Source: an uncultured Ignavibacteria bacterium | GTDB taxonomy: Bacteria; Bacteroidota; Ignavibacteria; Kapaibacteriales; UBA2268 | Assembly: GCA_903862655.1 (NCBI GenBank) | Contig: CAIOZA010000044.1 | Location: 1 to 64,000, forward strand | Direction of reading: 5' to 3' | Length of the DNA stretch: 64,000 nucleotides | Part shown: piece after piece, positions 1 through 64,000 of the stretch | Layout: the number at the start of each line of letters is the position of its first letter | Numbering within the stretch: the stretch's first letter is position 1 | Program-made: the position numbers and the translations under genes | The notes under the pieces: model-generated | What the model was told of the DNA's origin: nothing | Seen by the model: only the letters and a program-made list of their open reading frames with translations | Databases searched by the model: none

Positions 1-36
1 CAGATTACTTAATCCTTAGAACTTCACTCATCGCCC

Positions 37-133
37 GTCATTCTGAGGGAGCGAAGCGACCGTGAGAGCCATAGGCCTGCGAAGCGTATCCAGTGTTCAT
101 GACTTCTGGAATCTTCACTTCGCTCAGAATGAC
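37..133. repeat. Inverted pair of CATTCTGA-type dispersed repeats
   Basis: GTCATTCTGAGGGAGCGAAG begins at 37, and a reverse-oriented partner ends with CTTCGCTCAGAATGAC at 133. The same word recurs at 1099, 16005, 34798 (again as an inverted pair), 46788 and, diverged and reversed, at 53088-53113. It is non-coding here: reading frames through it give recurring peptides such as SLRMT that match no gene. Its function is unknown; the paired arrangement resembles a small palindromic mobile element. Confidence 0.75.
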
Positions 134-140
134 CCACTTC

Positions 141-938
141 TCACAAATACATTTCAGGTCTTCTGTCTGCAAAAATATTATTGAACGCATTGAACGACTT
201 GTCTCTTGTTCTTTCAGGCTCAATGATTGCCGTAAGAATGCAATCTTCTGCTGCCTGAGCAGAGGCAATGTTATCTCCATTGTAAGACCATATTCCCGAA
301 AGACCGTTGAAGAGCACAGTTTCATCGTTAGCTTCCTCAAGACCTGTCCGGTTTGCAACAGCCAAATAGACTTTGTTCTCGATAGCTCTTGCAGGCATAA
401 CCTTTGTCCAGATATTCGTTACCAGATTGGACGGGCATACTATCAGGTCTGCACCCAACAGTCCAAGAGTTCTGGATGCCTCAGGGAATCGCCAGTCGTA
501 ACAAATCATTGTACCTATTCTAATATTTTTCTGCTCATCCTCTATTACAAAAAAACCTGTGTTCCCGGGATCGAAACAGAATCTTTCTTTATAGAAGAGA
601 TGAGTTTTCCTGTATGATCGGGTCTTGGAATAATCCGGAAAGACAACTGCTGCCGAATTATAGATTTTATCATCATCAGACTCAACATACCCAAAAACAA
701 TAATCTTATTTGAAGCCGATGCAATTTCCTGAATGATTGTCACTGTTTCACCTTTGCAGGCTTCTGCAAGAGATGAAGTCTCCTGGCGACTCTGGAAGAA
801 GTAACCAGTTGTACTTAACTCAGGGAAAACGATGACATCCGAATCAATTGTACGGCAATATCCGAGCAAACGTTCGATATTTGAAACTTTATCTCCTAAT
901 ATCGGCTGAAATTGTACAACTGATAATCGAACAGACAT
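141..938 (-). CDS. Carbon-nitrogen hydrolase (nitrilase superfamily)
   Basis: A 265-residue protein of normal length for the nitrilase/omega-amidase superfamily, which hydrolyses amides or nitriles through a Glu-Lys-Cys triad. All three are visible: Glu40 in VFPELS, Lys111 in YRKTHLF and Cys146 in MICYDWRFPE. The Cys motif resembles the omega-amidase/Nit2 and predicted amidohydrolase branches, but the substrate cannot be fixed from sequence. It is predicted cytosolic, with no signal peptide. The gene stands alone, with an inverted repeat pair just beyond its 3' end and the long repeat island upstream. Confidence 0.85.
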   Translation of the reverse strand: MSVRLSVVQFQPILGDKVSNIERLLGYCRTIDSDVIVFPELSTTGYFFQSRQETSSLAEACKGETVTIIQEIASASNKIIVFGYVESDDDKIYNSAAVVFPDYSKTRSYRKTHLFYKERFCFDPGNTGFFVIEDEQKNIRIGTMICYDWRFPEASRTLGLLGADLIVCPSNLVTNIWTKVMPARAIENKVYLAVANRTGLEEANDETVLFNGLSGIWSYNGDNIASAQAAEDCILTAIIEPERTRDKSFNAFNNIFADRRPEMYL

Positions 939-1782
939 GCATTAACTATATAAGTATTAAGTAAAAATATGAATTACAAAAATGCAATATTTTTTACAAA
1001 AAAAGAAATTGGAGATGAAAGGAATAGAGTTGAATTGAATTTTACTTATTATTAGGAGCGAATAGAGGAATCTAGGTATTCCAACATCCATAAAATATGT
1101 CATTCTGAACGTAGTGAAGAATCCAGTTGTATTCTCCTCATGTCTGAATCTCAGATTAATAGGATTAAAGGATTGCACGGATTAGAAGCAGTGCCATACA
1201 GGTGCAAGTATCCATTGTATTCTGTATTTTCCCCTCTTGAGAGGGGATTAAGGGGTGTGAATATTTCAGAAATGCAGAACAAGCAAATCCCGTAGGGATG
1301 AAATATTAATAGCAAAACGTTCAAACTTTATCTAGAAATCCCGTAGGGATGATATGATTAGAAAGACAAATGAAAATGTTAAAAAATTCAAATATGAATC
1401 AACTTGGATTCCTGGTATGTGTCATCCCTACGGGATTTTAGATGTTTCCGGTGATATCCTTTCTATAAATATGCCATCCCTAAAGGGATTGCGGAGGATT
1501 GAATAAAATGCTATTAATATTTTTTCCAATTTTGATTTTCAAATATTAATCACTAGATTACAGGATCAGAAGATGAGACTGAATTTTCCCCTCTCAAGAG
1601 GGGATAAACAGCAAAAGACGAGTTTGCTAAAGGCAAGGGATTAAATTTTTTTACGTTTCTCAGATGGCGAGGTGCTAGGTCGTGGTGATTATGTTATGAA
1701 TAAAATTAAAGAATATATTCGGGTATATAGTAGTGTTTGGTTTGTAGCAACTAATAAAAACCACTGATAACTACAGTGTTAT
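939..1782. other. Gene-free repeat island
   Basis: These 844 bases hold no convincing gene. They hold a CATTCTGA element (1099-1126), two perfect 16-base palindromes of the CCCCTC...GAGGGG kind (1231-1246 and 1588-1603) and four copies of the ATCCCTACGGGAT element between 1283 and 1492, two in each orientation. A 73-residue frame at 957-1178 on the minus strand runs through one of the repeats and is treated as spurious. Confidence 0.8.
1283..1492. repeat. Four copies of the CCTACGG-loop palindrome family
   Basis: Copies lie at 1283-1318 and 1332-1367 (reverse) and 1411-1440 and 1459-1492 (forward). Oriented alike, most read as an AT-rich flank near CTATTAATAT followed by a stem-loop such as ATCCCTACGGGAT or ATCCCTAAAGGGAT; the 1411 copy keeps only TGGTATGTGTC in front of the stem. 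Further copies with other stem sequences occur at 37239, 46828, 46870, 52956 and 53047. The copies are irregularly spaced and oriented both ways, so this is not a CRISPR array. Confidence 0.75.
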
Positions 1783-3504
1783 TTATTCCAATGGAAGAGA
1801 AACGGTGAAGGTTGTTCCCTGGTTTTTCGTACTCTCCACTTTGATTGTGCCGTTGTGCTTTTCTACAAATTCTTTGCAGATAATGAGACCCAAGCCTGTT
1901 CCGGTTTCCTTGGATGTCCCTTTTGATGAGAGAGACAAATCCATTGCGAACAGATTATCAATTTCTCTCGGAGTCATTCCAACTCCAGTGTCCTTGATAT
2001 TGATACCGAACAGATCATTCTCACTAAATGCAGATATTGTGATTGTACCGTCTCGTGGAGTGAATTTTATAGCATTTGAAAGCAGATTTCTAATGATTGT
2101 CTGAATCATATCTGAATCGGCATTAATTGTCTTGTCTGGGAATTCACCAATATCGATTGTCTGATTTTTTTGTTTAGTATTTTCTTTATAGAGGTTGATA
2201 CTGTTGTCAACTATCTCTCGTATGTTGATACTTCTCGGACTGAATATAATCTTACCTTGTTGTGATCTTGACCATGTCAAGAGGTTCTCAATCAGATTAT
2301 TCAGATTTTTAATGACTTCGAATATTTGTTTTGCTTTGCCCTTAATCTCATCGGGCTTAAATGTATCGGACTTCATCATTAAAATTTCTGCGCTCAGGCT
2401 CAACGCCAGCAGTGGATTCTTGAGGTCATGCGCCAGTATCGAGATAAGCCTGTCTTTCATTTGAGCTGCATCAATAAGCTGTTTTTCGGAAATGGCTAAT
2501 TTATTATTAAGTTTTATTAATTTGTAGGATTCATTGGCAACCTCCTGATTGAGTAAAGTAAGTTCCCTGTTCGAATCTTCAAGCTTATTCAGAGCGTCAT
2601 TTAGTTCCTTTGTCCGTTCATCCACCCGCTCTTCCAAGCTACGGTTCAGACCAACCAATTGCTTTTCATATAATTTCAGCTGATTGATGTCTTTTATAAC
2701 TGTTAGAACGTGAGGTGCACCTTTAATATCAAGAGTTTTCTGAGAAAGAAGGCCTCTGAATATGAGTCCATTTTTCTTGACAAAATCCATCTCGAAGTCA
2801 TAAAATTCACCGTTTTCTTTCAAAATATGCTGTGATTTTTCGTAGGAATCAAAAGAGTTAATCATGTTCAACGTGGCAAAGGAATTGCCGGAAAGTTCTT
2901 CGATTGTATATCCGAAAATTTCAATAAAGCGGTTATTGACGTCAATAAGTGTGTTGTCGTCAAACCGTGTTATAATTATTGGATCTGGTGATATTCTAAA
3001 AATTGAAGTGAATATTTCTTCGGTAACTATAAGTTCCTCAAGAGATTCTCTTATATCACTGATGTCTTTGATAATGCTCAGATAGTGATCCTTGCCATCA
3101 ATCGAGATGATTTTTTGTGTCAGAACTATAGTAATTTCTTTATTTCTACCATTGATTAGATTAATTTCTATGTTATCAATTTCTTTATATTTTATGATAA
3201 AATCATCAATGTTTTTTAAGACATTTTCCTGAATTTTGAGATTAATATCCCTGAATGTTTTACCTAAAATTCCAGATAATTTGAGACCGAGTATATTGCA
3301 GAATTGATTGTTAACATCGATGTAAACTCCTGATTCAGAGTCGGATATGGCAAAAGCAACAGGAGCATTGTAAAATATATTTGAGTAAAGGTTCTGGGAT
3401 TTCTCCATAGCATTCTTAAGCCTGAGATTTTCATCTTCTAACTCTTGAATTTTCTGGTTAAGTGATTCTACTGATTCTGATATTTGATCTTGATTATCTG
3501 ACAT
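1783..3504 (-). CDS. Two-PAS sensor histidine kinase
   Basis: A 573-residue hybrid-less kinase. In order: a short N-terminal coiled coil (about 8-38), PAS domain 1 (about 40-155), PAS domain 2 (about 160-280), a coiled-coil linker rich in Glu and Leu (about 280-350), the HisKA dimerisation helix with phospho-acceptor His359 in AHDLKNPL, and an HATPase domain with N-box NLLSNAIKFT (about 473-482), G1 box DTGVGM (505-510) and G2 box GTGLGL (535-540). No transmembrane segment is seen, so it probably senses a cytoplasmic signal such as redox state or a small ligand. No response regulator is adjacent, so its partner is unknown. A terminator separates it from ahcY. Confidence 0.9.
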   Translation of the reverse strand: MSDNQDQISESVESLNQKIQELEDENLRLKNAMEKSQNLYSNIFYNAPVAFAISDSESGVYIDVNNQFCNILGLKLSGILGKTFRDINLKIQENVLKNIDDFIIKYKEIDNIEINLINGRNKEITIVLTQKIISIDGKDHYLSIIKDISDIRESLEELIVTEEIFTSIFRISPDPIIITRFDDNTLIDVNNRFIEIFGYTIEELSGNSFATLNMINSFDSYEKSQHILKENGEFYDFEMDFVKKNGLIFRGLLSQKTLDIKGAPHVLTVIKDINQLKLYEKQLVGLNRSLEERVDERTKELNDALNKLEDSNRELTLLNQEVANESYKLIKLNNKLAISEKQLIDAAQMKDRLISILAHDLKNPLLALSLSAEILMMKSDTFKPDEIKGKAKQIFEVIKNLNNLIENLLTWSRSQQGKIIFSPRSINIREIVDNSINLYKENTKQKNQTIDIGEFPDKTINADSDMIQTIIRNLLSNAIKFTPRDGTITISAFSENDLFGINIKDTGVGMTPREIDNLFAMDLSLSSKGTSKETGTGLGLIICKEFVEKHNGTIKVESTKNQGTTFTVSLPLE

Positions 3505-3570
3505 TTGATCTTGATTAATTTCTTAAGCCAGTAATGAGTATCGGCAATTATTAATAAAAATGAAGAAAAA

Positions 3571-3602
3571 AAACCCTTCACTTGCAATCAAGTGAAGGGT
3601 TT
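3571..3602 (-). terminator. Rho-independent terminator of ahcY
   Basis: A perfect 14-bp stem (3571-3584 with 3589-3602) and a CAAT loop. On the minus strand it is followed by five T residues. It lies 26 bases past the ahcY stop codon and before the start of the kinase gene. Confidence 0.85.
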
Positions 3603-3628
3603 TAATATATTAACTTAATACTTAAGTT

Positions 3629-4942
3629 TTAGGTTCCTGCGTTATAGTCATTGATATAGCTTAACTGTTCGGCTGAAAGCTTATCAATGTCCATTTTCAT
3701 CAATCTTAATTTTGTTTCGGCTATGAATTCATCCTGCTCTACTGGCAGATCTAGAACTTCGTTTGGAAGTTTTACGCCTGCTTTGTGAGCTTCGACTAAT
3801 TTCAAATGTGACATGAACTGATTAGCAAACGACATATCCATTACTTCTGATGGATGACCTTCAGCAGCGGCGAGATTAATCAATCTACCCTGAGCCAGGA
3901 GATAAATTCTTCTTCCATCTGTCATTGTATATTCTTCGCAGTTTGGTCTGATCTGACGTTTTGATACTGCTAATTCTTCCAATTCGGGGATATTGATTTC
4001 CGCGTCATAATGACCTGTGTTACAGATGATTGCTCCATCTTTCATTGATGCAAAATGTTCTTTGCGGATAATGTCTTTCACGCCTGTGGCAGTAACGAAG
4101 ATATCTCCGACTTTAGCAGCATTTTCCATTGTCATAACTTCATGACCTTCCAGGGCTGCTTTCAAAGCTGCAGTTCCTTTGATTTCAGTGATAATTGTGT
4201 TTGATCCCATTCCCTTTGCTCTTTTGGCTACGCCTGATCCGCAATGCCCATGACCTGCGACAACAAAGTTCTTACCGGCGAAAAGTACTGAAGTAGCTCT
4301 TAGAATACCGTCGAGTGTTGACTGGCCTGTTCCATACACATTGTCGAAATCCCATTTGGTTTCGGCATCGTTAACAGCGTAAACTGGATAGAATAGCTGA
4401 TTGGCAGCGGCTCTGGATCTTAAGCGATGAACTCCGGTTGTGGTTTCTTCAGTTCCACCGACAATTTTTGTCTTAGCCATTTCCTGATATTTTTCGTGGA
4501 CTGTGTTGATTAAGTCACATCCATCATCAAGAGTAAGGTGAGGTACAAAGTCTATAGTTCTTTCAATGCACCAGTAAAAATCTGGTCCGTTTTCGTACCA
4601 TGCATAAATTGAAACGCCTTCGTCAGCTAATGCGGCAGCGACTGCATCATTTGTTGACAGAGGATTGCAGCCTGACCATGAAAGCTCTGCACCAGCGGCA
4701 ACGAATGCGCGGATTAGAACGGCTGTTTCTTTAGTTACATGGAGGCAACCTGCGATTTTATAGCCTGCAAATGGTTTAGTTTTACTGTAAGTGTCTTTTA
4801 GACTCATAAGAACTGGCATTCTTGATTCTGCCCAGTCAATAAGAAGTCTTCCTTCTTCTGCCTGAGAAATATCTCTAACGCAATACTTACCGGGGACTTC
4901 GTCGAACTTGCCCTGCATGTTTTTTTCGGGAATGTTACTCAT
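3629..4942 (-). CDS. ahcY: Adenosylhomocysteinase (archaeal/Thermotoga-like form)
   Basis: A 437-residue enzyme that splits S-adenosylhomocysteine into homocysteine and a nucleoside using bound NAD. Visible motifs are WSGCNPLST, the NAD-binding AGHGHCGSG, and FDNVYGTGQSTLDG. The last differs from the YGCRES form of most bacterial and eukaryotic enzymes, and the protein ends in YNAGT without the usual C-terminal KPDHYRY-like tail. Both traits are typical of the short archaeal/Thermotoga type. The start follows AAGGAAAAATA. It lies 30 bases after metK, as expected for SAM recycling, and ends at a strong terminator. Confidence 0.95.
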   Translation of the reverse strand: MSNIPEKNMQGKFDEVPGKYCVRDISQAEEGRLLIDWAESRMPVLMSLKDTYSKTKPFAGYKIAGCLHVTKETAVLIRAFVAAGAELSWSGCNPLSTNDAVAAALADEGVSIYAWYENGPDFYWCIERTIDFVPHLTLDDGCDLINTVHEKYQEMAKTKIVGGTEETTTGVHRLRSRAAANQLFYPVYAVNDAETKWDFDNVYGTGQSTLDGILRATSVLFAGKNFVVAGHGHCGSGVAKRAKGMGSNTIITEIKGTAALKAALEGHEVMTMENAAKVGDIFVTATGVKDIIRKEHFASMKDGAIICNTGHYDAEINIPELEELAVSKRQIRPNCEEYTMTDGRRIYLLAQGRLINLAAAEGHPSEVMDMSFANQFMSHLKLVEAHKAGVKLPNEVLDLPVEQDEFIAETKLRLMKMDIDKLSAEQLSYINDYNAGT

Positions 4943-4972
4943 TATTTTTCCTTTTATTTATAATAATTTCAT

Positions 4973-6118
4973 TTATATCTTTTTGAAAATTTCAATCAGA
5001 TCGTTCTGTTCCCAGGGCAGATTTGGCTTACCAAAGTGACCGTAACTGGCTGTCTGTCTGAAAATAGGTCGTTTCATGCCAAGACGTTCGATTATTGCCT
5101 GTGGACGAAGGTCAATGTTTTCCTTAACAAATCTGGATAATGCTATGTCGCTGACTCTGGATGTACCTTTTGTGTCAATATGGATAGAAACAGGCTCAGC
5201 AATTCCAATAGCATAAGACAACTGAAGAGTACATTCTTTAGCAATTCCGGCAGCAACAATATTTTTTGCAATATGTCTTGCGGCATAAGCTGCTGAGCGG
5301 TCAACCTTTGTAGCATCCTTACCGGAAAATGCACCACCACCATGAGGGGCACGACCTCCATAAGTATCTACTATGATTTTTCTTCCTGTTAAACCTGTGT
5401 CGCCGTGTGGTCCACCGATAACAAAGCTACCAGTGGGATTGACGAAGATTTTGGTTTTATCGTCACGAAGATTTGATGGGATTACTTCATTTATGACATT
5501 GATAATAATATCCTGTTTGATTTTTTCCTGTGCTACATCTGGATCGTGCTGGGTTGATATAACAACAGTATCAATTCTCAGTATTTCTCCTGCATCCGAA
5601 TATTCAATTGTAACCTGTGACTTCGAATCGGGACGCAGATAAGGCATTAATGCAAGATTTGTTTTTCTAATTTGCGCTAATTTCTCAACAAGACGATGAG
5701 CATACATAAGAGGAGCTGGCATTAGTTCTGGAGTTTCCGTGCAGGCAAACCCAAACATCATGCCCTGATCGCCGGCACCGCCAGTATCGACACCCATTGC
5801 GATGTCGGGTGACTGATGATTGATTACATTTATGATAGCGCATGAATTAGCATCAAATCTATATCCGTCTTTGTCGTATCCAATATCTCTAATTACACCG
5901 CGAACAAGTTCCTGAAGGTTGATATAAGTGTTTGTTGTGATTTCACCACCGACTACGATGAGTCCGGTTGTTGCATAACATTCACAGGCAACGCGGCTAT
6001 TAGGATCATCTTTTAACATTGCATCGAGCACTGCATCGGAGACCTGATCACAAATTTTATCCGGATGTCCTTCTGAAACAGATTCAGAAGTAAACAGATA
6101 TGTATTATTCTCGCTCAT
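4973..6118 (-). CDS. metK: S-adenosylmethionine synthetase
   Basis: A 381-residue methionine adenosyltransferase, full length, that makes SAM from methionine and ATP. Signatures include [17 protein letters not shown] at the N terminus (His in GHPDK contacts ATP phosphates), the flexible-loop region, GAGDQG (the methionine/ATP-binding hexapeptide) and GGGAFSGKD. The start is preceded by AAGGAAG. It sits between a sugar nucleotidyltransferase (29-base gap) and ahcY and is probably co-transcribed with both. No SAM riboswitch fits in the short upstream gap. Confidence 0.97.
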
Positions 6119-6147
6119 TATTCTTCCTTATTTATATATTTAATTTT

Positions 6148-7125
6148 TTATTTATAATTAATTTCGCTTGAATTTCCAACGTTCAGACGTGCAAAGTTTC
6201 CTTTTACTACTGCATTATTCCCTATTATCGACTCACTTAGTAAAATTCTGTTGACTTCTGCTCCATCGCTGATAATAGATTCGCGCACAATACTGTTTTT
6301 AACAATTGCACCACTAGCTACAGTAGTATTCGGCCCAATTACGGAATTCTTTACCTTAGCGTCTGCGGCTATGAATACAGGAGGGATTATGACGCAACCT
6401 TTTCTTTTGGGCATCATTTTATTCTTCGAAAGAAGATAACGGTTAGTCGAAAGCATTGTTTCGGTCTTACCGCAATCGTACCAGCCCTCGATTGTTGAGG
6501 TTAAGAATTTCTCACCTTTGTTGAGCATCAGCTGAAGTGCGTCAGTTAGTTGATATTCATTTTTGGTGCGAATATCTTCCTCTACCATTTCATTAAGACA
6601 ATTTACAAGCAATCCGGGATTAGCTATATAGTATATACCAACGATTGCGAGATTAGAAACAAGTGTTTCAGGCTTTTCTATAAATTCCTGTATAAATCCT
6701 TCAGAATCAATCTTAACCACACCAAATCGGCGTGGATCCTCAACTTCTTTTACGCAGATAGTTGATGTTGGCGAATTGAAGGCAAAGCTTAGATCTGCAT
6801 CGAAAATTGTGTCGCCGAGAATGATCATTAATGGTTCATCAGTGTAAGTCTCACGAGCAACCCAGATGGCATGACCGAGACCGAGTGATTCTTTCTGTGG
6901 AGTGAAAACAACATCAATATCGTAGTTCTTTTCTACGTAATCCTGAATTAGTTTACCCATATAGCCCGTAATAATAGTGGCTTTTTCTATACCCTGACTG
7001 ATCAGTCCATCCAAAATATGACCAAGAATTGGCTTGCCAGCCACATTCATCAATACTTTAGGGAGTGAATAGGTGTGAGGTCTCAATCTTGATCCTACGC
7101 CGGCTACAGGGATAACTGCTCTCAT
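6148..7125 (-). CDS. Sugar-1-phosphate nucleotidyltransferase with beta-helix tail
   Basis: A 325-residue protein from the ATG; the TTG one codon upstream is less likely. The N-terminal Rossmann-like domain starts with the nucleotidyltransferase signature GVGSRLRPHTYSLPK and carries ILGDTIF, whose Asp binds metal and nucleotide. The last 70 or so residues show hexapeptide-like repeats (VIGPNTTV, AIVKNSIV, IIGNNAVV), i.e. a left-handed beta-helix. The family activates glucose- or mannose-1-phosphate with UTP, dTTP or GTP; the exact sugar cannot be told. Linkage with metK may simply reflect a shared transcript. Confidence 0.88.
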   Translation of the reverse strand: MRAVIPVAGVGSRLRPHTYSLPKVLMNVAGKPILGHILDGLISQGIEKATIITGYMGKLIQDYVEKNYDIDVVFTPQKESLGLGHAIWVARETYTDEPLMIILGDTIFDADLSFAFNSPTSTICVKEVEDPRRFGVVKIDSEGFIQEFIEKPETLVSNLAIVGIYYIANPGLLVNCLNEMVEEDIRTKNEYQLTDALQLMLNKGEKFLTSTIEGWYDCGKTETMLSTNRYLLSKNKMMPKRKGCVIIPPVFIAADAKVKNSVIGPNTTVASGAIVKNSIVRESIISDGAEVNRILLSESIIGNNAVVKGNFARLNVGNSSEINYK

Positions 7126-7553
7126 CAACTAAACCATTAAAAATGAAAATAATAGAACCACAAAATTACGGATTTTTTTTTAGTTATCATAACTTAGAGT
7201 GTCTAATAATTAATAGAATTTGATATTTGAAATGGAATAGTAATTGGGATATTATAAAGTTTGATTAATCAAAAGTGATATTTAAATTTGTGGTAAGATA
7301 TAGAACGGGATCTATATCTTGATATCGCAAAATGCGACTTCAAGATTGAAGATGAAAGTGCTAATTCGTAGGACAATCATCCATGATTGTCTGCTTTTGA
7401 TATTTCACAAAATACATGGTCAATCAAGGATGATTAACCTACCAAAAATCTATTGTCCTAATCATTTTTAACTTTTTATTGAAACTCTTTCAATTATTTT
7501 GCGTTTCTACGTTTATATGTATTTCGATAGCCTTAATATTATAAAAATAGAAT
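7126..7553. other. Gene-free divergent intergenic region with palindromes
   Basis: It separates the minus-strand nucleotidyltransferase from the plus-strand PqqD-like gene. It contains a perfect palindrome with 9-base arms GACAATCAT/ATGATTGTC around CC (7372-7391), and a related, partly inverted copy reading TCAATCAAGGATGATTA near 7418-7443. Related sequences occur at 46645, 46685 and 46988. No ORF of interest was seen; the AT-rich stretch from about 7500 presumably holds the promoter of the downstream pair. Confidence 0.6.
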
Positions 7554-7910
7554 ATGTTTAAGAAAGAAGCACCATTAAATTATCTCGAAACAACTCCTAA
7601 TCGTAAGTATGAGCACGAATTGCGCGACGATGGCATAATTAATGTCATGGTTCCGCGCTTTACTGACAGAATTCTTGGAAAATATCTTCAGCCTAAACTC
7701 AAAAATCCATTCATACGTGCCAATCTTGACGAATTCGGTTCGGCAACCTGGCTGCTGATGGACGGCAAAACAAAAGTTGATATTATCGCCGAAAAATTAA
7801 CAGAACAATTTGGAGAAAGCATCCAACCTGTTCATCCACGACTAACATTTTTTTTGACACATCTTTATAAAGCTGGTTTTATATCATTTAATGAATTAGA
7901 AAGGAAATAA
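7554..7910 (+). CDS. PqqD-like (RiPP recognition element fold) protein
   Basis: A 118-residue protein. The core, from LDEFGSATWLLMDGKTKVD to HLYKAGFISF, matches the PqqD pattern: a strand-helix start ending in a Trp/Leu-rich segment, then a winged-helix-like bundle with IIAEKLTEQFG. In RiPP pathways PqqD domains bind precursor leader peptides; stand-alone copies of unknown role are common. No precursor peptide or radical-SAM enzyme is next to it. It is followed after one base by pepD, so the two are almost certainly co-transcribed. Function in this context is unknown. Confidence 0.7.
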   Translation: MFKKEAPLNYLETTPNRKYEHELRDDGIINVMVPRFTDRILGKYLQPKLKNPFIRANLDEFGSATWLLMDGKTKVDIIAEKLTEQFGESIQPVHPRLTFFLTHLYKAGFISFNELERK

Positions 7911-7911
7911 A

Positions 7912-9375
7912 ATGGGACAAGTACTAGGGCATCTGGAGCCAAAAATCGTATGGGACATATTTGAAGAAATCACAAAGATTCCCCGCCCTTCAAAAAAGGA
8001 AGAAAAAATTGCTGCATGGGTTATCCAATTCGCTAAGGATAACGGATTAGAATATAATCTTGACAAACTTGGCAACATAGTTGTTCGTAAACCTGCTACT
8101 GCCGGTATGGAAAACCGCAAAGGTGTAGTAATTCAAGGCCATATCGACATGGTTTGCGAGAAAAATGCCGATGTAGAGCATGATTTCGATACAGATCCTC
8201 TGAAGATATTGATTGATGGCGATTGGGTTAAAGCTCAAGGTACAACCCTTGGTGCTGACAATGGTATCGGCGTGGCAATGGGTCTGGCTGTACTCCAATC
8301 AGCCGATGTAGCTCATCCACCTATTGAAGTTCTCTGCACACTTGACGAAGAAACAGGATTGACCGGTGCTATTCAGTTGGGAACTGACCTGTTAAAACAC
8401 GCTGACATCCTTATTAATATTGACTCCGAAGAAGATGGAGCCTTCACAATCGGCTGTGCTGGCGGTGCGAATACAGCAGCAACATTCAAATATGAAGAAG
8501 ATTCTGTTCCATCCAATCATACGGCTTATGAAGTAACAATCAAGGGGCTTCAGGGCGGCCACTCCGGTATAGAAATTCACGACGGCAGAGCAAACGCTAT
8601 CAAACTGCTGAATCGTGTTCTCTGGAGTTTCTCGATGCAGTATGACTTGAGATTGTCATACCTCAAAGCCGGAAGCGCACACAATGCAATCCCAAGAGAA
8701 GCTTTTGCTGTCATAACAATAGCTAAAGATCATGAAGCTAAATTCTTAGAGAGCATAAAAGAGTTCTCCGGAGTTCTAAAATCAGAATGGAGCTCAAAAG
8801 AGCCAAATATACAGTTATTGGCTGCAGTAAAGCCACTTCCATCAAAAGTAATGACAAAAGAATTCTCAAAACGCCTTATGTTGTCTCTTTATGCTGTTGC
8901 TCATGGAGTAAACCGCTTTAGTCCAGACATTGCAGGTTTGGTGCAGACATCAACAAACCTAGCCATCATCGACACTCGCGAACTGGAAGTCTTTGTTCTA
9001 ACCAGCCAGAGAAGCTCAATAGAAACTGAGAAAAATGATATGGCAAATGCTGTACGTGCGGCATTCGAACTCGGTGGAGCGGTTATCAAACAGGGTGATG
9101 GTTATCCAGGATGGCAGCCAAATGTGAATTCACCTATTCTCAACATTGCCAAGGAAATCTCAACAAAGCAGTATGGCAAACCGCCAAAGATCGAAGCAAT
9201 TCATGCTGGTCTCGAATGCGGACTTATCGGCGAGAAATATCCTGGTATGGACATGATCTCCTTTGGACCAAACTTGAAGGACGTACATTCCCCCGACGAA
9301 AGATTGCAGATATCCACTGTCGGCAACTGCTGGAAGCTTCTTTGCGAAATACTGAAGAATATCCCCGTTAAATAA
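7912..9375 (+). CDS. pepD: Aminoacyl-histidine dipeptidase (M20 family)
   Basis: A 487-residue metallopeptidase that hydrolyses Xaa-His and other dipeptides with two zinc ions. Metal and catalytic residues can be read off: His77 and Asp79 in QGHIDM, Asp116 in GADNGIG, Glu147/Glu148 in LDEETGL, the Asp in INIDSEEDG, and the late His in LKDVHSPDE. The length is normal. The start has AAGGAAATAAA in front of it, inside the end of the PqqD-like gene region. It ends at an intrinsic terminator. Cytosolic. Confidence 0.95.
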   Translation: MGQVLGHLEPKIVWDIFEEITKIPRPSKKEEKIAAWVIQFAKDNGLEYNLDKLGNIVVRKPATAGMENRKGVVIQGHIDMVCEKNADVEHDFDTDPLKILIDGDWVKAQGTTLGADNGIGVAMGLAVLQSADVAHPPIEVLCTLDEETGLTGAIQLGTDLLKHADILINIDSEEDGAFTIGCAGGANTAATFKYEEDSVPSNHTAYEVTIKGLQGGHSGIEIHDGRANAIKLLNRVLWSFSMQYDLRLSYLKAGSAHNAIPREAFAVITIAKDHEAKFLESIKEFSGVLKSEWSSKEPNIQLLAAVKPLPSKVMTKEFSKRLMLSLYAVAHGVNRFSPDIAGLVQTSTNLAIIDTRELEVFVLTSQRSSIETEKNDMANAVRAAFELGGAVIKQGDGYPGWQPNVNSPILNIAKEISTKQYGKPPKIEAIHAGLECGLIGEKYPGMDMISFGPNLKDVHSPDERLQISTVGNCWKLLCEILKNIPVK

Positions 9376-9397
9376 AGATTTAGATTTTTTTATATCC

Positions 9398-9429
9398 AAA
9401 AGGTGCTGACTTGACTGACAGCACCTTTT
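9398..9429 (+). terminator. Terminator of pepD
   Basis: An 11-base stem, AAAAGGTGCTG with CAGCACCTTTT, and a 10-base loop, followed by a run of T. It starts 22 bases after the pepD stop. Confidence 0.85.
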
Positions 9430-9441
9430 TTTTGAAGAAAA

Positions 9442-9474
9442 AAAGCCGGCAAACTTTTTCAGTAAACCGGCTTT
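9442..9474 (-). terminator. Terminator of clpC
   Basis: AAAGCCGG (9442-9449) pairs with CCGGCTTT (9467-9474). On the minus strand the hairpin runs into a T-rich stretch. It lies just downstream of the clpC stop codon, back to back with the pepD terminator. Confidence 0.8.
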
Positions 9475-9502
9475 AAATTTTAGTTCTTAGTAAAATTGGA
9501 AA

Positions 9503-12088
9503 TCAATTCTTTGAAACATCTCCTGCGTCGTTCTCTGATGGCGCACCGGAAGTTATCTCAGCTTTAAGTTCAGTGTTGACCTGAGCATTTTTCTCGAAGT
9601 CAGCAATCATCTTGTCCGCATTCTCGACAGTAATCTCGGTGAATTTATAAAGGATTTTATCTTTTGCTTCAGACATCTCCCCAGTAATCCTATAACCGCT
9701 CTGCATGTTGTTGCTGAGTATCTGATCGGCAAGATCGTCCTCAACATATCTCTGCAAAGCTCTGCGCAGTGGTCTGGCACCGAATTTATCGTCAAATCCT
9801 TTATCTACAAGGAAATCCTTGGCTTCTTCATTCAAATCGAGCATCATAGAAGTAACTTTTAGTCTCTTCCTGAGGTCTTCGAGCTGAATATCTATAATCT
9901 TGTGAATATCTTCTTTCTGTAGTTTATTGAATATAATGAAATCATCAATTCTGTTGATAAACTCCGGATTGAAGAGCCTCTTAATTGACTCATCGATTGT
10001 TGATTTCATGTGATCATTTGACTCCTTGGCTGAACCTTCAGTAAACCCAATCTTTCCACCCATTTTGACATCACGCGTACCGACATTTGATGTCATAATC
10101 AATATCGTATTTTTGAAGTCAATTTTTCTGCCAAGACCATCGGTCAGTGTTCCATCGTCAAACACTTGCAGAAGTATATTGAAAACATCAGGATGTGCCT
10201 TTTCGATTTCATCCAGAAGAACAATGCTGTAAGGCTTCCGTCTTACTTTTTCGGTTAGCTGTCCACCTTCCTCATATCCGACATATCCCGGAGGTGCACC
10301 AACAAAGCGTGATACTGAGAATTTCTCCATATATTCACTCATGTCGATACGAATCAAAGAATCTTCGCTGTCGAACATAACTCTAGCAAGAGCTTTTGCC
10401 AGTTCAGTCTTGCCAACGCCGGTTGGTCCGAGGAACATAAACGAACCAATAGGTCTGCGAGGATCTTTCAATCCAGCTCTGGCTCTTCGGATAGCTCTCG
10501 ACAAATGATCGATTGCTTCGTCCTGGCCGATTACCTGCTTTTTCAATAAATCTGGCATTGCAAGAATTTTGGCTGATTCGCCTTCTGCTATCTTGTTGAC
10601 AGGAACACCGGTCATCATTGCAACAACATCGGCTATATCTTCATGTGTAACTGGGAAGTATGTCTCACTTGTTTTCATTTCCCAATCGGCTTTTGCCTGT
10701 TCTAGATCATTCTGTAGTTTCTTTTCAATATCTCTCAGACGAGCGGCTTCTTCAAAGTTCTGGTTTTTGACCACCTGATTCTTCTGCAGTCTGATTGATT
10801 CTATCTGTTCTTCAATTTCAATAATAGCTTTCGGAACATCTATATTTGCAAGATGCACTCTTGCTCCTGCTTCATCTATTACGTCGATTGCTTTGTCAGG
10901 GAAATTTCTATCTGTTATATATCTTTCGGATAGTCTTACGCAAGTTTCAATAGCTTCCGCAGTATATCTTACGTTGTGATGCTCCTCGTAACGATCCTTC
11001 AGGCTGTTTAATATTCCTCTTGTGTCTTCAGCACTTGGAGGATCTACAATTATCTTCTGGAAACGTCTGTCGAGAGCTCCGTCTTTTTCTACATACTGGC
11101 GATATTCATCGAAAGTTGTTGCACCAATGCACTGAATCTCACCACGTGAAAGTGCAGGTTTGAACATATTTGATGCGTCGAGTGAGCCTGATGCTCCGCC
11201 AGCACCAACGATTGTGTGAAGCTCATCGATAAATAGGATAACATCCTTAGCTTTCTCAAGCTCGTTCATCACAGCTTTCATTCTTTCTTCAAACTGACCG
11301 CGGTACTTAGTTCCGGCAACGAGAGATGCTAAATCGAGAGTAACGATTCTTTTATCAAATAACAGTCTTGGGACTTTTCGCTGAACGATTCGCAAAGCGA
11401 GACCTTCTACTATTGCAGTTTTGCCAACGCCGGGTTCACCGATTAGAACCGGATTGTTCTTCTTGCGTCTAGATAATACCTGCGAAACGCGTTCAATCTC
11501 TTTTGCTCTGCCGATAACAGGATCAAGTTTGTCTTCTATTGCAAGTTTTGTTAAATCTCTGCCAAAATTATCCAGAACAGGTGTCTTTACTCTTTCCTTT
11601 GCAACTCCTTTGCTAGATATCTGAGTTGAAGGTTTTCCCGGACTGGATGGCCTACCGCTTATGATATTGTCAAGTTCGCGGCGGACTGATTCATAATTTA
11701 ATGAGAACTGCGACAAAATCTGTGCTGCTATATTTTCCTCGTCTCTCAGTAGAGAAAGCAGAAGATGCTCTGTGCCGATTACGTCAGATTTATAAAGTTT
11801 AGCCTCTAAGTAAGTAATTTTCAAAACCTTTTCAGCTTGCTTTGTCAAGGGGATATTGCCAATTGTAAGCGTGGAGCTTGTACTCCTGACAGTGTCCTCA
11901 ACAGCTTTTTTCAATTTATATAGATCGACACCAAGATTTTTCAGAATCTTAACGGCAATGCCTTCTCCTTCGCGTATAACCCCCAGCAGAAGATGCTCTG
12001 TGCCTATATAGTCGTGCCCCAACCTGAGTGCTTCATCACGGCTGAGCCTGATTACATCGTTCACTCTATTAGAGAAATTGCCTTCCAT
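9503..12088 (-). CDS. clpC: ATP-dependent Clp protease ATPase subunit ClpC
   Basis: An 861-residue AAA+ unfoldase that feeds proteins to ClpP. Two N-terminal Clp-N repeats (about 1-150, each with GTEHLLL) precede the first AAA module (Walker A GEPGVGKT, Walker [10 protein letters not shown]). A coiled-coil UVR-type segment ([14 protein letters not shown]) marks it as ClpC rather than ClpA or ClpB. The second AAA module follows (Walker A GPTGVGKT, Walker [10 protein letters not shown]), then the D2-small domain. The C-terminal tail is acidic and low in complexity. It stands alone, and no mcsA, mcsB or ctsR is adjacent, so regulation is not Firmicutes-like. Confidence 0.96.
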
Positions 12089-12332
12089 AATATTTTTCTT
12101 AGTTAATTTAACATTTCTATTTTTACAAATGACGTTATTAATGCTTAATTATTAGTATAAAATTATAGCAGATAATTGTGATATAGAATCAAACAGCTAA
12201 TGATCTATATGTATAGTTAGTAAATAAATTTACCGATAAACTGTTATTTAATAAAATTTACTTTGATTTTTGATAAGAAGTTGCTACATTAAAAAACATG
12301 CAAATTCACTTTTAAATAATATTTAATTGCTT

Positions 12333-13844
12333 ATGTTTAAGAGAATACTTGTAGCGAACCGCGGTGAGATAGCAGTAAGAATTATTAGAGCTGCACGTGA
12401 CTTGGGAATTGAAACTGTTGCAGTGTATCACGAAGTTGACAGGGAATCGCCTTTTGTTCATCATGCCGATTTTGCTTACGAAATTTATTCAGATCAGCCT
12501 AAAGGTGCATATCTGGATATCAACCAGTTAATTGACGTTGCTAAGAAAAGCGGATGCCAGGCTGTGCATCCGGGTTATGGCTTTTTGTCGGAAAGGGCTT
12601 CTTTCAGCTTAGCCTGCGAAGAAAATGAAATAAAATTTATTGGTCCTCATCCTCATGCTATTGAAGTAATGGGAAATAAGACTAAAGCCCGGGAACTGAT
12701 GTCTAAAGCCGGAGTCCCCATTGTGCCAGGAACTGAATCACCTATCCAAAATGTAAACGATGCATTGATAATAGCCAGAGGGATTGGTTATCCCATCCTG
12801 CTCAAAGCTTCCGCTGGCGGCGGTGGAAAAGGCATGCGCAAAGTTTTTACCGATGAAGAATTTTTGGAAGGATTCCAAAGTGCGCAAAGAGAAGCTTTGA
12901 AAGCTTTTGGCGATGATTCGGTTTATATCGAAAAGTTTATCGAAAATCCAAAACATATAGAAATTCAGATTATAGCCGATGAGCATGGCAACTATGTTCA
13001 TCTGGGGGAAAGAGATTGTTCTATACAAAGGCGCCATCAGAAGGTTGTTGAAGAGGCTCCATCGACTGTTTTGACTGAAGAAATCCGAGCAAAAATGGGT
13101 GAAGTAGCTATAAATGCTGCGAAGGCTTGCGGTTATGTCAATGCCGGAACGGTTGAGTTTTTGCTTGATAAAGATATGAAATTTTATTTTCTCGAAATGA
13201 ATACCCGACTTCAGGTTGAGCATCCGGTTACAGAGGCCGTAACAGGTGTTGATCTGGCTAAAGAACAGATTCGAATTGCATTCGGCGAAAAGTTGTCCTT
13301 TACTCAGGAAGATATTAAATGGACGGGACATTCAATTGAATGCCGAATTTATGCTGAAGATCCTTTCAACGGATATTTGCCGGACACAGGAACAATTCAT
13401 TATCTGAGAGAACCCGGTGGTAAAGGCGTCAGACTTGATAGCGGTATTGAGCAAAGCTCTAAAGTAACAATACATTTTGATCCGATGCTTGCCAAATTAA
13501 TTACATGGGGCAAAGACCGCGAGGAAGCTCTTCAGAGAATGGATCGCGCTTTGCAGAATTACAGAATTAAAGGCGTTAAAACTATTATACCTTTCCTGAT
13601 TGCTGTTATACGTCATCCTGTTTTTCAATCAGGAAAATTCGATACTGGATTCCTCGAGAATACGTTTGACTTTAAAATATTAACCCAAATGAAACAGGAA
13701 TACGAATTGATTATTGCGTCGATAGCCGCTTTCACTTATCGAAGAGGAATGCAGGATAAATCGGACAAAATATCTTTGCAGAAGCAGTATGTCAAAAAGA
13801 GCCGCTGGAAGGAAAACTGGCTTATTCACCGGAAATACAGTTAA
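12333..13844 (+). CDS. Acyl-CoA carboxylase, biotin carboxylase subunit
   Basis: The first gene of a three-gene acyl-CoA carboxylase operon; it carboxylates biotin with ATP and bicarbonate. 503 residues from the ATG; a TTG two codons upstream is an alternative. It shows the N-terminal fold start LVANRGEIAVRIIRAA, the ATP-grasp glycine-rich GGGGKGMRKV, and FLEMNTRLQVEHPVTE, the catalytic/metal region. It is longer than AccC (about 450 residues), with a C-terminal extension from about residue 450, as in PccA/methylcrotonyl-CoA carboxylase alpha subunits. The biotin domain is not fused but encoded by the next gene, 9 bases on. Propionyl- or acetyl-CoA is the likely substrate (inference). Confidence 0.92.
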   Translation: MFKRILVANRGEIAVRIIRAARDLGIETVAVYHEVDRESPFVHHADFAYEIYSDQPKGAYLDINQLIDVAKKSGCQAVHPGYGFLSERASFSLACEENEIKFIGPHPHAIEVMGNKTKARELMSKAGVPIVPGTESPIQNVNDALIIARGIGYPILLKASAGGGGKGMRKVFTDEEFLEGFQSAQREALKAFGDDSVYIEKFIENPKHIEIQIIADEHGNYVHLGERDCSIQRRHQKVVEEAPSTVLTEEIRAKMGEVAINAAKACGYVNAGTVEFLLDKDMKFYFLEMNTRLQVEHPVTEAVTGVDLAKEQIRIAFGEKLSFTQEDIKWTGHSIECRIYAEDPFNGYLPDTGTIHYLREPGGKGVRLDSGIEQSSKVTIHFDPMLAKLITWGKDREEALQRMDRALQNYRIKGVKTIIPFLIAVIRHPVFQSGKFDTGFLENTFDFKILTQMKQEYELIIASIAAFTYRRGMQDKSDKISLQKQYVKKSRWKENWLIHRKYS

Positions 13845-13853
13845 AGGAAACAA

Positions 13854-14375
13854 ATGGAAGAAATCATTATAAACGTTAATGGTAATGAATTTACGGCTCA
13901 GATTCCACAGGATGATTCGGGCTTAATTTTGCTGAACGGCAAACCCATTGATATTCGCCTGCTTAAGCACTACGGTACTAACATTTACTCTTTTTCTGTG
14001 AATAATAAAATTCTTCAGGTAGAACTCGATGTTCATGACTCTGGAGCCAGCTATATTAATGCAGACGGATTCTACCATGAGATAGATATTACCAACGACA
14101 AAAAGAAGCTCATTCAGCGATATCTCCGCGATTCAGGATTGGATGTGGAGTCTACGCATGCGAAGATCAAATCGCCTATGCCCGGTATGATTATCAAAAT
14201 CCTTATCGAAGAAGGATCTCATGTCGAAAAAGGTGATAAACTTATACTTATCGAAGCAATGAAAATGGAAAATGCGATTTCTTCACCAATCAAAGGGAAA
14301 ATAATTCACGTTAAAGCCCGCGAAGGTGAAGCCGTTGAAAAGGATGCTTTTCTGATCGAAATTGAAGCTGAATAA
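13854..14375 (+). CDS. Biotin carboxyl carrier protein of acyl-CoA carboxylase
   Basis: 173 residues. The C-terminal 70 form a biotinyl-lipoyl domain (about 103-173, SPMPGMIIKILIEEG then EAMKMEN), with Lys137 the biotinylated residue. The N-terminal 100 residues are beta-rich and lack an Ala/Pro linker; they may be the BT-like domain that docks to the carboxylase in PccA, here split off onto the carrier (inference). An AAAGGA ribosome binding site precedes the start. It sits between the biotin carboxylase and carboxyltransferase genes. Confidence 0.92.
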   Translation: MEEIIINVNGNEFTAQIPQDDSGLILLNGKPIDIRLLKHYGTNIYSFSVNNKILQVELDVHDSGASYINADGFYHEIDITNDKKKLIQRYLRDSGLDVESTHAKIKSPMPGMIIKILIEEGSHVEKGDKLILIEAMKMENAISSPIKGKIIHVKAREGEAVEKDAFLIEIEAE

Positions 14376-14399
14376 TTTATTAAAGAAGTGGGATACACT

Positions 14400-15965
14400 A
14401 TGAACAACAATAAGCAAATTATTGATGAAAAAATAAAGAAAATGTATGACCTCCAATCTAAAGCCCTTGCCGGTGGCGGTAAGGACAGAATTGAAGCTCA
14501 GCATTCTAAAGGTAAGTTAAGTGCCCGCGAACGTATCGATATGCTCGTGGATTCAGGTACTTTTCGAGAAATTGATATGCTTGTTCATCATCATTCCAAT
14601 GAATTCGGACTCGACAAACAGGTATTTTATACTGATGGAGTCGTAACCGGCTATGGAAATATTAATGGACAAAAAGTGTTTGTCTATTCACAGGATTTTA
14701 CAATCCTGGGTGGAAGTTTAGCTGCTGAGCACGGTAGAAAAATCTGTAAGATTATGGACATGGCTATGAAAGTCGGATGTCCGGTCATTGGTCTTAATGA
14801 TTCAGGTGGTGCGCGCGTTCAGGAAGGTGTAATATCTCTGGGAGCTTATGCAGATATTTTTCTGAGAAACACTCTGGCGTCTGGCGTTATCCCTCAGATA
14901 TCCGTTATTATGGGGCCATGTGCCGGTGGTGCTGTCTATTCTCCTGCCATCACTGATTTCATCATCATGGTTAAGAAATCGTCCTACATGTTCGTTACAG
15001 GACCAAAAGTAGTTAAAACGGTTACTCACGAGGATCTGACTTCAGAAGATCTGGGCGGTGCGGATGTTCATGCGTCAAAGAGCGGTGTTGCTCATTTTGC
15101 GGTCGAGAATGATGTGGAAGCTCTGGATCTCGTTAAAAGGATTATGAGCTTTATTCCTGCAAATAATGTCGATGAATCCCCATATTCAGACAATGATGAC
15201 CCTATAGACAGAGCAGATGAAGCACTTAATTACATTGTGCCCGCTAATCCCAATCAGCCATACGATATGCGCGATGTTATACATAAAATTGCCGATCAGC
15301 AAGATTTCCTCGAAGTTCATAAGGATTATGCTCAGAATATAATAGTTGGATTCATCAGGCTAGGTGGAAGAAGCACAGGGGTTATTGCTAACCAGCCTGC
15401 CGTCCTTGCCGGTGTGCTGGATATTGATTCATCCAAGAAAGCTGCAAGATTCATTCGTTTCTGCGATGCCTTCAATATTCCGATTCTCACTTTCGAGGAC
15501 GTACCCGGATTTATGCCCGGAGCACATCAGGAATGGAACGCAATTATTACGAACGGAGCAAAGTTGCTTTATGCATACTGCGAGGCTACAGTGCCAAAGA
15601 TAACGGTGATCACACGTAAAGCTTATGGCGGTGCTTACGACGTTATGAACAGTAAACACATCAGAGGTGATTTCAACTTTGCTTGGCCCACGTCAGAGCT
15701 TGCGGTAATGGGAGCTAAAGGAGCAGTAGAAATTATCTTCAAGAGAGAAATTGACTCAGCTGATAATTCCGAAGCAAAAGAGGAAGAACTGATCAGCGAA
15801 TTTACTGAAAAATTTGCTAACCCTTATATAGCAGCTTCTTACGGATATATTGATGAAGTAATCGAGCCAAAATTTACCAGACAGAGATTGATTGAAGCAT
15901 TCAATATGCTAGAGAATAAAGTTGACAGGAATCCGCCCAAGAAGCATGGGAATATCCCATTATAA
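14400..15965 (+). CDS. Acyl-CoA carboxylase carboxyltransferase subunit (PccB-like)
   Basis: 521 residues from the ATG; a GTG 12 bases upstream would leave the ribosome binding site too close, so the ATG is preferred. It transfers CO2 from carboxybiotin to an acyl-CoA. Crotonase-like N and C halves carry the oxyanion-hole motifs [24 protein letters not shown] and PGFMPG...[11 protein letters not shown]. Of the normal length for propionyl-CoA carboxylase beta or methylmalonyl-CoA decarboxylase alpha. Since a biotin carboxylase gene is present and no membrane decarboxylase genes are, the carboxylase role is favoured. Confidence 0.93.
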
Positions 15966-15970
15966 TATAA

Positions 15971-15996
15971 AAATGCCGGTTGCGTGACCGGCATTT
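15971..15996 (+). terminator. Terminator of the acyl-CoA carboxylase operon
   Basis: AAATGCCGGT pairs perfectly with ACCGGCATTT around TGCGTG, followed by more T. It begins 5 bases after the stop of the carboxyltransferase gene. Confidence 0.9.
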
Positions 15997-16004
15997 TTTT
16001 GAAT

Positions 16005-16032
16005 CTGTCATTTCGAACGAAGTGAGAAATCT
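16005..16032 (+). repeat. Single CATTTCGAACGAAGTGAG-type repeat copy
   Basis: CTGTCATTTCGAACGAAG then TGAGAAATCT, a single copy of the family seen at 37, 1099, 34798 and 46788. It lies directly behind a terminator in a 250-base gap that holds nothing else recognised. Confidence 0.65.
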
Positions 16033-16218
16033 CTGCCGTGATTTTTCTTCCCCACGGTTATTCAAATTCAGCATCTTCGATGCAAAAACAAAAGAGGAAA
16101 AATATGATGCAATTAGTTCAAAAAGTGCATTGCGCATTTAATTCCATCACCGATTATCGGTGATGGATAGGATGATGATCAATGCAGTACTGAATGAAAA
16201 AATTCACCAATAGACAAT

Positions 16219-16866
16219 CTACATCTTAGCAAGATCAGCCAGTTTCATTGATCTAGCAATTGATTTTGTAAAATCTGTATTTGCCTGATTCTCGGCTCTG
16301 ATCGTCAGGATAAATCTGTATCCCACGGCAAAAGTTAATTCTGCAGTTTTGCTCGATTTAGTATATTTTTCGAATCCGGGGACTTCTTTAACGCCAATAT
16401 CTATAGTTCTTTCGTATCCGTTACCATCTTCTCTCGAAAAGTTTGTGCTCATCCAGAAGAAAGCTGCAGAAAAGAGATCCTGAGTTGCGTTATAGTCTAC
16501 AAGTTTGATTTCAATGTCTTCTGCTACTCCGCCGGCATTTTCTTTAACATATTTTCTCGAGGATTCCGAATAGCTGAGACCTTGCATGTTCATATTCTGT
16601 CCGGCTGGATCTTCGGATTTATATCCAATTATGCTAGCAGGTATGAATTCTTCAAGCTTTTTGAATGGCAGGGATAGAGTATCGCCTTTCTTTTTTCTTT
16701 CTTCCCAACGTACTTTTGATATATCCTGTGCCGATTGCATATTCTTAGCCATTTCGGGAGCTTTTTGCGCAAGTTCAACGGCATCTTTTATTTCTTTGGC
16801 TTTTTCGCCGCAGGAGACAAGAATTAATGCAAATAAACCGATAATGAGGCTAAACAGTAATTTCAT
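16219..16866 (-). CDS. Hypothetical lipoprotein
   Basis: 215 residues with a lipoprotein signal peptide: a hydrophobic stretch at 3-18 and lipobox LVSC with Cys19. After the Cys comes a charged, helical Lys/Glu/Ala-rich segment (20-60), then a mixed alpha/beta domain with no family recognised. It may associate with the cell envelope. An AGGTGA ribosome binding site precedes the start. It appears to be a single-gene unit. Function unknown. Confidence 0.75.
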   Translation of the reverse strand: MKLLFSLIIGLFALILVSCGEKAKEIKDAVELAQKAPEMAKNMQSAQDISKVRWEERKKKGDTLSLPFKKLEEFIPASIIGYKSEDPAGQNMNMQGLSYSESSRKYVKENAGGVAEDIEIKLVDYNATQDLFSAAFFWMSTNFSREDGNGYERTIDIGVKEVPGFEKYTKSSKTAELTFAVGYRFILTIRAENQANTDFTKSIARSMKLADLAKM

Positions 16867-16948
16867 AATTCACCTCGTAAAATGTTGAAGAAAATTAATT
16901 AAAAACAGATTTCACATTAATAGCAAATATATAATTATTTCTTGAATT

Positions 16949-17815
16949 TTAGAGGTATTTTTTAAAGAGTTGATTTATCTTTTCGTACATTTCTTTGCTC
17001 AGTATTTCAGAAGAATACGCACGATCTGCCGTCGTAAGTCCGATAAGGCAGTAAGATCTGAGATTCAGAGGATAGTCTGTCAGTGCTTCCAAATGTGAAA
17101 CAAGAGTCTCAATGTCAGCTCTAGCAATAGGACCTGTTAATGGAATATCGTCGGATACAAAATTATTCTCAAGAGTAGTTTTCATTATGGGTGGAATGAA
17201 AAGTTCGGGATCAATTCCGGCTGATTTGGCTATTGATCTGCCAAGAGCTGCTAAAGTGTTTAAGTAATTCGACACGGTAACGGCGGAAGCATGGTATAAT
17301 GTTTTTTCAAGAGTTGAAAGATGAGTAATGTTTATTGCTTTTCCTCCAAATCCCGAAATAATTTGTTCAATTAACTCAAAAGAATGATTTGTCTGTACAC
17401 CCCAGCAAATATCTTTAAGTATTGAAGGATCGGGATTATAGAAAGTCTGGTAAGGATGAGCAGAGGCGGTGAAAGCTCCAGTTTCATCAAATTCCTTGAA
17501 TAATTCGATTCCCTTGCTACCGGATAAATGCATAATCACTTTACCTGAAAGAGATGAACCAAACTGGTTTCTTAATGTATTAAGAGTTTCGGAAATATAT
17601 TTATCGGCTTTAGCGATAATGAGTATATCTGAAAGTGATGTAATTGAACTTATATTTTTATTGAATTCAACTCCCGGAAATTCTTCCAAAACTAATTCGG
17701 GAATATAACTCTCGGAGCAAAGCCAGAGCAGTTGGTTTCTGTTGAACAAATCTCTTGCAAGAGTGAGTCCAACTTTGCCTAACCCGACTATACCAGATTT
17801 TTTTATTTGATTCAT
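16949..17815 (-). CDS. Rossmann-like and DUF2520 domain protein
   Basis: 288 residues. An N-terminal NAD(P)-binding Rossmann segment (GLGKVGLTLARDLF, residues 11-24) is followed by a C-terminal helical domain (HASAVTVSNYLNTLAALG...) of the DUF2520 type. The layout resembles 6-phosphogluconate- and ketopantoate-reductase-like dehydrogenases, but the substrate is unknown. Common in Bacteroidota and Chlorobiota. It lies 57 bases behind the PD40/OmpA gene with a terminator between, so it probably has its own promoter or depends on read-through. Confidence 0.8.
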   Translation of the reverse strand: MNQIKKSGIVGLGKVGLTLARDLFNRNQLLWLCSESYIPELVLEEFPGVEFNKNISSITSLSDILIIAKADKYISETLNTLRNQFGSSLSGKVIMHLSGSKGIELFKEFDETGAFTASAHPYQTFYNPDPSILKDICWGVQTNHSFELIEQIISGFGGKAINITHLSTLEKTLYHASAVTVSNYLNTLAALGRSIAKSAGIDPELFIPPIMKTTLENNFVSDDIPLTGPIARADIETLVSHLEALTDYPLNLRSYCLIGLTTADRAYSSEILSKEMYEKINQLFKKYL

Positions 17816-17828
17816 TTTCAGAAATAAA

Positions 17829-17858
17829 AAAAGAGGACGGAAAAACCGCCCTCTTTTC
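17829..17858 (-). terminator. Terminator of the PD40/OmpA gene
   Basis: AAAAGAGGACGG pairs with CCGCCCTCTTTT around a six-base A-rich loop (one G-U on the minus-strand RNA). On the minus strand it runs into a long T stretch. It lies 15 bases after the stop of the gene ending at 17873. Confidence 0.8.
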
Positions 17859-17872
17859 TAGATAAAAAATTT

Positions 17873-20557
17873 CTATTTCTTTTCAATTGGTGTGTTAATC
17901 TTAACAAAGACTGTTCTGTTATAAAATCTTCCTTCAGGAAGTGTATTGTTATAAAGAGGTTCATCTTCGCCAACTCCACGTTTGGAAATTTTACCAACTT
18001 TGCCCTTGGTTTGCTTCATAATGCCGTCATAGACAGTATTTGAACGTTTGTCGGATAATTTTTGATTGTGATCATAAAGACCTACGACATCAGTATGACC
18101 TACAACTTCGATAGCAGAATTAGGCATACAACGTTCGTAAACATAATCTTTCATGATTCTCTCATTCAATGGACCAGCAAGAGGGCTATCAAATGGGAAG
18201 AGAATCAAGCTGTAGTTTTCTTTTGTAGAATCAACATCAGTGTCTACTTTCTTTTTGAGAGTGGATACCTGTTTTACTGGAATAGTAATAGGATCGGATT
18301 CACATTCCTTACCGGATTTTGTTGTAAGAATTAACTTTGCAACATACGAATCTTCATTCTTTGGATATAATTCGCCTTCGTTCTGCCAGTTCCAGACAAT
18401 ATTCTGATCTGTGATTCCAACATTGACGAGTGTCTTCCAGCCTTCAGCACCGTGCTTAACTTCGATTCTTCTCTTGGCAATAAGTTCGTCTTCGATACCA
18501 TTCTTCATGGTGAACTTCATTTCGTCAGGCTGTGGGAATGTCTTGGGATCCTTATCGAATACAGGTTTCATGACATTCCAATCTGGACAAAGAATTTCGA
18601 CACGACGGTTTTCTGTGATACCGAGTGAATCTTTAAGATTGGAAATTCTTTCTGGTTTATCTCTTACAACGAGTTTCATTCTGCTTTCGGAAATATTCCA
18701 AACATCTTTAAGATAATTATAAACATTGGTGGCTCTTTCTTTTGAAAGACCAGCACGTTTTTCCTGTTCGGTTGTTCCGTCGTTACATCCAACAACTTCT
18801 ATTTTTGCATCGGGGAATTGATTCAATCTATAACCATAGATATTCAGAACATGATAGTATCTGTCAAGAGTTCCACCTTTTATTGTAGAATCTGTGAAAT
18901 CGGTAGTTGCAGAATTTGATTTGAATATGTTGTATCTTGATGGAATGTCTGATTTACCAAGGTCAAAGAATACATAATTGAGAAGTGGGTACAAATCCCA
19001 AGTCATGAATTCTTCCATAACCAGACCATTGTATCCGGCTAATATTGGCTGCGATGCTTTATTGTTTTTAATATATGATGCTTCATCAATTTCTTTTCCG
19101 ATAACCGGACGCTGACCTAAAGTAAGTGTTACTTCAAGAAAGTCAGCAAATTCTTGTGTTTCCTCTAATTTTTTTGTTTTTGCAGGTTTCATTACTCGCT
19201 GTACTTTTTGTGTAACTCCATATTTAGGGTTTACAGCAGATACTTGCAAATCAACAAATTTTAATGAATCTTTAGGATTGCCATAGTCAGTATTTGAAAC
19301 AATCATTTCAACTTCAGTTCTTGTCAAAGTTAAACTGTCGTTAAACACTCTGTTAGTAACAGGATTAGTGATTGTTACCATAGCCGGGATATTCTGACCG
19401 GAACATTCGTCTACAACTTTAACTTTAATGTTAACAGCACGGAAGAATGATGGAACAAATGCCATGAAAATATCTAAGTCTCCCTGATAATGAGGAAGGT
19501 CTCTTCTTTTTGATGAAAAATAAAGAATATCACCAGAAGCAGGCAATGTGATGAACTGATCATCCTCGCTAGTATTAATTGGCTCTAACAGATTCTGAGG
19601 AGTAGTCCACTTCATGTTTTTATCATCCCCTTCGTTACGAGTCAGATAAAAATCCAGACCACCGAGATTTGGTTTATGTCCTTTTGAAGAGAAGAATAAA
19701 GTGACGTTGTCAGCTGCAATGAATGGGGCGCATTCCTGTTCAAGAGTATTGACAGAAGTTAAGTTCTGAGCAGGTTTCCATTCTTCTGATTCTGCATCCC
19801 AATCAGCATACCAGACATCCATGTTCTCCGCTTTAGGATCGCCATTACTGTTAGGTCCCGGTCTTGTAGAAGTAAAGTAAATTCTACTCTGGTCAGGAGC
19901 TATAGATGGCTGCGAATCCCAATATTTAGAGTTTACATTTTTCCCTAGATTAACTGGACGACCCCAACGGTCTCCTTCAATTGTTGTTTTATAAATATCA
20001 CAATCACCAAGACCATCTGGGCGTTTGCAACCTGTAAAATAGAGTGTCTGTCTATCTGCAGCGATAGAAGCAGCACCTTCATTCAAAGCTGTATTAACAC
20101 CAAGATTGCCAAGGTTGGTAGTTGTATCAATATTATAAGGAGCTAAGAAAACAGTATCCATTCTGTCGTTCTTCTTGGCAGCCCAAAAGTCATGGGAAAA
20201 GTCCTTATCATTGTAAAGTTTACTTCCTGGACGGTTCGATACAAAGTAAAGAGTTTTACCATCAGCACTGACTGTAGGCGCATAGTCAACAATATTGGTG
20301 TTAATCATGGGACCAAGGTTGATGATTCTAATTCTTGCCCGGCTTTCAGGACTTAAAATTCCTTCATCCTGTTGCTGAGTGCTTGTTGGTGTGGCAGTTG
20401 ACAAAACTGCTCCATATAGAAAAGTTTGTGACCCGGCTGAATTTACAGCTAGATCAGAATTGTTGGAATTCATCATTATTGCTTTATCTTCAGCTCTCAA
20501 TGCCTGAATAAGTAAAAATGACACCAATACGAATGCAAATAGAACTTTACGACTCAT
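17873..20557 (-). CDS. PD40 beta-propeller and OmpA-domain envelope protein
   Basis: 894 residues with a signal peptide (hydrophobic 4-19, then ALRAED). Residues about 75-370 carry WD40/PD40-type repeats seen as APTVSADGKTLYFVSNRPG, QPSIAPDQSRIYFTSTRPG and similar. A beta-sandwich region with DECSGQ follows. The C terminus has two OmpA-like peptidoglycan-binding regions: a diverged one (KIEVVGCNDG...SKERATNVYNYL) and the terminal one (IEVVGHTDVVG...LSDKRSNTVYDGI). PD40 plus OmpA resembles the T9SS protein PorE and other periplasmic anchors. It probably links the outer membrane to peptidoglycan (inference). It has its own terminator. Confidence 0.82.
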   Translation of the reverse strand: MSRKVLFAFVLVSFLLIQALRAEDKAIMMNSNNSDLAVNSAGSQTFLYGAVLSTATPTSTQQQDEGILSPESRARIRIINLGPMINTNIVDYAPTVSADGKTLYFVSNRPGSKLYNDKDFSHDFWAAKKNDRMDTVFLAPYNIDTTTNLGNLGVNTALNEGAASIAADRQTLYFTGCKRPDGLGDCDIYKTTIEGDRWGRPVNLGKNVNSKYWDSQPSIAPDQSRIYFTSTRPGPNSNGDPKAENMDVWYADWDAESEEWKPAQNLTSVNTLEQECAPFIAADNVTLFFSSKGHKPNLGGLDFYLTRNEGDDKNMKWTTPQNLLEPINTSEDDQFITLPASGDILYFSSKRRDLPHYQGDLDIFMAFVPSFFRAVNIKVKVVDECSGQNIPAMVTITNPVTNRVFNDSLTLTRTEVEMIVSNTDYGNPKDSLKFVDLQVSAVNPKYGVTQKVQRVMKPAKTKKLEETQEFADFLEVTLTLGQRPVIGKEIDEASYIKNNKASQPILAGYNGLVMEEFMTWDLYPLLNYVFFDLGKSDIPSRYNIFKSNSATTDFTDSTIKGGTLDRYYHVLNIYGYRLNQFPDAKIEVVGCNDGTTEQEKRAGLSKERATNVYNYLKDVWNISESRMKLVVRDKPERISNLKDSLGITENRRVEILCPDWNVMKPVFDKDPKTFPQPDEMKFTMKNGIEDELIAKRRIEVKHGAEGWKTLVNVGITDQNIVWNWQNEGELYPKNEDSYVAKLILTTKSGKECESDPITIPVKQVSTLKKKVDTDVDSTKENYSLILFPFDSPLAGPLNERIMKDYVYERCMPNSAIEVVGHTDVVGLYDHNQKLSDKRSNTVYDGIMKQTKGKVGKISKRGVGEDEPLYNNTLPEGRFYNRTVFVKINTPIEKK

Positions 20558-20793
20558 AGCCTAAAACCTATTAAAAATTTCATAAATAAATTAATTGCTG
20601 TGTAATTAATTAAAAAAACCAAAAATGTGTAATTGAACTTTTATGAAAGAATAATATACCGTAAATCAAATTAATACACAACAAATTTATGGAAGTTTGT
20701 TAAAAAAAATTCACACTTTATGCAATATGTTAATATTTATTAACACGGATATTAAAAAAATTAGAAAAATATTGATGTGTATTTAGAACTATG

Positions 20794-21630
20794 TTAATGA
20801 AATCTTTTTTGGAGTGCGATCCTAAGTTCTAATAGAATTCTCCAGTTCATTACCTTAAAACCATCTCCTTTTGTACTCAAAGAATTTAAAGGAAAACCAA
20901 AATCCAAAACGGGAGATAAGCTGACGTTATTGGCTAATGCTAGGTTTACTCCTATTGCAGGAACAAGATATACCTGGAATTTATTTAAATCAGAATATTC
21001 ACCTTCTCTAACGAGAGCAACATTGCCGGAAACATTTTTAAATTCAAACTGACCTATTTCACCATTAGAGAGAAGAGCTGTCATCTGTGTCAATTCTTCA
21101 GTATGCTTAACATGTGAGTAAACAACATATCCAGCTTCAACCCCCATCCTAGCAAAGAACGATTCCGATGGTGCCCACTTGATATATGGCATTAAAGTGA
21201 GATTGAGTATACCTGTTTCTGATTTTTCTCTTATCATCACATTCACTATTTCCTTGTAGCCAGAGATCTGAGAAGTGAATTGAAGAGCACGAAAATCCAG
21301 AAAAGAACTGACAACATTGAGAATATTAAATCCGACAGCTGCTCCAAACTGCCACGAATGAGCTAAATCAAACTCATAAAGGAGTCCTGCCTTAAATCCG
21401 AATCCATTCCCGCTATCAAAATTACAACTATCGCAACCAGTATTATAACTACCTAATTGTATATTCTGCCCTAAGCCCACGAAAAGACCTAACTCTTTTT
21501 GAATATGACTTTTACCTGGATTCAAAGGAGTTGGACCAATGTCTTGTGAAAATAAATTATTAGTCGATATAAAATAGGAACCAACAATTAGTAAAAAAAT
21601 TATTAAATTTGTTAACTTTAATCTTTGCAT
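20794..21630 (-). CDS. Outer-membrane beta-barrel protein
   Basis: 278 residues from the internal ATG at 21630; the longer frame starting at 21660 would put ten polar residues in front of a normal signal peptide (LTNLIIFLLIVGSYF then NLFSQ). The rest alternates hydrophobic and polar residues as amphipathic strands and begins LGLFVGLGQNIQLGSY. The last strand is ILLELRIALQKRFH, a strand-like end close to an outer-membrane insertion signature, including a terminal aromatic near the end. It is of the PorT/OMP-beta-barrel general type; function unknown. Confidence 0.7.
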   Translation of the reverse strand: MQRLKLTNLIIFLLIVGSYFISTNNLFSQDIGPTPLNPGKSHIQKELGLFVGLGQNIQLGSYNTGCDSCNFDSGNGFGFKAGLLYEFDLAHSWQFGAAVGFNILNVVSSFLDFRALQFTSQISGYKEIVNVMIREKSETGILNLTLMPYIKWAPSESFFARMGVEAGYVVYSHVKHTEELTQMTALLSNGEIGQFEFKNVSGNVALVREGEYSDLNKFQVYLVPAIGVNLALANNVSLSPVLDFGFPLNSLSTKGDGFKVMNWRILLELRIALQKRFH

Positions 21631-21678
21631 AATCGTCTCAGTTTTTTTTGAATTTATCATTATTTTTTATAAAAGCTC

Positions 21679-23169
21679 ATGGATAACATTACATTAACTG
21701 AATCCGGTGATCAAAAAATGCTGCATGATAGTCAGTATGCTGATTCTCCAGAACAAATCAATAATCAGAATCTTGATCAGAATATTAACAATGCAGATGA
21801 CCAAGAATTTAAATCACAAGACGAAGAGAAAGTGTTTCTTAGTGGAGCAAGATTTTCTGCAATACGAATTTTAAGCAGATTCGAAAGAAGTGATTCGTAT
21901 ATTGATAAGTTATTAGACTACGAAATGAGAACTGGTAATCTCAATCAGATGGATAAGAATCTACTCAATGAGGTTGTTCATGGAGTTATCCGTTGGAAAG
22001 GAAAGATAGACTGGGTTCTCGTTGGATTCTATCATGGAGATTACCTCAAATGTCTCAATATTGTAAAGAATGCTATGAGAGTGGCTCTTTACCAGATTCT
22101 CTATCTTGACAGAATTCCTATTCCTGCCGCTATCAATGAATCAGTCGAAATTGTGAAGCGTGTGCAGGGCGAAAAGACAGCTGGAATCGTTAATGGTGTT
22201 CTACGCAACATCGCAAGAAATATAGACAACATACGCTTCCCCGATAAGGGCGAAGACATTATATATCATTTTTCTGTTATGTATTCTCATCCTCGCTGGA
22301 TGGTCAAGAGATGGCTCGAGCGTTACGGTGAAATCCAAACTGAAAAACTACTTTTCACAAACAATCGCAGACCTTATACAACATTAAGAGTAAATCTGCT
22401 CAAAGCTAAACCTGAGCACGTTATCGAAGTACTTAGAAATTACAATATGTATTACTTCGTATCACCCTATCTAAAAGATTCTATCGTTGTGAAGTCCAAT
22501 AAACCGGAAGTTCCATCACTCGATATGTTCAAAGACGGATGGGTTACTATTCAGGATACAAGTGCTTCTCTTGCTGCATTTCTGGCTCATCCAAAAGAAG
22601 GCGACAGAATAGCCGATGTGTGTGCTGCACCTGGCGGCAAATCCTTCTATCTGGCTGAAATTATGAATGACAGTGGAAAAGTTTATGCGATTGATCAGTA
22701 TCCATCTAAATTGAAATTCATTGAAGAAGGTGCCGAAAGATTGGGCTTGACATCGATCGAAACAATGATTGGTGATGCCACCTGCATCGAATTTGATGAA
22801 CTGGTTGATGTTGTATTTACTGACGTTCCGTGCTCAGGGCTGGGAACACTGGCAAAGAAACCGGACATTAAATGGAAGCGGGAACGCGAGGACATATATG
22901 TTCTTGTAGAAACACAAAGAAAAATTCTTAAAAATGCAGCTAAGATACTCAAACCCGGTGGAACACTTCTATACTCAACATGCACTATTGAGCCGGAAGA
23001 AAATGTTGAAAATATTGAATGGTTTTTGAAGAACTATCCTGAATTCGAGCTTGATCCTGCTGAAAATTATCTTCAGCCTGAGTTGTGCCACAATGGCTAT
23101 ATGATGCTGTATCCTCATATTCATAATATCGACGGTGCTTTTGCTGCGAGATTAATTAAAAAGGGATAG
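21679..23169 (+). CDS. rsmB: 16S rRNA (cytosine-967-C5)-methyltransferase
   Basis: 496 residues. An acidic, low-complexity N-terminal extension of about 50 residues precedes a NusB-like RNA-binding domain (about 55-190, including LLNEVVHGVIRWKGKIDWVL) and the SAM methyltransferase domain. That domain carries DVCAAPGGKS (SAM binding), TDVPCSGLGTL (motif IV, with the cysteine that releases product) and LYSTCTIEPEENV (motif VI, with the catalytic cysteine). It methylates C967 of 16S rRNA. The gene is divergent from the outer-membrane protein gene and runs into the aspartokinase with a 6-base gap. Confidence 0.93.
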   Translation: MDNITLTESGDQKMLHDSQYADSPEQINNQNLDQNINNADDQEFKSQDEEKVFLSGARFSAIRILSRFERSDSYIDKLLDYEMRTGNLNQMDKNLLNEVVHGVIRWKGKIDWVLVGFYHGDYLKCLNIVKNAMRVALYQILYLDRIPIPAAINESVEIVKRVQGEKTAGIVNGVLRNIARNIDNIRFPDKGEDIIYHFSVMYSHPRWMVKRWLERYGEIQTEKLLFTNNRRPYTTLRVNLLKAKPEHVIEVLRNYNMYYFVSPYLKDSIVVKSNKPEVPSLDMFKDGWVTIQDTSASLAAFLAHPKEGDRIADVCAAPGGKSFYLAEIMNDSGKVYAIDQYPSKLKFIEEGAERLGLTSIETMIGDATCIEFDELVDVVFTDVPCSGLGTLAKKPDIKWKREREDIYVLVETQRKILKNAAKILKPGGTLLYSTCTIEPEENVENIEWFLKNYPEFELDPAENYLQPELCHNGYMMLYPHIHNIDGAFAARLIKKG

Positions 23170-23175
23170 AGCAGA

Positions 23176-24489
23176 ATGGATGTAATTAAGGTCGGTGGAG
23201 CCGTCCTTCGTGATCTTGGCGGATTCGATAAATTCGCTAAGATATTGGGTAATCACAAATCCGATAATCTTATTATCGTTGTATCCGCTTTCTCATTATC
23301 TACACGTGAGCTTTCTTCAATGGCTCATTTAGCCGCCATTGGTGACAAGGAAAAAGCTATTGCTTCAACCGAAAAGTTCATTATGAAGCATATCAGATTA
23401 TCAGAGAATATCATCAAGAGCCACGATATATTGATTCAATTAAAAATTCAGCTCGATACTATCTCTCTGAAGCTTTATAGCATCATCGAGGGTGTTACAA
23501 TAACCAAAGAGTTGTCGGCGAGAATTCTCGATCTTATTCTCAGCTTCGGTGAGTTATTTGCATTGACGATTATAGATGCTCTTTTAACCGACAGGAACTA
23601 CCGGCATAAAACTATTGATTCTACTTCTCTAATTATTTCCGATAATACTTTCGGCAATGCAAAACCTATCGAAACTGAAACACAGGATAGAATAAATAAA
23701 CTTTTAATCCCTGAAATAAATCAAAACAAGCTGATTCTCACTCAAGGGTTTGTTGCTGCTACAGTAAACGGTGACATCACAACGATGGGAATAGAAAGCT
23801 CTAATCTTACTGCCGCGATTCTTGCAAAAATGACAGGTGCAAAAAGATTAACCCTTTGGACTGACGTTCGCGGCATCAGATCAGCCGATCCGAAGATAGT
23901 TGACAAAACAAAACTAATAAAAAGCATGAGCTATTCAGAAGCTTATACAGCTGGTGCACTAGGATTGAAGCTGATTTATCCGGGAATGATTGATTATGCG
24001 AAGGAAAATAATATTGAATTAATTTTCCGTTCAGCATTCGATGGTCACAAGGAATTCACAACAATAAGCAAGAAGTCCGCAGAGAATAAACTAATTATTT
24101 GTTCTGATGGATACAGACTTATCGAAATAACACCGGAAGATAGCACTCAATACCAAATAGCAAGTAACTGGACTCAGGAATTGATAAATAATCCTGAAAT
24201 AATTGTTAAGTCAAGCACCATTTCATCCGGGAAGATTTCGATTCTAATCAAGCAGAACGGAGTAAAACCTATTCCGCCAAAAGAATTGAAACCTGAAATA
24301 TCGGAGAGCATATCGCAAATCTCCACTGTTAACATCCCAAAGGCTAAACTTCTGAAAGTTATAGTAAAGGAAGAATTTTCGATCAGGAATTTATCAGTAA
24401 GCGATGATGGCACAAATTCTTCAGTCTTCTATTGCGAGCAGAAATATTCCGAAGAAATGATAAATCTCCTGCATAAGAAATTGATATAA
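23176..24489 (+). CDS. Aspartate kinase family protein
   Basis: 437 residues. It begins IKVGGAVLRDLGG in place of the usual KFGGTSV, and has the amino-acid-kinase motifs LTQGFVAATVNGDITTMG and ADPKIVDKTKLIKSMSYSEA, which closely follow aspartokinases (the usual DPR and SYEEA). The C-terminal 130 residues are a diverged regulatory region of ACT-like size. The usual role is phosphorylation of aspartate towards Lys, Met, Thr and Ile; the changed first motif makes this a divergent member. It is probably co-transcribed with rsmB. No clear terminator follows. Confidence 0.85.
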   Translation: MDVIKVGGAVLRDLGGFDKFAKILGNHKSDNLIIVVSAFSLSTRELSSMAHLAAIGDKEKAIASTEKFIMKHIRLSENIIKSHDILIQLKIQLDTISLKLYSIIEGVTITKELSARILDLILSFGELFALTIIDALLTDRNYRHKTIDSTSLIISDNTFGNAKPIETETQDRINKLLIPEINQNKLILTQGFVAATVNGDITTMGIESSNLTAAILAKMTGAKRLTLWTDVRGIRSADPKIVDKTKLIKSMSYSEAYTAGALGLKLIYPGMIDYAKENNIELIFRSAFDGHKEFTTISKKSAENKLIICSDGYRLIEITPEDSTQYQIASNWTQELINNPEIIVKSSTISSGKISILIKQNGVKPIPPKELKPEISESISQISTVNIPKAKLLKVIVKEEFSIRNLSVSDDGTNSSVFYCEQKYSEEMINLLHKKLI

Positions 24490-24728
24490 CACCCTAAATG
24501 CATGCCTCCAACTTGTTCAAAAAGGATTATATTGGTTCCGACTATAAATTTTAACAAATAGAAATATACCTGAATGTGTTCACCTCAAAGCACTATTTAA
24601 TATAAAAAGTTACAATAGTAGGAAAACTTATTAAACCAATATTTTCAATTACTTTTTATGAATAATTAAGTTAATTCCTTAAATTTGATATTGTATTGTT
24701 TTGTTTTCCTTTAATTGCAATTTTAAAA

Positions 24729-25703
24729 ATGGCTAATACCGACTATTATAAAGTTCTCGGAGTTGACAGTACTGCTTCAGCCGGTGACATCAAACAAGCT
24801 TATGTAAAGCTTACAAAGCTCTTCCATCCCGATCGCTTTCCTGGTGATGAAATCATTCTTCTCCGGTTTCAGGAGATTACTGAGGCTTATCGTGTCCTAG
24901 GTAATCTGGACAGCCGCTTGCAGTATTCGATTTTGCTAAAGAACAGAATGGAAATCATGAAAGAGAATCCTAAGCCCAACTTTTTCAAAAAAAAAAGTAT
25001 TTTTAACCTCATGAATTTCTTCGAGTTCACCAAAAAGCTGGTTTCCGGTAATTTAATATTTTTTATACTTTTTCTTGTCGGTATCATTTCCGGTGGTATT
25101 TATCTCTCACTGTACGGCAAAGGTAGTTTTTCATTATGGCTGAATGGTCATCATACCACTATACTTGATTATTACTTTAAATTTGCAACGATGATCGGCG
25201 ATGGGATTTTTATTATCTTATTGTCATTAATTCTTGTTTTATTCCGTTCCAGAATAGCTATTATTCTTGGATTTGCTTACACATCAACAGGTATGATAGC
25301 TCAAATATTAAAACGAATATTTGATACTCCCAGACCTAAAGTTTTTTTGGGTGCATTGTACGGTCTATACTACACTCCCGGGGTAGAAGTTCTTTCTTTT
25401 CATAGCTTTCCATCAGGACACAGTGCGACCGCTTTTTCCGCATTTCTTATCTTTTCGTATTACACTAAGAATCAGTTTCTTAAGCCAGCTTACTTCATAA
25501 TAGCTTTGTCGGTAGCTGTCTCACGTGTCTATCTGCTCCAGCATTTTCTTGTCGATATATATTTCGGATCAATTATCGGTGTTATCGGCGCAGTGATCTG
25601 TATTTATGCCGTTGAAAACTGGAGAAGCCTTAATCAGAAATGGTGGGTTGACTTTTCATTCATCCAAAGCTTCCGCCTTAAACTTAAAAGTCGAAACAAG
25701 TAA
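24729..25703 (+). CDS. J-domain fused to PAP2 phosphatase
   Basis: 324 residues from the ATG; an upstream TTG at 24696 gives an implausible extension. Residues 4-68 are a J-domain: DYYKVLGV, helix II with HPD at 33-35, and FQEITEAYRVL. After a Lys-rich linker (80-90) comes a PAP2 membrane phosphatase with about six hydrophobic segments and all three motifs: KRIFDTPRP (195-203), PSGHS (228-232) and SRVYLLQHFLVD (265-276). The PAP2 part could dephosphorylate undecaprenyl pyrophosphate or phosphatidic acid. The J-domain could recruit DnaK to the inner face of the membrane. An A10 run lies exactly at the junction. Confidence 0.88.
   Translation: MANTDYYKVLGVDSTASAGDIKQAYVKLTKLFHPDRFPGDEIILLRFQEITEAYRVLGNLDSRLQYSILLKNRMEIMKENPKPNFFKKKSIFNLMNFFEFTKKLVSGNLIFFILFLVGIISGGIYLSLYGKGSFSLWLNGHHTTILDYYFKFATMIGDGIFIILLSLILVLFRSRIAIILGFAYTSTGMIAQILKRIFDTPRPKVFLGALYGLYYTPGVEVLSFHSFPSGHSATAFSAFLIFSYYTKNQFLKPAYFIIALSVAVSRVYLLQHFLVDIYFGSIIGVIGAVICIYAVENWRSLNQKWWVDFSFIQSFRLKLKSRNK
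24987..24996 (+). other. A10 tract at the J-domain/PAP2 junction
   Basis: Ten consecutive A residues encode Lys87-Lys89 and the first base of Ser90. Reading with one extra A gives KKKKYF then stop; reading with one A fewer gives KKKVFLTS then stop. RNA polymerase slippage in either direction would therefore release a free J-domain of about 92-94 residues. Confidence 0.6.
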
Positions 25704-25856
25704 ATACTCTAACTGGAAATTGATTCTTCACATCGTTCAAATTGACAATCAAAGCTTACTTTTCACGCAGTCTGCTTGGCTGGAAGGGCAAAGAAGTGAT
25801 ATATTTCCTTAGCGTGGAAAAGGCTCCGATGCATAATAGTAAAAAAATAAAAAAAT

Positions 25857-25888
25857 TAGGGGCACAGATCAAGTGCTCTGTGCCCCTA
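25857..25888 (-). terminator. Terminator of the DUF1015/dihydroorotate-dehydrogenase-like unit
   Basis: TAGGGGCACAGA pairs perfectly with TCTGTGCCCCTA around an 8-base loop. On the minus strand it is followed by a long T-rich stretch. A close relative of its stem (GGGCACAGC/GCTGTGCCC) occurs as an intergenic palindrome at 53123-53142, so the terminator may have been recruited from a repeat. Confidence 0.8.
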
Positions 25889-25913
25889 AAAGTATAAAGG
25901 AAATATCTGATTC

Positions 25914-26906
25914 TTAGAATTTCTGGCTGAAGTGCTTCATGAATTGAGCGCGTTCGTAAACGGCTGGATTGATGCTCTTTGCCTGACTCATCTTGCCTCT
26001 GAATTCCGATAGTGATTCATAGTCCATTTCTGTCATCCATTCTTCCATTTCTTCGATCATGGTTGCGATATAGCTTATACCATTTTTATAAAGGATAGAA
26101 GCTATCTGAACCGCATCAGCACCAGCTAGAATCTGCTTGATAACTGATTTACCATTATGAACTCCAGTTGATGCTGCCAGATCGCATTTCACTCTTTCGG
26201 CCATAATTGCAATCCATCTTAATGAAATGGATAAATCCTGAGCATTGCTGTAAAGGCTTGCTGGGATTACTCTGAAGTTATTAATGTCGAAGTCTGGAGC
26301 AAAAAATCTATTGAACAATACTAATCCGTCAACACCTGACTCGGACACTCTTTGAAGCATTCCACCAAGATTAGAGAAATAATAACTCATCTTGAGCGAT
26401 ACCGGTATAGTAACTTCTTTTTTTACCTTGTGAACAATATCGAAATAGATTTGTTCTGAGTCCTTTGTTGTTCTATCGAATTCGCAGGGCATTAGAAACA
26501 CGTTCAGTTCAATAGCGTCAGCTCCGGCATCTTGCATCTTTTTTGCAAAGAAAGTCCATTCAGTTGCAGATATGCAATTTATTGACGGAATGATAGGAAT
26601 TGATAACTCTTTCTTAGCTGTTTCGATCAGGCTCAGATATTTAGTCAGTGTATCTTCTACTGTTGCCAGATCGAACATATCGTAAATTTCGGGATAAACA
26701 TTGTTAGAAGTGGAAACCATTTCAGCCATCTGCTTTTTTAGTTCAATTTCAATCTCTTCTTCGAAGAGTGATTTGAGAACAATCGCACCAGCACCGAACT
26801 TTTCCATTTCTTTAAGTTCTTCAATAGTATTGGTCAAACCACAGCTGCCAACGATGATTGGATTTCTGAGATTCAGTCCAAGATATTTTGTTTGTAAATT
26901 AGCCAT
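25914..26906 (-). CDS. Dihydroorotate dehydrogenase-like flavoprotein
   Basis: 330 residues, a TIM barrel of the dihydroorotate dehydrogenase/PreA family. It starts TKYLGLNLRNPIIVGSCGL, has an FMN-binding phosphate motif near the end (ASTGVHNGKSVIKQILAGADAVQIASILYKNG read in pieces), and IELNVFLMPCEFD near the middle. It lacks the canonical catalytic NxSCPN segment, having ELNVFL there instead, so dihydroorotate is probably not the substrate. This branch is usually annotated dihydroorotate dehydrogenase-like. It lies 42 bases behind the DUF1015 gene. Confidence 0.82.
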   Translation of the reverse strand: MANLQTKYLGLNLRNPIIVGSCGLTNTIEELKEMEKFGAGAIVLKSLFEEEIEIELKKQMAEMVSTSNNVYPEIYDMFDLATVEDTLTKYLSLIETAKKELSIPIIPSINCISATEWTFFAKKMQDAGADAIELNVFLMPCEFDRTTKDSEQIYFDIVHKVKKEVTIPVSLKMSYYFSNLGGMLQRVSESGVDGLVLFNRFFAPDFDINNFRVIPASLYSNAQDLSISLRWIAIMAERVKCDLAASTGVHNGKSVIKQILAGADAVQIASILYKNGISYIATMIEEMEEWMTEMDYESLSEFRGKMSQAKSINPAVYERAQFMKHFSQKF

Positions 26907-26948
26907 AAATGCCTCATTTGGAAATATATTATTAACTTATTTTTTCAA

Positions 26949-28190
26949 TTAATCCAGAAAATGGACAAATAATCCATCTCTAAGTTTAGGTTCGAACCAA
27001 GTTGATTTTGGAGGCATAATCTGCCCAGCATCTGCGATTGACATCAATTCCTCAACCGAGGTAGGATACATGGCAAATGCCACCTGCATCTCACCCGAAT
27101 TAACTCTTTTTTCGAGTTCACCCAAACCTCTGATTCCGCCAACGAAATCTACTCTCTTGCTTGTACGTGGATCATCCACACCAAGAAGTGGAGCTAGTAC
27201 CTTGTTCTGCAGAATTGCTACGTCCAAACGCTCAACTGGGTCGGAAATATCCAGCAGATGTGGCTTTGCAGTCATGCAATACCACTGATTCGCAAAGTAA
27301 AGTCCGATATCGCCTTTCTTAGCTGGTTTGCAATTACCATCAGTCTTTTTAACTTCAAAATTTTCGTTAAGTTTTGCAAAAAAATCTTCAGCTGTTAATC
27401 CATTCAGATCTTTAACTAAACGGTTGTAATCCATGATATAGAGATGGCTTGCCGGGAAAAGAACAGCCAGAAAGAAATTATATTCTTCATCGCCTTTATG
27501 ATTTGGATTAGACTGCTGACGTTCACTACCAACAATTGCTGCTGCTGCTGAGCGGTGATGACCGTCGGCTACGTAGAAATAATCCACTTTAGCCAGACGA
27601 TCGGATATATTTTTTGCAACATTTTGATCTTTGATTACCCAAGACTGATGCCTTATACCGTCTAGTGCGACATGATCGTTCTCAGGTGCAGCTTTCACTA
27701 TCTCAGCGATTAATGAATTTATATCATCATTATCGCGATATGTGAGAAATATAGGACCTGAGTGAGCATTAGTTACTCTAACGTGGTTGCATCGGTCCTC
27801 TTCTTTATCTTTACGAGTTTTCTCATGCTTCTTAATGACATCATGGGAATAGTCATCTACTGAAGCACAACCAACAAGACCATACTGCGTTTTGCCATTC
27901 ATTGTCTGTGCATAAACGTAGAGATGCGGTTCAGAATCTTCAACCAGGATATTATCATCAATAAGCTTCTGTAGATTTTCTTTACCCTTCTGATATACAG
28001 CAGGATCATAAGGATTGATTGATGGATCAAGATCAATCTCGGGTTTACCGACATGCAGGAATGAATATGGATGACCTTTGACTTCTTCGCGAGCTTCCTG
28101 AGAATTTAGAACATCATAAGGCTTGGATGCTACTTCAGATGCAAGTTCAGGTTTTGGTCTGAATGCTTTGAAAGGACGAAAAACTGCCAT
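26949..28190 (-). CDS. DUF1015 family protein in the serine cluster
   Basis: 413 residues, full length for DUF1015. Landmarks are FRPFKAFRP at the N terminus, VASKPYDVLNSQEA, and the highly conserved YVADGHHRSAAA (about 206-217). Its biochemical role is not established to my knowledge. The ADGHHR motif resembles the GHHR/GCHR signature of ParB/sulfiredoxin-fold nucleotide-dependent phosphotransferases, which include free-serine kinases; this is a hypothesis. The gene follows serA on the same strand after 27 bases and lies close to serC, a context that supports a serine-linked role. It has a ribosome binding site AGAGGA. Confidence 0.85.
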   Translation of the reverse strand: MAVFRPFKAFRPKPELASEVASKPYDVLNSQEAREEVKGHPYSFLHVGKPEIDLDPSINPYDPAVYQKGKENLQKLIDDNILVEDSEPHLYVYAQTMNGKTQYGLVGCASVDDYSHDVIKKHEKTRKDKEEDRCNHVRVTNAHSGPIFLTYRDNDDINSLIAEIVKAAPENDHVALDGIRHQSWVIKDQNVAKNISDRLAKVDYFYVADGHHRSAAAAIVGSERQQSNPNHKGDEEYNFFLAVLFPASHLYIMDYNRLVKDLNGLTAEDFFAKLNENFEVKKTDGNCKPAKKGDIGLYFANQWYCMTAKPHLLDISDPVERLDVAILQNKVLAPLLGVDDPRTSKRVDFVGGIRGLGELEKRVNSGEMQVAFAMYPTSVEELMSIADAGQIMPPKSTWFEPKLRDGLFVHFLD

Positions 28191-28217
28191 TATTTCCTCT
28201 GTATCATATTTATGTGA

Positions 28218-29129
28218 TTAATATTTCTTTAGAACTTCCACAACTCTCTGGGCTATTTCGATACCAACTCTATCCTGTGCTTCGTCAGTAGATGCACCGA
28301 TATGAGGTGTAACCGAAACTCTTGGATGATTGATCAATTCCTGCTGTGCTTCTGTTGTCGGTTCATTTTCGAACACATCAATACCTGCATAGCGAACCTT
28401 ACCGTCATTGAGAGCTATAAGGAGGTCTCTTTCGGAAACAACGCCTCCGCGGGCACAATTTATGATAACCACGCCCTTTTTCATCGCAGCAAATTCTTTT
28501 GCTGTGACAGATGGTCCTTCAGCCTTAATCAGAGGCATGTGGAGAGAAATAATATCAGCATTCTGTAAAAGTTCATCTTTTGTGACGAGTTTGATATTCA
28601 TATCTGTTGATGTAATGAACGGGTCGTGAGCAATAACACTCATTCCAAGACCTAATGCTCTTTTAGCTACTTCTTTGCCAATATTGCCGAACCCAAGCAG
28701 ACCAAGTGTCTTGCCGGTTAATTCGAAACCATGAGCATATTCTTTTTTAGGCCATTTGCCAAGTCGCATTTCGATATTGCTAACATTCAGAAAACGGGCA
28801 ACGCAGAACATATGTCCTATTGCTAGTTCGGCAACTGATATTGAGGATGCACCAGGTGTATTAACTACCGGAATACCCTTTTCTTTGGCATATACTAAAT
28901 CAAGATTATCCATACCAACACCTGCTCTTGCAAGTACTTTCAGCTTGATCCCCTTATCGATAACTTCTTTTGTGACTTTTGTAGCAGAACGTACTATAAT
29001 TGCATCATACTGATCAATAACTGTTAACAGTTCATCTGCTGAGAACTTTTTTACATCAATTTCAAAACCGGCATCGCGAACGATTTGAGCACCGGATTCT
29101 TCGATTCCATCACTAGCTAGGACTCTCAT
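28218..29129 (-). CDS. serA: D-3-phosphoglycerate dehydrogenase, short form
   Basis: 303 residues. It oxidises 3-phosphoglycerate in the first step of serine synthesis. The NAD site GLLGFGNIGKEVAKRA and the catalytic residues Arg in NCARGGVVSE, Glu in VFENEP and His in TPHIGAST are present. The protein ends right after the NAD/substrate core, with no ACT or intervening domain, so it should lack the classical serine-feedback module. AAGGTG precedes the start. It is divergent from serC and followed by DUF1015. Confidence 0.93.
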   Translation of the reverse strand: MRVLASDGIEESGAQIVRDAGFEIDVKKFSADELLTVIDQYDAIIVRSATKVTKEVIDKGIKLKVLARAGVGMDNLDLVYAKEKGIPVVNTPGASSISVAELAIGHMFCVARFLNVSNIEMRLGKWPKKEYAHGFELTGKTLGLLGFGNIGKEVAKRALGLGMSVIAHDPFITSTDMNIKLVTKDELLQNADIISLHMPLIKAEGPSVTAKEFAAMKKGVVIINCARGGVVSERDLLIALNDGKVRYAGIDVFENEPTTEAQQELINHPRVSVTPHIGASTDEAQDRVGIEIAQRVVEVLKKY

Positions 29130-29475
29130 TTTTTCACCTTATTATTAATAAAAGAGAATTATTCAAATAATTCACATTTCAAAATTAGGTAAAATATGCA
29201 AACAGAAAAAATTTTTTAACCTTTCAGTCCAAAGAATCTGATTTATGTAATTTTAATGTAGATTTCATAATAAATTCATGGTTTACTATTGTTTAACCCA
29301 ATACGTTGATATTTCATTTTTTTAGAAAATATTTGCAAATGAAATTTTGAGAAAAATAATGTAAGCCAAAATGAGTAAATGGAACTTTTTAGAATAGTTT
29401 GTTGAAAATCAAAATATTTGTCTTAATTTTGAGTTCTATTTATTCGTTATTTAAGATATATTATTGGAGATGAAA
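29130..29475. other. Divergent serA/serC promoter region
   Basis: An AT-rich 346-base gap between divergent serA and serC. No ORF or palindromic repeat was noticed. It should carry both promoters; the serC-side candidate is listed separately. A divergent serine regulator site may lie here, but no clear operator palindrome stands out. Confidence 0.5.
29398..29431 (+). promoter_or_regulatory. Candidate Bacteroidota-type promoter of serC
   Basis: TTTG at 29398-29401 and TAATTTTG at 29424-29431 with a 22-base spacer, matching the TTTG/TAnnTTTG layout of primary-sigma promoters in Bacteroidota. It is 45 bases upstream of the serC start. Confidence 0.4.
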
Positions 29476-30558
29476 ATGAACAGAGCTTTTAATTTTAGTG
29501 CAGGTCCTGCAGTATTGCCTCTTGAAGTATTAGAAGAATCAAGAGAAGCCGTTTTTAATTATAATAATACCGGCATGTCCATTATGGAAATGAGCCATCG
29601 TTCTAAGGATTACGATGCTCTTTTCAAAGAAGCTCAGGCAGACTGCCTGAAGATCATGGGTCTGTCACAGGATGAATATTATGTGCTATTCCTTGGTGGT
29701 GGCGCAAGTCTTCAGTTCCTCATGATTCCTTTCAATTTCCTCAAAACACAGGCTGACTACATTAGCACAGGTGTTTGGGCAAAAAAAGCAATCAAGGAAG
29801 CAAAATGGGTTGGTAAAACAAATATCGTTGGCAGTTCAGAAGATGCTAACTTCAACTATATTCCCGATACTTTTAACTTTACTCCCGATGCTGACTATGT
29901 GCATATTACAACAAATAACACAATATATGGTACCGAATGGAAGAATAATATTCCCGATACAGGGAATATTCCTCTTTTTGCTGATATGTCCTCAGATATG
30001 TTTGCTATGCACAGAGATTGGTCAAAATATGATTTGATCTATGCCGGAGCACAAAAGAACATCGGTCCTGCCGGTGTAACAATGGTTGTGATTAAGAAAT
30101 CCTTGCTCGACAAGAAAAAGGAAAACGTTCCCACAATGCTTGATTACAAAATCCATGTGGATAACGAATCACTTTATAACACTCCTCCATGCTTCCCTGT
30201 TTATGTTGTAGGCAGAACATTCAAATGGATTCTGAAGCACGGACTGGACAGCATTCAGGCAAATAACGAGAAAAAAGCCGGCTTGCTTTATGATTATATG
30301 GATGCTAATGCTGACTTTTACAAGCCTACAGTTAAGAATGTCCGCGACCGTTCATTGATGAATGTTTGCTGGAATCTACAAACACCCGAGCTCGAAGCTA
30401 AGTTCATTGCTGATGCCAAGGCAAAATATAACATGACAAACCTCAAAGGTCACAGAAGCGTCGGTGGAGTAAGAGCATCGATTTACAATGCCTGCCCCAA
30501 CGAATGGGTTGAAGCATTAGTTAAATTTATGGGTGAATTTATGAAAGAAAACAAATAA
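29476..30558 (+). CDS. serC: Phosphoserine aminotransferase
   Basis: 360 residues from the ATG at 29476, which GGAG precedes by 6 bases; earlier TTG and ATG codons are too close to or overlap the ribosome binding site. It makes phosphoserine from 3-phosphohydroxypyruvate and glutamate using PLP. It begins FNFSAGPAVLP, has GGGASLQF (cofactor phosphate binding) and the PLP lysine in AGAQKNIGPAGV, and ends with the conserved KGHRSVGGVRASIYNA. Full length. It works with the adjacent serA. It ends in an intrinsic terminator. Confidence 0.97.
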   Translation: MNRAFNFSAGPAVLPLEVLEESREAVFNYNNTGMSIMEMSHRSKDYDALFKEAQADCLKIMGLSQDEYYVLFLGGGASLQFLMIPFNFLKTQADYISTGVWAKKAIKEAKWVGKTNIVGSSEDANFNYIPDTFNFTPDADYVHITTNNTIYGTEWKNNIPDTGNIPLFADMSSDMFAMHRDWSKYDLIYAGAQKNIGPAGVTMVVIKKSLLDKKKENVPTMLDYKIHVDNESLYNTPPCFPVYVVGRTFKWILKHGLDSIQANNEKKAGLLYDYMDANADFYKPTVKNVRDRSLMNVCWNLQTPELEAKFIADAKAKYNMTNLKGHRSVGGVRASIYNACPNEWVEALVKFMGEFMKENK

Positions 30559-30582
30559 GAAATTTAATCAGTGAGATAATTG

Positions 30583-30608
30583 AAAGAGGTCGAGCAATCG
30601 ATCTCTTT
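30583..30608 (+). terminator. Terminator of serC
   Basis: AAAGAGGTCGA pairs with TCGATCTCTTT (one G-U) around GCAA, followed by further T. It begins 25 bases after the serC stop. Confidence 0.85.
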
Positions 30609-30670
30609 TTTTTATTTTATTGATTTTTGATTGCATCTTTTGCACTATATGCATTAAATGACATGGACAA

Positions 30671-33535
30671 TCACTTCTCTAGTATTATGCTCTTATATCT
30701 TTGATATAAATACGAGACCATGAGTAAGATCAATCCTAATGCTATGAATGAGATTATCCTGTAAAGAGTTTCGAGGAAGGATAAATCAAATATGAATACC
30801 TTAAGGATTGTTACACCAAACAGAGCTATTGACAACAATCTCAAGAGCTTCATTCTTCGCCAGATACCGATTATCAACATTATTATCGAATAGAAAATCC
30901 AAATTCCCGATAACGACAATTGCTGCATATTTCTGTATTTGCTTAATTCACTGAAGATAATCTTTATATTAATATCAGAGCCTGATTTATTGAGATTCTC
31001 GATTATCTTATTGAAGTAATCATTTGTTTCTGCACTTATCAAGATAACTATCATTAATATGAACATAATGAAAAGAGCACCTCCAACCTTTTCCATCCAT
31101 TTGTTGTAATCAATATACTTTTTTGTGATTAGTAAAACAATAGCTGTAGAGATTATTACTATACTAAAAGCAAGAAACCTGTAATTAATAATTACATTGA
31201 ACTGGTTGATTGGATCAAATGCAAATCCGCCAAATACTGTAATCAATACACCAATAGCAATGCTACCTAACGCCACGTATATTGCAGGGTTTGTTTTTGT
31301 CCTGAAACCATAATAAATAAGTGGAATGGAGTATATTAAAAGAGAAAATGCATACGTTAAAGTTCGATTATAGTATATAGAATCAAGATTATATTTATGA
31401 GATAAATACGCTAAATGCTCATGATAGACCGAAATTTCAGAACAGATTTGAATAATTACAAAAAGAATGCATGTGGTAAATATAGCATTCGCAGCTTTAA
31501 AAAACTTCTGCGAATACTCTAAGCTTTTATTGGTCGCAACATAAATAATCGCAAGTGAAATCATCACAATCAGAAATGACATAAATCTATAGTTAAAGAT
31601 GATTTGATATGGTTCAGGCAATAGATATGTAGTACCTCCAATAAGTGTTACCACTACCCCAATACAAATGCTACCAAATGCAACATAGATTGCCGGTTCT
31701 GTTTTTGTTCTGAAACCATAATAAATGAGGGGAATAGCATAAATCAATAGCGAAAAGCCATAGGTCAGCTTCTGACTCGAATCTATAAAGGAAGCATACT
31801 TCCAGTCAGTAATGATTTGCAAATGAGTATGATAATTTGTTATTTCATTAAAAATAAGATAAACCAGCGAAATACTCCAGAGATAGTTGTAAATTTCTGC
31901 AATATTCAAATAATGTGTTTTGCCTTTTTTCTTGAGAATAAATCCGCATAGAAATGCAGAAACAGCAATTGAAAGTGAAGCTAGTACGATTGGATTGAGC
32001 ATAATCCAATAATGTCCTACATCGGCATATTTCTGAGTATTTGAGACAATGAGCTTGATAACAGCAAGACCAAATGTGATCATTGTAAATTTGTTCAATA
32101 CTTTCAGGTGCTTCTCAAGACCGAAATAGAGGAAGACTAATGCTTCAGCCGATAGGACTGAAACGGTTATATAATCTTTGAATTGAATAAAAGTAGCAAA
32201 TACAATTAGAGCAGCTGATGAAATGAGTAGTATATCTCTTCGTTGGGTATCTGAGGGATTCTTCAAGGATGAAATCCAGAATAATCCGAAGTAAACAACT
32301 GCAATAATAAGTGTACACAGTCCCATCCATGCATGATGATGTCCATCCAGCACATAATTGAGATTAGTATAGAATATAACAAGGCTGAGAACATTTGTTG
32401 CTTTAAGAATATCTGTGTTCTTAATTTTACCTGAATAAATGCTATAAAACTCAACAAGCAAGAATAGCAACCAGAAAACAACAAGAAAACTTGATGTAAC
32501 CAATGCATTACTGCTCGGATTATAATACTCACTGAACCATGCAAAATAAGTTAGATAAGTACCAACCAATACCATGGGGTAAATAAACTCCCAGTCATGC
32601 TTCTTTATGAAAATGAGCAATATACCCAAATCAAGCAGAGCCACATAAGTAAATAGTCCGATTTCATTTGCTTGTCCTGTACTGAGCATGAAAGGAGTAA
32701 GAAATCCTCCCAGCCAGCCAAGAATAGCCACTGCAATTGAATTGTATTTGATGCCAAGCCATAAAGTAAACGCTGTTATTGCCGACATCATTATGAATGC
32801 AACAATCTGAGGGATCAAATGGTAAAAGTTAAAAGATGCAAATACTGATAGGAACAAAGTTGCTATACCGGCACCAATCAATCCTTGAGAGAATATTTTG
32901 AAATCCCGTTTATTAAATTGCCAGCCACCAATTATCAATGCAAAACCTGAAACAAAGCCAATTCCAACCCTTACCCATTCGCTGATCCAGTTTTTATCAA
33001 AAGCATATTTAAGGAAGAACCCAATACCTATAATCAATGCCAGAGCACCGATACGATTCAAAAGTTTTCCTCCAATTAAGGATTCAAGTTCTTTGTTAGC
33101 GAACCAGTTTGTATTACTTTTTCTTGGAGTTTCATTTATAAAAGGAATATGTTCTTGCGGAATATCAACTGTGGGCAATTCCCGTTCTACTTTTGTGTCA
33201 GGAATTTCTTCATTAATGTCATTCTGTTTATTATATGTAAATTCTGAAACAGGCTCAACCATAGCTGGAATATTTATTTCAGCAGGATCTACTGATTCTT
33301 TTATCTCATCAGTTATTGCAAAATGCTCTTTCTTCTCTTCTGCTCTGGCTTCATTATGTTGTTTAGCAATTTCAGAATATGTATCTGTCTTAAAGAATTG
33401 TTGTTTCAGGAAGGCCACATCATTGAAGAGAATCTTCAAATCATGTTCAACTTTACTAATTCTGTTATGGAAAACTACAAGAACAATAATTGGTACAAGA
33501 AAGACAACAATAACTATGAACACTACTCCTTCCAT
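30671..33535 (-). CDS. DUF2339 multi-spanning membrane protein with internal duplication
   Basis: 954 residues. An N-terminal helix (3-24) and a coiled coil/charged linker (to about 140) precede some 25 hydrophobic segments. The start of the membrane part, GGKLLNRIGALALIIGIGFFLKYAFD, matches DUF2339 proteins, whose function is unknown. Two blocks about 136 residues apart, each with LLIYxIPLIYYGFRTKTxPAIYVA, are near copies, also at DNA level (TGAAACCATAATAAAT at 31303 and 31711). This indicates a recent in-frame tandem duplication. Possible roles are in envelope transport or sensing, unproven. Confidence 0.8.
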   Translation of the reverse strand: MEGVVFIVIVVFLVPIIVLVVFHNRISKVEHDLKILFNDVAFLKQQFFKTDTYSEIAKQHNEARAEEKKEHFAITDEIKESVDPAEINIPAMVEPVSEFTYNKQNDINEEIPDTKVERELPTVDIPQEHIPFINETPRKSNTNWFANKELESLIGGKLLNRIGALALIIGIGFFLKYAFDKNWISEWVRVGIGFVSGFALIIGGWQFNKRDFKIFSQGLIGAGIATLFLSVFASFNFYHLIPQIVAFIMMSAITAFTLWLGIKYNSIAVAILGWLGGFLTPFMLSTGQANEIGLFTYVALLDLGILLIFIKKHDWEFIYPMVLVGTYLTYFAWFSEYYNPSSNALVTSSFLVVFWLLFLLVEFYSIYSGKIKNTDILKATNVLSLVIFYTNLNYVLDGHHHAWMGLCTLIIAVVYFGLFWISSLKNPSDTQRRDILLISSAALIVFATFIQFKDYITVSVLSAEALVFLYFGLEKHLKVLNKFTMITFGLAVIKLIVSNTQKYADVGHYWIMLNPIVLASLSIAVSAFLCGFILKKKGKTHYLNIAEIYNYLWSISLVYLIFNEITNYHTHLQIITDWKYASFIDSSQKLTYGFSLLIYAIPLIYYGFRTKTEPAIYVAFGSICIGVVVTLIGGTTYLLPEPYQIIFNYRFMSFLIVMISLAIIYVATNKSLEYSQKFFKAANAIFTTCILFVIIQICSEISVYHEHLAYLSHKYNLDSIYYNRTLTYAFSLLIYSIPLIYYGFRTKTNPAIYVALGSIAIGVLITVFGGFAFDPINQFNVIINYRFLAFSIVIISTAIVLLITKKYIDYNKWMEKVGGALFIMFILMIVILISAETNDYFNKIIENLNKSGSDINIKIIFSELSKYRNMQQLSLSGIWIFYSIIMLIIGIWRRMKLLRLLSIALFGVTILKVFIFDLSFLETLYRIISFIALGLILLMVSYLYQRYKSIILEK

Positions 33536-33661
33536 AAATACTCTCCTTTGGCTTTCAGGAAATTTTTTTTAATTAAATTACTGAAAAATGAGTAATATTA
33601 AAAGGGAATTTATTGAAATTAAAAAGTAATCAGGCAATTGAAATAGTAATGGTTTTTGGTT

Positions 33662-34573
33662 TTATTTATCTTTAATACAGCGAACGGAAAAGCCAACACG
33701 TTTACTATAACCATCATTGGAGACTGAAATACGATTGAAATTGAGACTTCTGCTCCAAGAGAATGTTGAATCACCCTCAGATGAAGTCCACCAATATGCA
33801 TATTTACCTAGGAAGCCAAAAGTACCATAATAACTTCGCCATCCAGCAGGAAGAGCCGTAAATCCACTTTCGTTTGTTGCTCCAGTATTTGGGGGTTGCC
33901 AGTGTCCTATTCCGGATGCTTTTAACTTGCCACCTGCTATTTGTTCACCACCTAGATAGGTGATTAATTCTGACCATTCTGATGTTGAAGGAATATGCCA
34001 ACCGGCTGGTGCTAATCCACGAGGATCATTCACTGCATACCAATTGTAGAGCTTGCCATAAAAAACTCCACTATCCTTATCATTGTAATAGTAGCAATAT
34101 GCTCCTGTAGTTAAATTTGCCCATTCGGATGTATCCTTAACTTGTGGAATAGGATCACCATTCCGATAATGATCAACTTCAAGATTTCTCTTCATCCATA
34201 TTTGCGTTCCTATAGTAACAGATACATAGTATTCATAGTCATTGAGATAAAAGTCAACCTCATTGCTTTTTATTGATTCAACTGTTACATATAATTTACC
34301 GCTTGCAGCACCATTTGGGACGATTACTCTGATCAATGTATCATTCCAGCTTACATATTCCGATGCTTTTATTGCATTAAATGAAACGTAACTAGTTCCT
34401 TGGATTGAACCAAAGTTGTTTCCGATGACAGAAATAATATCGGCTTTACTTGCTGTATCAGGATTAATCAGTGATATTTTTGGGCTTTTTACAGGATCAG
34501 TCGGATTATCTTTGCAACAACCATAAATAAAGGATAGAATTACTAACGATAAGATTAATAGTCTGCTTTTCAT
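33662..34573 (-). CDS. FISUMP-domain lipoprotein with IPT/TIG domain
   Basis: 303 residues from the ATG at 34573, with GGAG six bases upstream; the longer frame starts at a TTG that overlaps it. The lipobox is FIYGC. Residues about 30-115 form an IPT/TIG immunoglobulin-like domain (ISLINPDTASKADIISVIG). The rest is a Fibrobacter succinogenes major paralogous (FISUMP) domain with IGTQIWMKRNLEVDHYRNGDPIP, YCYYYND, LYNWYAVNDPRGLAPAGWHI and the terminal KRVGFSVRCIKD. Such proteins are surface lipoproteins of Bacteroidota-related bacteria; ligand unknown. Confidence 0.88.
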   Translation of the reverse strand: MKSRLLILSLVILSFIYGCCKDNPTDPVKSPKISLINPDTASKADIISVIGNNFGSIQGTSYVSFNAIKASEYVSWNDTLIRVIVPNGAASGKLYVTVESIKSNEVDFYLNDYEYYVSVTIGTQIWMKRNLEVDHYRNGDPIPQVKDTSEWANLTTGAYCYYYNDKDSGVFYGKLYNWYAVNDPRGLAPAGWHIPSTSEWSELITYLGGEQIAGGKLKASGIGHWQPPNTGATNESGFTALPAGWRSYYGTFGFLGKYAYWWTSSEGDSTFSWSRSLNFNRISVSNDGYSKRVGFSVRCIKDK

Positions 34574-34926
34574 ATCGAACTCCAATTATATTTTTTAGTG
34601 TTGATAATAATAGTAATATAACTTTTATTTTATAAAAGTTACACATGGGGTAAAAATAAATTGAAGATTAGTGGGATTTGTGGTTTGTTAATTGAAGTCC
34701 ACTCGATTATCTTCGAAGTTTAATGTTATATAATTTGGTTAGAATATCAAAAATGAATGTATTCCCGCTTTCGAAACTGTGTGAAAACTACGATTTTGTC
34801 ATTCTGAGGGAGCGTAGCGACCGTGAGAATCCAGTATTTATGCGGTCTAGATTCCTCACTTCGTTCGGAATGACCTCTAAATATGACTTTTCACATAGTC
34901 TCTTTCGCGGTAATATTATTAATTTC
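34574..34926. other. Gene-free region with one inverted repeat pair
   Basis: The only structure recognised in these 353 bases is the CATTCTGA pair at 34798-34874. The part next to the lipoprotein gene is AT-rich and presumably holds its promoter. Confidence 0.55.
34798..34874. repeat. Inverted pair of CATTCTGA-type repeats
   Basis: GTCATTCTGAGGGAGCGTAG (34798) with a reverse partner ending CTTCGTTCGGAATGAC (34874). It matches the pair at 37-133 in sequence and layout; the two have different spacer sequences. Confidence 0.75.
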
Positions 34927-35919
34927 CTATTCTCCGAACAATGCATCTATAAAGGCTGTGGGGCTGAATAACTGTAGATCGTCTATCTTTTCACCGACAC
35001 CGATATAGCGGACAGGGATTTTTAATTCTGCTGCAATGGGAATTACTACTCCACCTTTGGCTGTTCCATCGAGTTTAGTAAGTACGATACCTGTGATCGG
35101 TGAGACCTTCATAAACTCCTTTGCCTGCTGAATAGCATTCTGACCGGTTGTGGCGTCAAGAACAAGATATACATCCTCAGGTCCTTCGGGTTTCAATTTT
35201 TTGATTACTCGTGATATCTTGTCCAGCTCTGCCATTAGGTTCATCTTATTATGCAATCTACCTGCCGTATCTATTATGACTACATCCAAATCACGTGAAA
35301 TTGCAGAATTTACTGTATCGTAAGCAACAGCGGCTGGATCTGCACCATGTTTCTGCTGAACAATCTGAACACCTGCTCGGTCAGCCCATATTTCGAGCTG
35401 TTCGTTAGCGGCAGCTCTGAATGTATCTGCAGCACCAATAACAACTGATCTTCCGGCGTTCTTGTAATTATAGGCAAGTTTTCCAATTGTTGTAGTCTTA
35501 CCTACTCCATTGACACCAACGACGAGAATTGTATGAGGTTTCCTATCGGGATTGATATTATATACAGCGTCATTGTGTGCAGAAGGTGACTGAATGAGGA
35601 TTTTCAGCAATTCATCTTTTAATATATCAAAAACTTCTTCAGCATTCTCATGACCTTCTTTTTTTACTCTTTCGCGAACAGAATTGATGATTTGTTCCGA
35701 TGTGTCAAATCCAATATCTGCAGTTATTAGTATCTCCTCAAGCTGAGTGAGCAATTGTGCATCGATCTTCCTGCCAACACCTAAAACTCCCTGAATCCGG
35801 CTGAGAAATGTATCGCGGGTTTTGCTAAGCCCGTCTTTTAATTTTGTAAAACCAAGTGCATCTGATGTCGATTGTACAGCAGAGCTTACTTTCTCTTTAA
35901 ATCTATCGAATATTCCCAT
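34927..35919 (-). CDS. ftsY: Signal recognition particle receptor FtsY
   Basis: 330 residues, an SRP GTPase that docks ribosome/SRP complexes at the inner membrane. It consists of little more than the NG domains: a short N-terminal amphipathic helix (IFDRFKEKVSSAVQ), the N domain, then GTPase motifs GVNGVGKTTTIGKL (G1), DTFRAAANEQL (the SRP-GTPase insertion region), DTAGRLHNKMNLM (G3) and TKLDGTAKGG (G4/closing). The acidic A domain of E. coli FtsY is absent, as in many bacteria. It stands alone, next to a repeat pair. Confidence 0.97.
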   Translation of the reverse strand: MGIFDRFKEKVSSAVQSTSDALGFTKLKDGLSKTRDTFLSRIQGVLGVGRKIDAQLLTQLEEILITADIGFDTSEQIINSVRERVKKEGHENAEEVFDILKDELLKILIQSPSAHNDAVYNINPDRKPHTILVVGVNGVGKTTTIGKLAYNYKNAGRSVVIGAADTFRAAANEQLEIWADRAGVQIVQQKHGADPAAVAYDTVNSAISRDLDVVIIDTAGRLHNKMNLMAELDKISRVIKKLKPEGPEDVYLVLDATTGQNAIQQAKEFMKVSPITGIVLTKLDGTAKGGVVIPIAAELKIPVRYIGVGEKIDDLQLFSPTAFIDALFGE

Positions 35920-36201
35920 TTATCATCTGTTTTTGTGCTAAAATGAATTACAAAAATATGAAATGATACTATATTAAAATAATATATATTTTTAAAGTTT
36001 CATTCACTTACAAGATAGCGAGGGAAAAGTTAGTTCTATAAATGATAATATTTTGTTGTCTGGGATCTTGTATTCGCTAGAAACAATATCAAAATACGAT
36101 AAAATTGATGTAAAAGATCCAATCAAAAGAAGTCATTGAAATAATTATACTAAATAGTTCGTTTAATAAAAAGCTTGATTAAAACTTGATAAGGCTGAAA
36201 A

Positions 36202-36381
36202 ATGATAACATTTAAAATTGAACGTGATGGCGAAGAATTCCATACATGGGCACCAGAGTTGCCTGGTTGTCATTCTCATGGCAAAACTGTTGCTGAAGCA
36301 ATGGAAAACCTGAAGGATGCAGTACGGCTCTATCTGGATGTGCTTATGGAAGAAGTGAATATACAATTCCTAAAAATATAG
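36202..36381 (+). CDS. Orphan HicB-like antitoxin-fold protein
   Basis: A 59-residue protein (MITFKIERDGEEFHTWAP, then ELPGCHSHGKTVAEAMENL). It follows the HicB/UPF0150 pattern: strand, W/AP-ELPGC turn, GxTxxEAxxNL helix, then a final helix. It has the partial RNase H-like fold only and no C-terminal DNA-binding domain. No HicA toxin frame was found immediately upstream or downstream, so it is an orphan, or HicA has been lost. It is followed 10 bases later by a small secreted-protein gene. Confidence 0.75.
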   Translation: MITFKIERDGEEFHTWAPELPGCHSHGKTVAEAMENLKDAVRLYLDVLMEEVNIQFLKI

Positions 36382-36391
36382 AGAGAATGTT

Positions 36392-36817
36392 ATGAATTAC
36401 AGATTATTATTGGTGTGCTTCTTTATCTTTAATATGAATCTTGATTGCAATGAAGATTGTGAGACTAAAATTAGAGACTTGGTTAATAAATGGGAACACT
36501 ATGATGGAGAGGAATTCCAACCGTTGAGCTTAAAATTATCAAATTCTCTTTTAGAATGTGATAGCATATTTTTCAAAATATTTCAAAACAAAGATGAAGC
36601 TTATAAGGAATGGATATCATCATTACAAGGAGGAACATTCACTGTTTATGACTTTGAAAATTCAAATGATAGTATTGCTCAAAGAAAGAAACTCATATCA
36701 CTAAAAAATGAAATGATTAAAAAGTGTAAGAAATTAAATAACAATAAAAGTTATAATAGAGAATCCAAAATTTTATTAAAATTCTTACGAAAAATAAAAA
36801 TTAGATATATAGACTAA
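36392..36817 (+). CDS. Small secreted hypothetical protein
   Basis: 141 residues with a short N-terminal hydrophobic segment (LLLVCFFIFN) that looks like a signal peptide, then a charged, Lys/Asn-rich, mostly helical mature part with three early cysteines (DCNEDCE and LLECD). No family was recognised. It is AT-richer than its neighbours and lies between an orphan HicB-like gene and a repeat island, suggesting an accessory locus. Confidence 0.6.
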   Translation: MNYRLLLVCFFIFNMNLDCNEDCETKIRDLVNKWEHYDGEEFQPLSLKLSNSLLECDSIFFKIFQNKDEAYKEWISSLQGGTFTVYDFENSNDSIAQRKKLISLKNEMIKKCKKLNNNKSYNRESKILLKFLRKIKIRYID

Positions 36818-36837
36818 ATTCAGACTATTTATGAATA

Positions 36838-36976
36838 TTTTACAACCTTATTTATTCGGTTAACCTTAGTAACCAGCAGAACACCACTAACTAAAAACCT
36901 TATTCTAATAAGGTCAAAACATAAAAGGGAATCTTTTCCTACTAAGGTTCAGAAGCAAATAAATAAGGTTGTAAAA
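36838..36976. mobile_element. Small MITE-like element with 19-base inverted ends
   Basis: TTTTACAACCTTATTTATT (36838-36856) and its exact reverse complement (36958-36976) bound 139 bases that code for nothing. The inside repeats the same word as short hairpins, for example ACCTTATT-CT-AATAAGGT. The size and perfect ends suggest a miniature inverted-repeat element or a structured RNA. No target duplication could be confirmed. Confidence 0.45.
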
Positions 36977-37072
36977 TTCTAAAAAAACGGACAAAAGCTT
37001 CATCGGAGCAACCCCGAGAATCGACCACCCCTACTCCACCAGATCTCATCATGGTTGGTTCATTCTTTGTAG

Positions 37073-37220
37073 ATCAATGAATAGCCACGAGCTTTAGCTC
37101 GTGGTGTATATAAAAAATAATTTTATTTGGGGATTTATCCCCACAAATAGAGTAATTTCGACTAAAGTCAATGAAAATAATTAGAAATCCTTCCACGAGC
37201 TAAAGCTCGTGGCTATTGAT
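37073..37220. repeat. REPIN-like double palindrome (CCACGAGCT family)
   Basis: CCACGAGCTTTAGCTCGTGG (37085-37104) and CCACGAGCTAAAGCTCGTGG (37193-37212) are each palindromic. With their flanks (ATCAAT...AATAGC and GCTATTGAT) they form an inverted pair about 90 bases apart. Between them sits a third hairpin, TGGGGATTTATCCCCA. Paired REP sequences of this layout are typical of REPINs moved by RAYT transposases. No transposase is in the window. Confidence 0.65.
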
Positions 37221-37238
37221 TCCATAATATTTTAAAGA

Positions 37239-37270
37239 GTTTTCTACCAATATCAAATCCCTGATGGAAT
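37239..37270 (+). repeat. Degenerate CCTACGG-family repeat copy
   Basis: GTTTTCTACCAATAT, the conserved flank of the family, followed by a decayed stem (AATCCCTGATGGAAT) in which the loop no longer reads CTACGG. Confidence 0.5.
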
Positions 37271-37284
37271 AGGAAGCAAAAAAA

Positions 37285-37449
37285 TCATATCAAAAATAGA
37301 GGCAAAGGATGCGGTATCTCATCATCAAAATCCTCCCTTTTTTGATCGTAGTTATTTTTTTTCAACAAGAAATCCCAAAATTGACCATTTCTAAAATTCA
37401 AATATTCCCAAAATTGCACAATATTATACACTTTCACCTTATAGTTCAT
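37285..37449 (-). CDS. Possible small ORF, 54 residues
   Basis: A 54-codon frame rich in aromatic residues (FWEYLNFRNGQFWDFLL, then DDEIPHPLP), with no recognised family and no clear ribosome binding site. The frame is open for a further 17 codons upstream of the ATG. It could be chance in AT-rich DNA or the remnant of a longer gene. Located inside a repeat island. Confidence 0.25.
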   Translation of the reverse strand: MNYKVKVYNIVQFWEYLNFRNGQFWDFLLKKNNYDQKREDFDDEIPHPLPLFLI

Positions 37450-37594
37450 ATCTAGCCATTTTAATTGATTTTCATGAGCCTTGGCAAGAATATTCTATTG
37501 AAGCATAAAGCAATATATCTCAAAATTGTAATTCATTTTATATCAAATAATTAGATAAAATAATTTTTAATTATTGATGTTAATTTACTTTAAA

Positions 37595-37617
37595 TATTTT
37601 TGTGGCACGAGCATTGA
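37595..37617 (+). promoter_or_regulatory. Candidate promoter of the flagellar operon
   Basis: Two overlapping readings are possible. TGGCAC (37603-37608) with TTGA (37614-37617) has the correct GG to G(C/A) spacing of ten bases for a sigma-54 promoter, but the -12 C is replaced by A. TATTTTTG (37595-37602), with ATTG 18 bases upstream, resembles a Bacteroidota-type primary promoter. Either would start an RNA with a leader of about 250 bases before flgF. Confidence 0.35.
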
Positions 37618-37864
37618 AATAGGGTAAATCGACAGAGGAAAATGTCTGGAGATAAAACTCTATTCACAGGAAGTGAAAACGTAAAAAAAATAAATGTTCT
37701 TTGATTACAGCAGGAGGTTTTGGTATAAACATTTATCCCAAGATCACGGATGACTTAAGGATTTCATGGACGATATCCCCTGGTATCAAAACCACTGCTA
37801 AATCAATCATGTGCAAGGATGCATGTACAGGAAAGGATTCCCTGTTTTTTTTAGGAGTATTTTA
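37618..37864 (+). promoter_or_regulatory. Structured leader of the flagellar operon
   Basis: It includes a possible 20-codon leader peptide at 37642-37704 (MSGDKTLFTGSENVKKINVL) with AGAGGA in front of it, a hairpin region around GATATC...GGTATC, and finally a terminator-like hairpin immediately before the flgF ribosome binding site. No known riboswitch class was recognised (not GEMM, cobalamin or SAM). Confidence 0.4.
37827..37852 (+). terminator. Attenuator-like hairpin before flgF
   Basis: ACAGGAA pairs with TTCCCTGT (one bulged C) around AGGA and is followed by eight T residues. The flgF ribosome binding site AGGAG comes directly after. In this position it could act as an attenuator controlling entry into the operon. 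Confidence 0.45.
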
Positions 37865-38650
37865 ATGCTTAAAGAACTTTATACCGCGGCAATGGGAATG
37901 GTACCTCAACAAACTAGGCTTGAGGTTACTGCAAATAACATTGCCAATTCGAACACTACAGGATTCAAACGTGAATCTGTTTTTGAGAGAAATTTGATCG
38001 ATGCTCAGAATCATTTCTTTAACGCTCCTGGGAGCGCGCAACAGAATGATCCACCGGTTGGTTCCTACACTGTGTTCGATAAAGGCGGCTATCAACAGAC
38101 CGGCAATACACTGGATGTGGCAATTGAAAATGAGAAAGGATTCTTTCTGGTCGAAACTGCAGATGGTACTCAAAATCTTACTCGTGCAGGAAATTTTACC
38201 ATCAATAACGAAGGAGATCTACTGTCATCAGATGGATCTTATGTTATGGGAACTGAAGGTAAAATTAATGTTAAGAGTCAGTTCAACGACAGTTTAAATG
38301 ATGTATCAGATTCGAAGAGTATGGACATCAAGATTACTCCAAATGGAGAGATTTATGCAAATCAGCTATATTCGGGAACGATTCAGATTGTTTCAGTAAA
38401 CAATTTGAATTCATTGAATAGGATTTCCAGTTCTAATTTTAGTCCAACGGAGGACACGATAGCTGAATTTGCACCTATGGAAGAAGCACAAATGCGCCAG
38501 GGATGGCTAGAAGGCTCGAATGTTGACGTAATCAAGGAAATGGTTGAGATGATAAATCTCCAGCGTCAATTCGAGATAGGCAGTAAGGTTATTACAACAA
38601 ACAATGAAACATTAGACACCAGCTTGAGATTAGGAAGAATTCAAGCTTAA
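37865..38650 (+). CDS. flgF: Flagellar basal-body rod protein FlgF
   Basis: 261 residues from the ATG at 37865, with AGGAG seven bases upstream; a longer frame back to 37811 runs through the hairpin and is rejected. It has the flagellar rod/hook N-terminal signature (LEVTANNIANSNTTGFKRE) and the C-terminal helix (NVDVIKEMVEMINLQRQFE). As the first of two adjacent FlgF/FlgG homologues, and the more diverged, it is called proximal rod FlgF. First gene of the operon. Confidence 0.9.
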   Translation: MLKELYTAAMGMVPQQTRLEVTANNIANSNTTGFKRESVFERNLIDAQNHFFNAPGSAQQNDPPVGSYTVFDKGGYQQTGNTLDVAIENEKGFFLVETADGTQNLTRAGNFTINNEGDLLSSDGSYVMGTEGKINVKSQFNDSLNDVSDSKSMDIKITPNGEIYANQLYSGTIQIVSVNNLNSLNRISSSNFSPTEDTIAEFAPMEEAQMRQGWLEGSNVDVIKEMVEMINLQRQFEIGSKVITTNNETLDTSLRLGRIQA

Positions 38651-38672
38651 TTTATCTTAGGATGAGATTATT

Positions 38673-39461
38673 ATGGATAAAACTCTCAGAACAGCCGCGA
38701 CAGGTCTTGCTTCACAGCAGAGATTCGTCGAAATAATTGCAAACAACATTTCGAATGTCAATACAACTTCCTACAAGAAGGTAAGACCCGAATTTCAGGA
38801 TTTACTCTACGAAACTCTTCATCCTGCCGGCAATACCCAAAAGCTTAGCGGACCACCTCTTAATGAAGTGCAGATAGGTTCTGGTACTGAATTAGCCGCA
38901 ACAACCAAAATGTTCAAACAAGGCGACATCAAAGAAACGGGAAACAAGCTTGACCTCGCTATTAATGGCGATGGTTTCTTTGTCGTTACTAAAGCTGACA
39001 ATTCTTTTGGTTATACCCGCGACGGTGCTTTCCAGGTTGACAGAGATGGCAATATTGTTACATCACAGGGTTTCAAGCTTGAACCGGGATTAACTGTTCC
39101 CGCTGATGCGATTGACGTTTCCATAAGCCGTGACGGTATTGTTCGTGCAGTTCTGGATGGCGGAACCACCGAACAGGTGCTAGGTCAGATTCAGCTTGCA
39201 CGTTTCATCAATCCCGCTGGTTTGAGAAATGTCGGCCAGAATATGTATCAGGAAACACCGGCTTCCGGTCCTATGGTCATGGAACAAGCAGGAGTCAATA
39301 ACACTGGTGAATTAGTTCAGAACAACCTGGAGCAGTCAAATGTTGACATCGTTGAAGAAATGGTTAATATGATTATGGCACAGAGAGCTTATGAATTGAA
39401 TTCGAAATCAGTTCAAACTGCTGATAGTATTATAATGACTGCAGTTAACCTTAAGAGATAG
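38673..39461 (+). CDS. flgG: Flagellar distal rod protein FlgG
   Basis: 262 residues, the normal FlgG length. N-terminal IIANNISNVNTTSYKKVRPEFQDLLYE (quoted in part), the D1 segment LDLAINGDGFFVV and the C-terminal QSNVDIVEEMVNMIMAQRAYE are all characteristic. It forms the distal rod that crosses the peptidoglycan and outer membrane. It is 22 bases behind flgF and 8 bases ahead of flgA. Confidence 0.96.
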   Translation: MDKTLRTAATGLASQQRFVEIIANNISNVNTTSYKKVRPEFQDLLYETLHPAGNTQKLSGPPLNEVQIGSGTELAATTKMFKQGDIKETGNKLDLAINGDGFFVVTKADNSFGYTRDGAFQVDRDGNIVTSQGFKLEPGLTVPADAIDVSISRDGIVRAVLDGGTTEQVLGQIQLARFINPAGLRNVGQNMYQETPASGPMVMEQAGVNNTGELVQNNLEQSNVDIVEEMVNMIMAQRAYELNSKSVQTADSIIMTAVNLKR

Positions 39462-39469
39462 GAAATTGA

Positions 39470-40174
39470 TTGAATAAGTTATCTACCATATTAGGAATTA
39501 TCTTTTTTGTACTGATTGCATCGGTTAATCTAACCTTTGCCAAATCTACATTTTCGGGTGACAGGCTTCGTGAAGCTTGTCTGGAATACATTCAATCTGT
39601 TGTAAACGAAGACAGCGAGATCAATGTTAGCGGTAATATTCAGCCGGTCGAATTTGCTGATGATGATGTAACTGCTCAGTGTGCATCCTCAGCCGGTTCA
39701 CTTCGCGGAAATTGTTACATTACAATTGAATTTCTGAAAGATTCCAAATTAATAAGAAGAATGAACGTACCAGTTCAGGTTAAAATTTTCGCGCTGGTTC
39801 CAGTAGCTGTTACTAATATTAAGAGTGGCGGAGCATTCACAGAAAATAATATCAAAATTGAAAGAAAAGAAGTAACTAATATCAAAAGCGATGATGTTAT
39901 CACTCAGAATTACGCCTTTGGCCTGTTTACTAAGAGAAATGTTAATATTGGAATGATAATTACAAAATCTATGCTTGATATGGGCTTTGGGATTAAACGA
40001 GGTGAGAAAGTCGTTATCGTTGCAGTATCCGGTGCAATTTCTGTCAAATCAATGGGAGTAGCTCTCAATGATGCGGAAGTTGGACAGGATATTAGAGTTA
40101 AGCGTGACGGTATTAATACTGTATTGAATGGAACGGTATCAGAAAATAAATTCGTGATAATTAAACTAAATTAA
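39470..40174 (+). CDS. flgA: Flagellar P-ring assembly chaperone FlgA
   Basis: 234 residues. A TTG start is chosen because AGGA precedes it by six bases and it gives a clean signal peptide (LSTILGIIFFVLIASVNLTFA). The C-terminal SAF-like domain has the FlgA pattern VAVTNIKSGGAFTENNIKIE, then IGMIITKSMLD and VKSMGVALNDAEVGQDIRVK (in part). It is a periplasmic chaperone for FlgI, which is encoded two genes downstream. Confidence 0.9.
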   Translation: MNKLSTILGIIFFVLIASVNLTFAKSTFSGDRLREACLEYIQSVVNEDSEINVSGNIQPVEFADDDVTAQCASSAGSLRGNCYITIEFLKDSKLIRRMNVPVQVKIFALVPVAVTNIKSGGAFTENNIKIERKEVTNIKSDDVITQNYAFGLFTKRNVNIGMIITKSMLDMGFGIKRGEKVVIVAVSGAISVKSMGVALNDAEVGQDIRVKRDGINTVLNGTVSENKFVIIKLN

Positions 40175-40185
40175 TTTCTAGAAAA

Positions 40186-40779
40186 ATGAAAAATTTCAGA
40201 ATCATATACACTACTCTTCTTGTTATCGGACTCCTATCTAATGGAGCTTTTGAACTGAATGCACAGTTTATGCAGAATAGTTCAAGATCGCTTTTTTCGG
40301 ATGTGAAAGCTTTCAAGACCGGTGATGCTATTATGGTGCTGATAACTGAAGATACTCAGGCGGGTAACGAAGCATCGACAGCAGATTCTCGTTCTACGAC
40401 TCTGGGCGGTAGTTTTTCCGGTGGAGTAGGAGCAAATAGTGTAAAGGCTGATGGAAGTATCGGTACAACCAATGACTTTAAAGGTACCGGAAGTACTCAG
40501 AGAAAAGAATCAATAAGATCTAAACTTAGTGCCAGAGTTGTTGCTTTTGACAGTACCAGTGGTAACCTGGTGATTGAAGGAAAAAGAACAACAAAGATAA
40601 ATGGCGAAACACAAACGATAGTAATTAAGGGAATAGTCAGACCTGTTGACGTTATGTCCAACAACTCTGTTTATTCTTATTCAATACTTGATCTGACTTT
40701 GCTGATTGAGGGTGACGGAACTGTTTCGAAAGTACAGGAACCGGGTTTAATCACTAAATTCCTGAGAATGCTATTCTAA
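40186..40779 (+). CDS. flgH: Flagellar L-ring protein FlgH
   Basis: 197 residues, a little shorter than proteobacterial FlgH. It contains LFSDVKAFKTGDAIMVLITEDTQAGNEA (in part) and IVIKGIVRPVDVMSNNSVYS, typical of FlgH. The signal peptide ends AFELNAQF with no cysteine lipobox, so unlike E. coli FlgH this one does not look like a lipoprotein. It builds the outer-membrane ring. Its stop codon overlaps the flgI start by one base. Confidence 0.92.
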   Translation: MKNFRIIYTTLLVIGLLSNGAFELNAQFMQNSSRSLFSDVKAFKTGDAIMVLITEDTQAGNEASTADSRSTTLGGSFSGGVGANSVKADGSIGTTNDFKGTGSTQRKESIRSKLSARVVAFDSTSGNLVIEGKRTTKINGETQTIVIKGIVRPVDVMSNNSVYSYSILDLTLLIEGDGTVSKVQEPGLITKFLRMLF

Positions 40780-41918
40780 TGATAAGATTATTAAAAATAT
40801 CAAAATTCAATCTCATTACGATATTATTTATAATGTCAGCAATGACTGTGAATGTATATTCAGCAAGAATTAAAGATATTGCAACAATAGAAGGCAACTC
40901 TTCAAGCCAGGTAATCGGTTATGGACTTGTTACGGGATTGACCAATACTGGTGACAATCAAATGTCATCATTCGCTGTTCAATCTGTATCAAACATGCTC
41001 AAAAGATTTGGATTAGCAACTCTTCAGACTAATCCAAGAATCAGAAATGTTGCAGCAGTTATGATCACTGCCTCTATTCCAGCTTCCACAAAAAAAGGTT
41101 CCAAAATTGACGTTCAGATATCTTCAATAGGCGACGCAACGTCGCTTCAGGGTGGCGTTTTGTTATTAAGTCCGATATCGACAGCTGATGGTAAAATTAT
41201 TGGGATGGCACAGGGAGCTCTTTCTGTCGGTGGTTATGACGTTGGAGCTTATGGTTCGAGAGTTATGAAGAATGTTACTACCACAGGCAGAGTACCCAAT
41301 GGGTTACTCATCGAGATAGAATTCACTTCTCAATATATCAATAACAAACAAATCAGAATAAATCTCAGAGAACCTGATTTTACAACAGCTTCAAGAATTT
41401 CTGCGGCTGTAAATGCTCTTCCCGGTCTTGCAAACTCCGCAGAAGCACAAGATGCTTCTACAGTGAAGGTTACAATGCCAGCTACCCAGAACCAGGATCA
41501 GTTGATTCAGACAATATCTCAGATTGAAACACAAAATATAATTGCTGATCCCTCAGCAAAAATAGTGATAAATGAAAGAACAGGAACAGTAGTAGTAGGT
41601 GGGAATGTTCAGCTATTGCCTGCAGTTATAGCTCACGGTGGTTTAGAGATTTCTATACAGAAACAGGTCATTTTACCTTATCCGCCGCCACCATTTACAA
41701 TCAATTACAGAGCATCCAAACCGGTTGAAGTGGCAACTATTCAGGCACAGGAACAAACCAACCCTGCTATTGCATTTGATATAAAGAATGCAAAGCCAAC
41801 AGTACAGGATATAGCAGCTGCATTGAATGCTCTCAAGGTATCGCCAAGGGATCTTATTTCGATTTTTCAGGCTCTAAAGGAATCAGGAGCTTTGCAGGGT
41901 GAGTTAATCATTCAATAG
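40779..41918 (+). CDS. flgI: Flagellar P-ring protein FlgI
   Basis: 379 residues with a signal peptide ending NVYSAR. Signatures include IKDIATIEG, QVIGYGLVTGLTNTGDN, KKGSKIDVQISSIGDATSLQGG (in part), and the C-terminal TVQDIAAALNALKVSPRDLI and IFQALKESGAL. It forms the periplasmic ring around the rod in the peptidoglycan layer, which marks a Gram-negative flagellum. Translationally coupled to flgH (TAATG). Confidence 0.97.
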   Translation: MIRLLKISKFNLITILFIMSAMTVNVYSARIKDIATIEGNSSSQVIGYGLVTGLTNTGDNQMSSFAVQSVSNMLKRFGLATLQTNPRIRNVAAVMITASIPASTKKGSKIDVQISSIGDATSLQGGVLLLSPISTADGKIIGMAQGALSVGGYDVGAYGSRVMKNVTTTGRVPNGLLIEIEFTSQYINNKQIRINLREPDFTTASRISAAVNALPGLANSAEAQDASTVKVTMPATQNQDQLIQTISQIETQNIIADPSAKIVINERTGTVVVGGNVQLLPAVIAHGGLEISIQKQVILPYPPPPFTINYRASKPVEVATIQAQEQTNPAIAFDIKNAKPTVQDIAAALNALKVSPRDLISIFQALKESGALQGELIIQ

Positions 41919-41924
41919 GGTGAA

Positions 41925-42380
41925 ATGAAAATGGACTTATTTAATACAAACTTAGAGAAAACAAGTACTGCAAACTCAGTTAATGAATCGAGAATGCAAG
42001 TGATGAAGGGACTCCAGAATGCGATAAAATCGACTGAAGGAGCACCAATGGACGAAGCCCGAAGGAAAGAAATAGAGAAAGCAGCGCGTGGATTTGAATC
42101 TATCATGGTTAACCAGATGATTAAAGACATGAAAAAAGCCATGCTTGAGAAAAAGAAAGAAGGCAGTGAGGGTGGAGAAAATAGTTTCGGTGGTGATACC
42201 CTCCTTGATTATACCGATATGATGGTTTCTGATCATATATCAAAAACTGGAAACGGAATTGGAATAGCAAGTAAAATCTATGAGCAAATGACTGGTGGAG
42301 AAAAATTGAAACAAATTACATCTGCTTATAGCACAATTTATAATTTTGATCATTCAGATAAGGGTGAAGATGATGAATAG
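41925..42380 (+). CDS. Flagellar rod-binding protein (FlgJ N-terminal type)
   Basis: 151 residues corresponding to the rod-binding half of FlgJ: EKAARGFESIMVNQMIKDMKK, DTLLDYTDMMVSDHIS and GNGIGIASKIYEQM. The C-terminal glucosaminidase domain found in gammaproteobacteria is absent, so peptidoglycan cutting must be done by another enzyme. The central part is highly charged. ATG at 41925 is used; 41931 is possible. It overlaps the next gene by 11 bases. Confidence 0.88.
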   Translation: MKMDLFNTNLEKTSTANSVNESRMQVMKGLQNAIKSTEGAPMDEARRKEIEKAARGFESIMVNQMIKDMKKAMLEKKKEGSEGGENSFGGDTLLDYTDMMVSDHISKTGNGIGIASKIYEQMTGGEKLKQITSAYSTIYNFDHSDKGEDDE

Positions 42381-42810
42381 CACTCTGATTAAATATTTAG
42401 AATTCGAAAAAGGTCTGCTGGAAGCTCTTGTGGATCTCGGCGAAAAGCAAAAACAAGCTTTGGTTAAGTATGATATGCACACTTTGGAGAGTATATCGAT
42501 TAAGCAGGCTCAAATTCAGAAAGAAATCCGCCAGGTTGAAGAACAGAGAATTCATCTGCTATCTACATGGCTTGGCGTTAAGAGAACAGACGCAATGAAG
42601 TTAAAACTCAGCGATCTGGCAGCATTGCATAAGGGGGAAGAGGAAGCAACATTGATGGTGCTCAGAAAAGATTTTAAATCTCTTTTGAAGATAATTCAAG
42701 CGCAATACGCATTGAATAGAGTACTATCTACCAGAGCCAAAAATGGTATCAGTGAGATATTGTTCTTTCTGACCAATGGCTCCAACCACGTGTGTAATGT
42801 TCAAATATAG
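42370..42810 (+). CDS. flgN: FlgN-like flagellar secretion chaperone
   Basis: 146 residues from the first of two adjacent ATG codons that overlap the end of the previous gene. It is all helical, starting LIKYLEFEKGLLEALVDLGEKQ (in part) with a long heptad-rich middle (IKQAQIQKEIRQVEEQRIHLL), as in FlgN, the chaperone that escorts FlgK and FlgL to the export gate. flgK and flgL lie downstream, which supports the call. Sequence similarity alone is modest. Confidence 0.72.
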   Translation: MMNSTLIKYLEFEKGLLEALVDLGEKQKQALVKYDMHTLESISIKQAQIQKEIRQVEEQRIHLLSTWLGVKRTDAMKLKLSDLAALHKGEEEATLMVLRKDFKSLLKIIQAQYALNRVLSTRAKNGISEILFFLTNGSNHVCNVQI

Positions 42811-42823
42811 TCAGATTATTAAA

Positions 42824-43201
42824 ATGTCAAAAAAAATAGAAAGTTTGAAAATGCAAATCAAAGACAAGGCAGCAGAATTAATAACAAATGTTTATAATCT
42901 AAGCGACAATTTGCCTGACAATGATTTCCTGCTGATTAGGGATATGCTCCTGTCATCGGTAGAAACTGTGCCCGATCACATTGAAAAAGGCTACAAGGTT
43001 GATGCAAATGCTGTCAAAGTGAAATACTTGATTAAAGTATTTCAGTCCTTATCAGAGTGCAAAAACTATCTTCGTCTAGTGCAAACTTTGAATTATGCAG
43101 AAACAGAACATATTGTTGAAAAGGTCAATGAGATTGTTGAATTGATTATTAAAGACTTTCCATCGAAAGTAACTTTTAGCATGGTTTACGAAAATAATTA
43201 A
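42824..43201 (+). CDS. S23-type four-helix bundle protein in the flagellar operon
   Basis: 125 residues from the ATG at 42824; a longer frame overlaps flgN. The helix pattern and the motif VPDHIEKGYKVDANAVKV, then LSECKNYLRLVQTLNYAE, follow the four-helix bundle family first found in 23S rRNA intervening sequences (usual form IPxNIAEGYGR, then SLAELExxLxLAxxLGY). Its function is generally unknown. Placement between flgN and flgK, with 13 bases to flgK, suggests a flagellar assembly or chaperone-like role, which is an inference. Confidence 0.7.
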   Translation: MSKKIESLKMQIKDKAAELITNVYNLSDNLPDNDFLLIRDMLLSSVETVPDHIEKGYKVDANAVKVKYLIKVFQSLSECKNYLRLVQTLNYAETEHIVEKVNEIVELIIKDFPSKVTFSMVYENN

Positions 43202-43213
43202 TAATAAAAAAAA

Positions 43214-44656
43214 ATGAGTAGTTTCAGCACACTGGAAATCGGTAAGAGAGCACTTATAGCTCAAAGATTGGGACTCGATGTTACTAGTAATAATGTTGCT
43301 AATGTAAATACTCCCGGGTTTTCGAGACGGCAGATAGCTTTATCCGAAACAGCACCTACGATGACTCCAAGCGGTTATATGGGAACAGGAACTGTCATGG
43401 ACAAACTTCGCTCATTCAGAGAAGAGTTTTTTGATAAGGAAATTAGGAAGAATATCTCTAGAAATCAGGGTTTTGGTACTGATGGAAAAATCATGAAACA
43501 AATCGAAGGAATAATGAATGAACCAAATGGAACAACAATTGGCAATGCTGTTAGTGATTTTTTCAACTCTTTCGAAGATATTTCAGTAAGACCACAGGAC
43601 ATCTCTCTCAGAAGAAATTTAATTGATAAAGCTAAGACTTTGGTGGATTATTTTCATAACCTGTCGAGTGGTATGAAGGATATGCGTTCTAATATCTTAA
43701 GTGACATGAAAAATAATGTTACAACTGCTAATGGTCTAATCGAACAAATTGCAACATTAAATAATAAAATCGCTGTTTCCAAGTCACAGGGAGGTTCCGA
43801 AGCTACTACACTTATTGATCAGCGTGAGCTGTTGCTTGAAGATTTGTCAACTTTGGCAGACATCAATGTTTCTCAGGGTGAAGGCGGAATGGAAAACGTT
43901 TTCGTCAATGGAATAAATGTTATAACTGGAAAAGATTTCACAAAACTTCAAGTCGTTGAGAAGGCAGATTCCACGACTGGTGAAAAATCGGTCAGTTTGT
44001 ATAATCTCCAGCCGGACGGTACTCCGCTCTATGCTCTCAATCCTCAGTCCGGTGAGATTGCCAGCCAAATGAAGCATTTTAATGTAACTCTTGACGGTGA
44101 AGATTCATCTGGTGGATACTCAATGATGAAAACGCTTGACAACTTCGCTAATTCTTTTGTCCAAAGAGTTAATGCAATCACTGTCACTGGGTTTGGCTTG
44201 AATGATGCTGGACCTCTTCCCCCAGGTAGAAGCTTCTTCACCCCAATTACCGGAACAGCAAATGCAAGTAATATTGAAATTTCATCCGATATTCTGAATA
44301 CACCCGAAAACATCCCTTTATCGGATACTCTGAATGAACCAGGAAATAACAAGATAGCACTGTTAATCTCTGCTCTGTCGCAAGATACTACTTTTGCTTC
44401 CAGTATGACACCATCAGGGTATTATGCTTCAATGGTTGGAAAGCTAGGCACAATAAGTGCTGAGGCTATCAATGGAAGCTCTACAACAACTTTAATTGCT
44501 CAGCAGCTTCAAAATCAAAGAGAGTCGGTCATTGGAGTGAATCTCGATGAGGAAGCTGTAAATCTTATTAAATATCAAAAAGCATTCGAGGCATCATCCA
44601 GAATAGTTAGCACAACGAACGAACTTCTTGGAATAATTGTAAATTTAGGAAGGTAG
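43214..44656 (+). CDS. flgK: Flagellar hook-filament junction protein FlgK
   Basis: 480 residues. The N terminus (LEIGKRALIAQRLGLDVTSN, then NVANVNTPGFSRRQI) and C terminus (VNLDEEAVNLIKYQKAFEAS, then IVSTTNELLGIIVNLGR) are diagnostic of HAP1. The middle domain (about 200-380) is variable, as usual. It joins the hook to FlgL and the filament. It is 7 bases ahead of flgL. Confidence 0.96.
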   Translation: MSSFSTLEIGKRALIAQRLGLDVTSNNVANVNTPGFSRRQIALSETAPTMTPSGYMGTGTVMDKLRSFREEFFDKEIRKNISRNQGFGTDGKIMKQIEGIMNEPNGTTIGNAVSDFFNSFEDISVRPQDISLRRNLIDKAKTLVDYFHNLSSGMKDMRSNILSDMKNNVTTANGLIEQIATLNNKIAVSKSQGGSEATTLIDQRELLLEDLSTLADINVSQGEGGMENVFVNGINVITGKDFTKLQVVEKADSTTGEKSVSLYNLQPDGTPLYALNPQSGEIASQMKHFNVTLDGEDSSGGYSMMKTLDNFANSFVQRVNAITVTGFGLNDAGPLPPGRSFFTPITGTANASNIEISSDILNTPENIPLSDTLNEPGNNKIALLISALSQDTTFASSMTPSGYYASMVGKLGTISAEAINGSSTTTLIAQQLQNQRESVIGVNLDEEAVNLIKYQKAFEASSRIVSTTNELLGIIVNLGR

Positions 44657-44663
44657 AATTTTT

Positions 44664-45656
44664 ATGAGGATTTCTCAGAATTTAATATATACTCCTTATC
44701 AGAATGATCTTCAGACGATTCAATCTGATATTTACAATGAGCAACTAAGGATGGCAACCGGCAAGAATTTGACTTCAACATCTGATGATCCAAATTCTGC
44801 TGTAAAAGTCAAGAATTATAATAATCTGATCAGTAAGAACGAGCAGTATCAGAGTAATATACTCAATACGATTAATGAACTGCAGTCAGCTCACGAATCT
44901 ATTTCCACTGTCTCTGATGATATCTATAATATCCGCAACCTTGCAATTGATGCTACTCAAGCAGGAAGTCAGCAAAGTTTGAACACTTTGTCGAACAATA
45001 TTAAAGGAGTTCTAGAAGATATTATTTCGACAATGAACCGTGATTATAACGGTATATTAGTATTTGGAGGAACAAAGACAACAATTCAGTCAATAAAAAA
45101 TGATTTCCCGACCTCTAAAGGACTTCCTTTTGAAATTATTACGAATCCACCTACAAGCACTAACCCTTCAGGGATGGAAGTTAAATTTTATGGGAACAAC
45201 AAGGAAAGAGTCGTTAATAAAGATTCCTCTGGAACAGAAGTCGTTAACATTACTGCTCAGGAAATATTTGGAACCAATGGTACTAAGATTTTTGATTCGA
45301 TCATTAATTTATACAACCTGATGAAGTACGATGCTAATGGAAATCCACGTACGAGTACTGATCCATTTAAGGGTGATGATCAGAAAAAACTTGATCAATA
45401 TCAGAAGGAAATTACTGATTTTATTGATATAATGAATCAATCTGCATCTGTTGTCGGAACAAAACTCAACAGACTTAACAATCTTTCTGAATCGATGGCT
45501 AACCAAAACACTCAACTCAAAGCCTTCCGTTCAGAATATGATGATACTGATTTTGCCCAAACATCCATGAATCTGTCCAAAGATCAGGCTGTGCTGCAAT
45601 ACTCAATGCAGGTGGGTAGTAAACTTATGAACTTGTCATTATTCAATTTCCTATAA
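44664..45656 (+). CDS. flgL: Flagellar hook-filament junction protein FlgL
   Basis: 330 residues, a flagellin-like protein. The N-terminal coiled coil (IYNEQLRMATGKNLTSTSDD) and C-terminal DDTDFAQTSMNLSKDQAVLQ, then YSMQVGSKLMNLSLFNFL match FlgL. It sits between FlgK and the filament. No flagellin gene follows, so fliC must lie elsewhere. A 95-base gap with a possible sigma-28 site separates it from motA. Confidence 0.94.
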   Translation: MRISQNLIYTPYQNDLQTIQSDIYNEQLRMATGKNLTSTSDDPNSAVKVKNYNNLISKNEQYQSNILNTINELQSAHESISTVSDDIYNIRNLAIDATQAGSQQSLNTLSNNIKGVLEDIISTMNRDYNGILVFGGTKTTIQSIKNDFPTSKGLPFEIITNPPTSTNPSGMEVKFYGNNKERVVNKDSSGTEVVNITAQEIFGTNGTKIFDSIINLYNLMKYDANGNPRTSTDPFKGDDQKKLDQYQKEITDFIDIMNQSASVVGTKLNRLNNLSESMANQNTQLKAFRSEYDDTDFAQTSMNLSKDQAVLQYSMQVGSKLMNLSLFNFL

Positions 45657-45694
45657 TCAAATTTAATAATTTTAAATATGAAAATATCCACCCT

Positions 45695-45721
45695 TCAGTT
45701 AAATATAATCATGTCGATAAA
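45695..45721 (+). promoter_or_regulatory. Possible sigma-28-type promoter of motA
   Basis: GTCGATAA at 45714-45721 matches seven of eight bases of the sigma-28 -10 element. TTCAGTTA, eleven bases upstream, is a weak -35. The motA start is 31 bases on. Confidence 0.3.
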
Positions 45722-45751
45722 GTGAATTGGTATGAGGAACAAAATTAAAGA

Positions 45752-46618
45752 ATGAGAAGCAGTACTTTATTTGGTATAATATTAGGATTTGTCGCAATCT
45801 TCGGAGCTTTCCTGTTAGAAGGAGGTCCGATCAATTCCTTATTGATGTTCCCGGCTATGCTGATTGTATTTGGTGGAACATTAGCAGCTGGTATTGCTGG
45901 GACATCCCTCGAAATTGTTTTAAAAATCCCTAAGCTAATCAAGTACACCATATTCCCTCCAACTTATGACAAGATTGAGATAATTAATCAAATTGTTGGT
46001 TTTGCTACCATTGCTCGCAAGGAAGGTCTACTTTCGATCGAATCGAAGCTTGGTAAAATTAAATATCCATTTCTTAGAAAAATCCTTACTGTGTGTATTG
46101 ATGGTGCTGATCCTGATTCTTTCCAGACTATTGTACAAAATGAATTACACTACATAAACCAGCGTCATAATCAAAACATAAATCTTTTCGTAAAATTAGG
46201 TGGTTACTCGCCTACCATGGGCATTATTGGTACTGTTATGGGCTTAATCGCAACTCTGGCAGCTGCCGGAAGTGACCCAAATGTTCTAATTCAGCACATA
46301 GCTACTGCATTTATAGCAACGATGTGGGGTATATTTATGGCGAACATCGTATGGCTCCCTATTGGCGATAAACTTAAAACATTGCATGATCAAGAAATGC
46401 AGCTCTTCCAGATGATGATTGATGGAGTTCACTCTGTCCAGATCGGAGAAACACCAACAGTCATCCGAACAAAACTAGTAAGTATTTTCCCTCTTTCTGA
46501 ACAGGAAAAAATATTAAAGGAAAATATTATAGTATATAAGCCCAGTCTCGTGAAAGTACCCGGATCCATAGGATTAAAGCCTTCTGCTTTTCCTCAACCG
46601 ACAAAAACAAATATCTGA
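45752..46618 (+). CDS. motA: Flagellar motor stator protein MotA
   Basis: 288 residues with four membrane helices. Signatures: LEGGPINSLLMFPAMLIVFG near the start, the cytoplasmic loop ARKEGLLSIE whose charged residues face FliG in the family, GGYSPTMGIIGTVMGLIATL and AFIATMWGIFMANIVWLPIG (the proline-bearing helices 3 and 4). It forms the proton or sodium channel with MotB. No motB follows; the operon ends here and a repeat island begins. Confidence 0.93.
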   Translation: MRSSTLFGIILGFVAIFGAFLLEGGPINSLLMFPAMLIVFGGTLAAGIAGTSLEIVLKIPKLIKYTIFPPTYDKIEIINQIVGFATIARKEGLLSIESKLGKIKYPFLRKILTVCIDGADPDSFQTIVQNELHYINQRHNQNINLFVKLGGYSPTMGIIGTVMGLIATLAAAGSDPNVLIQHIATAFIATMWGIFMANIVWLPIGDKLKTLHDQEMQLFQMMIDGVHSVQIGETPTVIRTKLVSIFPLSEQEKILKENIIVYKPSLVKVPGSIGLKPSAFPQPTKTNI

Positions 46619-47150
46619 TTCTAATACATCTTTTTTTCATAGGCGGACAAGCAGGGACGCTTGCCCCGCATGTATTGGTTAGCTCAATCATCCTTGATTG
46701 ATCATTGTATACAAGGTTGTCAAACTAAGCTGTGATAAATATTTAATGTCATTCCTGTGCATACAGGAATCTTTTCTCCTTTGTATTGTCACTCTGAACG
46801 AAGTGAAGAGTCCAGATGTATTCTGAATTTTATGTCACCACTACGTGGTTTAATAATCTAGGTGAAACGGTTTTCTATTAATATTCCACACCTACGGTGT
46901 TGAAAGAGTCTGTCATCGTATGTTAGCAACAAGGAATCTCGTCTTTTCATTATCTAAATCATATTCCTGTATCACATTTAAAGTGCAGACAATCAAGGAT
47001 GCTTGTCCTACGAATACATTAAACATCTTTGTTTTTCTGAATATTCTCCAAATAATTTAAAACATATTGTTTAATTTCGAAAAATACAATAAATTGTATC
47101 GAAAAACCATTATCACTATTCAAACATGTTAATTCTAATAATATCTTAAT
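46619..47150. other. Gene-free repeat island between motA and uvrC
   Basis: 532 bases packed with palindromic repeats. They are ACAAGC...GCTTGC (46645-46669), CAATCATCCTTGATTGATCATTG-like (46685-46707), ATTCCTGT-GCAT-ACAGGAAT (46750-46769), a CATTCTGA relative (46788-46815), two CCTACGG-family stems (46828-46851 and 46870-46902) and GACAATCAAGGATGCTTGTC (46988-47007). No ORF of interest. The last 100 bases are AT-rich and probably hold the uvrC promoter. Confidence 0.75.
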
Positions 47151-49025
47151 ATGCCTGTGATAAACGAAAATATAAATGATTATGATGACAATCAAGTACG
47201 GCATTCACTGAATGGCAAGCTCAAGCACCTTCCTACTAATCCGGGTGTTTATCAATTTCTGAATGATGCCGGCAAGATTATTTATGTCGGCAAGGCAATT
47301 AATCTCAGGAATCGTGTAAAGAGTTATTTTCAGCAAAACAGACCTGTCGATGCCAAGACTAAAGCTCTGATGGCTAAGATTGCCGATGTCGAGATAATTG
47401 TAACCGATTCAGAGGCTGAAGCCTTAATTCTGGAAGATACATTAATCAAGAAATTAAAGCCAAGATATAATATTCTTCTTCGAGACGACAAAACTTATCC
47501 GTTTATTCGCGTTACAAACGAGCAATATCCCAGAGTATACATCACAAGAAAGATAATTCGCGATGGTTCCCGTTATTTTGGACCATTCACGGAAGTCTCA
47601 AATCTGAGAAGACTCGTTAAAACCATTAGAACATTATTTTTTCTCAGAAGCTGCGAATTGAATATTTCAACTCAGGCGATAGACAAGAAGAAATTCAAAG
47701 TTTGCCTGGATTATCATATAAAAAAATGCGAAGGTCCTTGCGAGGGGTTGGTTAGTGAAGAGGTTTATAACGATGGAGTGAAATCAGCAATTCAGGTGAT
47801 AATCGGAAAGACTTATGATCTAGAAAAAGGCATTGAAGCAAAGATGAATGAGTTATCCGAATTAATGGAGTTTGAAAAGGCAGCATTGCTACGCAACAAA
47901 CTAACCGTACTGAGAGAGTTTACTACCTCTCAGAAGGTTGTAACAATAGATCTTATTGATCGTGATATTGTAGGTTTGGCTAGAATAGATGAGCTTTCCT
48001 GTGCTGTTATTCTCAAAGTAAGAGATGGAAAGTTGATTGGCAAACGGCAGTTTATCATAAGCAATTCAATCGGAAAATCCGACGAAGAGCTGATCCAAAC
48101 TGTGTTGGAGAAGTGGTATCTGGAGAGTGAAATCGTCCCTAAGGAAATCTTTCTTCCTGCTTTTCCTGAACAGGCTGATTTTATTAATGACTGGTTACGC
48201 CAAAAGCGTGGTAAGTCCCTTGAAATGACAGTTCCTAAGCTAGGCGACAAGAAAAAGCTTGTAACCATGGCTAATATAAATGCTGAATATTTATTAAGGG
48301 ATTATCAAATCGCATTGGTTAAGAAAGAACAGACAGCATCGAGGGCAGTTTTATCTTTGCAGAGAGATTTGAGGTTAGAAAAACCTCCATTAAGAATTGA
48401 ATGCTTTGACAATTCTCACATACAAGGTTCGGACTATGTTTCGTCGCTTGTTGTATTTATTGACGGCAAGCCAAAGAAATCAGATTATCGGAAATTCAAA
48501 ATAAAGTCATTTGTGGGCAATGATGATTTTGCAGCTATGCGAGAGGTTGTGGGCAGACGTTACTCAAGATTGATCGAAGAGAAAGCTTCATTTCCTGATC
48601 TTATCATTATTGATGGAGGCAAAGGTCAGCTCTCTTCTGCTATGGAAGTTCTGACAAAGCTAGGAATAAACAATCAGGTTACAGTAATCGGACTGGCAAA
48701 GCGACTGGAGGAAGTGTTCTTCCCAGGGGAATCTGACGCGGTTTTGTTGCCAAGGACATCCAGTAGTCTCAAGCTAATCCAGCATATAAGGGACGAAGCA
48801 CATAGGTTTGCTATCAATTTTCACAGACAGTTGCGAGAAAAGAGAACATTGCAGACCGAACTCACTAAAATTGATGGAATCGGAGATAAAACAGCTCAGA
48901 ATCTCCTTATTAAATTCGGATCTTTTGAAGGTATCCGAAATGCGAGTAATGAAAGTCTTGTTGCTGAAACCGGTGAAAAGCTTGCAGCTAAGATTATGGA
49001 TTATTTCAATTCAAATGAATTTTAA
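47151..49025 (+). CDS. uvrC: Excinuclease ABC subunit C
   Basis: 624 residues. It makes both incisions in nucleotide excision repair. In order: GIY-YIG nuclease (about 25-105, NPGVYQFLNDAGKIIYVGKA), the Cys-rich stretch (CLDYHIKKCEGPCEG), the UVR motif region (about 205-240), the RNase H-like endonuclease domain (IECFDNSHIQGSDYVSSLVV, then LIIIDGGKGQLSSA) and the C-terminal helix-hairpin-helix pair (LTKIDGIGDKTAQNLLIKFG). Full length. Preceded by a repeat island and followed 34 bases later by a GH13-like gene. Confidence 0.97.
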   Translation: MPVINENINDYDDNQVRHSLNGKLKHLPTNPGVYQFLNDAGKIIYVGKAINLRNRVKSYFQQNRPVDAKTKALMAKIADVEIIVTDSEAEALILEDTLIKKLKPRYNILLRDDKTYPFIRVTNEQYPRVYITRKIIRDGSRYFGPFTEVSNLRRLVKTIRTLFFLRSCELNISTQAIDKKKFKVCLDYHIKKCEGPCEGLVSEEVYNDGVKSAIQVIIGKTYDLEKGIEAKMNELSELMEFEKAALLRNKLTVLREFTTSQKVVTIDLIDRDIVGLARIDELSCAVILKVRDGKLIGKRQFIISNSIGKSDEELIQTVLEKWYLESEIVPKEIFLPAFPEQADFINDWLRQKRGKSLEMTVPKLGDKKKLVTMANINAEYLLRDYQIALVKKEQTASRAVLSLQRDLRLEKPPLRIECFDNSHIQGSDYVSSLVVFIDGKPKKSDYRKFKIKSFVGNDDFAAMREVVGRRYSRLIEEKASFPDLIIIDGGKGQLSSAMEVLTKLGINNQVTVIGLAKRLEEVFFPGESDAVLLPRTSSSLKLIQHIRDEAHRFAINFHRQLREKRTLQTELTKIDGIGDKTAQNLLIKFGSFEGIRNASNESLVAETGEKLAAKIMDYFNSNEF

Positions 49026-49059
49026 TTAGTTTAATATATATATAATATCGGAGGCTTAA

Positions 49060-50994
49060 ATGTCACATCTTACTCAGATCGAAGATCGGCTGAAACAAAT
49101 ATCAGCTCAGAAAGCCTCAATAGAATATCATATACCCGAAATCTGGCTTGATCTCTATTCTCTTCAAACAAAGGATATCATTGTCCAACCGGCACAATAC
49201 TATCTCGATTGTATTACTAAAATCAGACATATAGCCGAGAACCAACCATTGCAACATCCCAAACACAACTGGTCTTATTTCGCTGTGATTTACAATATGA
49301 TGGTTCGCTTGACTACAGCCTACGATCATGATGCAAACGGTATCGTAGCTAAAGATATAAATCTTGACGGGTGGCGCGAGACAGGCACATTCCTTAAATC
49401 AATGTCTATTCTTCCCTATATTCATTCTTTGGGCTGCAATACAGTTTATTGTCTACCTGTCACCGAAATCGGAAAAGAGGGGAATAAGGGAAATTTAGGA
49501 TCACCCTATGCAATTAAAGATCCTTATAAGCTCGATGAACATCTGAATGAGCCTGCTCTGGAGATGAGTGCAGAAGTTCAGTTCGGAGCATTCGTCGAAG
49601 CTGCACATTTACTAGGAATGAAAGTCGTTGTCGAATTCGTTTTCCGCACAGCTAGTGTCGATAGTTCCCTGGCTCTGGATCATCCGGAATGGTTCTACTG
49701 GATTCGGGATAAGATCGAAAATAGAGTTGGTCTTGCCACAAAACAAGATGAGCTTTACGGCCCACCTTTTTTCTCTGCTTCTGATCTGAAGAAGATCAGA
49801 GCAAAGGTTGATAAAAAGAATTATAAAGCATTAATTCCACCCGATAAAATTTACCGGAATCTGTTTACTGACATTCCCAAGAAAGTAGGAGTCTTCGATG
49901 GTCAGATCAGAGGAATTACTAGCGATGGGACTGCCTGTAAAATCCCGAGTGCCTTTGCTGACTGGCCGCCAGATGATTCTCAGCCTGTCTGGAGTGATGT
50001 TACATACCTCAGAATGTACGATCATCCTGATTTTAATTATATAGCTTATAATACAATCAGAATGTACGATACAGTCTTAGCAAACGAAGCTAATTGTGTA
50101 GAACCTCTTTGGTCTTATATCGAAGGAATTATTCCCAGCTATCAGGAGAAGTACGGCATTGATGGCGTTATGGTGGATATGGGACATGCTCTTCCGCCTC
50201 AGCTCCTTCAGAATATCATAAAAAAAGCGAGAGACATCAACCCTGAATTTGCTTTCTGGGAGGAAAATTTTTCTCTCTCTGGTGAATCCAAAAAGAAGGG
50301 ATTCAACGCTGTTCTCGGTTATCTGCCGTTTGATGAGGATAAGCCGGAAAAGGTCAGATCATTGATTGAGATGCTGAGTACATCAGGAAGTCCTGTGCCC
50401 TTCTTCCTAACGCCCGAGACACATAACACAAAACGCGCTGTGACCAGATTAGGAGCAGAAAAATTCTCACAAATGGCATGGGCTTTTAATGCATTTCTTC
50501 CTGGATTAACGTTTATACATTCAGGTTTCGAGCTTTACGAATCTATGCCTGTTAATACCGGATTAGGGTTCGAAAGTGAAGAACTAAAGAACTATCCTGT
50601 CAGTAAACTGCCGCTCTTTTCGGTCAGCAGTCTCAACTGGAATAATGCAACAAATCTGACAGAGTTTATCCGATTTGTTCTGAACCTACGCAATGAAGAC
50701 ATAAAGCCACTAAAGGAGAATTATAAACCAGAAACTATTGTAATTCCAAAATCCTTAAATCCATACATAATTTCCTTTATCCGAAGATTAAGCTATAATC
50801 CTCATGATCTGATTATTGCATTCAACCCCGATTACAACTGGGAAGCCTATACAATGTTCACGTTCGATACAGATTACACTGAGTTTGAATCATATATGAC
50901 GGGTGAAACTTTAGAAATTAAGAACAGAGAGCTGCTAGTTCGATTTGACTTAGGAGGTATCATCATCGGAATGCTTAAAAGAAAACCGGAGTAA
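49060..50994 (+). CDS. Divergent GH13 (alpha-amylase fold) protein
   Basis: 644 residues containing an alpha-amylase (beta/alpha)8 barrel, seen as SILPYIHSLGCNTVYCLPVT, GIDGVMVDMGHALPP and INPEFAFWEENF. The nucleophile Asp373 and acid/base Glu401 or Glu402 are present. Two other residues invariant in active GH13 enzymes look changed: the Arg two before the nucleophile is Met371, and the third carboxylate (normally NHD) reads THN at about 454-456. It may be a non-canonical glycosyltransferase/hydrolase of the GlgE/maltogenic type or have lost activity. A C-terminal beta domain follows. A GGAGG ribosome binding site is present; no signal peptide. Confidence 0.8.
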   Translation: MSHLTQIEDRLKQISAQKASIEYHIPEIWLDLYSLQTKDIIVQPAQYYLDCITKIRHIAENQPLQHPKHNWSYFAVIYNMMVRLTTAYDHDANGIVAKDINLDGWRETGTFLKSMSILPYIHSLGCNTVYCLPVTEIGKEGNKGNLGSPYAIKDPYKLDEHLNEPALEMSAEVQFGAFVEAAHLLGMKVVVEFVFRTASVDSSLALDHPEWFYWIRDKIENRVGLATKQDELYGPPFFSASDLKKIRAKVDKKNYKALIPPDKIYRNLFTDIPKKVGVFDGQIRGITSDGTACKIPSAFADWPPDDSQPVWSDVTYLRMYDHPDFNYIAYNTIRMYDTVLANEANCVEPLWSYIEGIIPSYQEKYGIDGVMVDMGHALPPQLLQNIIKKARDINPEFAFWEENFSLSGESKKKGFNAVLGYLPFDEDKPEKVRSLIEMLSTSGSPVPFFLTPETHNTKRAVTRLGAEKFSQMAWAFNAFLPGLTFIHSGFELYESMPVNTGLGFESEELKNYPVSKLPLFSVSSLNWNNATNLTEFIRFVLNLRNEDIKPLKENYKPETIVIPKSLNPYIISFIRRLSYNPHDLIIAFNPDYNWEAYTMFTFDTDYTEFESYMTGETLEIKNRELLVRFDLGGIIIGMLKRKPE

Positions 50995-51061
50995 GATTGA
51001 CGTAAAGACTAATTTTATTCTTATTTTTGTATAATTTAACAATTCAATTAAGAATAGAATT

Positions 51062-51997
51062 ATGGCAAGAGTTTTAATAACCGGTGGAGCAGGTTTTCTT
51101 GGGTCACATCTTTGCGACAGATTTATAGCTGAGGGCGACGATGTTATTTGTATTGACAATTTCATTACCGGCTCACCCGATAATATAGCCCATTTGATGG
51201 GAAATCAAAAATTTAAGTTCATTCAACACGATGTGACTGAATACACTTTCGTAGCCGGTGATCTGGATTATGTTCTTCACTTTGCTTCACCTGCTTCACC
51301 AATAGATTATCTTCAACTGCCAATCCAAACATTAAAAGTAGGGTCTCTAGGCACTCATAAGACGTTAGGGCTGGCTAAAGAAAAGAAAGCCAGATACCTC
51401 ATAGCCAGCACAAGCGAAGTCTATGGTGATCCTCTTGTGCATCCTCAGGAAGAAAGCTATTGGGGAAATGTTAACCCAATCGGCTCAAGAGGAGTTTATG
51501 ACGAAGCTAAACGTTTCGGCGAGGCTCTAGTTATGGCTTATCACCGCTATCATGGCTTAGAAACAAGAATCGTCAGAATTTTCAATACCTATGGTCCGAA
51601 GATGCGTCTGCACGACGGTAGAGCTATTCCTGAATTTATATCAATGTGCCTCAAAAATCAGCCTGTACCCGTCTTTGGAGACGGCTCGCAAACAAGATCC
51701 GTTTGCTATGTCAGCGATTTGGTGGATGGTATTTACAGACTGCTCCTTTCCGACGAGAGCAATCCTGTGAACATCGGCAATCCTGACGAAATTACAATGC
51801 TTCAGTTAGCAGAAGAGATTATAGAACTTACCGGATCGAAGAGTCAGATTGAGTTCAAGGATCTCCCAGAAGATGATCCTAAGGTACGTCAGCCTCACAT
51901 CACACGAGCAAAGGAAATCTTAGGCTGGGAGCCAAAAGTTCAGCGTCGTGAAGGATTAATCAGGACTATAGAGGATTTCAAGAACAGGATAAAGTAA
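51062..51997 (+). CDS. UDP-glucuronate decarboxylase-like extended SDR
   Basis: 311 residues. Rossmann [14 protein letters not shown] (8-21), catalytic Ser/Thr in STSEVYGDP and the Tyr-Lys pair in YDEAK, plus the UXS-type stretches [30 protein letters not shown] and [20 protein letters not shown]. This subgroup converts UDP-glucuronate to UDP-xylose. Cytosolic; it supplies sugar nucleotides for envelope glycans (inference). It is 67 bases behind the GH13-like gene and ends before a hairpin. Confidence 0.88.
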
Positions 51998-52023
51998 GCC
52001 TTTTAATTACGAATTTGAGTATT

Positions 52024-52049
52024 CAACCCCATCCTGAAGCATGGGGTTG
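52024..52049. repeat. Hairpin CAACCCCAT/ATGGGGTTG
   Basis: Nine-base arms around CCTGAAGC between convergent genes. No T run follows on either strand, so it is either a weak terminator or another palindromic repeat copy. Confidence 0.5.
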
Positions 52050-52064
52050 ATTGCAGAAATATAT

Positions 52065-52853
52065 TTAATACTTTACAAACTTCCCAACTTTATCTCCAAT
52101 CCTAACAAAATACATACCCGGTGTCAAGCCGGAAACATCTATTCTTACTCCCTCCTCGCTTGCGGGGAGGGCTGGGGTGGGGTTGGGGGTGGTCTGTATT
52201 TCCCCAAGCACATTATAGATGCAGATATCGCTTTGTAAGGGCGACGGACCGTTCGCCCCTACGGATATTTCTATGAAATCTGCAGCTGGATTAGGGTAAA
52301 TTTGAATGTCATCGTTTCTATTATAATTGCCATCTTCAACCCAAACATTATGAGAAAACCAACTTCCAACAAAAGCTAAATCTACACTAGTAGTAGCCTT
52401 TAAGGAATCCACTAGATCAGAAGCTAAAGTGTATTTTGTCATGTCAAAGTCTAAGATAGGTCTATTAATAAAATCAGAATCATATGTCTCAGTCTTATAT
52501 CGTTTAAATTTAATATCTCCGAAAATTTGCCTTAATCTATTAAAACTTTGCTTAACCAAAGGATAAGATACTGAATCAATATCATCAATAGTGACGACAT
52601 CATCAAACGTAATTGGTTTTTTGATAAAAATATAATAATTCAAAACTAATTCATAACCTTTTTGCTTAAAATATTTTCCAAAAGTTGGAGAATTTAAACA
52701 AGAATCAATTTTTACTGAATCAGGATTATTATACTCCCAACCTTCATTTGGAAGTGCCATTTTCAGACAAGAATCAGATACAGCATAGGCTGGAGTGATT
52801 TCAGAAATGAAGATCAATCCAATAATTGAGAATAGTATTAAGGTGCTTTTCAT
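52065..52853 (-). CDS. Secreted protein with T9SS C-terminal sorting domain
   Basis: 262 residues with a signal peptide (LILFSIIGLIFISEITPAYA). The first 175 residues match nothing I recognise. From about residue 185 comes a type A T9SS sorting domain: IQIYPNPAADFIEISVG, ICIYNVLGE, then VRIDVSGLTPGMYFVRIGDK and a final VGKFVKY. Two repeat-like DNA palindromes (52148-52192 and 52239-52258) lie in frame inside this domain and encode NPTPALPASEE and GANGPSPL. The protein should be exported across the outer membrane by the Por system. Confidence 0.8.
   Translation of the reverse strand: MKSTLILFSIIGLIFISEITPAYAVSDSCLKMALPNEGWEYNNPDSVKIDSCLNSPTFGKYFKQKGYELVLNYYIFIKKPITFDDVVTIDDIDSVSYPLVKQSFNRLRQIFGDIKFKRYKTETYDSDFINRPILDFDMTKYTLASDLVDSLKATTSVDLAFVGSWFSHNVWVEDGNYNRNDDIQIYPNPAADFIEISVGANGPSPLQSDICIYNVLGEIQTTPNPTPALPASEEGVRIDVSGLTPGMYFVRIGDKVGKFVKY
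52148..52258. repeat. Two repeat elements inside a T9SS sorting-domain gene
   Basis: A CCCTCCTCGCTTGCGGGGAG type palindrome followed by a GGGTGG-rich tail occupies 52148-52192. GGGCGAC...GTTCGCCC occupies 52239-52258. Both look like the intergenic palindromes of this window, yet the reading frame continues through them. Confidence 0.55.
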
Positions 52854-53193
52854 TTCGTTTCCTCGAAAATGTATTTTTCTTCCACAAATTTAATACTATA
52901 GCACATTAAAAGGTAATAAAGTTACAAAAGATTTGAAAATAATTTTTGTAATTTTCTCCCGTTAGGGAGTACAGGTTGGTAGAAAATCATTAAACGTCAG
53001 GAGAGTTCCGTCCCGTACGGGACGGTAGATGGGTTTGTGTTTTCATCTTTCTACCGATATGCTGTACCTACGGCACAGAATACAAAGGATGCTTGGCTTC
53101 GCTCTGCATGACAAGAAAATCAGGGCACAGCAAGCTGTGCCCCTACAAATACAAAATACTAGATACCTGCATGCGCAGGTATGATAAGGAAAT
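52854..53193. other. Gene-free repeat island
   Basis: 340 bases with two CCTACGG-family copies in opposite orientation (52956-52988 and 53047-53078), an 18-base perfect palindrome CCGTCCCGTACGGGACGG (53008-53025), a diverged CATTCTGA element (53088-53113), GGGCACAGC-AA-GCTGTGCCC (53123-53142) and ATACCTGC-ATGC-GCAGGTAT (about 53162-53181). No ORF of interest. Confidence 0.75.
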
Positions 53194-54357
53194 CTATTGA
53201 TAAGCTGGGATACCTGTAAGGTGCTCACCGAGTATCAATGTATGGATTTCGTGAGTACCTTCGTATGTCTTGACTGATTCAAGATTGGCGGCATGCCTCA
53301 TCACATTATATTCGTTGACTATACCATTAGCTCCGTGGATTTCTCTGGCTATTCTACAGCAATTGAGAGCGATCTCGACGTTGTTCCGCTTAGCAAATGA
53401 CACTTGATGGCTTGTGGCTCTGTCGTCATCCTTCAGCCTGCCTAGTCTGTAAGCCACAAGCTGTGCTTTGCTGATTTCGGTGAACATGTTCACAAGCTTT
53501 TCCTGAGTCAGCTGGAATCCGGCAATAGGTCTTCCAAACTGAATTCTGGATAACGAATAGTCCAATGCTGAATCGTATACAGCCATAGCCGCACCGATCA
53601 CTCCATAAGCAATGCCGTATCTGGCTTGCGTGAGGCAAGATAGTGGACCTTTCAGTCCTTTTATGTTTAATTTATTTATCTTAGGTATTTCGACATCCTG
53701 GAAAACAAGTTCAGATGTGATTGATGCCCTTAGTGAGTGTTTGCCAGTCATTTCAGGTGCAGTGAAGCCTTTCATTCCTTTTTCGACGAGGAATCCGCAG
53801 ACTTCTCCGTTGAGTTTTGCCCACACAACTGCTATATCGGCTATCGTACCGTTAGTGATCCACATTTTTGCACCGTTGAGAATGTAACTGTCAGCTGTTT
53901 CTACTGCATTAGTTATCATTCCGCCGGGGTTTGAGCCATGGTCAGGTTCTGTTAGTCCGAAGCAACCGATTGCCTCACCCTTGGCTAATTTGGGTAGCCA
54001 ACGTTTTTTTATTTCTTCCGATCCATACTTGTTGATCGGGTACATGACAAGTGAATTCTGAACTGATGCGAATGAACGGATACCCGAATCTCCGCGTTCC
54101 AGCTCTTGCATTGCTAATCCGTAACTTGTATAGTTTGCTCCGATTCCACCGTATTCTTCAGGAATTGTAATACCGAACAAGCCTAGTTCAGCCATTTTGG
54201 GTATCAAATCAAAATGAAAATCAGCTTTTTCGAAACTATCTTCAATAATTGGTATAACCTCAGTATCTACAAAACTGCGTACAGATTGTCTGATTAACAG
54301 CTCTTCGGGGTGATATAACTCATCTATTCCAAAAAAATCAATAGGTTTATAAGGCAT
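53194..54357 (-). CDS. Acyl-CoA dehydrogenase, glutaryl-CoA dehydrogenase-like
   Basis: 387 residues, an FAD flavoprotein. Family markers are GCFGLTEPDHGSNPGGM, MWITNGTIADIAVVWAK and the C-terminal KTYEGTHEIHTLILG, whose Glu is the catalytic base position of glutaryl-CoA dehydrogenases. RSFASVQNSLVMYPI near residue 94 is also typical of that branch. It probably oxidises glutaryl-CoA or a related acyl-CoA during lysine/tryptophan or fatty-acid breakdown; no dedicated partner genes are adjacent. Confidence 0.9.
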   Translation of the reverse strand: MPYKPIDFFGIDELYHPEELLIRQSVRSFVDTEVIPIIEDSFEKADFHFDLIPKMAELGLFGITIPEEYGGIGANYTSYGLAMQELERGDSGIRSFASVQNSLVMYPINKYGSEEIKKRWLPKLAKGEAIGCFGLTEPDHGSNPGGMITNAVETADSYILNGAKMWITNGTIADIAVVWAKLNGEVCGFLVEKGMKGFTAPEMTGKHSLRASITSELVFQDVEIPKINKLNIKGLKGPLSCLTQARYGIAYGVIGAAMAVYDSALDYSLSRIQFGRPIAGFQLTQEKLVNMFTEISKAQLVAYRLGRLKDDDRATSHQVSFAKRNNVEIALNCCRIAREIHGANGIVNEYNVMRHAANLESVKTYEGTHEIHTLILGEHLTGIPAYQ

Positions 54358-54460
54358 CTGGGTCTCCAGTTGTTAATAATAATTGTTTAATTGCTGATTT
54401 ATACCGAAATATATAAAGGTGCTTTGCTAAGATTTTAATTTACTAAATTTATAGCTTATT

Positions 54461-57686
<3,226 letters not shown>

Positions 57687-57815
57687 AAGCACCAGTAAAA
57701 AAGTTAAAAAAATAATTTATTAATTAAATAGGTTTACTAAAAATAAGGAATTTCGTTATTATTCCTAATGTTTTTCTTCATTTTCGGCAATCCAAAAAAT
57801 AAATTGAAAATATAT

Positions 57816-57846
57816 TTTGAAAATTAGTCATATTCAGTTATTTTTG
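57816..57846 (+). promoter_or_regulatory. Candidate Bacteroidota-type promoter of the rpmE-rpsR unit
   Basis: TTTG (57816-57819) and TATTTTTG (57839-57846) with a 19-base spacer, an exact fit to the TTTG/TAnnTTTG promoter of Bacteroidota. The first start codon of the unit is 36 bases downstream. Confidence 0.5.
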
Positions 57847-57881
57847 TAGTTCATTATAATCCATTTTTTGGAAAAAGAACT

Positions 57882-58058
57882 ATGGCTAAAACACAAACAT
57901 TCGGCGACAAGATGAAGAAAAAGAAACTAGTTAACACTAGTATCAACATCAAAGTCATTAAAGGCATGAAGAGCGAAACAGGCTCCATGCGCTTAGTAGA
58001 GACATTCGTTCGCGTTAACGATTTGTCAGAAATTGATAAAATTGATTTTAATAAATAA
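57882..58058 (+). CDS. Small basic protein upstream of rpmE
   Basis: 58 residues ([15 protein letters not shown], then [19 protein letters not shown] and [20 protein letters not shown]). A Lys-rich N terminus is followed by a beta-like core. It is not bL28 or bL33 and I do not recognise it. The position is similar to that of small unnamed proteins in Bacteroidota ribosomal operons. It starts behind a strong candidate promoter and lies 8 bases ahead of rpmE, so it is probably co-expressed with ribosomal proteins and could bind RNA or the ribosome (inference). Confidence 0.75.
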
Positions 58059-58066
58059 GGTATAAA

Positions 58067-58300
58067 ATGAAAAAGGCAATTCATCCATTCTACCACGTTG
58101 TCGAAGTTCATCAGACTGATGGAACTACTTTCAAGACACGTTCCTGCTATAAGGGAGATAAAATGGTGCTCGATATCGACTCCAAATCACACCCCTTCTT
58201 CACAGGCAAGCAGATGCTAGTCGATACAGCAGGTCGCGTTGAAAGATTCAACAAGAGATTTGAAAGAACCAAGCAGATAAAAGAAGTAAGGAGTAATTAA
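58067..58300 (+). CDS. rpmE: 50S ribosomal protein bL31
   Basis: 77 residues. [40 protein letters not shown] and ERFNKRF are diagnostic of bL31. Only one cysteine is present, so it is the zinc-free (C-minus) type. The stop codon overlaps the rpsR start by one base. Confidence 0.96.
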
Positions 58301-58566
58301 TGAACCAGATACACCCAATGCAGGGCGGAAACGCTATTCGTCCAAATAAAAAGACTTTCAAAAAGAAACCAAACCCCATGAAAAAATCAAGGGTAGTCGA
58401 TTATTTGGATCCGAAATTCCTAAACCGCTTTGTCAACGACCAGGGTAAGATTCTTCCAAAAAGAATCACCGGTGTAGATGCATATCAGCAAAGAGAAATT
58501 GCTTGCGCAGTCAAATTCTCAAGACATCTCGCATTGATGCCTTTCGTTGCTCAGGATATAGCATAA
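58300..58566 (+). CDS. rpsR: 30S ribosomal protein bS18
   Basis: 88 residues. The conserved core VVDYLDPKFLNRFVNDQGKI, LPKRITGVDAYQQREIACAV and the end SRHLALMPFV match bS18. The N-terminal 28 residues are basic and Asn/Pro-rich, a lineage-specific tail. An AAGGAG ribosome binding site lies inside the end of rpmE. No rpsF, ssb or rplI follows, unlike the usual operon; instead rpsR is coupled to rpmE. Confidence 0.96.
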   Translation: MNQIHPMQGGNAIRPNKKTFKKKPNPMKKSRVVDYLDPKFLNRFVNDQGKILPKRITGVDAYQQREIACAVKFSRHLALMPFVAQDIA

Positions 58567-58597
58567 ATACTGTAACTCGAGAGAGATTTATATCTAA

Positions 58598-58627
58598 AAA
58601 GAGGCTGTCATAAATGACAGCCTCTTT
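58598..58627. terminator. Bidirectional terminator of rpsR and the small gene at 58674
   Basis: A perfect 13-base stem, AAAGAGGCTGTCA with TGACAGCCTCTTT, around TAAA. T-rich runs follow on both strands. It sits between convergent genes. Confidence 0.9.
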
Positions 58628-58673
58628 CTTTGTATGTTTTAATTATTACATTCTAAAAACAAGTTGCTTTCGT

Positions 58674-58886
58674 TCAGACTTGTATTGATCCATCGTTCCC
58701 ATTTTTCGTATGTTCATTTGCAGACTGCTGTGCTGCATAATCCTTTGCTACATCCGATAGAATCAGAGAATCTTTCTTTGTATATGAATTAGCTGCCGCT
58801 ACTAATCTTGATTCTCTGATCTGGTTTAGCAGTAATTGATATAACTCTTCCTTTGAATCCATAGATGCAAGTTTGTCAAAAGACAT
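58674..58886 (-). CDS. Small sigma-28-linked protein, paralogue 1
   Basis: 70 residues: MSFDKLASMDSKEELYQLLL, a helical middle, then TKKDSLILSDVAKDYAAQQ. It is clearly homologous to the protein encoded at 59071-59304 in both the N terminus (MS..LA...SK) and the LS..AKD.AAQQ block. The block resembles the linker motif of FlgM and of other flagellum-related small proteins (D.V.LS..AK), which is only suggestive. A sigma-28-type promoter lies 46 bases upstream and AGGAG precedes the ATG. Predicted soluble and partly disordered. Function unknown. Confidence 0.7.
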   Translation of the reverse strand: MSFDKLASMDSKEELYQLLLNQIRESRLVAAANSYTKKDSLILSDVAKDYAAQQSANEHTKNGNDGSIQV

Positions 58887-58931
58887 TGTTTACTCCTCCC
58901 CAAAAAAGTTCAAATGTTTGTACTTTAGTAT

Positions 58932-58958
58932 TTTTCGGGTAAAAACCATCATTCTTTA
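58932..58958 (-). promoter_or_regulatory. Sigma-28 (FliA)-type promoter of paralogue 1
   Basis: On the minus strand: TAAAGAAT (58951-58958), an exactly 11-base spacer, then CCCGAAAA (58932-58939). The consensus is TAAAGTTT-N11-GCCGATAA. The start codon is 46 bases downstream. Confidence 0.6.
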
Positions 58959-59004
58959 ATTTGAGTAGCTAATGTTGGCAAGTTAATGATTGCTCATTCA
59001 AACT

Positions 59005-59048
59005 ATAACCACAAAAGACTGCCGGAAATGACAGTCTCTTGTGGTTAT
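59005..59048. terminator. Long hairpin downstream of paralogue 2
   Basis: 17-base arms (59005-59021 with 59032-59048, one mismatch), ATAACCACAA...TTGTGGTTAT with an inner AGACTG/CAGTCT. It lies just past the stop of the gene ending at 59071. There is no strong T run, so it may be a terminator or an mRNA-stabilising structure. Confidence 0.5.
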
Positions 59049-59070
59049 ATATAAGGTGATTTCACTTCAT

Positions 59071-59304
59071 TTATTTAGATAATCCGCCCTCTTTCAAGGT
59101 TGAAGTATAGGTTTCAGTTGCTTCTTCCTTTGCTTCTTGGCCCACTTGCTGCGCCGCTAAATCTTTTGCTGCCTCAGAAAGATATAATGTGTCTTTCTTC
59201 GTATTAGCACTTGATATTTCTGCTGCTTTTGCCTGTTGTGCCTGAGTATTGGTATGCTGTGTCTCAGGTTTTGAGCTCACTGTAGCTAAGCTAGATATGG
59301 ACAT
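59071..59304 (-). CDS. Small sigma-28-linked protein, paralogue 2
   Basis: 77 residues: MSISSLATVSSKPETQHTNT, a Gln/Ala-rich stretch, then TKKDTLYLSEAAKDLAAQQ and an acidic, Ser/Thr-rich tail. It is a paralogue of the protein at 58674-58886, most alike in the KKD-L-LS--AKD-AAQQ block. No signal peptide or membrane segment. GGAGG precedes the ATG. Behind a near-consensus sigma-28 promoter, so it is expected to be made late in flagellar assembly. It could be an exported flagellar factor or an anti-sigma-like regulator; both are hypotheses. Confidence 0.72.
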   Translation of the reverse strand: MSISSLATVSSKPETQHTNTQAQQAKAAEISSANTKKDTLYLSEAAKDLAAQQVGQEAKEEATETYTSTLKEGGLSK

Positions 59305-59363
59305 GCTGCTTCCTCCATAAAATTATGAATAATTGTTTAAGACTTCCGTGTCTCTAAAGTATA

Positions 59364-59390
59364 TTTTCGGCTATACTAAACTATACTTTA
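59364..59390 (-). promoter_or_regulatory. Sigma-28 (FliA)-type promoter of paralogue 2
   Basis: On the minus strand: TAAAGTAT (59383-59390), an exactly 11-base spacer, then GCCGAAAA (59364-59371). That is 14 of 16 matches to TAAAGTTT and GCCGATAA. The predicted RNA start is about 50 bases before the ATG. Confidence 0.7.
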
Positions 59391-59416
59391 GCCAATTATA
59401 AAAATAATTATAAATA

Positions 59417-59695
59417 ATGAAAATTCATCAAATATTTTTTTCATATCATAAAAAATTTAGATATTTTAAAATTGGAATTAATTCAAATATGAAAAATATT
59501 CAAATGCAGAAAAAAATTATCAACTATATCACATTTTGTATGACGTTCAGCTTTCTATTAGGTGGACTGATGAATACTGAGTTAGTGGATATTAAAGGCT
59601 GGCAAAATGTAGTTATTAAATTTAGCTCTTTAGCGTTAATTGAGACAATTGCAGTACTGGTAATTAAGAAGAAATTTCCTGAAAAAGTAGAATAA
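59417..59695 (+). CDS. Small membrane protein, unknown function
   Basis: Up to 92 residues; the ATG at 59489 (68 residues) is an equally likely start. Two hydrophobic segments, ITFCMTFSFLLGGLM and FSSLALIETIAVLVI, separated by TELVDIKGWQ, then a Lys-rich tail. No family recognised. It is divergent from the sigma-28-driven small gene and convergent with the DUF4397-like gene. Confidence 0.5.
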   Translation: MKIHQIFFSYHKKFRYFKIGINSNMKNIQMQKKIINYITFCMTFSFLLGGLMNTELVDIKGWQNVVIKFSSLALIETIAVLVIKKKFPEKVE

Positions 59696-59715
59696 AAAAC
59701 AACAATCTTGACTTA

Positions 59716-60441
59716 TTACTTTTTCAGTAGCATGTATTCACTCTCTACTATCTGTAGATCCATTTTCTGCATACCCAGACCATCGAAATCCCCCCTAAGA
59801 ATCAAAGAGTATGTCTTGCCAGCAGCAAATTCCTGATTGCGATAAGTTAACATTAAACTGTCGGTATTCGCATTTAATATTTCGATGTTATAATTTCCGC
59901 TATAAGTTGGCGAATATTTAGAGAATGTTCTAAATGGTTTGGTCTGTTGTATCGGGTATGCACCTGTTAATCTGAATGTTATATAAGGAGTTTCGTTACC
60001 AACGTTGATACATCTGAAATAAGCATTATTCGAAGAATAATTTTCTATCGAATCATTCACGACCAATCCTTGAACTCTTGACCGATTGCCATAAGCAATA
60101 AATGTGTAGGGTAAGGCTTTTTGAAGTTCTGTTAATCCATTGAACAATAGAGAATCATGATTAGTTGTAATGAATATATTCTGAGTACCCGGTAGTAAAT
60201 CCTTATAAACAAACATGTCTTCACTATAATAAGCATTCAATACAAAACCTTCATCACCGGTATTCATCTTTAGCTGGTCAAATCCGGAATTTGAATTAAC
60301 AAACATAACATGTGCGTATTGAGAGGGTGTTATCAATCTGGGTGTCTCTATATTAGTTACACACTCGCATGAAACCAATACAATAGTAACTGCCAGAAAC
60401 AGTATAAATCTATATTTTAATGAATTCTTAAAATGTAGCAT
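59716..60441 (-). CDS. DUF4397-like lipoprotein
   Basis: 241 residues. Signal peptide with lipobox LVSC and mature Cys-Glu-Cys. The mature part resembles DUF4397 (YAHVMFVNSNSGFDQLKMNT, LLPGTQNIFITT, and FRCINVGNETPYITFRL), a beta-rich extracytoplasmic domain of unknown role. The last gene of a four-gene ECF sigma operon, four bases after the anti-sigma-like gene. A likely surface or periplasmic component of the same envelope response. Confidence 0.75.
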   Translation of the reverse strand: MLHFKNSLKYRFILFLAVTIVLVSCECVTNIETPRLITPSQYAHVMFVNSNSGFDQLKMNTGDEGFVLNAYYSEDMFVYKDLLPGTQNIFITTNHDSLLFNGLTELQKALPYTFIAYGNRSRVQGLVVNDSIENYSSNNAYFRCINVGNETPYITFRLTGAYPIQQTKPFRTFSKYSPTYSGNYNIEILNANTDSLMLTYRNQEFAAGKTYSLILRGDFDGLGMQKMDLQIVESEYMLLKK

Positions 60442-60445
60442 AAAA

Positions 60446-61735
60446 TCAATAGTTAATACTTACTCCATAAGTTAAACCATATTTTCTGGAATCATACATG
60501 GTTCCTTGAAAGCTATAATACAGAATGGATGCTTCGGCTCCAAGATGAAAGCTAACTCTTTTGTCAGGTCTATACTGAAAGCCAACAATAGCCCTTGCTA
60601 AAGGTCCGACTGTAGTCGCTCCGCCAAATATCTGAGCATAGGGATAAAAAACTTTAGGAACAAAAAACTCACTCAAAGATAGTTTGTAAGTTGCACCATA
60701 CCAGAAATAAGAATAGTTCTGCTTCACATTTCTAATTTCTCCGTATAAATTCTGATCGAACTCCTGCGGGTAGGCTTCCCTGCCGGCTTCCAAACCGAAA
60801 GCATGGAAATCACTTAGATTATAACTAAGACCAAGACCTACGTTGGAAAACCATGCGTTTGAATTAGTTGCAACTGTTACAGCCGGACTTCCCTGAGATG
60901 TTATTCCCCTCAACGATAAATTGAATTTTGTATTATAATCGTTTCTTAATGGTATAAATGCAATAGCATTATTGTACTCAGAATTTTGTCCATTAAGACT
61001 GTTTTGATTGACAATACCAGAAGGTCTAAAGCCAATCAGATCCGAATTTCTGCGAACACTCAGATTATTAGCTAACATATTGTCTCTCTGTTCGAAACTT
61101 ATATTGTGCTGAGTATTATTGTTTTGAATTATATTATTGGCTGCGAAATTTCTCATGTTTTCGCTATAATTCGCTTCAAACTGAGAAATATAATTTTTTA
61201 AGGATTCATCGATTATTCGTTTCATTTCAGCTTCGCCCATGCTGCTTTTAGCAGGTAAGGCTGTCCCAGCAGAGTAAAGGGGACCTTCAAATGAACTCAC
61301 AACAGGAACAGATGAATTGCCATTGATTATAACCTTTTCTCCGCCAAATTTATCCAGGAGGAAATATACAATCATAGCCGTAAGACCTGCTGAAAGCATT
61401 GCACTCATAATATATGGGGAATATTTCCTAAGGAACAACATCAATGCACCACCCCATACGCCGGGATTTTTAACTAAACCAGCTGCCAACCCTGGCTCTG
61501 GCCTAAAATCAGTAGGAGGGATCTGAAATCCCAGCTGACCGAAAATTGCATTAGTCGTTGCCATTGGAGTATGAATTGTTCCAATATCATTCCTGACTAT
61601 TGAATTAATTTTTAACTGGGAATTGAATTCATTTCTCAATTCTGAGTTATTGGCTAATTCTCTGAACAGATTGTCCTGTTGGATCTGTTCCAGCTCACCA
61701 TCAAGGTATTCGTGAATTAATCTTGAGTTTTCCAT
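60446..61735 (-). CDS. Anti-sigma-like protein fused to beta-strand domain
   Basis: 429 residues. Residues 1-60 resemble the cytoplasmic part of Bacteroidota anti-sigma factors (IHEYLDGELEQIQQDNLFRE), without a His/Cys zinc motif. One membrane helix follows (about 107-127, YIMSAMLSAGLTAMIVYFLL). A periplasmic linker is followed by about 170 residues that read like outer-membrane beta strands (GLGLSYNLSDFHAFGLEAGR, SYFWYGATYKLSL, GLTYGVSINY with a terminal Tyr). It follows the ECF sigma gene by four bases, which supports the anti-sigma role. The combination of inner-membrane helix and barrel-like strands is odd. Confidence 0.7.
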   Translation of the reverse strand: MENSRLIHEYLDGELEQIQQDNLFRELANNSELRNEFNSQLKINSIVRNDIGTIHTPMATTNAIFGQLGFQIPPTDFRPEPGLAAGLVKNPGVWGGALMLFLRKYSPYIMSAMLSAGLTAMIVYFLLDKFGGEKVIINGNSSVPVVSSFEGPLYSAGTALPAKSSMGEAEMKRIIDESLKNYISQFEANYSENMRNFAANNIIQNNNTQHNISFEQRDNMLANNLSVRRNSDLIGFRPSGIVNQNSLNGQNSEYNNAIAFIPLRNDYNTKFNLSLRGITSQGSPAVTVATNSNAWFSNVGLGLSYNLSDFHAFGLEAGREAYPQEFDQNLYGEIRNVKQNYSYFWYGATYKLSLSEFFVPKVFYPYAQIFGGATTVGPLARAIVGFQYRPDKRVSFHLGAEASILYYSFQGTMYDSRKYGLTYGVSINY

Positions 61736-61739
61736 TTTA

Positions 61740-62306
61740 TCATCTATAAATTTGTTTTATTTCATCTAAATAAGGAGCCAGAATTTCTTTGATCTTTTCT
61801 TTGGCTCTCCATGCTCTGTTCTTGGCGGCAATATGCGTATCGCCGGTTATTTCAGCTATTTCAGTATAAGACAAACCATGATACATCCTTAGAATAAATA
61901 CTTCACGGGTGTCGAAGTCGAGCAGTTCCATGGCTCTGGCTATCAACTGGAGTATTTCTTTCTGATCGTATCCACGGTCATTGGATTGCAATTTATACTC
62001 TTCAATTTGCTCTGTTGATCTGATTGTCCTCTTATAGTTTATGCAGGAATTTCTAGCAATTCTAAAAAGAAATGCGGCCAAATTATCAGTATATTTTAAA
62101 TCAATTGCAATGGTGAAAAACCTAAGGAATGCCTCCTGGAAAACATCCTGTGCATCTTCCTCAGTTCCCATTATCCTCAGGCAGTATGAATAGATTCTGT
62201 TGGAATGTCGCGAGTATATTTCAGCAAATGCTAACTCAGCCTGCTTCTCATCTTTTAGAGCGGCAACCAAATCTGCGTCTTTATATTTACTGTAATTATA
62301 CATCAT
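61740..62306 (-). CDS. ECF-type RNA polymerase sigma factor
   Basis: 188 residues. Region 2 (AFAEIYSRHSNRIYSYCLRI, then DAQDVFQEAFLRFF) and region 4 (LDFDTREVFILRMYHGLSYT, then EIAEITGDTHIAAKNRAWRA) with nothing between but a short linker: a group-4 sigma. It is encoded one base after the PD40 lipoprotein gene and four bases before the anti-sigma-like gene, so all four genes form one operon. It is expected to direct an envelope-related regulon. Confidence 0.93.
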   Translation of the reverse strand: MMYNYSKYKDADLVAALKDEKQAELAFAEIYSRHSNRIYSYCLRIMGTEEDAQDVFQEAFLRFFTIAIDLKYTDNLAAFLFRIARNSCINYKRTIRSTEQIEEYKLQSNDRGYDQKEILQLIARAMELLDFDTREVFILRMYHGLSYTEIAEITGDTHIAAKNRAWRAKEKIKEILAPYLDEIKQIYR

Positions 62307-62307
62307 T

Positions 62308-63399
62308 CTATCTGTTGTTCCAGTATCCTTTTAAAACATTATTACTCAACACTTTTATTTCTGGCGTTCCTTTTATGAAGTCGAGCTTTTCAAGTGAGGC
62401 ACGAAGAGCATCTGGATCATCTTTGAAATTCTTCACATAAAGCAACGATTGTCCGTCCTTCGACCATTGAGGATACAAATTATAAGTCAACTTACTGCTA
62501 TTTGTCAGGTTAAAATACTTCTTACCAGTGTCTGCAAGACTCCTTATCCAAATATTTCCATCTCGACCGGCGAAAGCTACTTTGTTCAAATCAGGAGAAA
62601 TAGATGGTTGATAAGCACCTACACTTATTATTTCGTAGCCCTTATCTAAATCAGAATTATAATCACCCACAAATAACAAATCAGATGTTTCAGAATCTGA
62701 AACTATATAACATATCTTAGTCCCGTCAGCTGACCAGCCAATTGTTGCTTCTCCTCTGTACTCTCTCAATCCGAAACTTTGATTTTTTTTTGTTATAACA
62801 GTTGGAATAGGAGTGCTAATATCCATTACTGTGATCATCACCTGATTACCTAAAAGTCTACTGTCATAGAAAGCAATTTTATTCCCATCCGGCGAAAACG
62901 AAGGAAGTGAATTGGGATAGAAGTTCCCTGTCAGATTGAATATTTTATTGTTATCTGAAATTAGCCACAGTCCCCACTTTGAATCATTAACAACTATATA
63001 TTTCCCATTTGGAGAAATCATTGGAAATAATTTATCACTTGCAAAATCTCTATCTGTTATCAATTGTGGGCTAGTTCCATCAATCTCTGATTTGATAATC
63101 TCCTGACTTCCGTCATCATTCAATCTCATAAAAACTAATTTCTTGTCATTCGAAGGTGAAGAATATATTCGGGCTTTCTTATATACTTCCCTCATGTTCT
63201 TACCATCGGATGATATTCTGTATATCGACGGTGTTGTAGAATTAATAGATATCACATTGACCGGAAATACAGTAAAATATATATCACCTTCTTCACGAAT
63301 TGGGTTGTTTGTATTCGTAGGGCAATAATCGCAGGAACTTAATAAAGCAACTCCGATTATTCCGAAAATTATTGAAAATATTTTTATTCTTTTATCCAC
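62308..63399 (-). CDS. TolB-like PD40 repeat lipoprotein
   Basis: 363 residues. Signal peptide with lipobox LSSC. PD40 beta-propeller repeats: FPMISPNGKYIVVND, LPSFSPDGNKIAFYDS, IGWSADGTKICYIVSD, QPSISPDLNKVAFAG and YPQWSKDGQSLLYVK. It resembles the TolB propeller without its N-terminal domain. The first gene of the ECF sigma operon; a candidate extracytoplasmic sensor or scaffold for that pathway (inference). Confidence 0.85.
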   Translation of the reverse strand: MDKRIKIFSIIFGIIGVALLSSCDYCPTNTNNPIREEGDIYFTVFPVNVISINSTTPSIYRISSDGKNMREVYKKARIYSSPSNDKKLVFMRLNDDGSQEIIKSEIDGTSPQLITDRDFASDKLFPMISPNGKYIVVNDSKWGLWLISDNNKIFNLTGNFYPNSLPSFSPDGNKIAFYDSRLLGNQVMITVMDISTPIPTVITKKNQSFGLREYRGEATIGWSADGTKICYIVSDSETSDLLFVGDYNSDLDKGYEIISVGAYQPSISPDLNKVAFAGRDGNIWIRSLADTGKKYFNLTNSSKLTYNLYPQWSKDGQSLLYVKNFKDDPDALRASLEKLDFIKGTPEIKVLSNNVLKGYWNNR

Positions 63400-63513
63400 A
63401 ATTTCAAATAAGTTTTTGAAAAATTGTCACATCCCATACTATAATGACACATAAAAACGGAAAACGTCTCACGTCTTTTTAAACTTTTTTATAAACCACT
63501 GAATATCAATAAC

Positions 63514-64000
63514 TTACAAGAGGAGAAAATTTGAGTCACCATAGCTCAAAAACCGATATTTTTCTCTAAGAGCTTCCTCGTAAATTTTTTTCCATTGAAT
63601 TTTGCCAATAAAAGCGGCAACTAAAAGTACTAAAGTGCTCTTCGGTAAATGGAAATTTGTTATTAATCCATTAACTAATTTGAACTTATATCCCGGCATA
63701 ATCAAAATTCTTGTCCTGCCCGATATTCGCTCAATTTTCATACCAATCATATATTCTTCAATTTTTTCCATCACAAGCAGGGGAGATATTTCATCAGTCT
63801 CCGTGTATGCTTCCCATTGTTCCACATCAATATCAAATTTTGATATGCCTAACCTGAGAAGCTTCAGTCCATACCAATACAAGGATTCAATTGTTCTGAG
63901 GCTTGTTGTACCGACACATATTAACTTATTACCGGATTTTAAAACATCAATGATTGCTTGAACTGTCTCAAGCGAAACATATATCTGCTCTGAGTGCATC
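63514..64000 (-). CDS. queA: QueA, S-adenosylmethionine:tRNA ribosyltransferase-isomerase (partial)
   Basis: The C-terminal 161 or so residues of QueA; the 5' end lies beyond the window. MHSEQIYVSLETVQAI, CVGTTSLRTIESL, and TNFHLPKSTLVLLVAAFIG, then YRFLSYGDSNFLLL are conserved QueA segments. QueA uses SAM to build epoxyqueuosine on tRNA. The frame is open to the last base, and no frameshift is seen. Confidence 0.95.
   Translation of the reverse strand, partial: MHSEQIYVSLETVQAIIDVLKSGNKLICVGTTSLRTIESLYWYGLKLLRLGISKFDIDVEQWEAYTETDEISPLLVMEKIEEYMIGMKIERISGRTRILIMPGYKFKLVNGLITNFHLPKSTLVLLVAAFIGKIQWKKIYEEALREKYRFLSYGDSNFLLL

Follow-up and report, generated by a model that had tools for sequence, protein, structure and literature searches.

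Two small neighbouring genes of an uncultured Ignavibacteria bacterium, located within the 64,000-nt stretch of contig CAIOZA010000044.1 analysed here (the window), are strongly supported by their sequence context as members of the sigma-28 (FliA) regulon, with a fixed-spacing TAAAG-N14-(C/G)CCGATAA-type promoter before each gene and FliA encoded in the genome. They belong to a family, here termed group A, for which we propose, with roughly balanced chances of being right, that it comprises sigma-28-controlled small proteins exported by the flagellum and possessing an FlgM-like export half. A sequence-only reading of the window had suggested a new sigma-28-controlled small flagellar family, and this suggestion gained support from same-spaced promoters in many genomes, co-occurrence with flagella, the promoter of the flagellin gene and the lack of a curated family match.

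The gene pair and its promoters

Gene 1 (P0002, 77 aa; 59071..59304, minus strand) has a GGAGG ribosome-binding site and homologues in 15 other genomes; gene 2 (P0001, 70 aa; 58674..58886, minus strand) is its tandem duplicate with a shortened tail and the ribosome-binding site GGGAGGAG. Both open reading frames, predicted earlier at 70 and 77 codons, are present with good Shine-Dalgarno sequences, and the common block (TKKDSLILSDVAKDYAAQQ / TKKDTLYLSEAAKDLAAQQ) and similar N termini (MSFDKLASMDSK / MSISSLATVSSK) are as had been described. A probable terminator, i.e., a hairpin followed by TTTT, lies downstream of gene 1 (59012..59046, minus strand; inverted repeat 59004-59049, by direct reading), and a two-way terminator-like hairpin after gene 2 (58598..58627) is common to the convergent ribosomal-protein gene. 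Repeat analysis yielded 71% identity over 58 nt for the two coding blocks (421-nt spacing) and 80% identity for the two hairpins (414-nt spacing). Judged from its sequence, the pair arose by tandem duplication of an entire promoter-gene-terminator unit and has since diverged. A third group A paralogue, overlooked in the earlier reading, is encoded on contig C107 of the same genome (79 or 84 aa; sigma-28 site TAAAGGATTATAAAATTTTGTCGATAG, 82 nt upstream). Matches of P0001 to PTB and HAD-phosphatase families were rejected as weak chance matches.

The sigma-28-type promoters, TAAAG-N14-GCCGAAAA for gene 1 (59364..59390, minus strand) and TAAAG-N14-CCCGAAAA for gene 2 (58932..58958, minus strand), start 86 and 72 nt upstream of the respective ATG, exactly where FliA-type sites had been placed before, each on the strand of its gene. 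Both gave a shuffle p=0.003, which is the floor of this test. The two sites share only about 6 of their 14 spacer bases, while the boxes agree save for one G/C position; hence conservation is stronger in the boxes than in the spacers, which differ as previously noted. Exact matches to TAAAG-N14-SCCGAAAA occur just twice in the complete 4,070,917-base genome, both times as the window promoters, at a chance expectation of ~0.3 sites per genome estimated from base composition. Allowing one mismatch returned 31 matches vs 34 for a reversed control, i.e., no genome-wide excess, so that the strong sites alone are informative. These one-mismatch counts would also fit the alternative of promoter-like sites that arose by chance or have decayed, before open reading frames that are not expressed; the conservation of the sites in other genomes, detailed below, makes this very improbable. 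A 14-nt inverted repeat (93%), CTAAAGTATA...TATACTTTAG, surrounds the whole gene 1 promoter (59354-59391) and is a possible operator, or only an AT-rich chance occurrence.

The genome has a flagellar system of its own. FliA is found at C119:33329-34012 with 204.8 bits, above the curated cut-off; FlhA is present, as are two filament flagellins on contigs C24 and C93, in addition to flgL in the window. The gene order on C24 is flagellin, FliS-like gene, fliD, FlaG-like gene, FliT-like gene and FlgM, the latter (88 or 92 aa) not noticed in the earlier reading. The C24 flagellin gene is preceded by TAAAGTTTAAGTTTAGAATACCGAAAA, starting 93 nt before the ATG; the CCGAAAA ending is unusual and common to both window genes. 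Unlike this gene, the second flagellin gene (G000:C93:39278-39694, L005) has no recognisable upstream sigma-28 site. The window itself contains a flagellar operon (37811..46618, plus strand; rod genes, flgA, flgH, flgI, rod-binding, FlgN-like, flgK, flgL and motA-like genes, from open reading frames and Pfam matches), which ends at about 46.6 kb and thus 12 kb from the gene pair, as stated before. Between its FlgN-like gene and flgK, the operon also encodes a four-helix-bundle protein of the 23S rRNA-intervening-sequence type (PF05635; 42776-43201, plus strand).

Free FliA very probably transcribes each window gene as its own short unit, a reading that the sequence supports well. Both would then be class-3 (sigma-28/FliA-dependent) genes coexpressed with the flagellum, and their expression would be late, FliA becoming free once the hook-basal body is complete.

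Distribution of the family and conservation of its promoter

A profile built from four sequences of this genome was searched over 391 genomes of the class and yielded two kinds of small protein. Group A proteins have about 70-85 aa and the consensus KKDTAxISxKAKDLAAQxAGKSxQEExxES, ending in an acidic tail that is conserved rather than variable. Group B proteins have about 82-102 aa, contain the group A-type block followed by IxSGFYNxxEVxxKVAxxIxxE, and are encoded in the fliD-FlaG-FliT-like operon. A group A profile gave strong matches in 16 genomes (this one and 15 others) in eight genera, with E-values that are not independent, since nearly all matched sequences had trained the model. This genome has three copies, G284 has two contig-end fragments and each other genome has one; the loci are scattered, single-gene and without conserved neighbours. 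An alignment-based contig search returned eight loci in Bacteroidetes/Ignavibacteriae MAGs, and a single-sequence search over the phylum retrieved the paralogues of this genome only. There was no strong match among the other sampled members of this genome's own family, no family covering group A in sequence searches of Pfam, NCBIfam, PHROGs and PDB, and no match in a plasmid tblastn search. A weak match in G539, within a 453-aa frame, looks unrelated.

We also observed a second small family, A7, in f6 genomes (L064, L090, L092, L094, L095; RDPPVTKxxLxRAQQ...ISDKAKALAVKMAEKA), which has the group A-type block within a different body; several of its members have sigma-28-like sites 87-91 nt upstream. 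The G348 member fits A7 better than group A proper; moving it would reduce group A to 15 genomes and leaves the conclusions as they were.

Because the family had been recruited without the use of upstream DNA, its upstream regions could be scored independently against the textbook sigma-28 consensus, with weights of our own. The best scores of 17 regions averaged 15.38 of a maximum of 17.9, vs 11.66 in dinucleotide shuffles, the largest shuffle mean over 300 sets being 12.51. The boxes were separated by 15 nt in 15 of the 17 members and in none at each of the 15 other separations from 8 to 23, a count made with a looser box pattern that was picked after the sites had been seen. Weaker sites exist: genus g18 has TCAAG as -35 and GTCGATAT as -10, and G311 and G496 are without a good -35. 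Nevertheless, exact sites and spacing are kept before homologues in eight genera while the spacer sequences have diverged, and the protein is conserved across families, both of which argue against chance sites before unexpressed frames. A motif scan upstream of fliC, which the sequence-only reading had proposed as a check, found the same sigma-28 element on the filament flagellin genes of most examined group A genomes, including this one; on their FlgL-type genes the element was not found. Separately, FlgM genes of families f6/f11 (L049, L051, L057, L058, L063, L097) have a TAAA[CG]-N14-xTCGATA- or xACGATA-like site at -125 to -129, within the preceding FliT-like gene. This site may be a class-3 promoter of flgM internal to the operon, or it may simply reflect conservation of the coding sequence.

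Group A co-occurs with flagella. FlhA was found in 170 of the 391 sampled genomes and in 15 of the 16 with group A (Fisher p=5.5e-5 with genomes as units; with genera as units p=0.002, the fairer figure because the genomes are related). The single FlhA-less genome, G284 (90% complete), encodes a flagellin with TAAAGTTCAGTAAGACAATTCCGATAC upstream and is therefore very probably flagellate with a gap. Homologues are thus not equally common in genomes without fliA or flagella, the finding that had been named beforehand as one that would speak against the family. Most FlhA-positive genomes in the sample are without group A, which makes it accessory. The presence of group A without FliA in f6/f11 was considered and rejected, as a shortened FliA adjoins flhA there (G438:C27:551890-552432, L111; equivalents in G406, G409, G415, G375, G473, G348, G314 and G360). 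At only about 190-215 aa, this FliA aligns with the FliA model at its two ends; most of the part around positions 75-125 (sigma region 3) is missing or cannot be recognised.

Relation to FlgM and possible fate of the proteins

Nine of the 11 group B members matched the model of FlgM, the anti-sigma-28 factor (PF04316 / TIGR03824), with best E-values of 2.9e-7 and 4.6e-9, and the group B profile matched Aquifex FlgM 1rp3_B (E 0.00023); group B is therefore FlgM. Comparison of the group A and group B profiles gave a probability of 94 over the first 55-58 columns, ending where the C-terminal part of FlgM begins. Since group B had been recruited by a mixed profile, with possible bias, we repeated the comparison with a second set, eight FlgMs identified from their gene order, and obtained a probability of 83 (E 8e-6) over 37 columns with the block at their centre; FlaG as a control gave a probability of 0.2. 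Single sequences stay below the cut-off standard: the curated FlgM model scored 12 bits on P0002 vs a cut-off of 40.75, and the best E-value among group A sequences was 0.05. The C-terminal GFY..EV..KVA..I segment is absent from all group A proteins and present in the FlgMs of the class. Because the match stops before this part, group A has the front half of FlgM without the sigma-binding half. Thus, the resemblance to FlgM seen earlier in the LS..AK block holds for the first half and not for FlgM proper.

The two also share their size, a start of the form M-x-I-x-S-[IVL], the sigma-28 setting and an Asp-x-x-x-[LI]-S-x-x-A-K-x-L block in the same relative place. They differ in genomic organisation: FlgM belongs to a fliD-fliT-flgM operon (fliC-fliS-fliD-fliT-flgM in the inspected genomes), whereas group A is monocistronic and scattered, and the two are separate genes in this genome, G213, G259, G280, G348, G406, G409, G415 and G438. 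Group A is likely homologous to the first half of FlgM, a signal that is short and of low complexity; conceivably, the block is instead a common export or chaperone motif of independent origin.

A group A protein would consist of a disordered start, the LS..AKDLAAQ block and an acidic tail. For P0002, AlphaFold predicted a low-confidence helix after an unstructured start, likewise of low confidence (pLDDT 57, too weak for a fold search). Start and block would be the counterpart of the first half of FlgM, which carries the export signal in studied bacteria. The N termini of FlgM and FspA drive export via the flagellar type III system in Campylobacter (PMC2764114), where Fed/Cia proteins are secreted by the flagellum and dispensable for motility (PMC12445086). 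Because the FlgM N terminus directs export in another bacterium, where several coexpressed proteins without a motility role also take this way out, group A proteins may pass through the flagellar type III export gate as late substrates and be released outside or to the filament; we regard their leaving via this gate as about an even call. Missing the C terminus that grips sigma-28, they would not be expected to inhibit FliA. After export they could have an extracellular role, or they could tune the export of FlgM through competition for the gate or for FliS; we suggest these roles only tentatively.

A specific form of this export reading is that group A proteins are accessory factors working outside the cell, e.g., in adhesion, filament decoration or signalling, with the FlgM-like part serving as an export tag only. 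The patchy spread over scattered single-gene loci, the duplication and divergence within this genome and the A7 family, in which the block, and at times the promoter as well, occurs with a different body, are consistent with it. However, these very small proteins have no recognisable effector or adhesion domain and their acidic tail is not variable, leaving this form rather doubtful.

Alternatively, the proteins may be kept in the cell as accessory regulators, with the LS..AK helix contacting FliA, FliS or FlhA; as part of a feedback loop they would then adjust the expression of late genes, serving as decoys or weak anti-sigma factors. FlgM sequences align with the block, among them the sigma-28-complexed Aquifex chain 1rp3_B, whose alignment with the FlgM profile runs through DKVTLSKIAQEL. 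Moreover, FliS binds FlgM in Salmonella and Yersinia (reviewed in PMC8306008), and an inhibitor under sigma-28 would yield negative feedback. Against this stand the missing C-terminal segment and, for a core regulator, the triple occurrence in this genome together with the absence from most of its flagellated relatives; we consider retention in the cell somewhat unlikely. A further reading, in which an FlgM-derived family kept the export half, lost the sigma-binding half, is produced only while FliA is free and rivals FlgM at the gate, thus slowing or timing late flagellar gene expression as a secreted factor, appears quite unlikely.

Known systems and biological meaning

Small accessory proteins that depend on sigma-28 and are linked to the flagellum form a known kind. 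The Campylobacter Fed, Cia and FspA proteins resemble group A, under the export reading preferred here, as flagellar-coexpressed accessory genes outside the motility core with predicted flagellar export, and group A resembles Fed in being restricted to flagellates and dispensable for having flagella. They differ in that group A shows no sign of a host-directed role and does not match FspA significantly in sequence; weak matches to NF041454 (FspA) came from two FlgM members (E 0.0045). FlaG and YjfB-type small motility proteins are also small and coexpressed with the filament, but the profile comparison with local FlaG was negative. Within the open-access literature, the group A family and its FlgM-half architecture appear undescribed.

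The late flagellar regulon of the Ignavibacteria type is little studied, and the family provides a conserved and testable set of small genes within it, together with a lineage-specific promoter consensus common to flagellin and group A. It would represent a natural case of the FlgM export half without its sigma-binding half, and the LS..AK block may serve as a marker for further small proteins exported by the flagellum.
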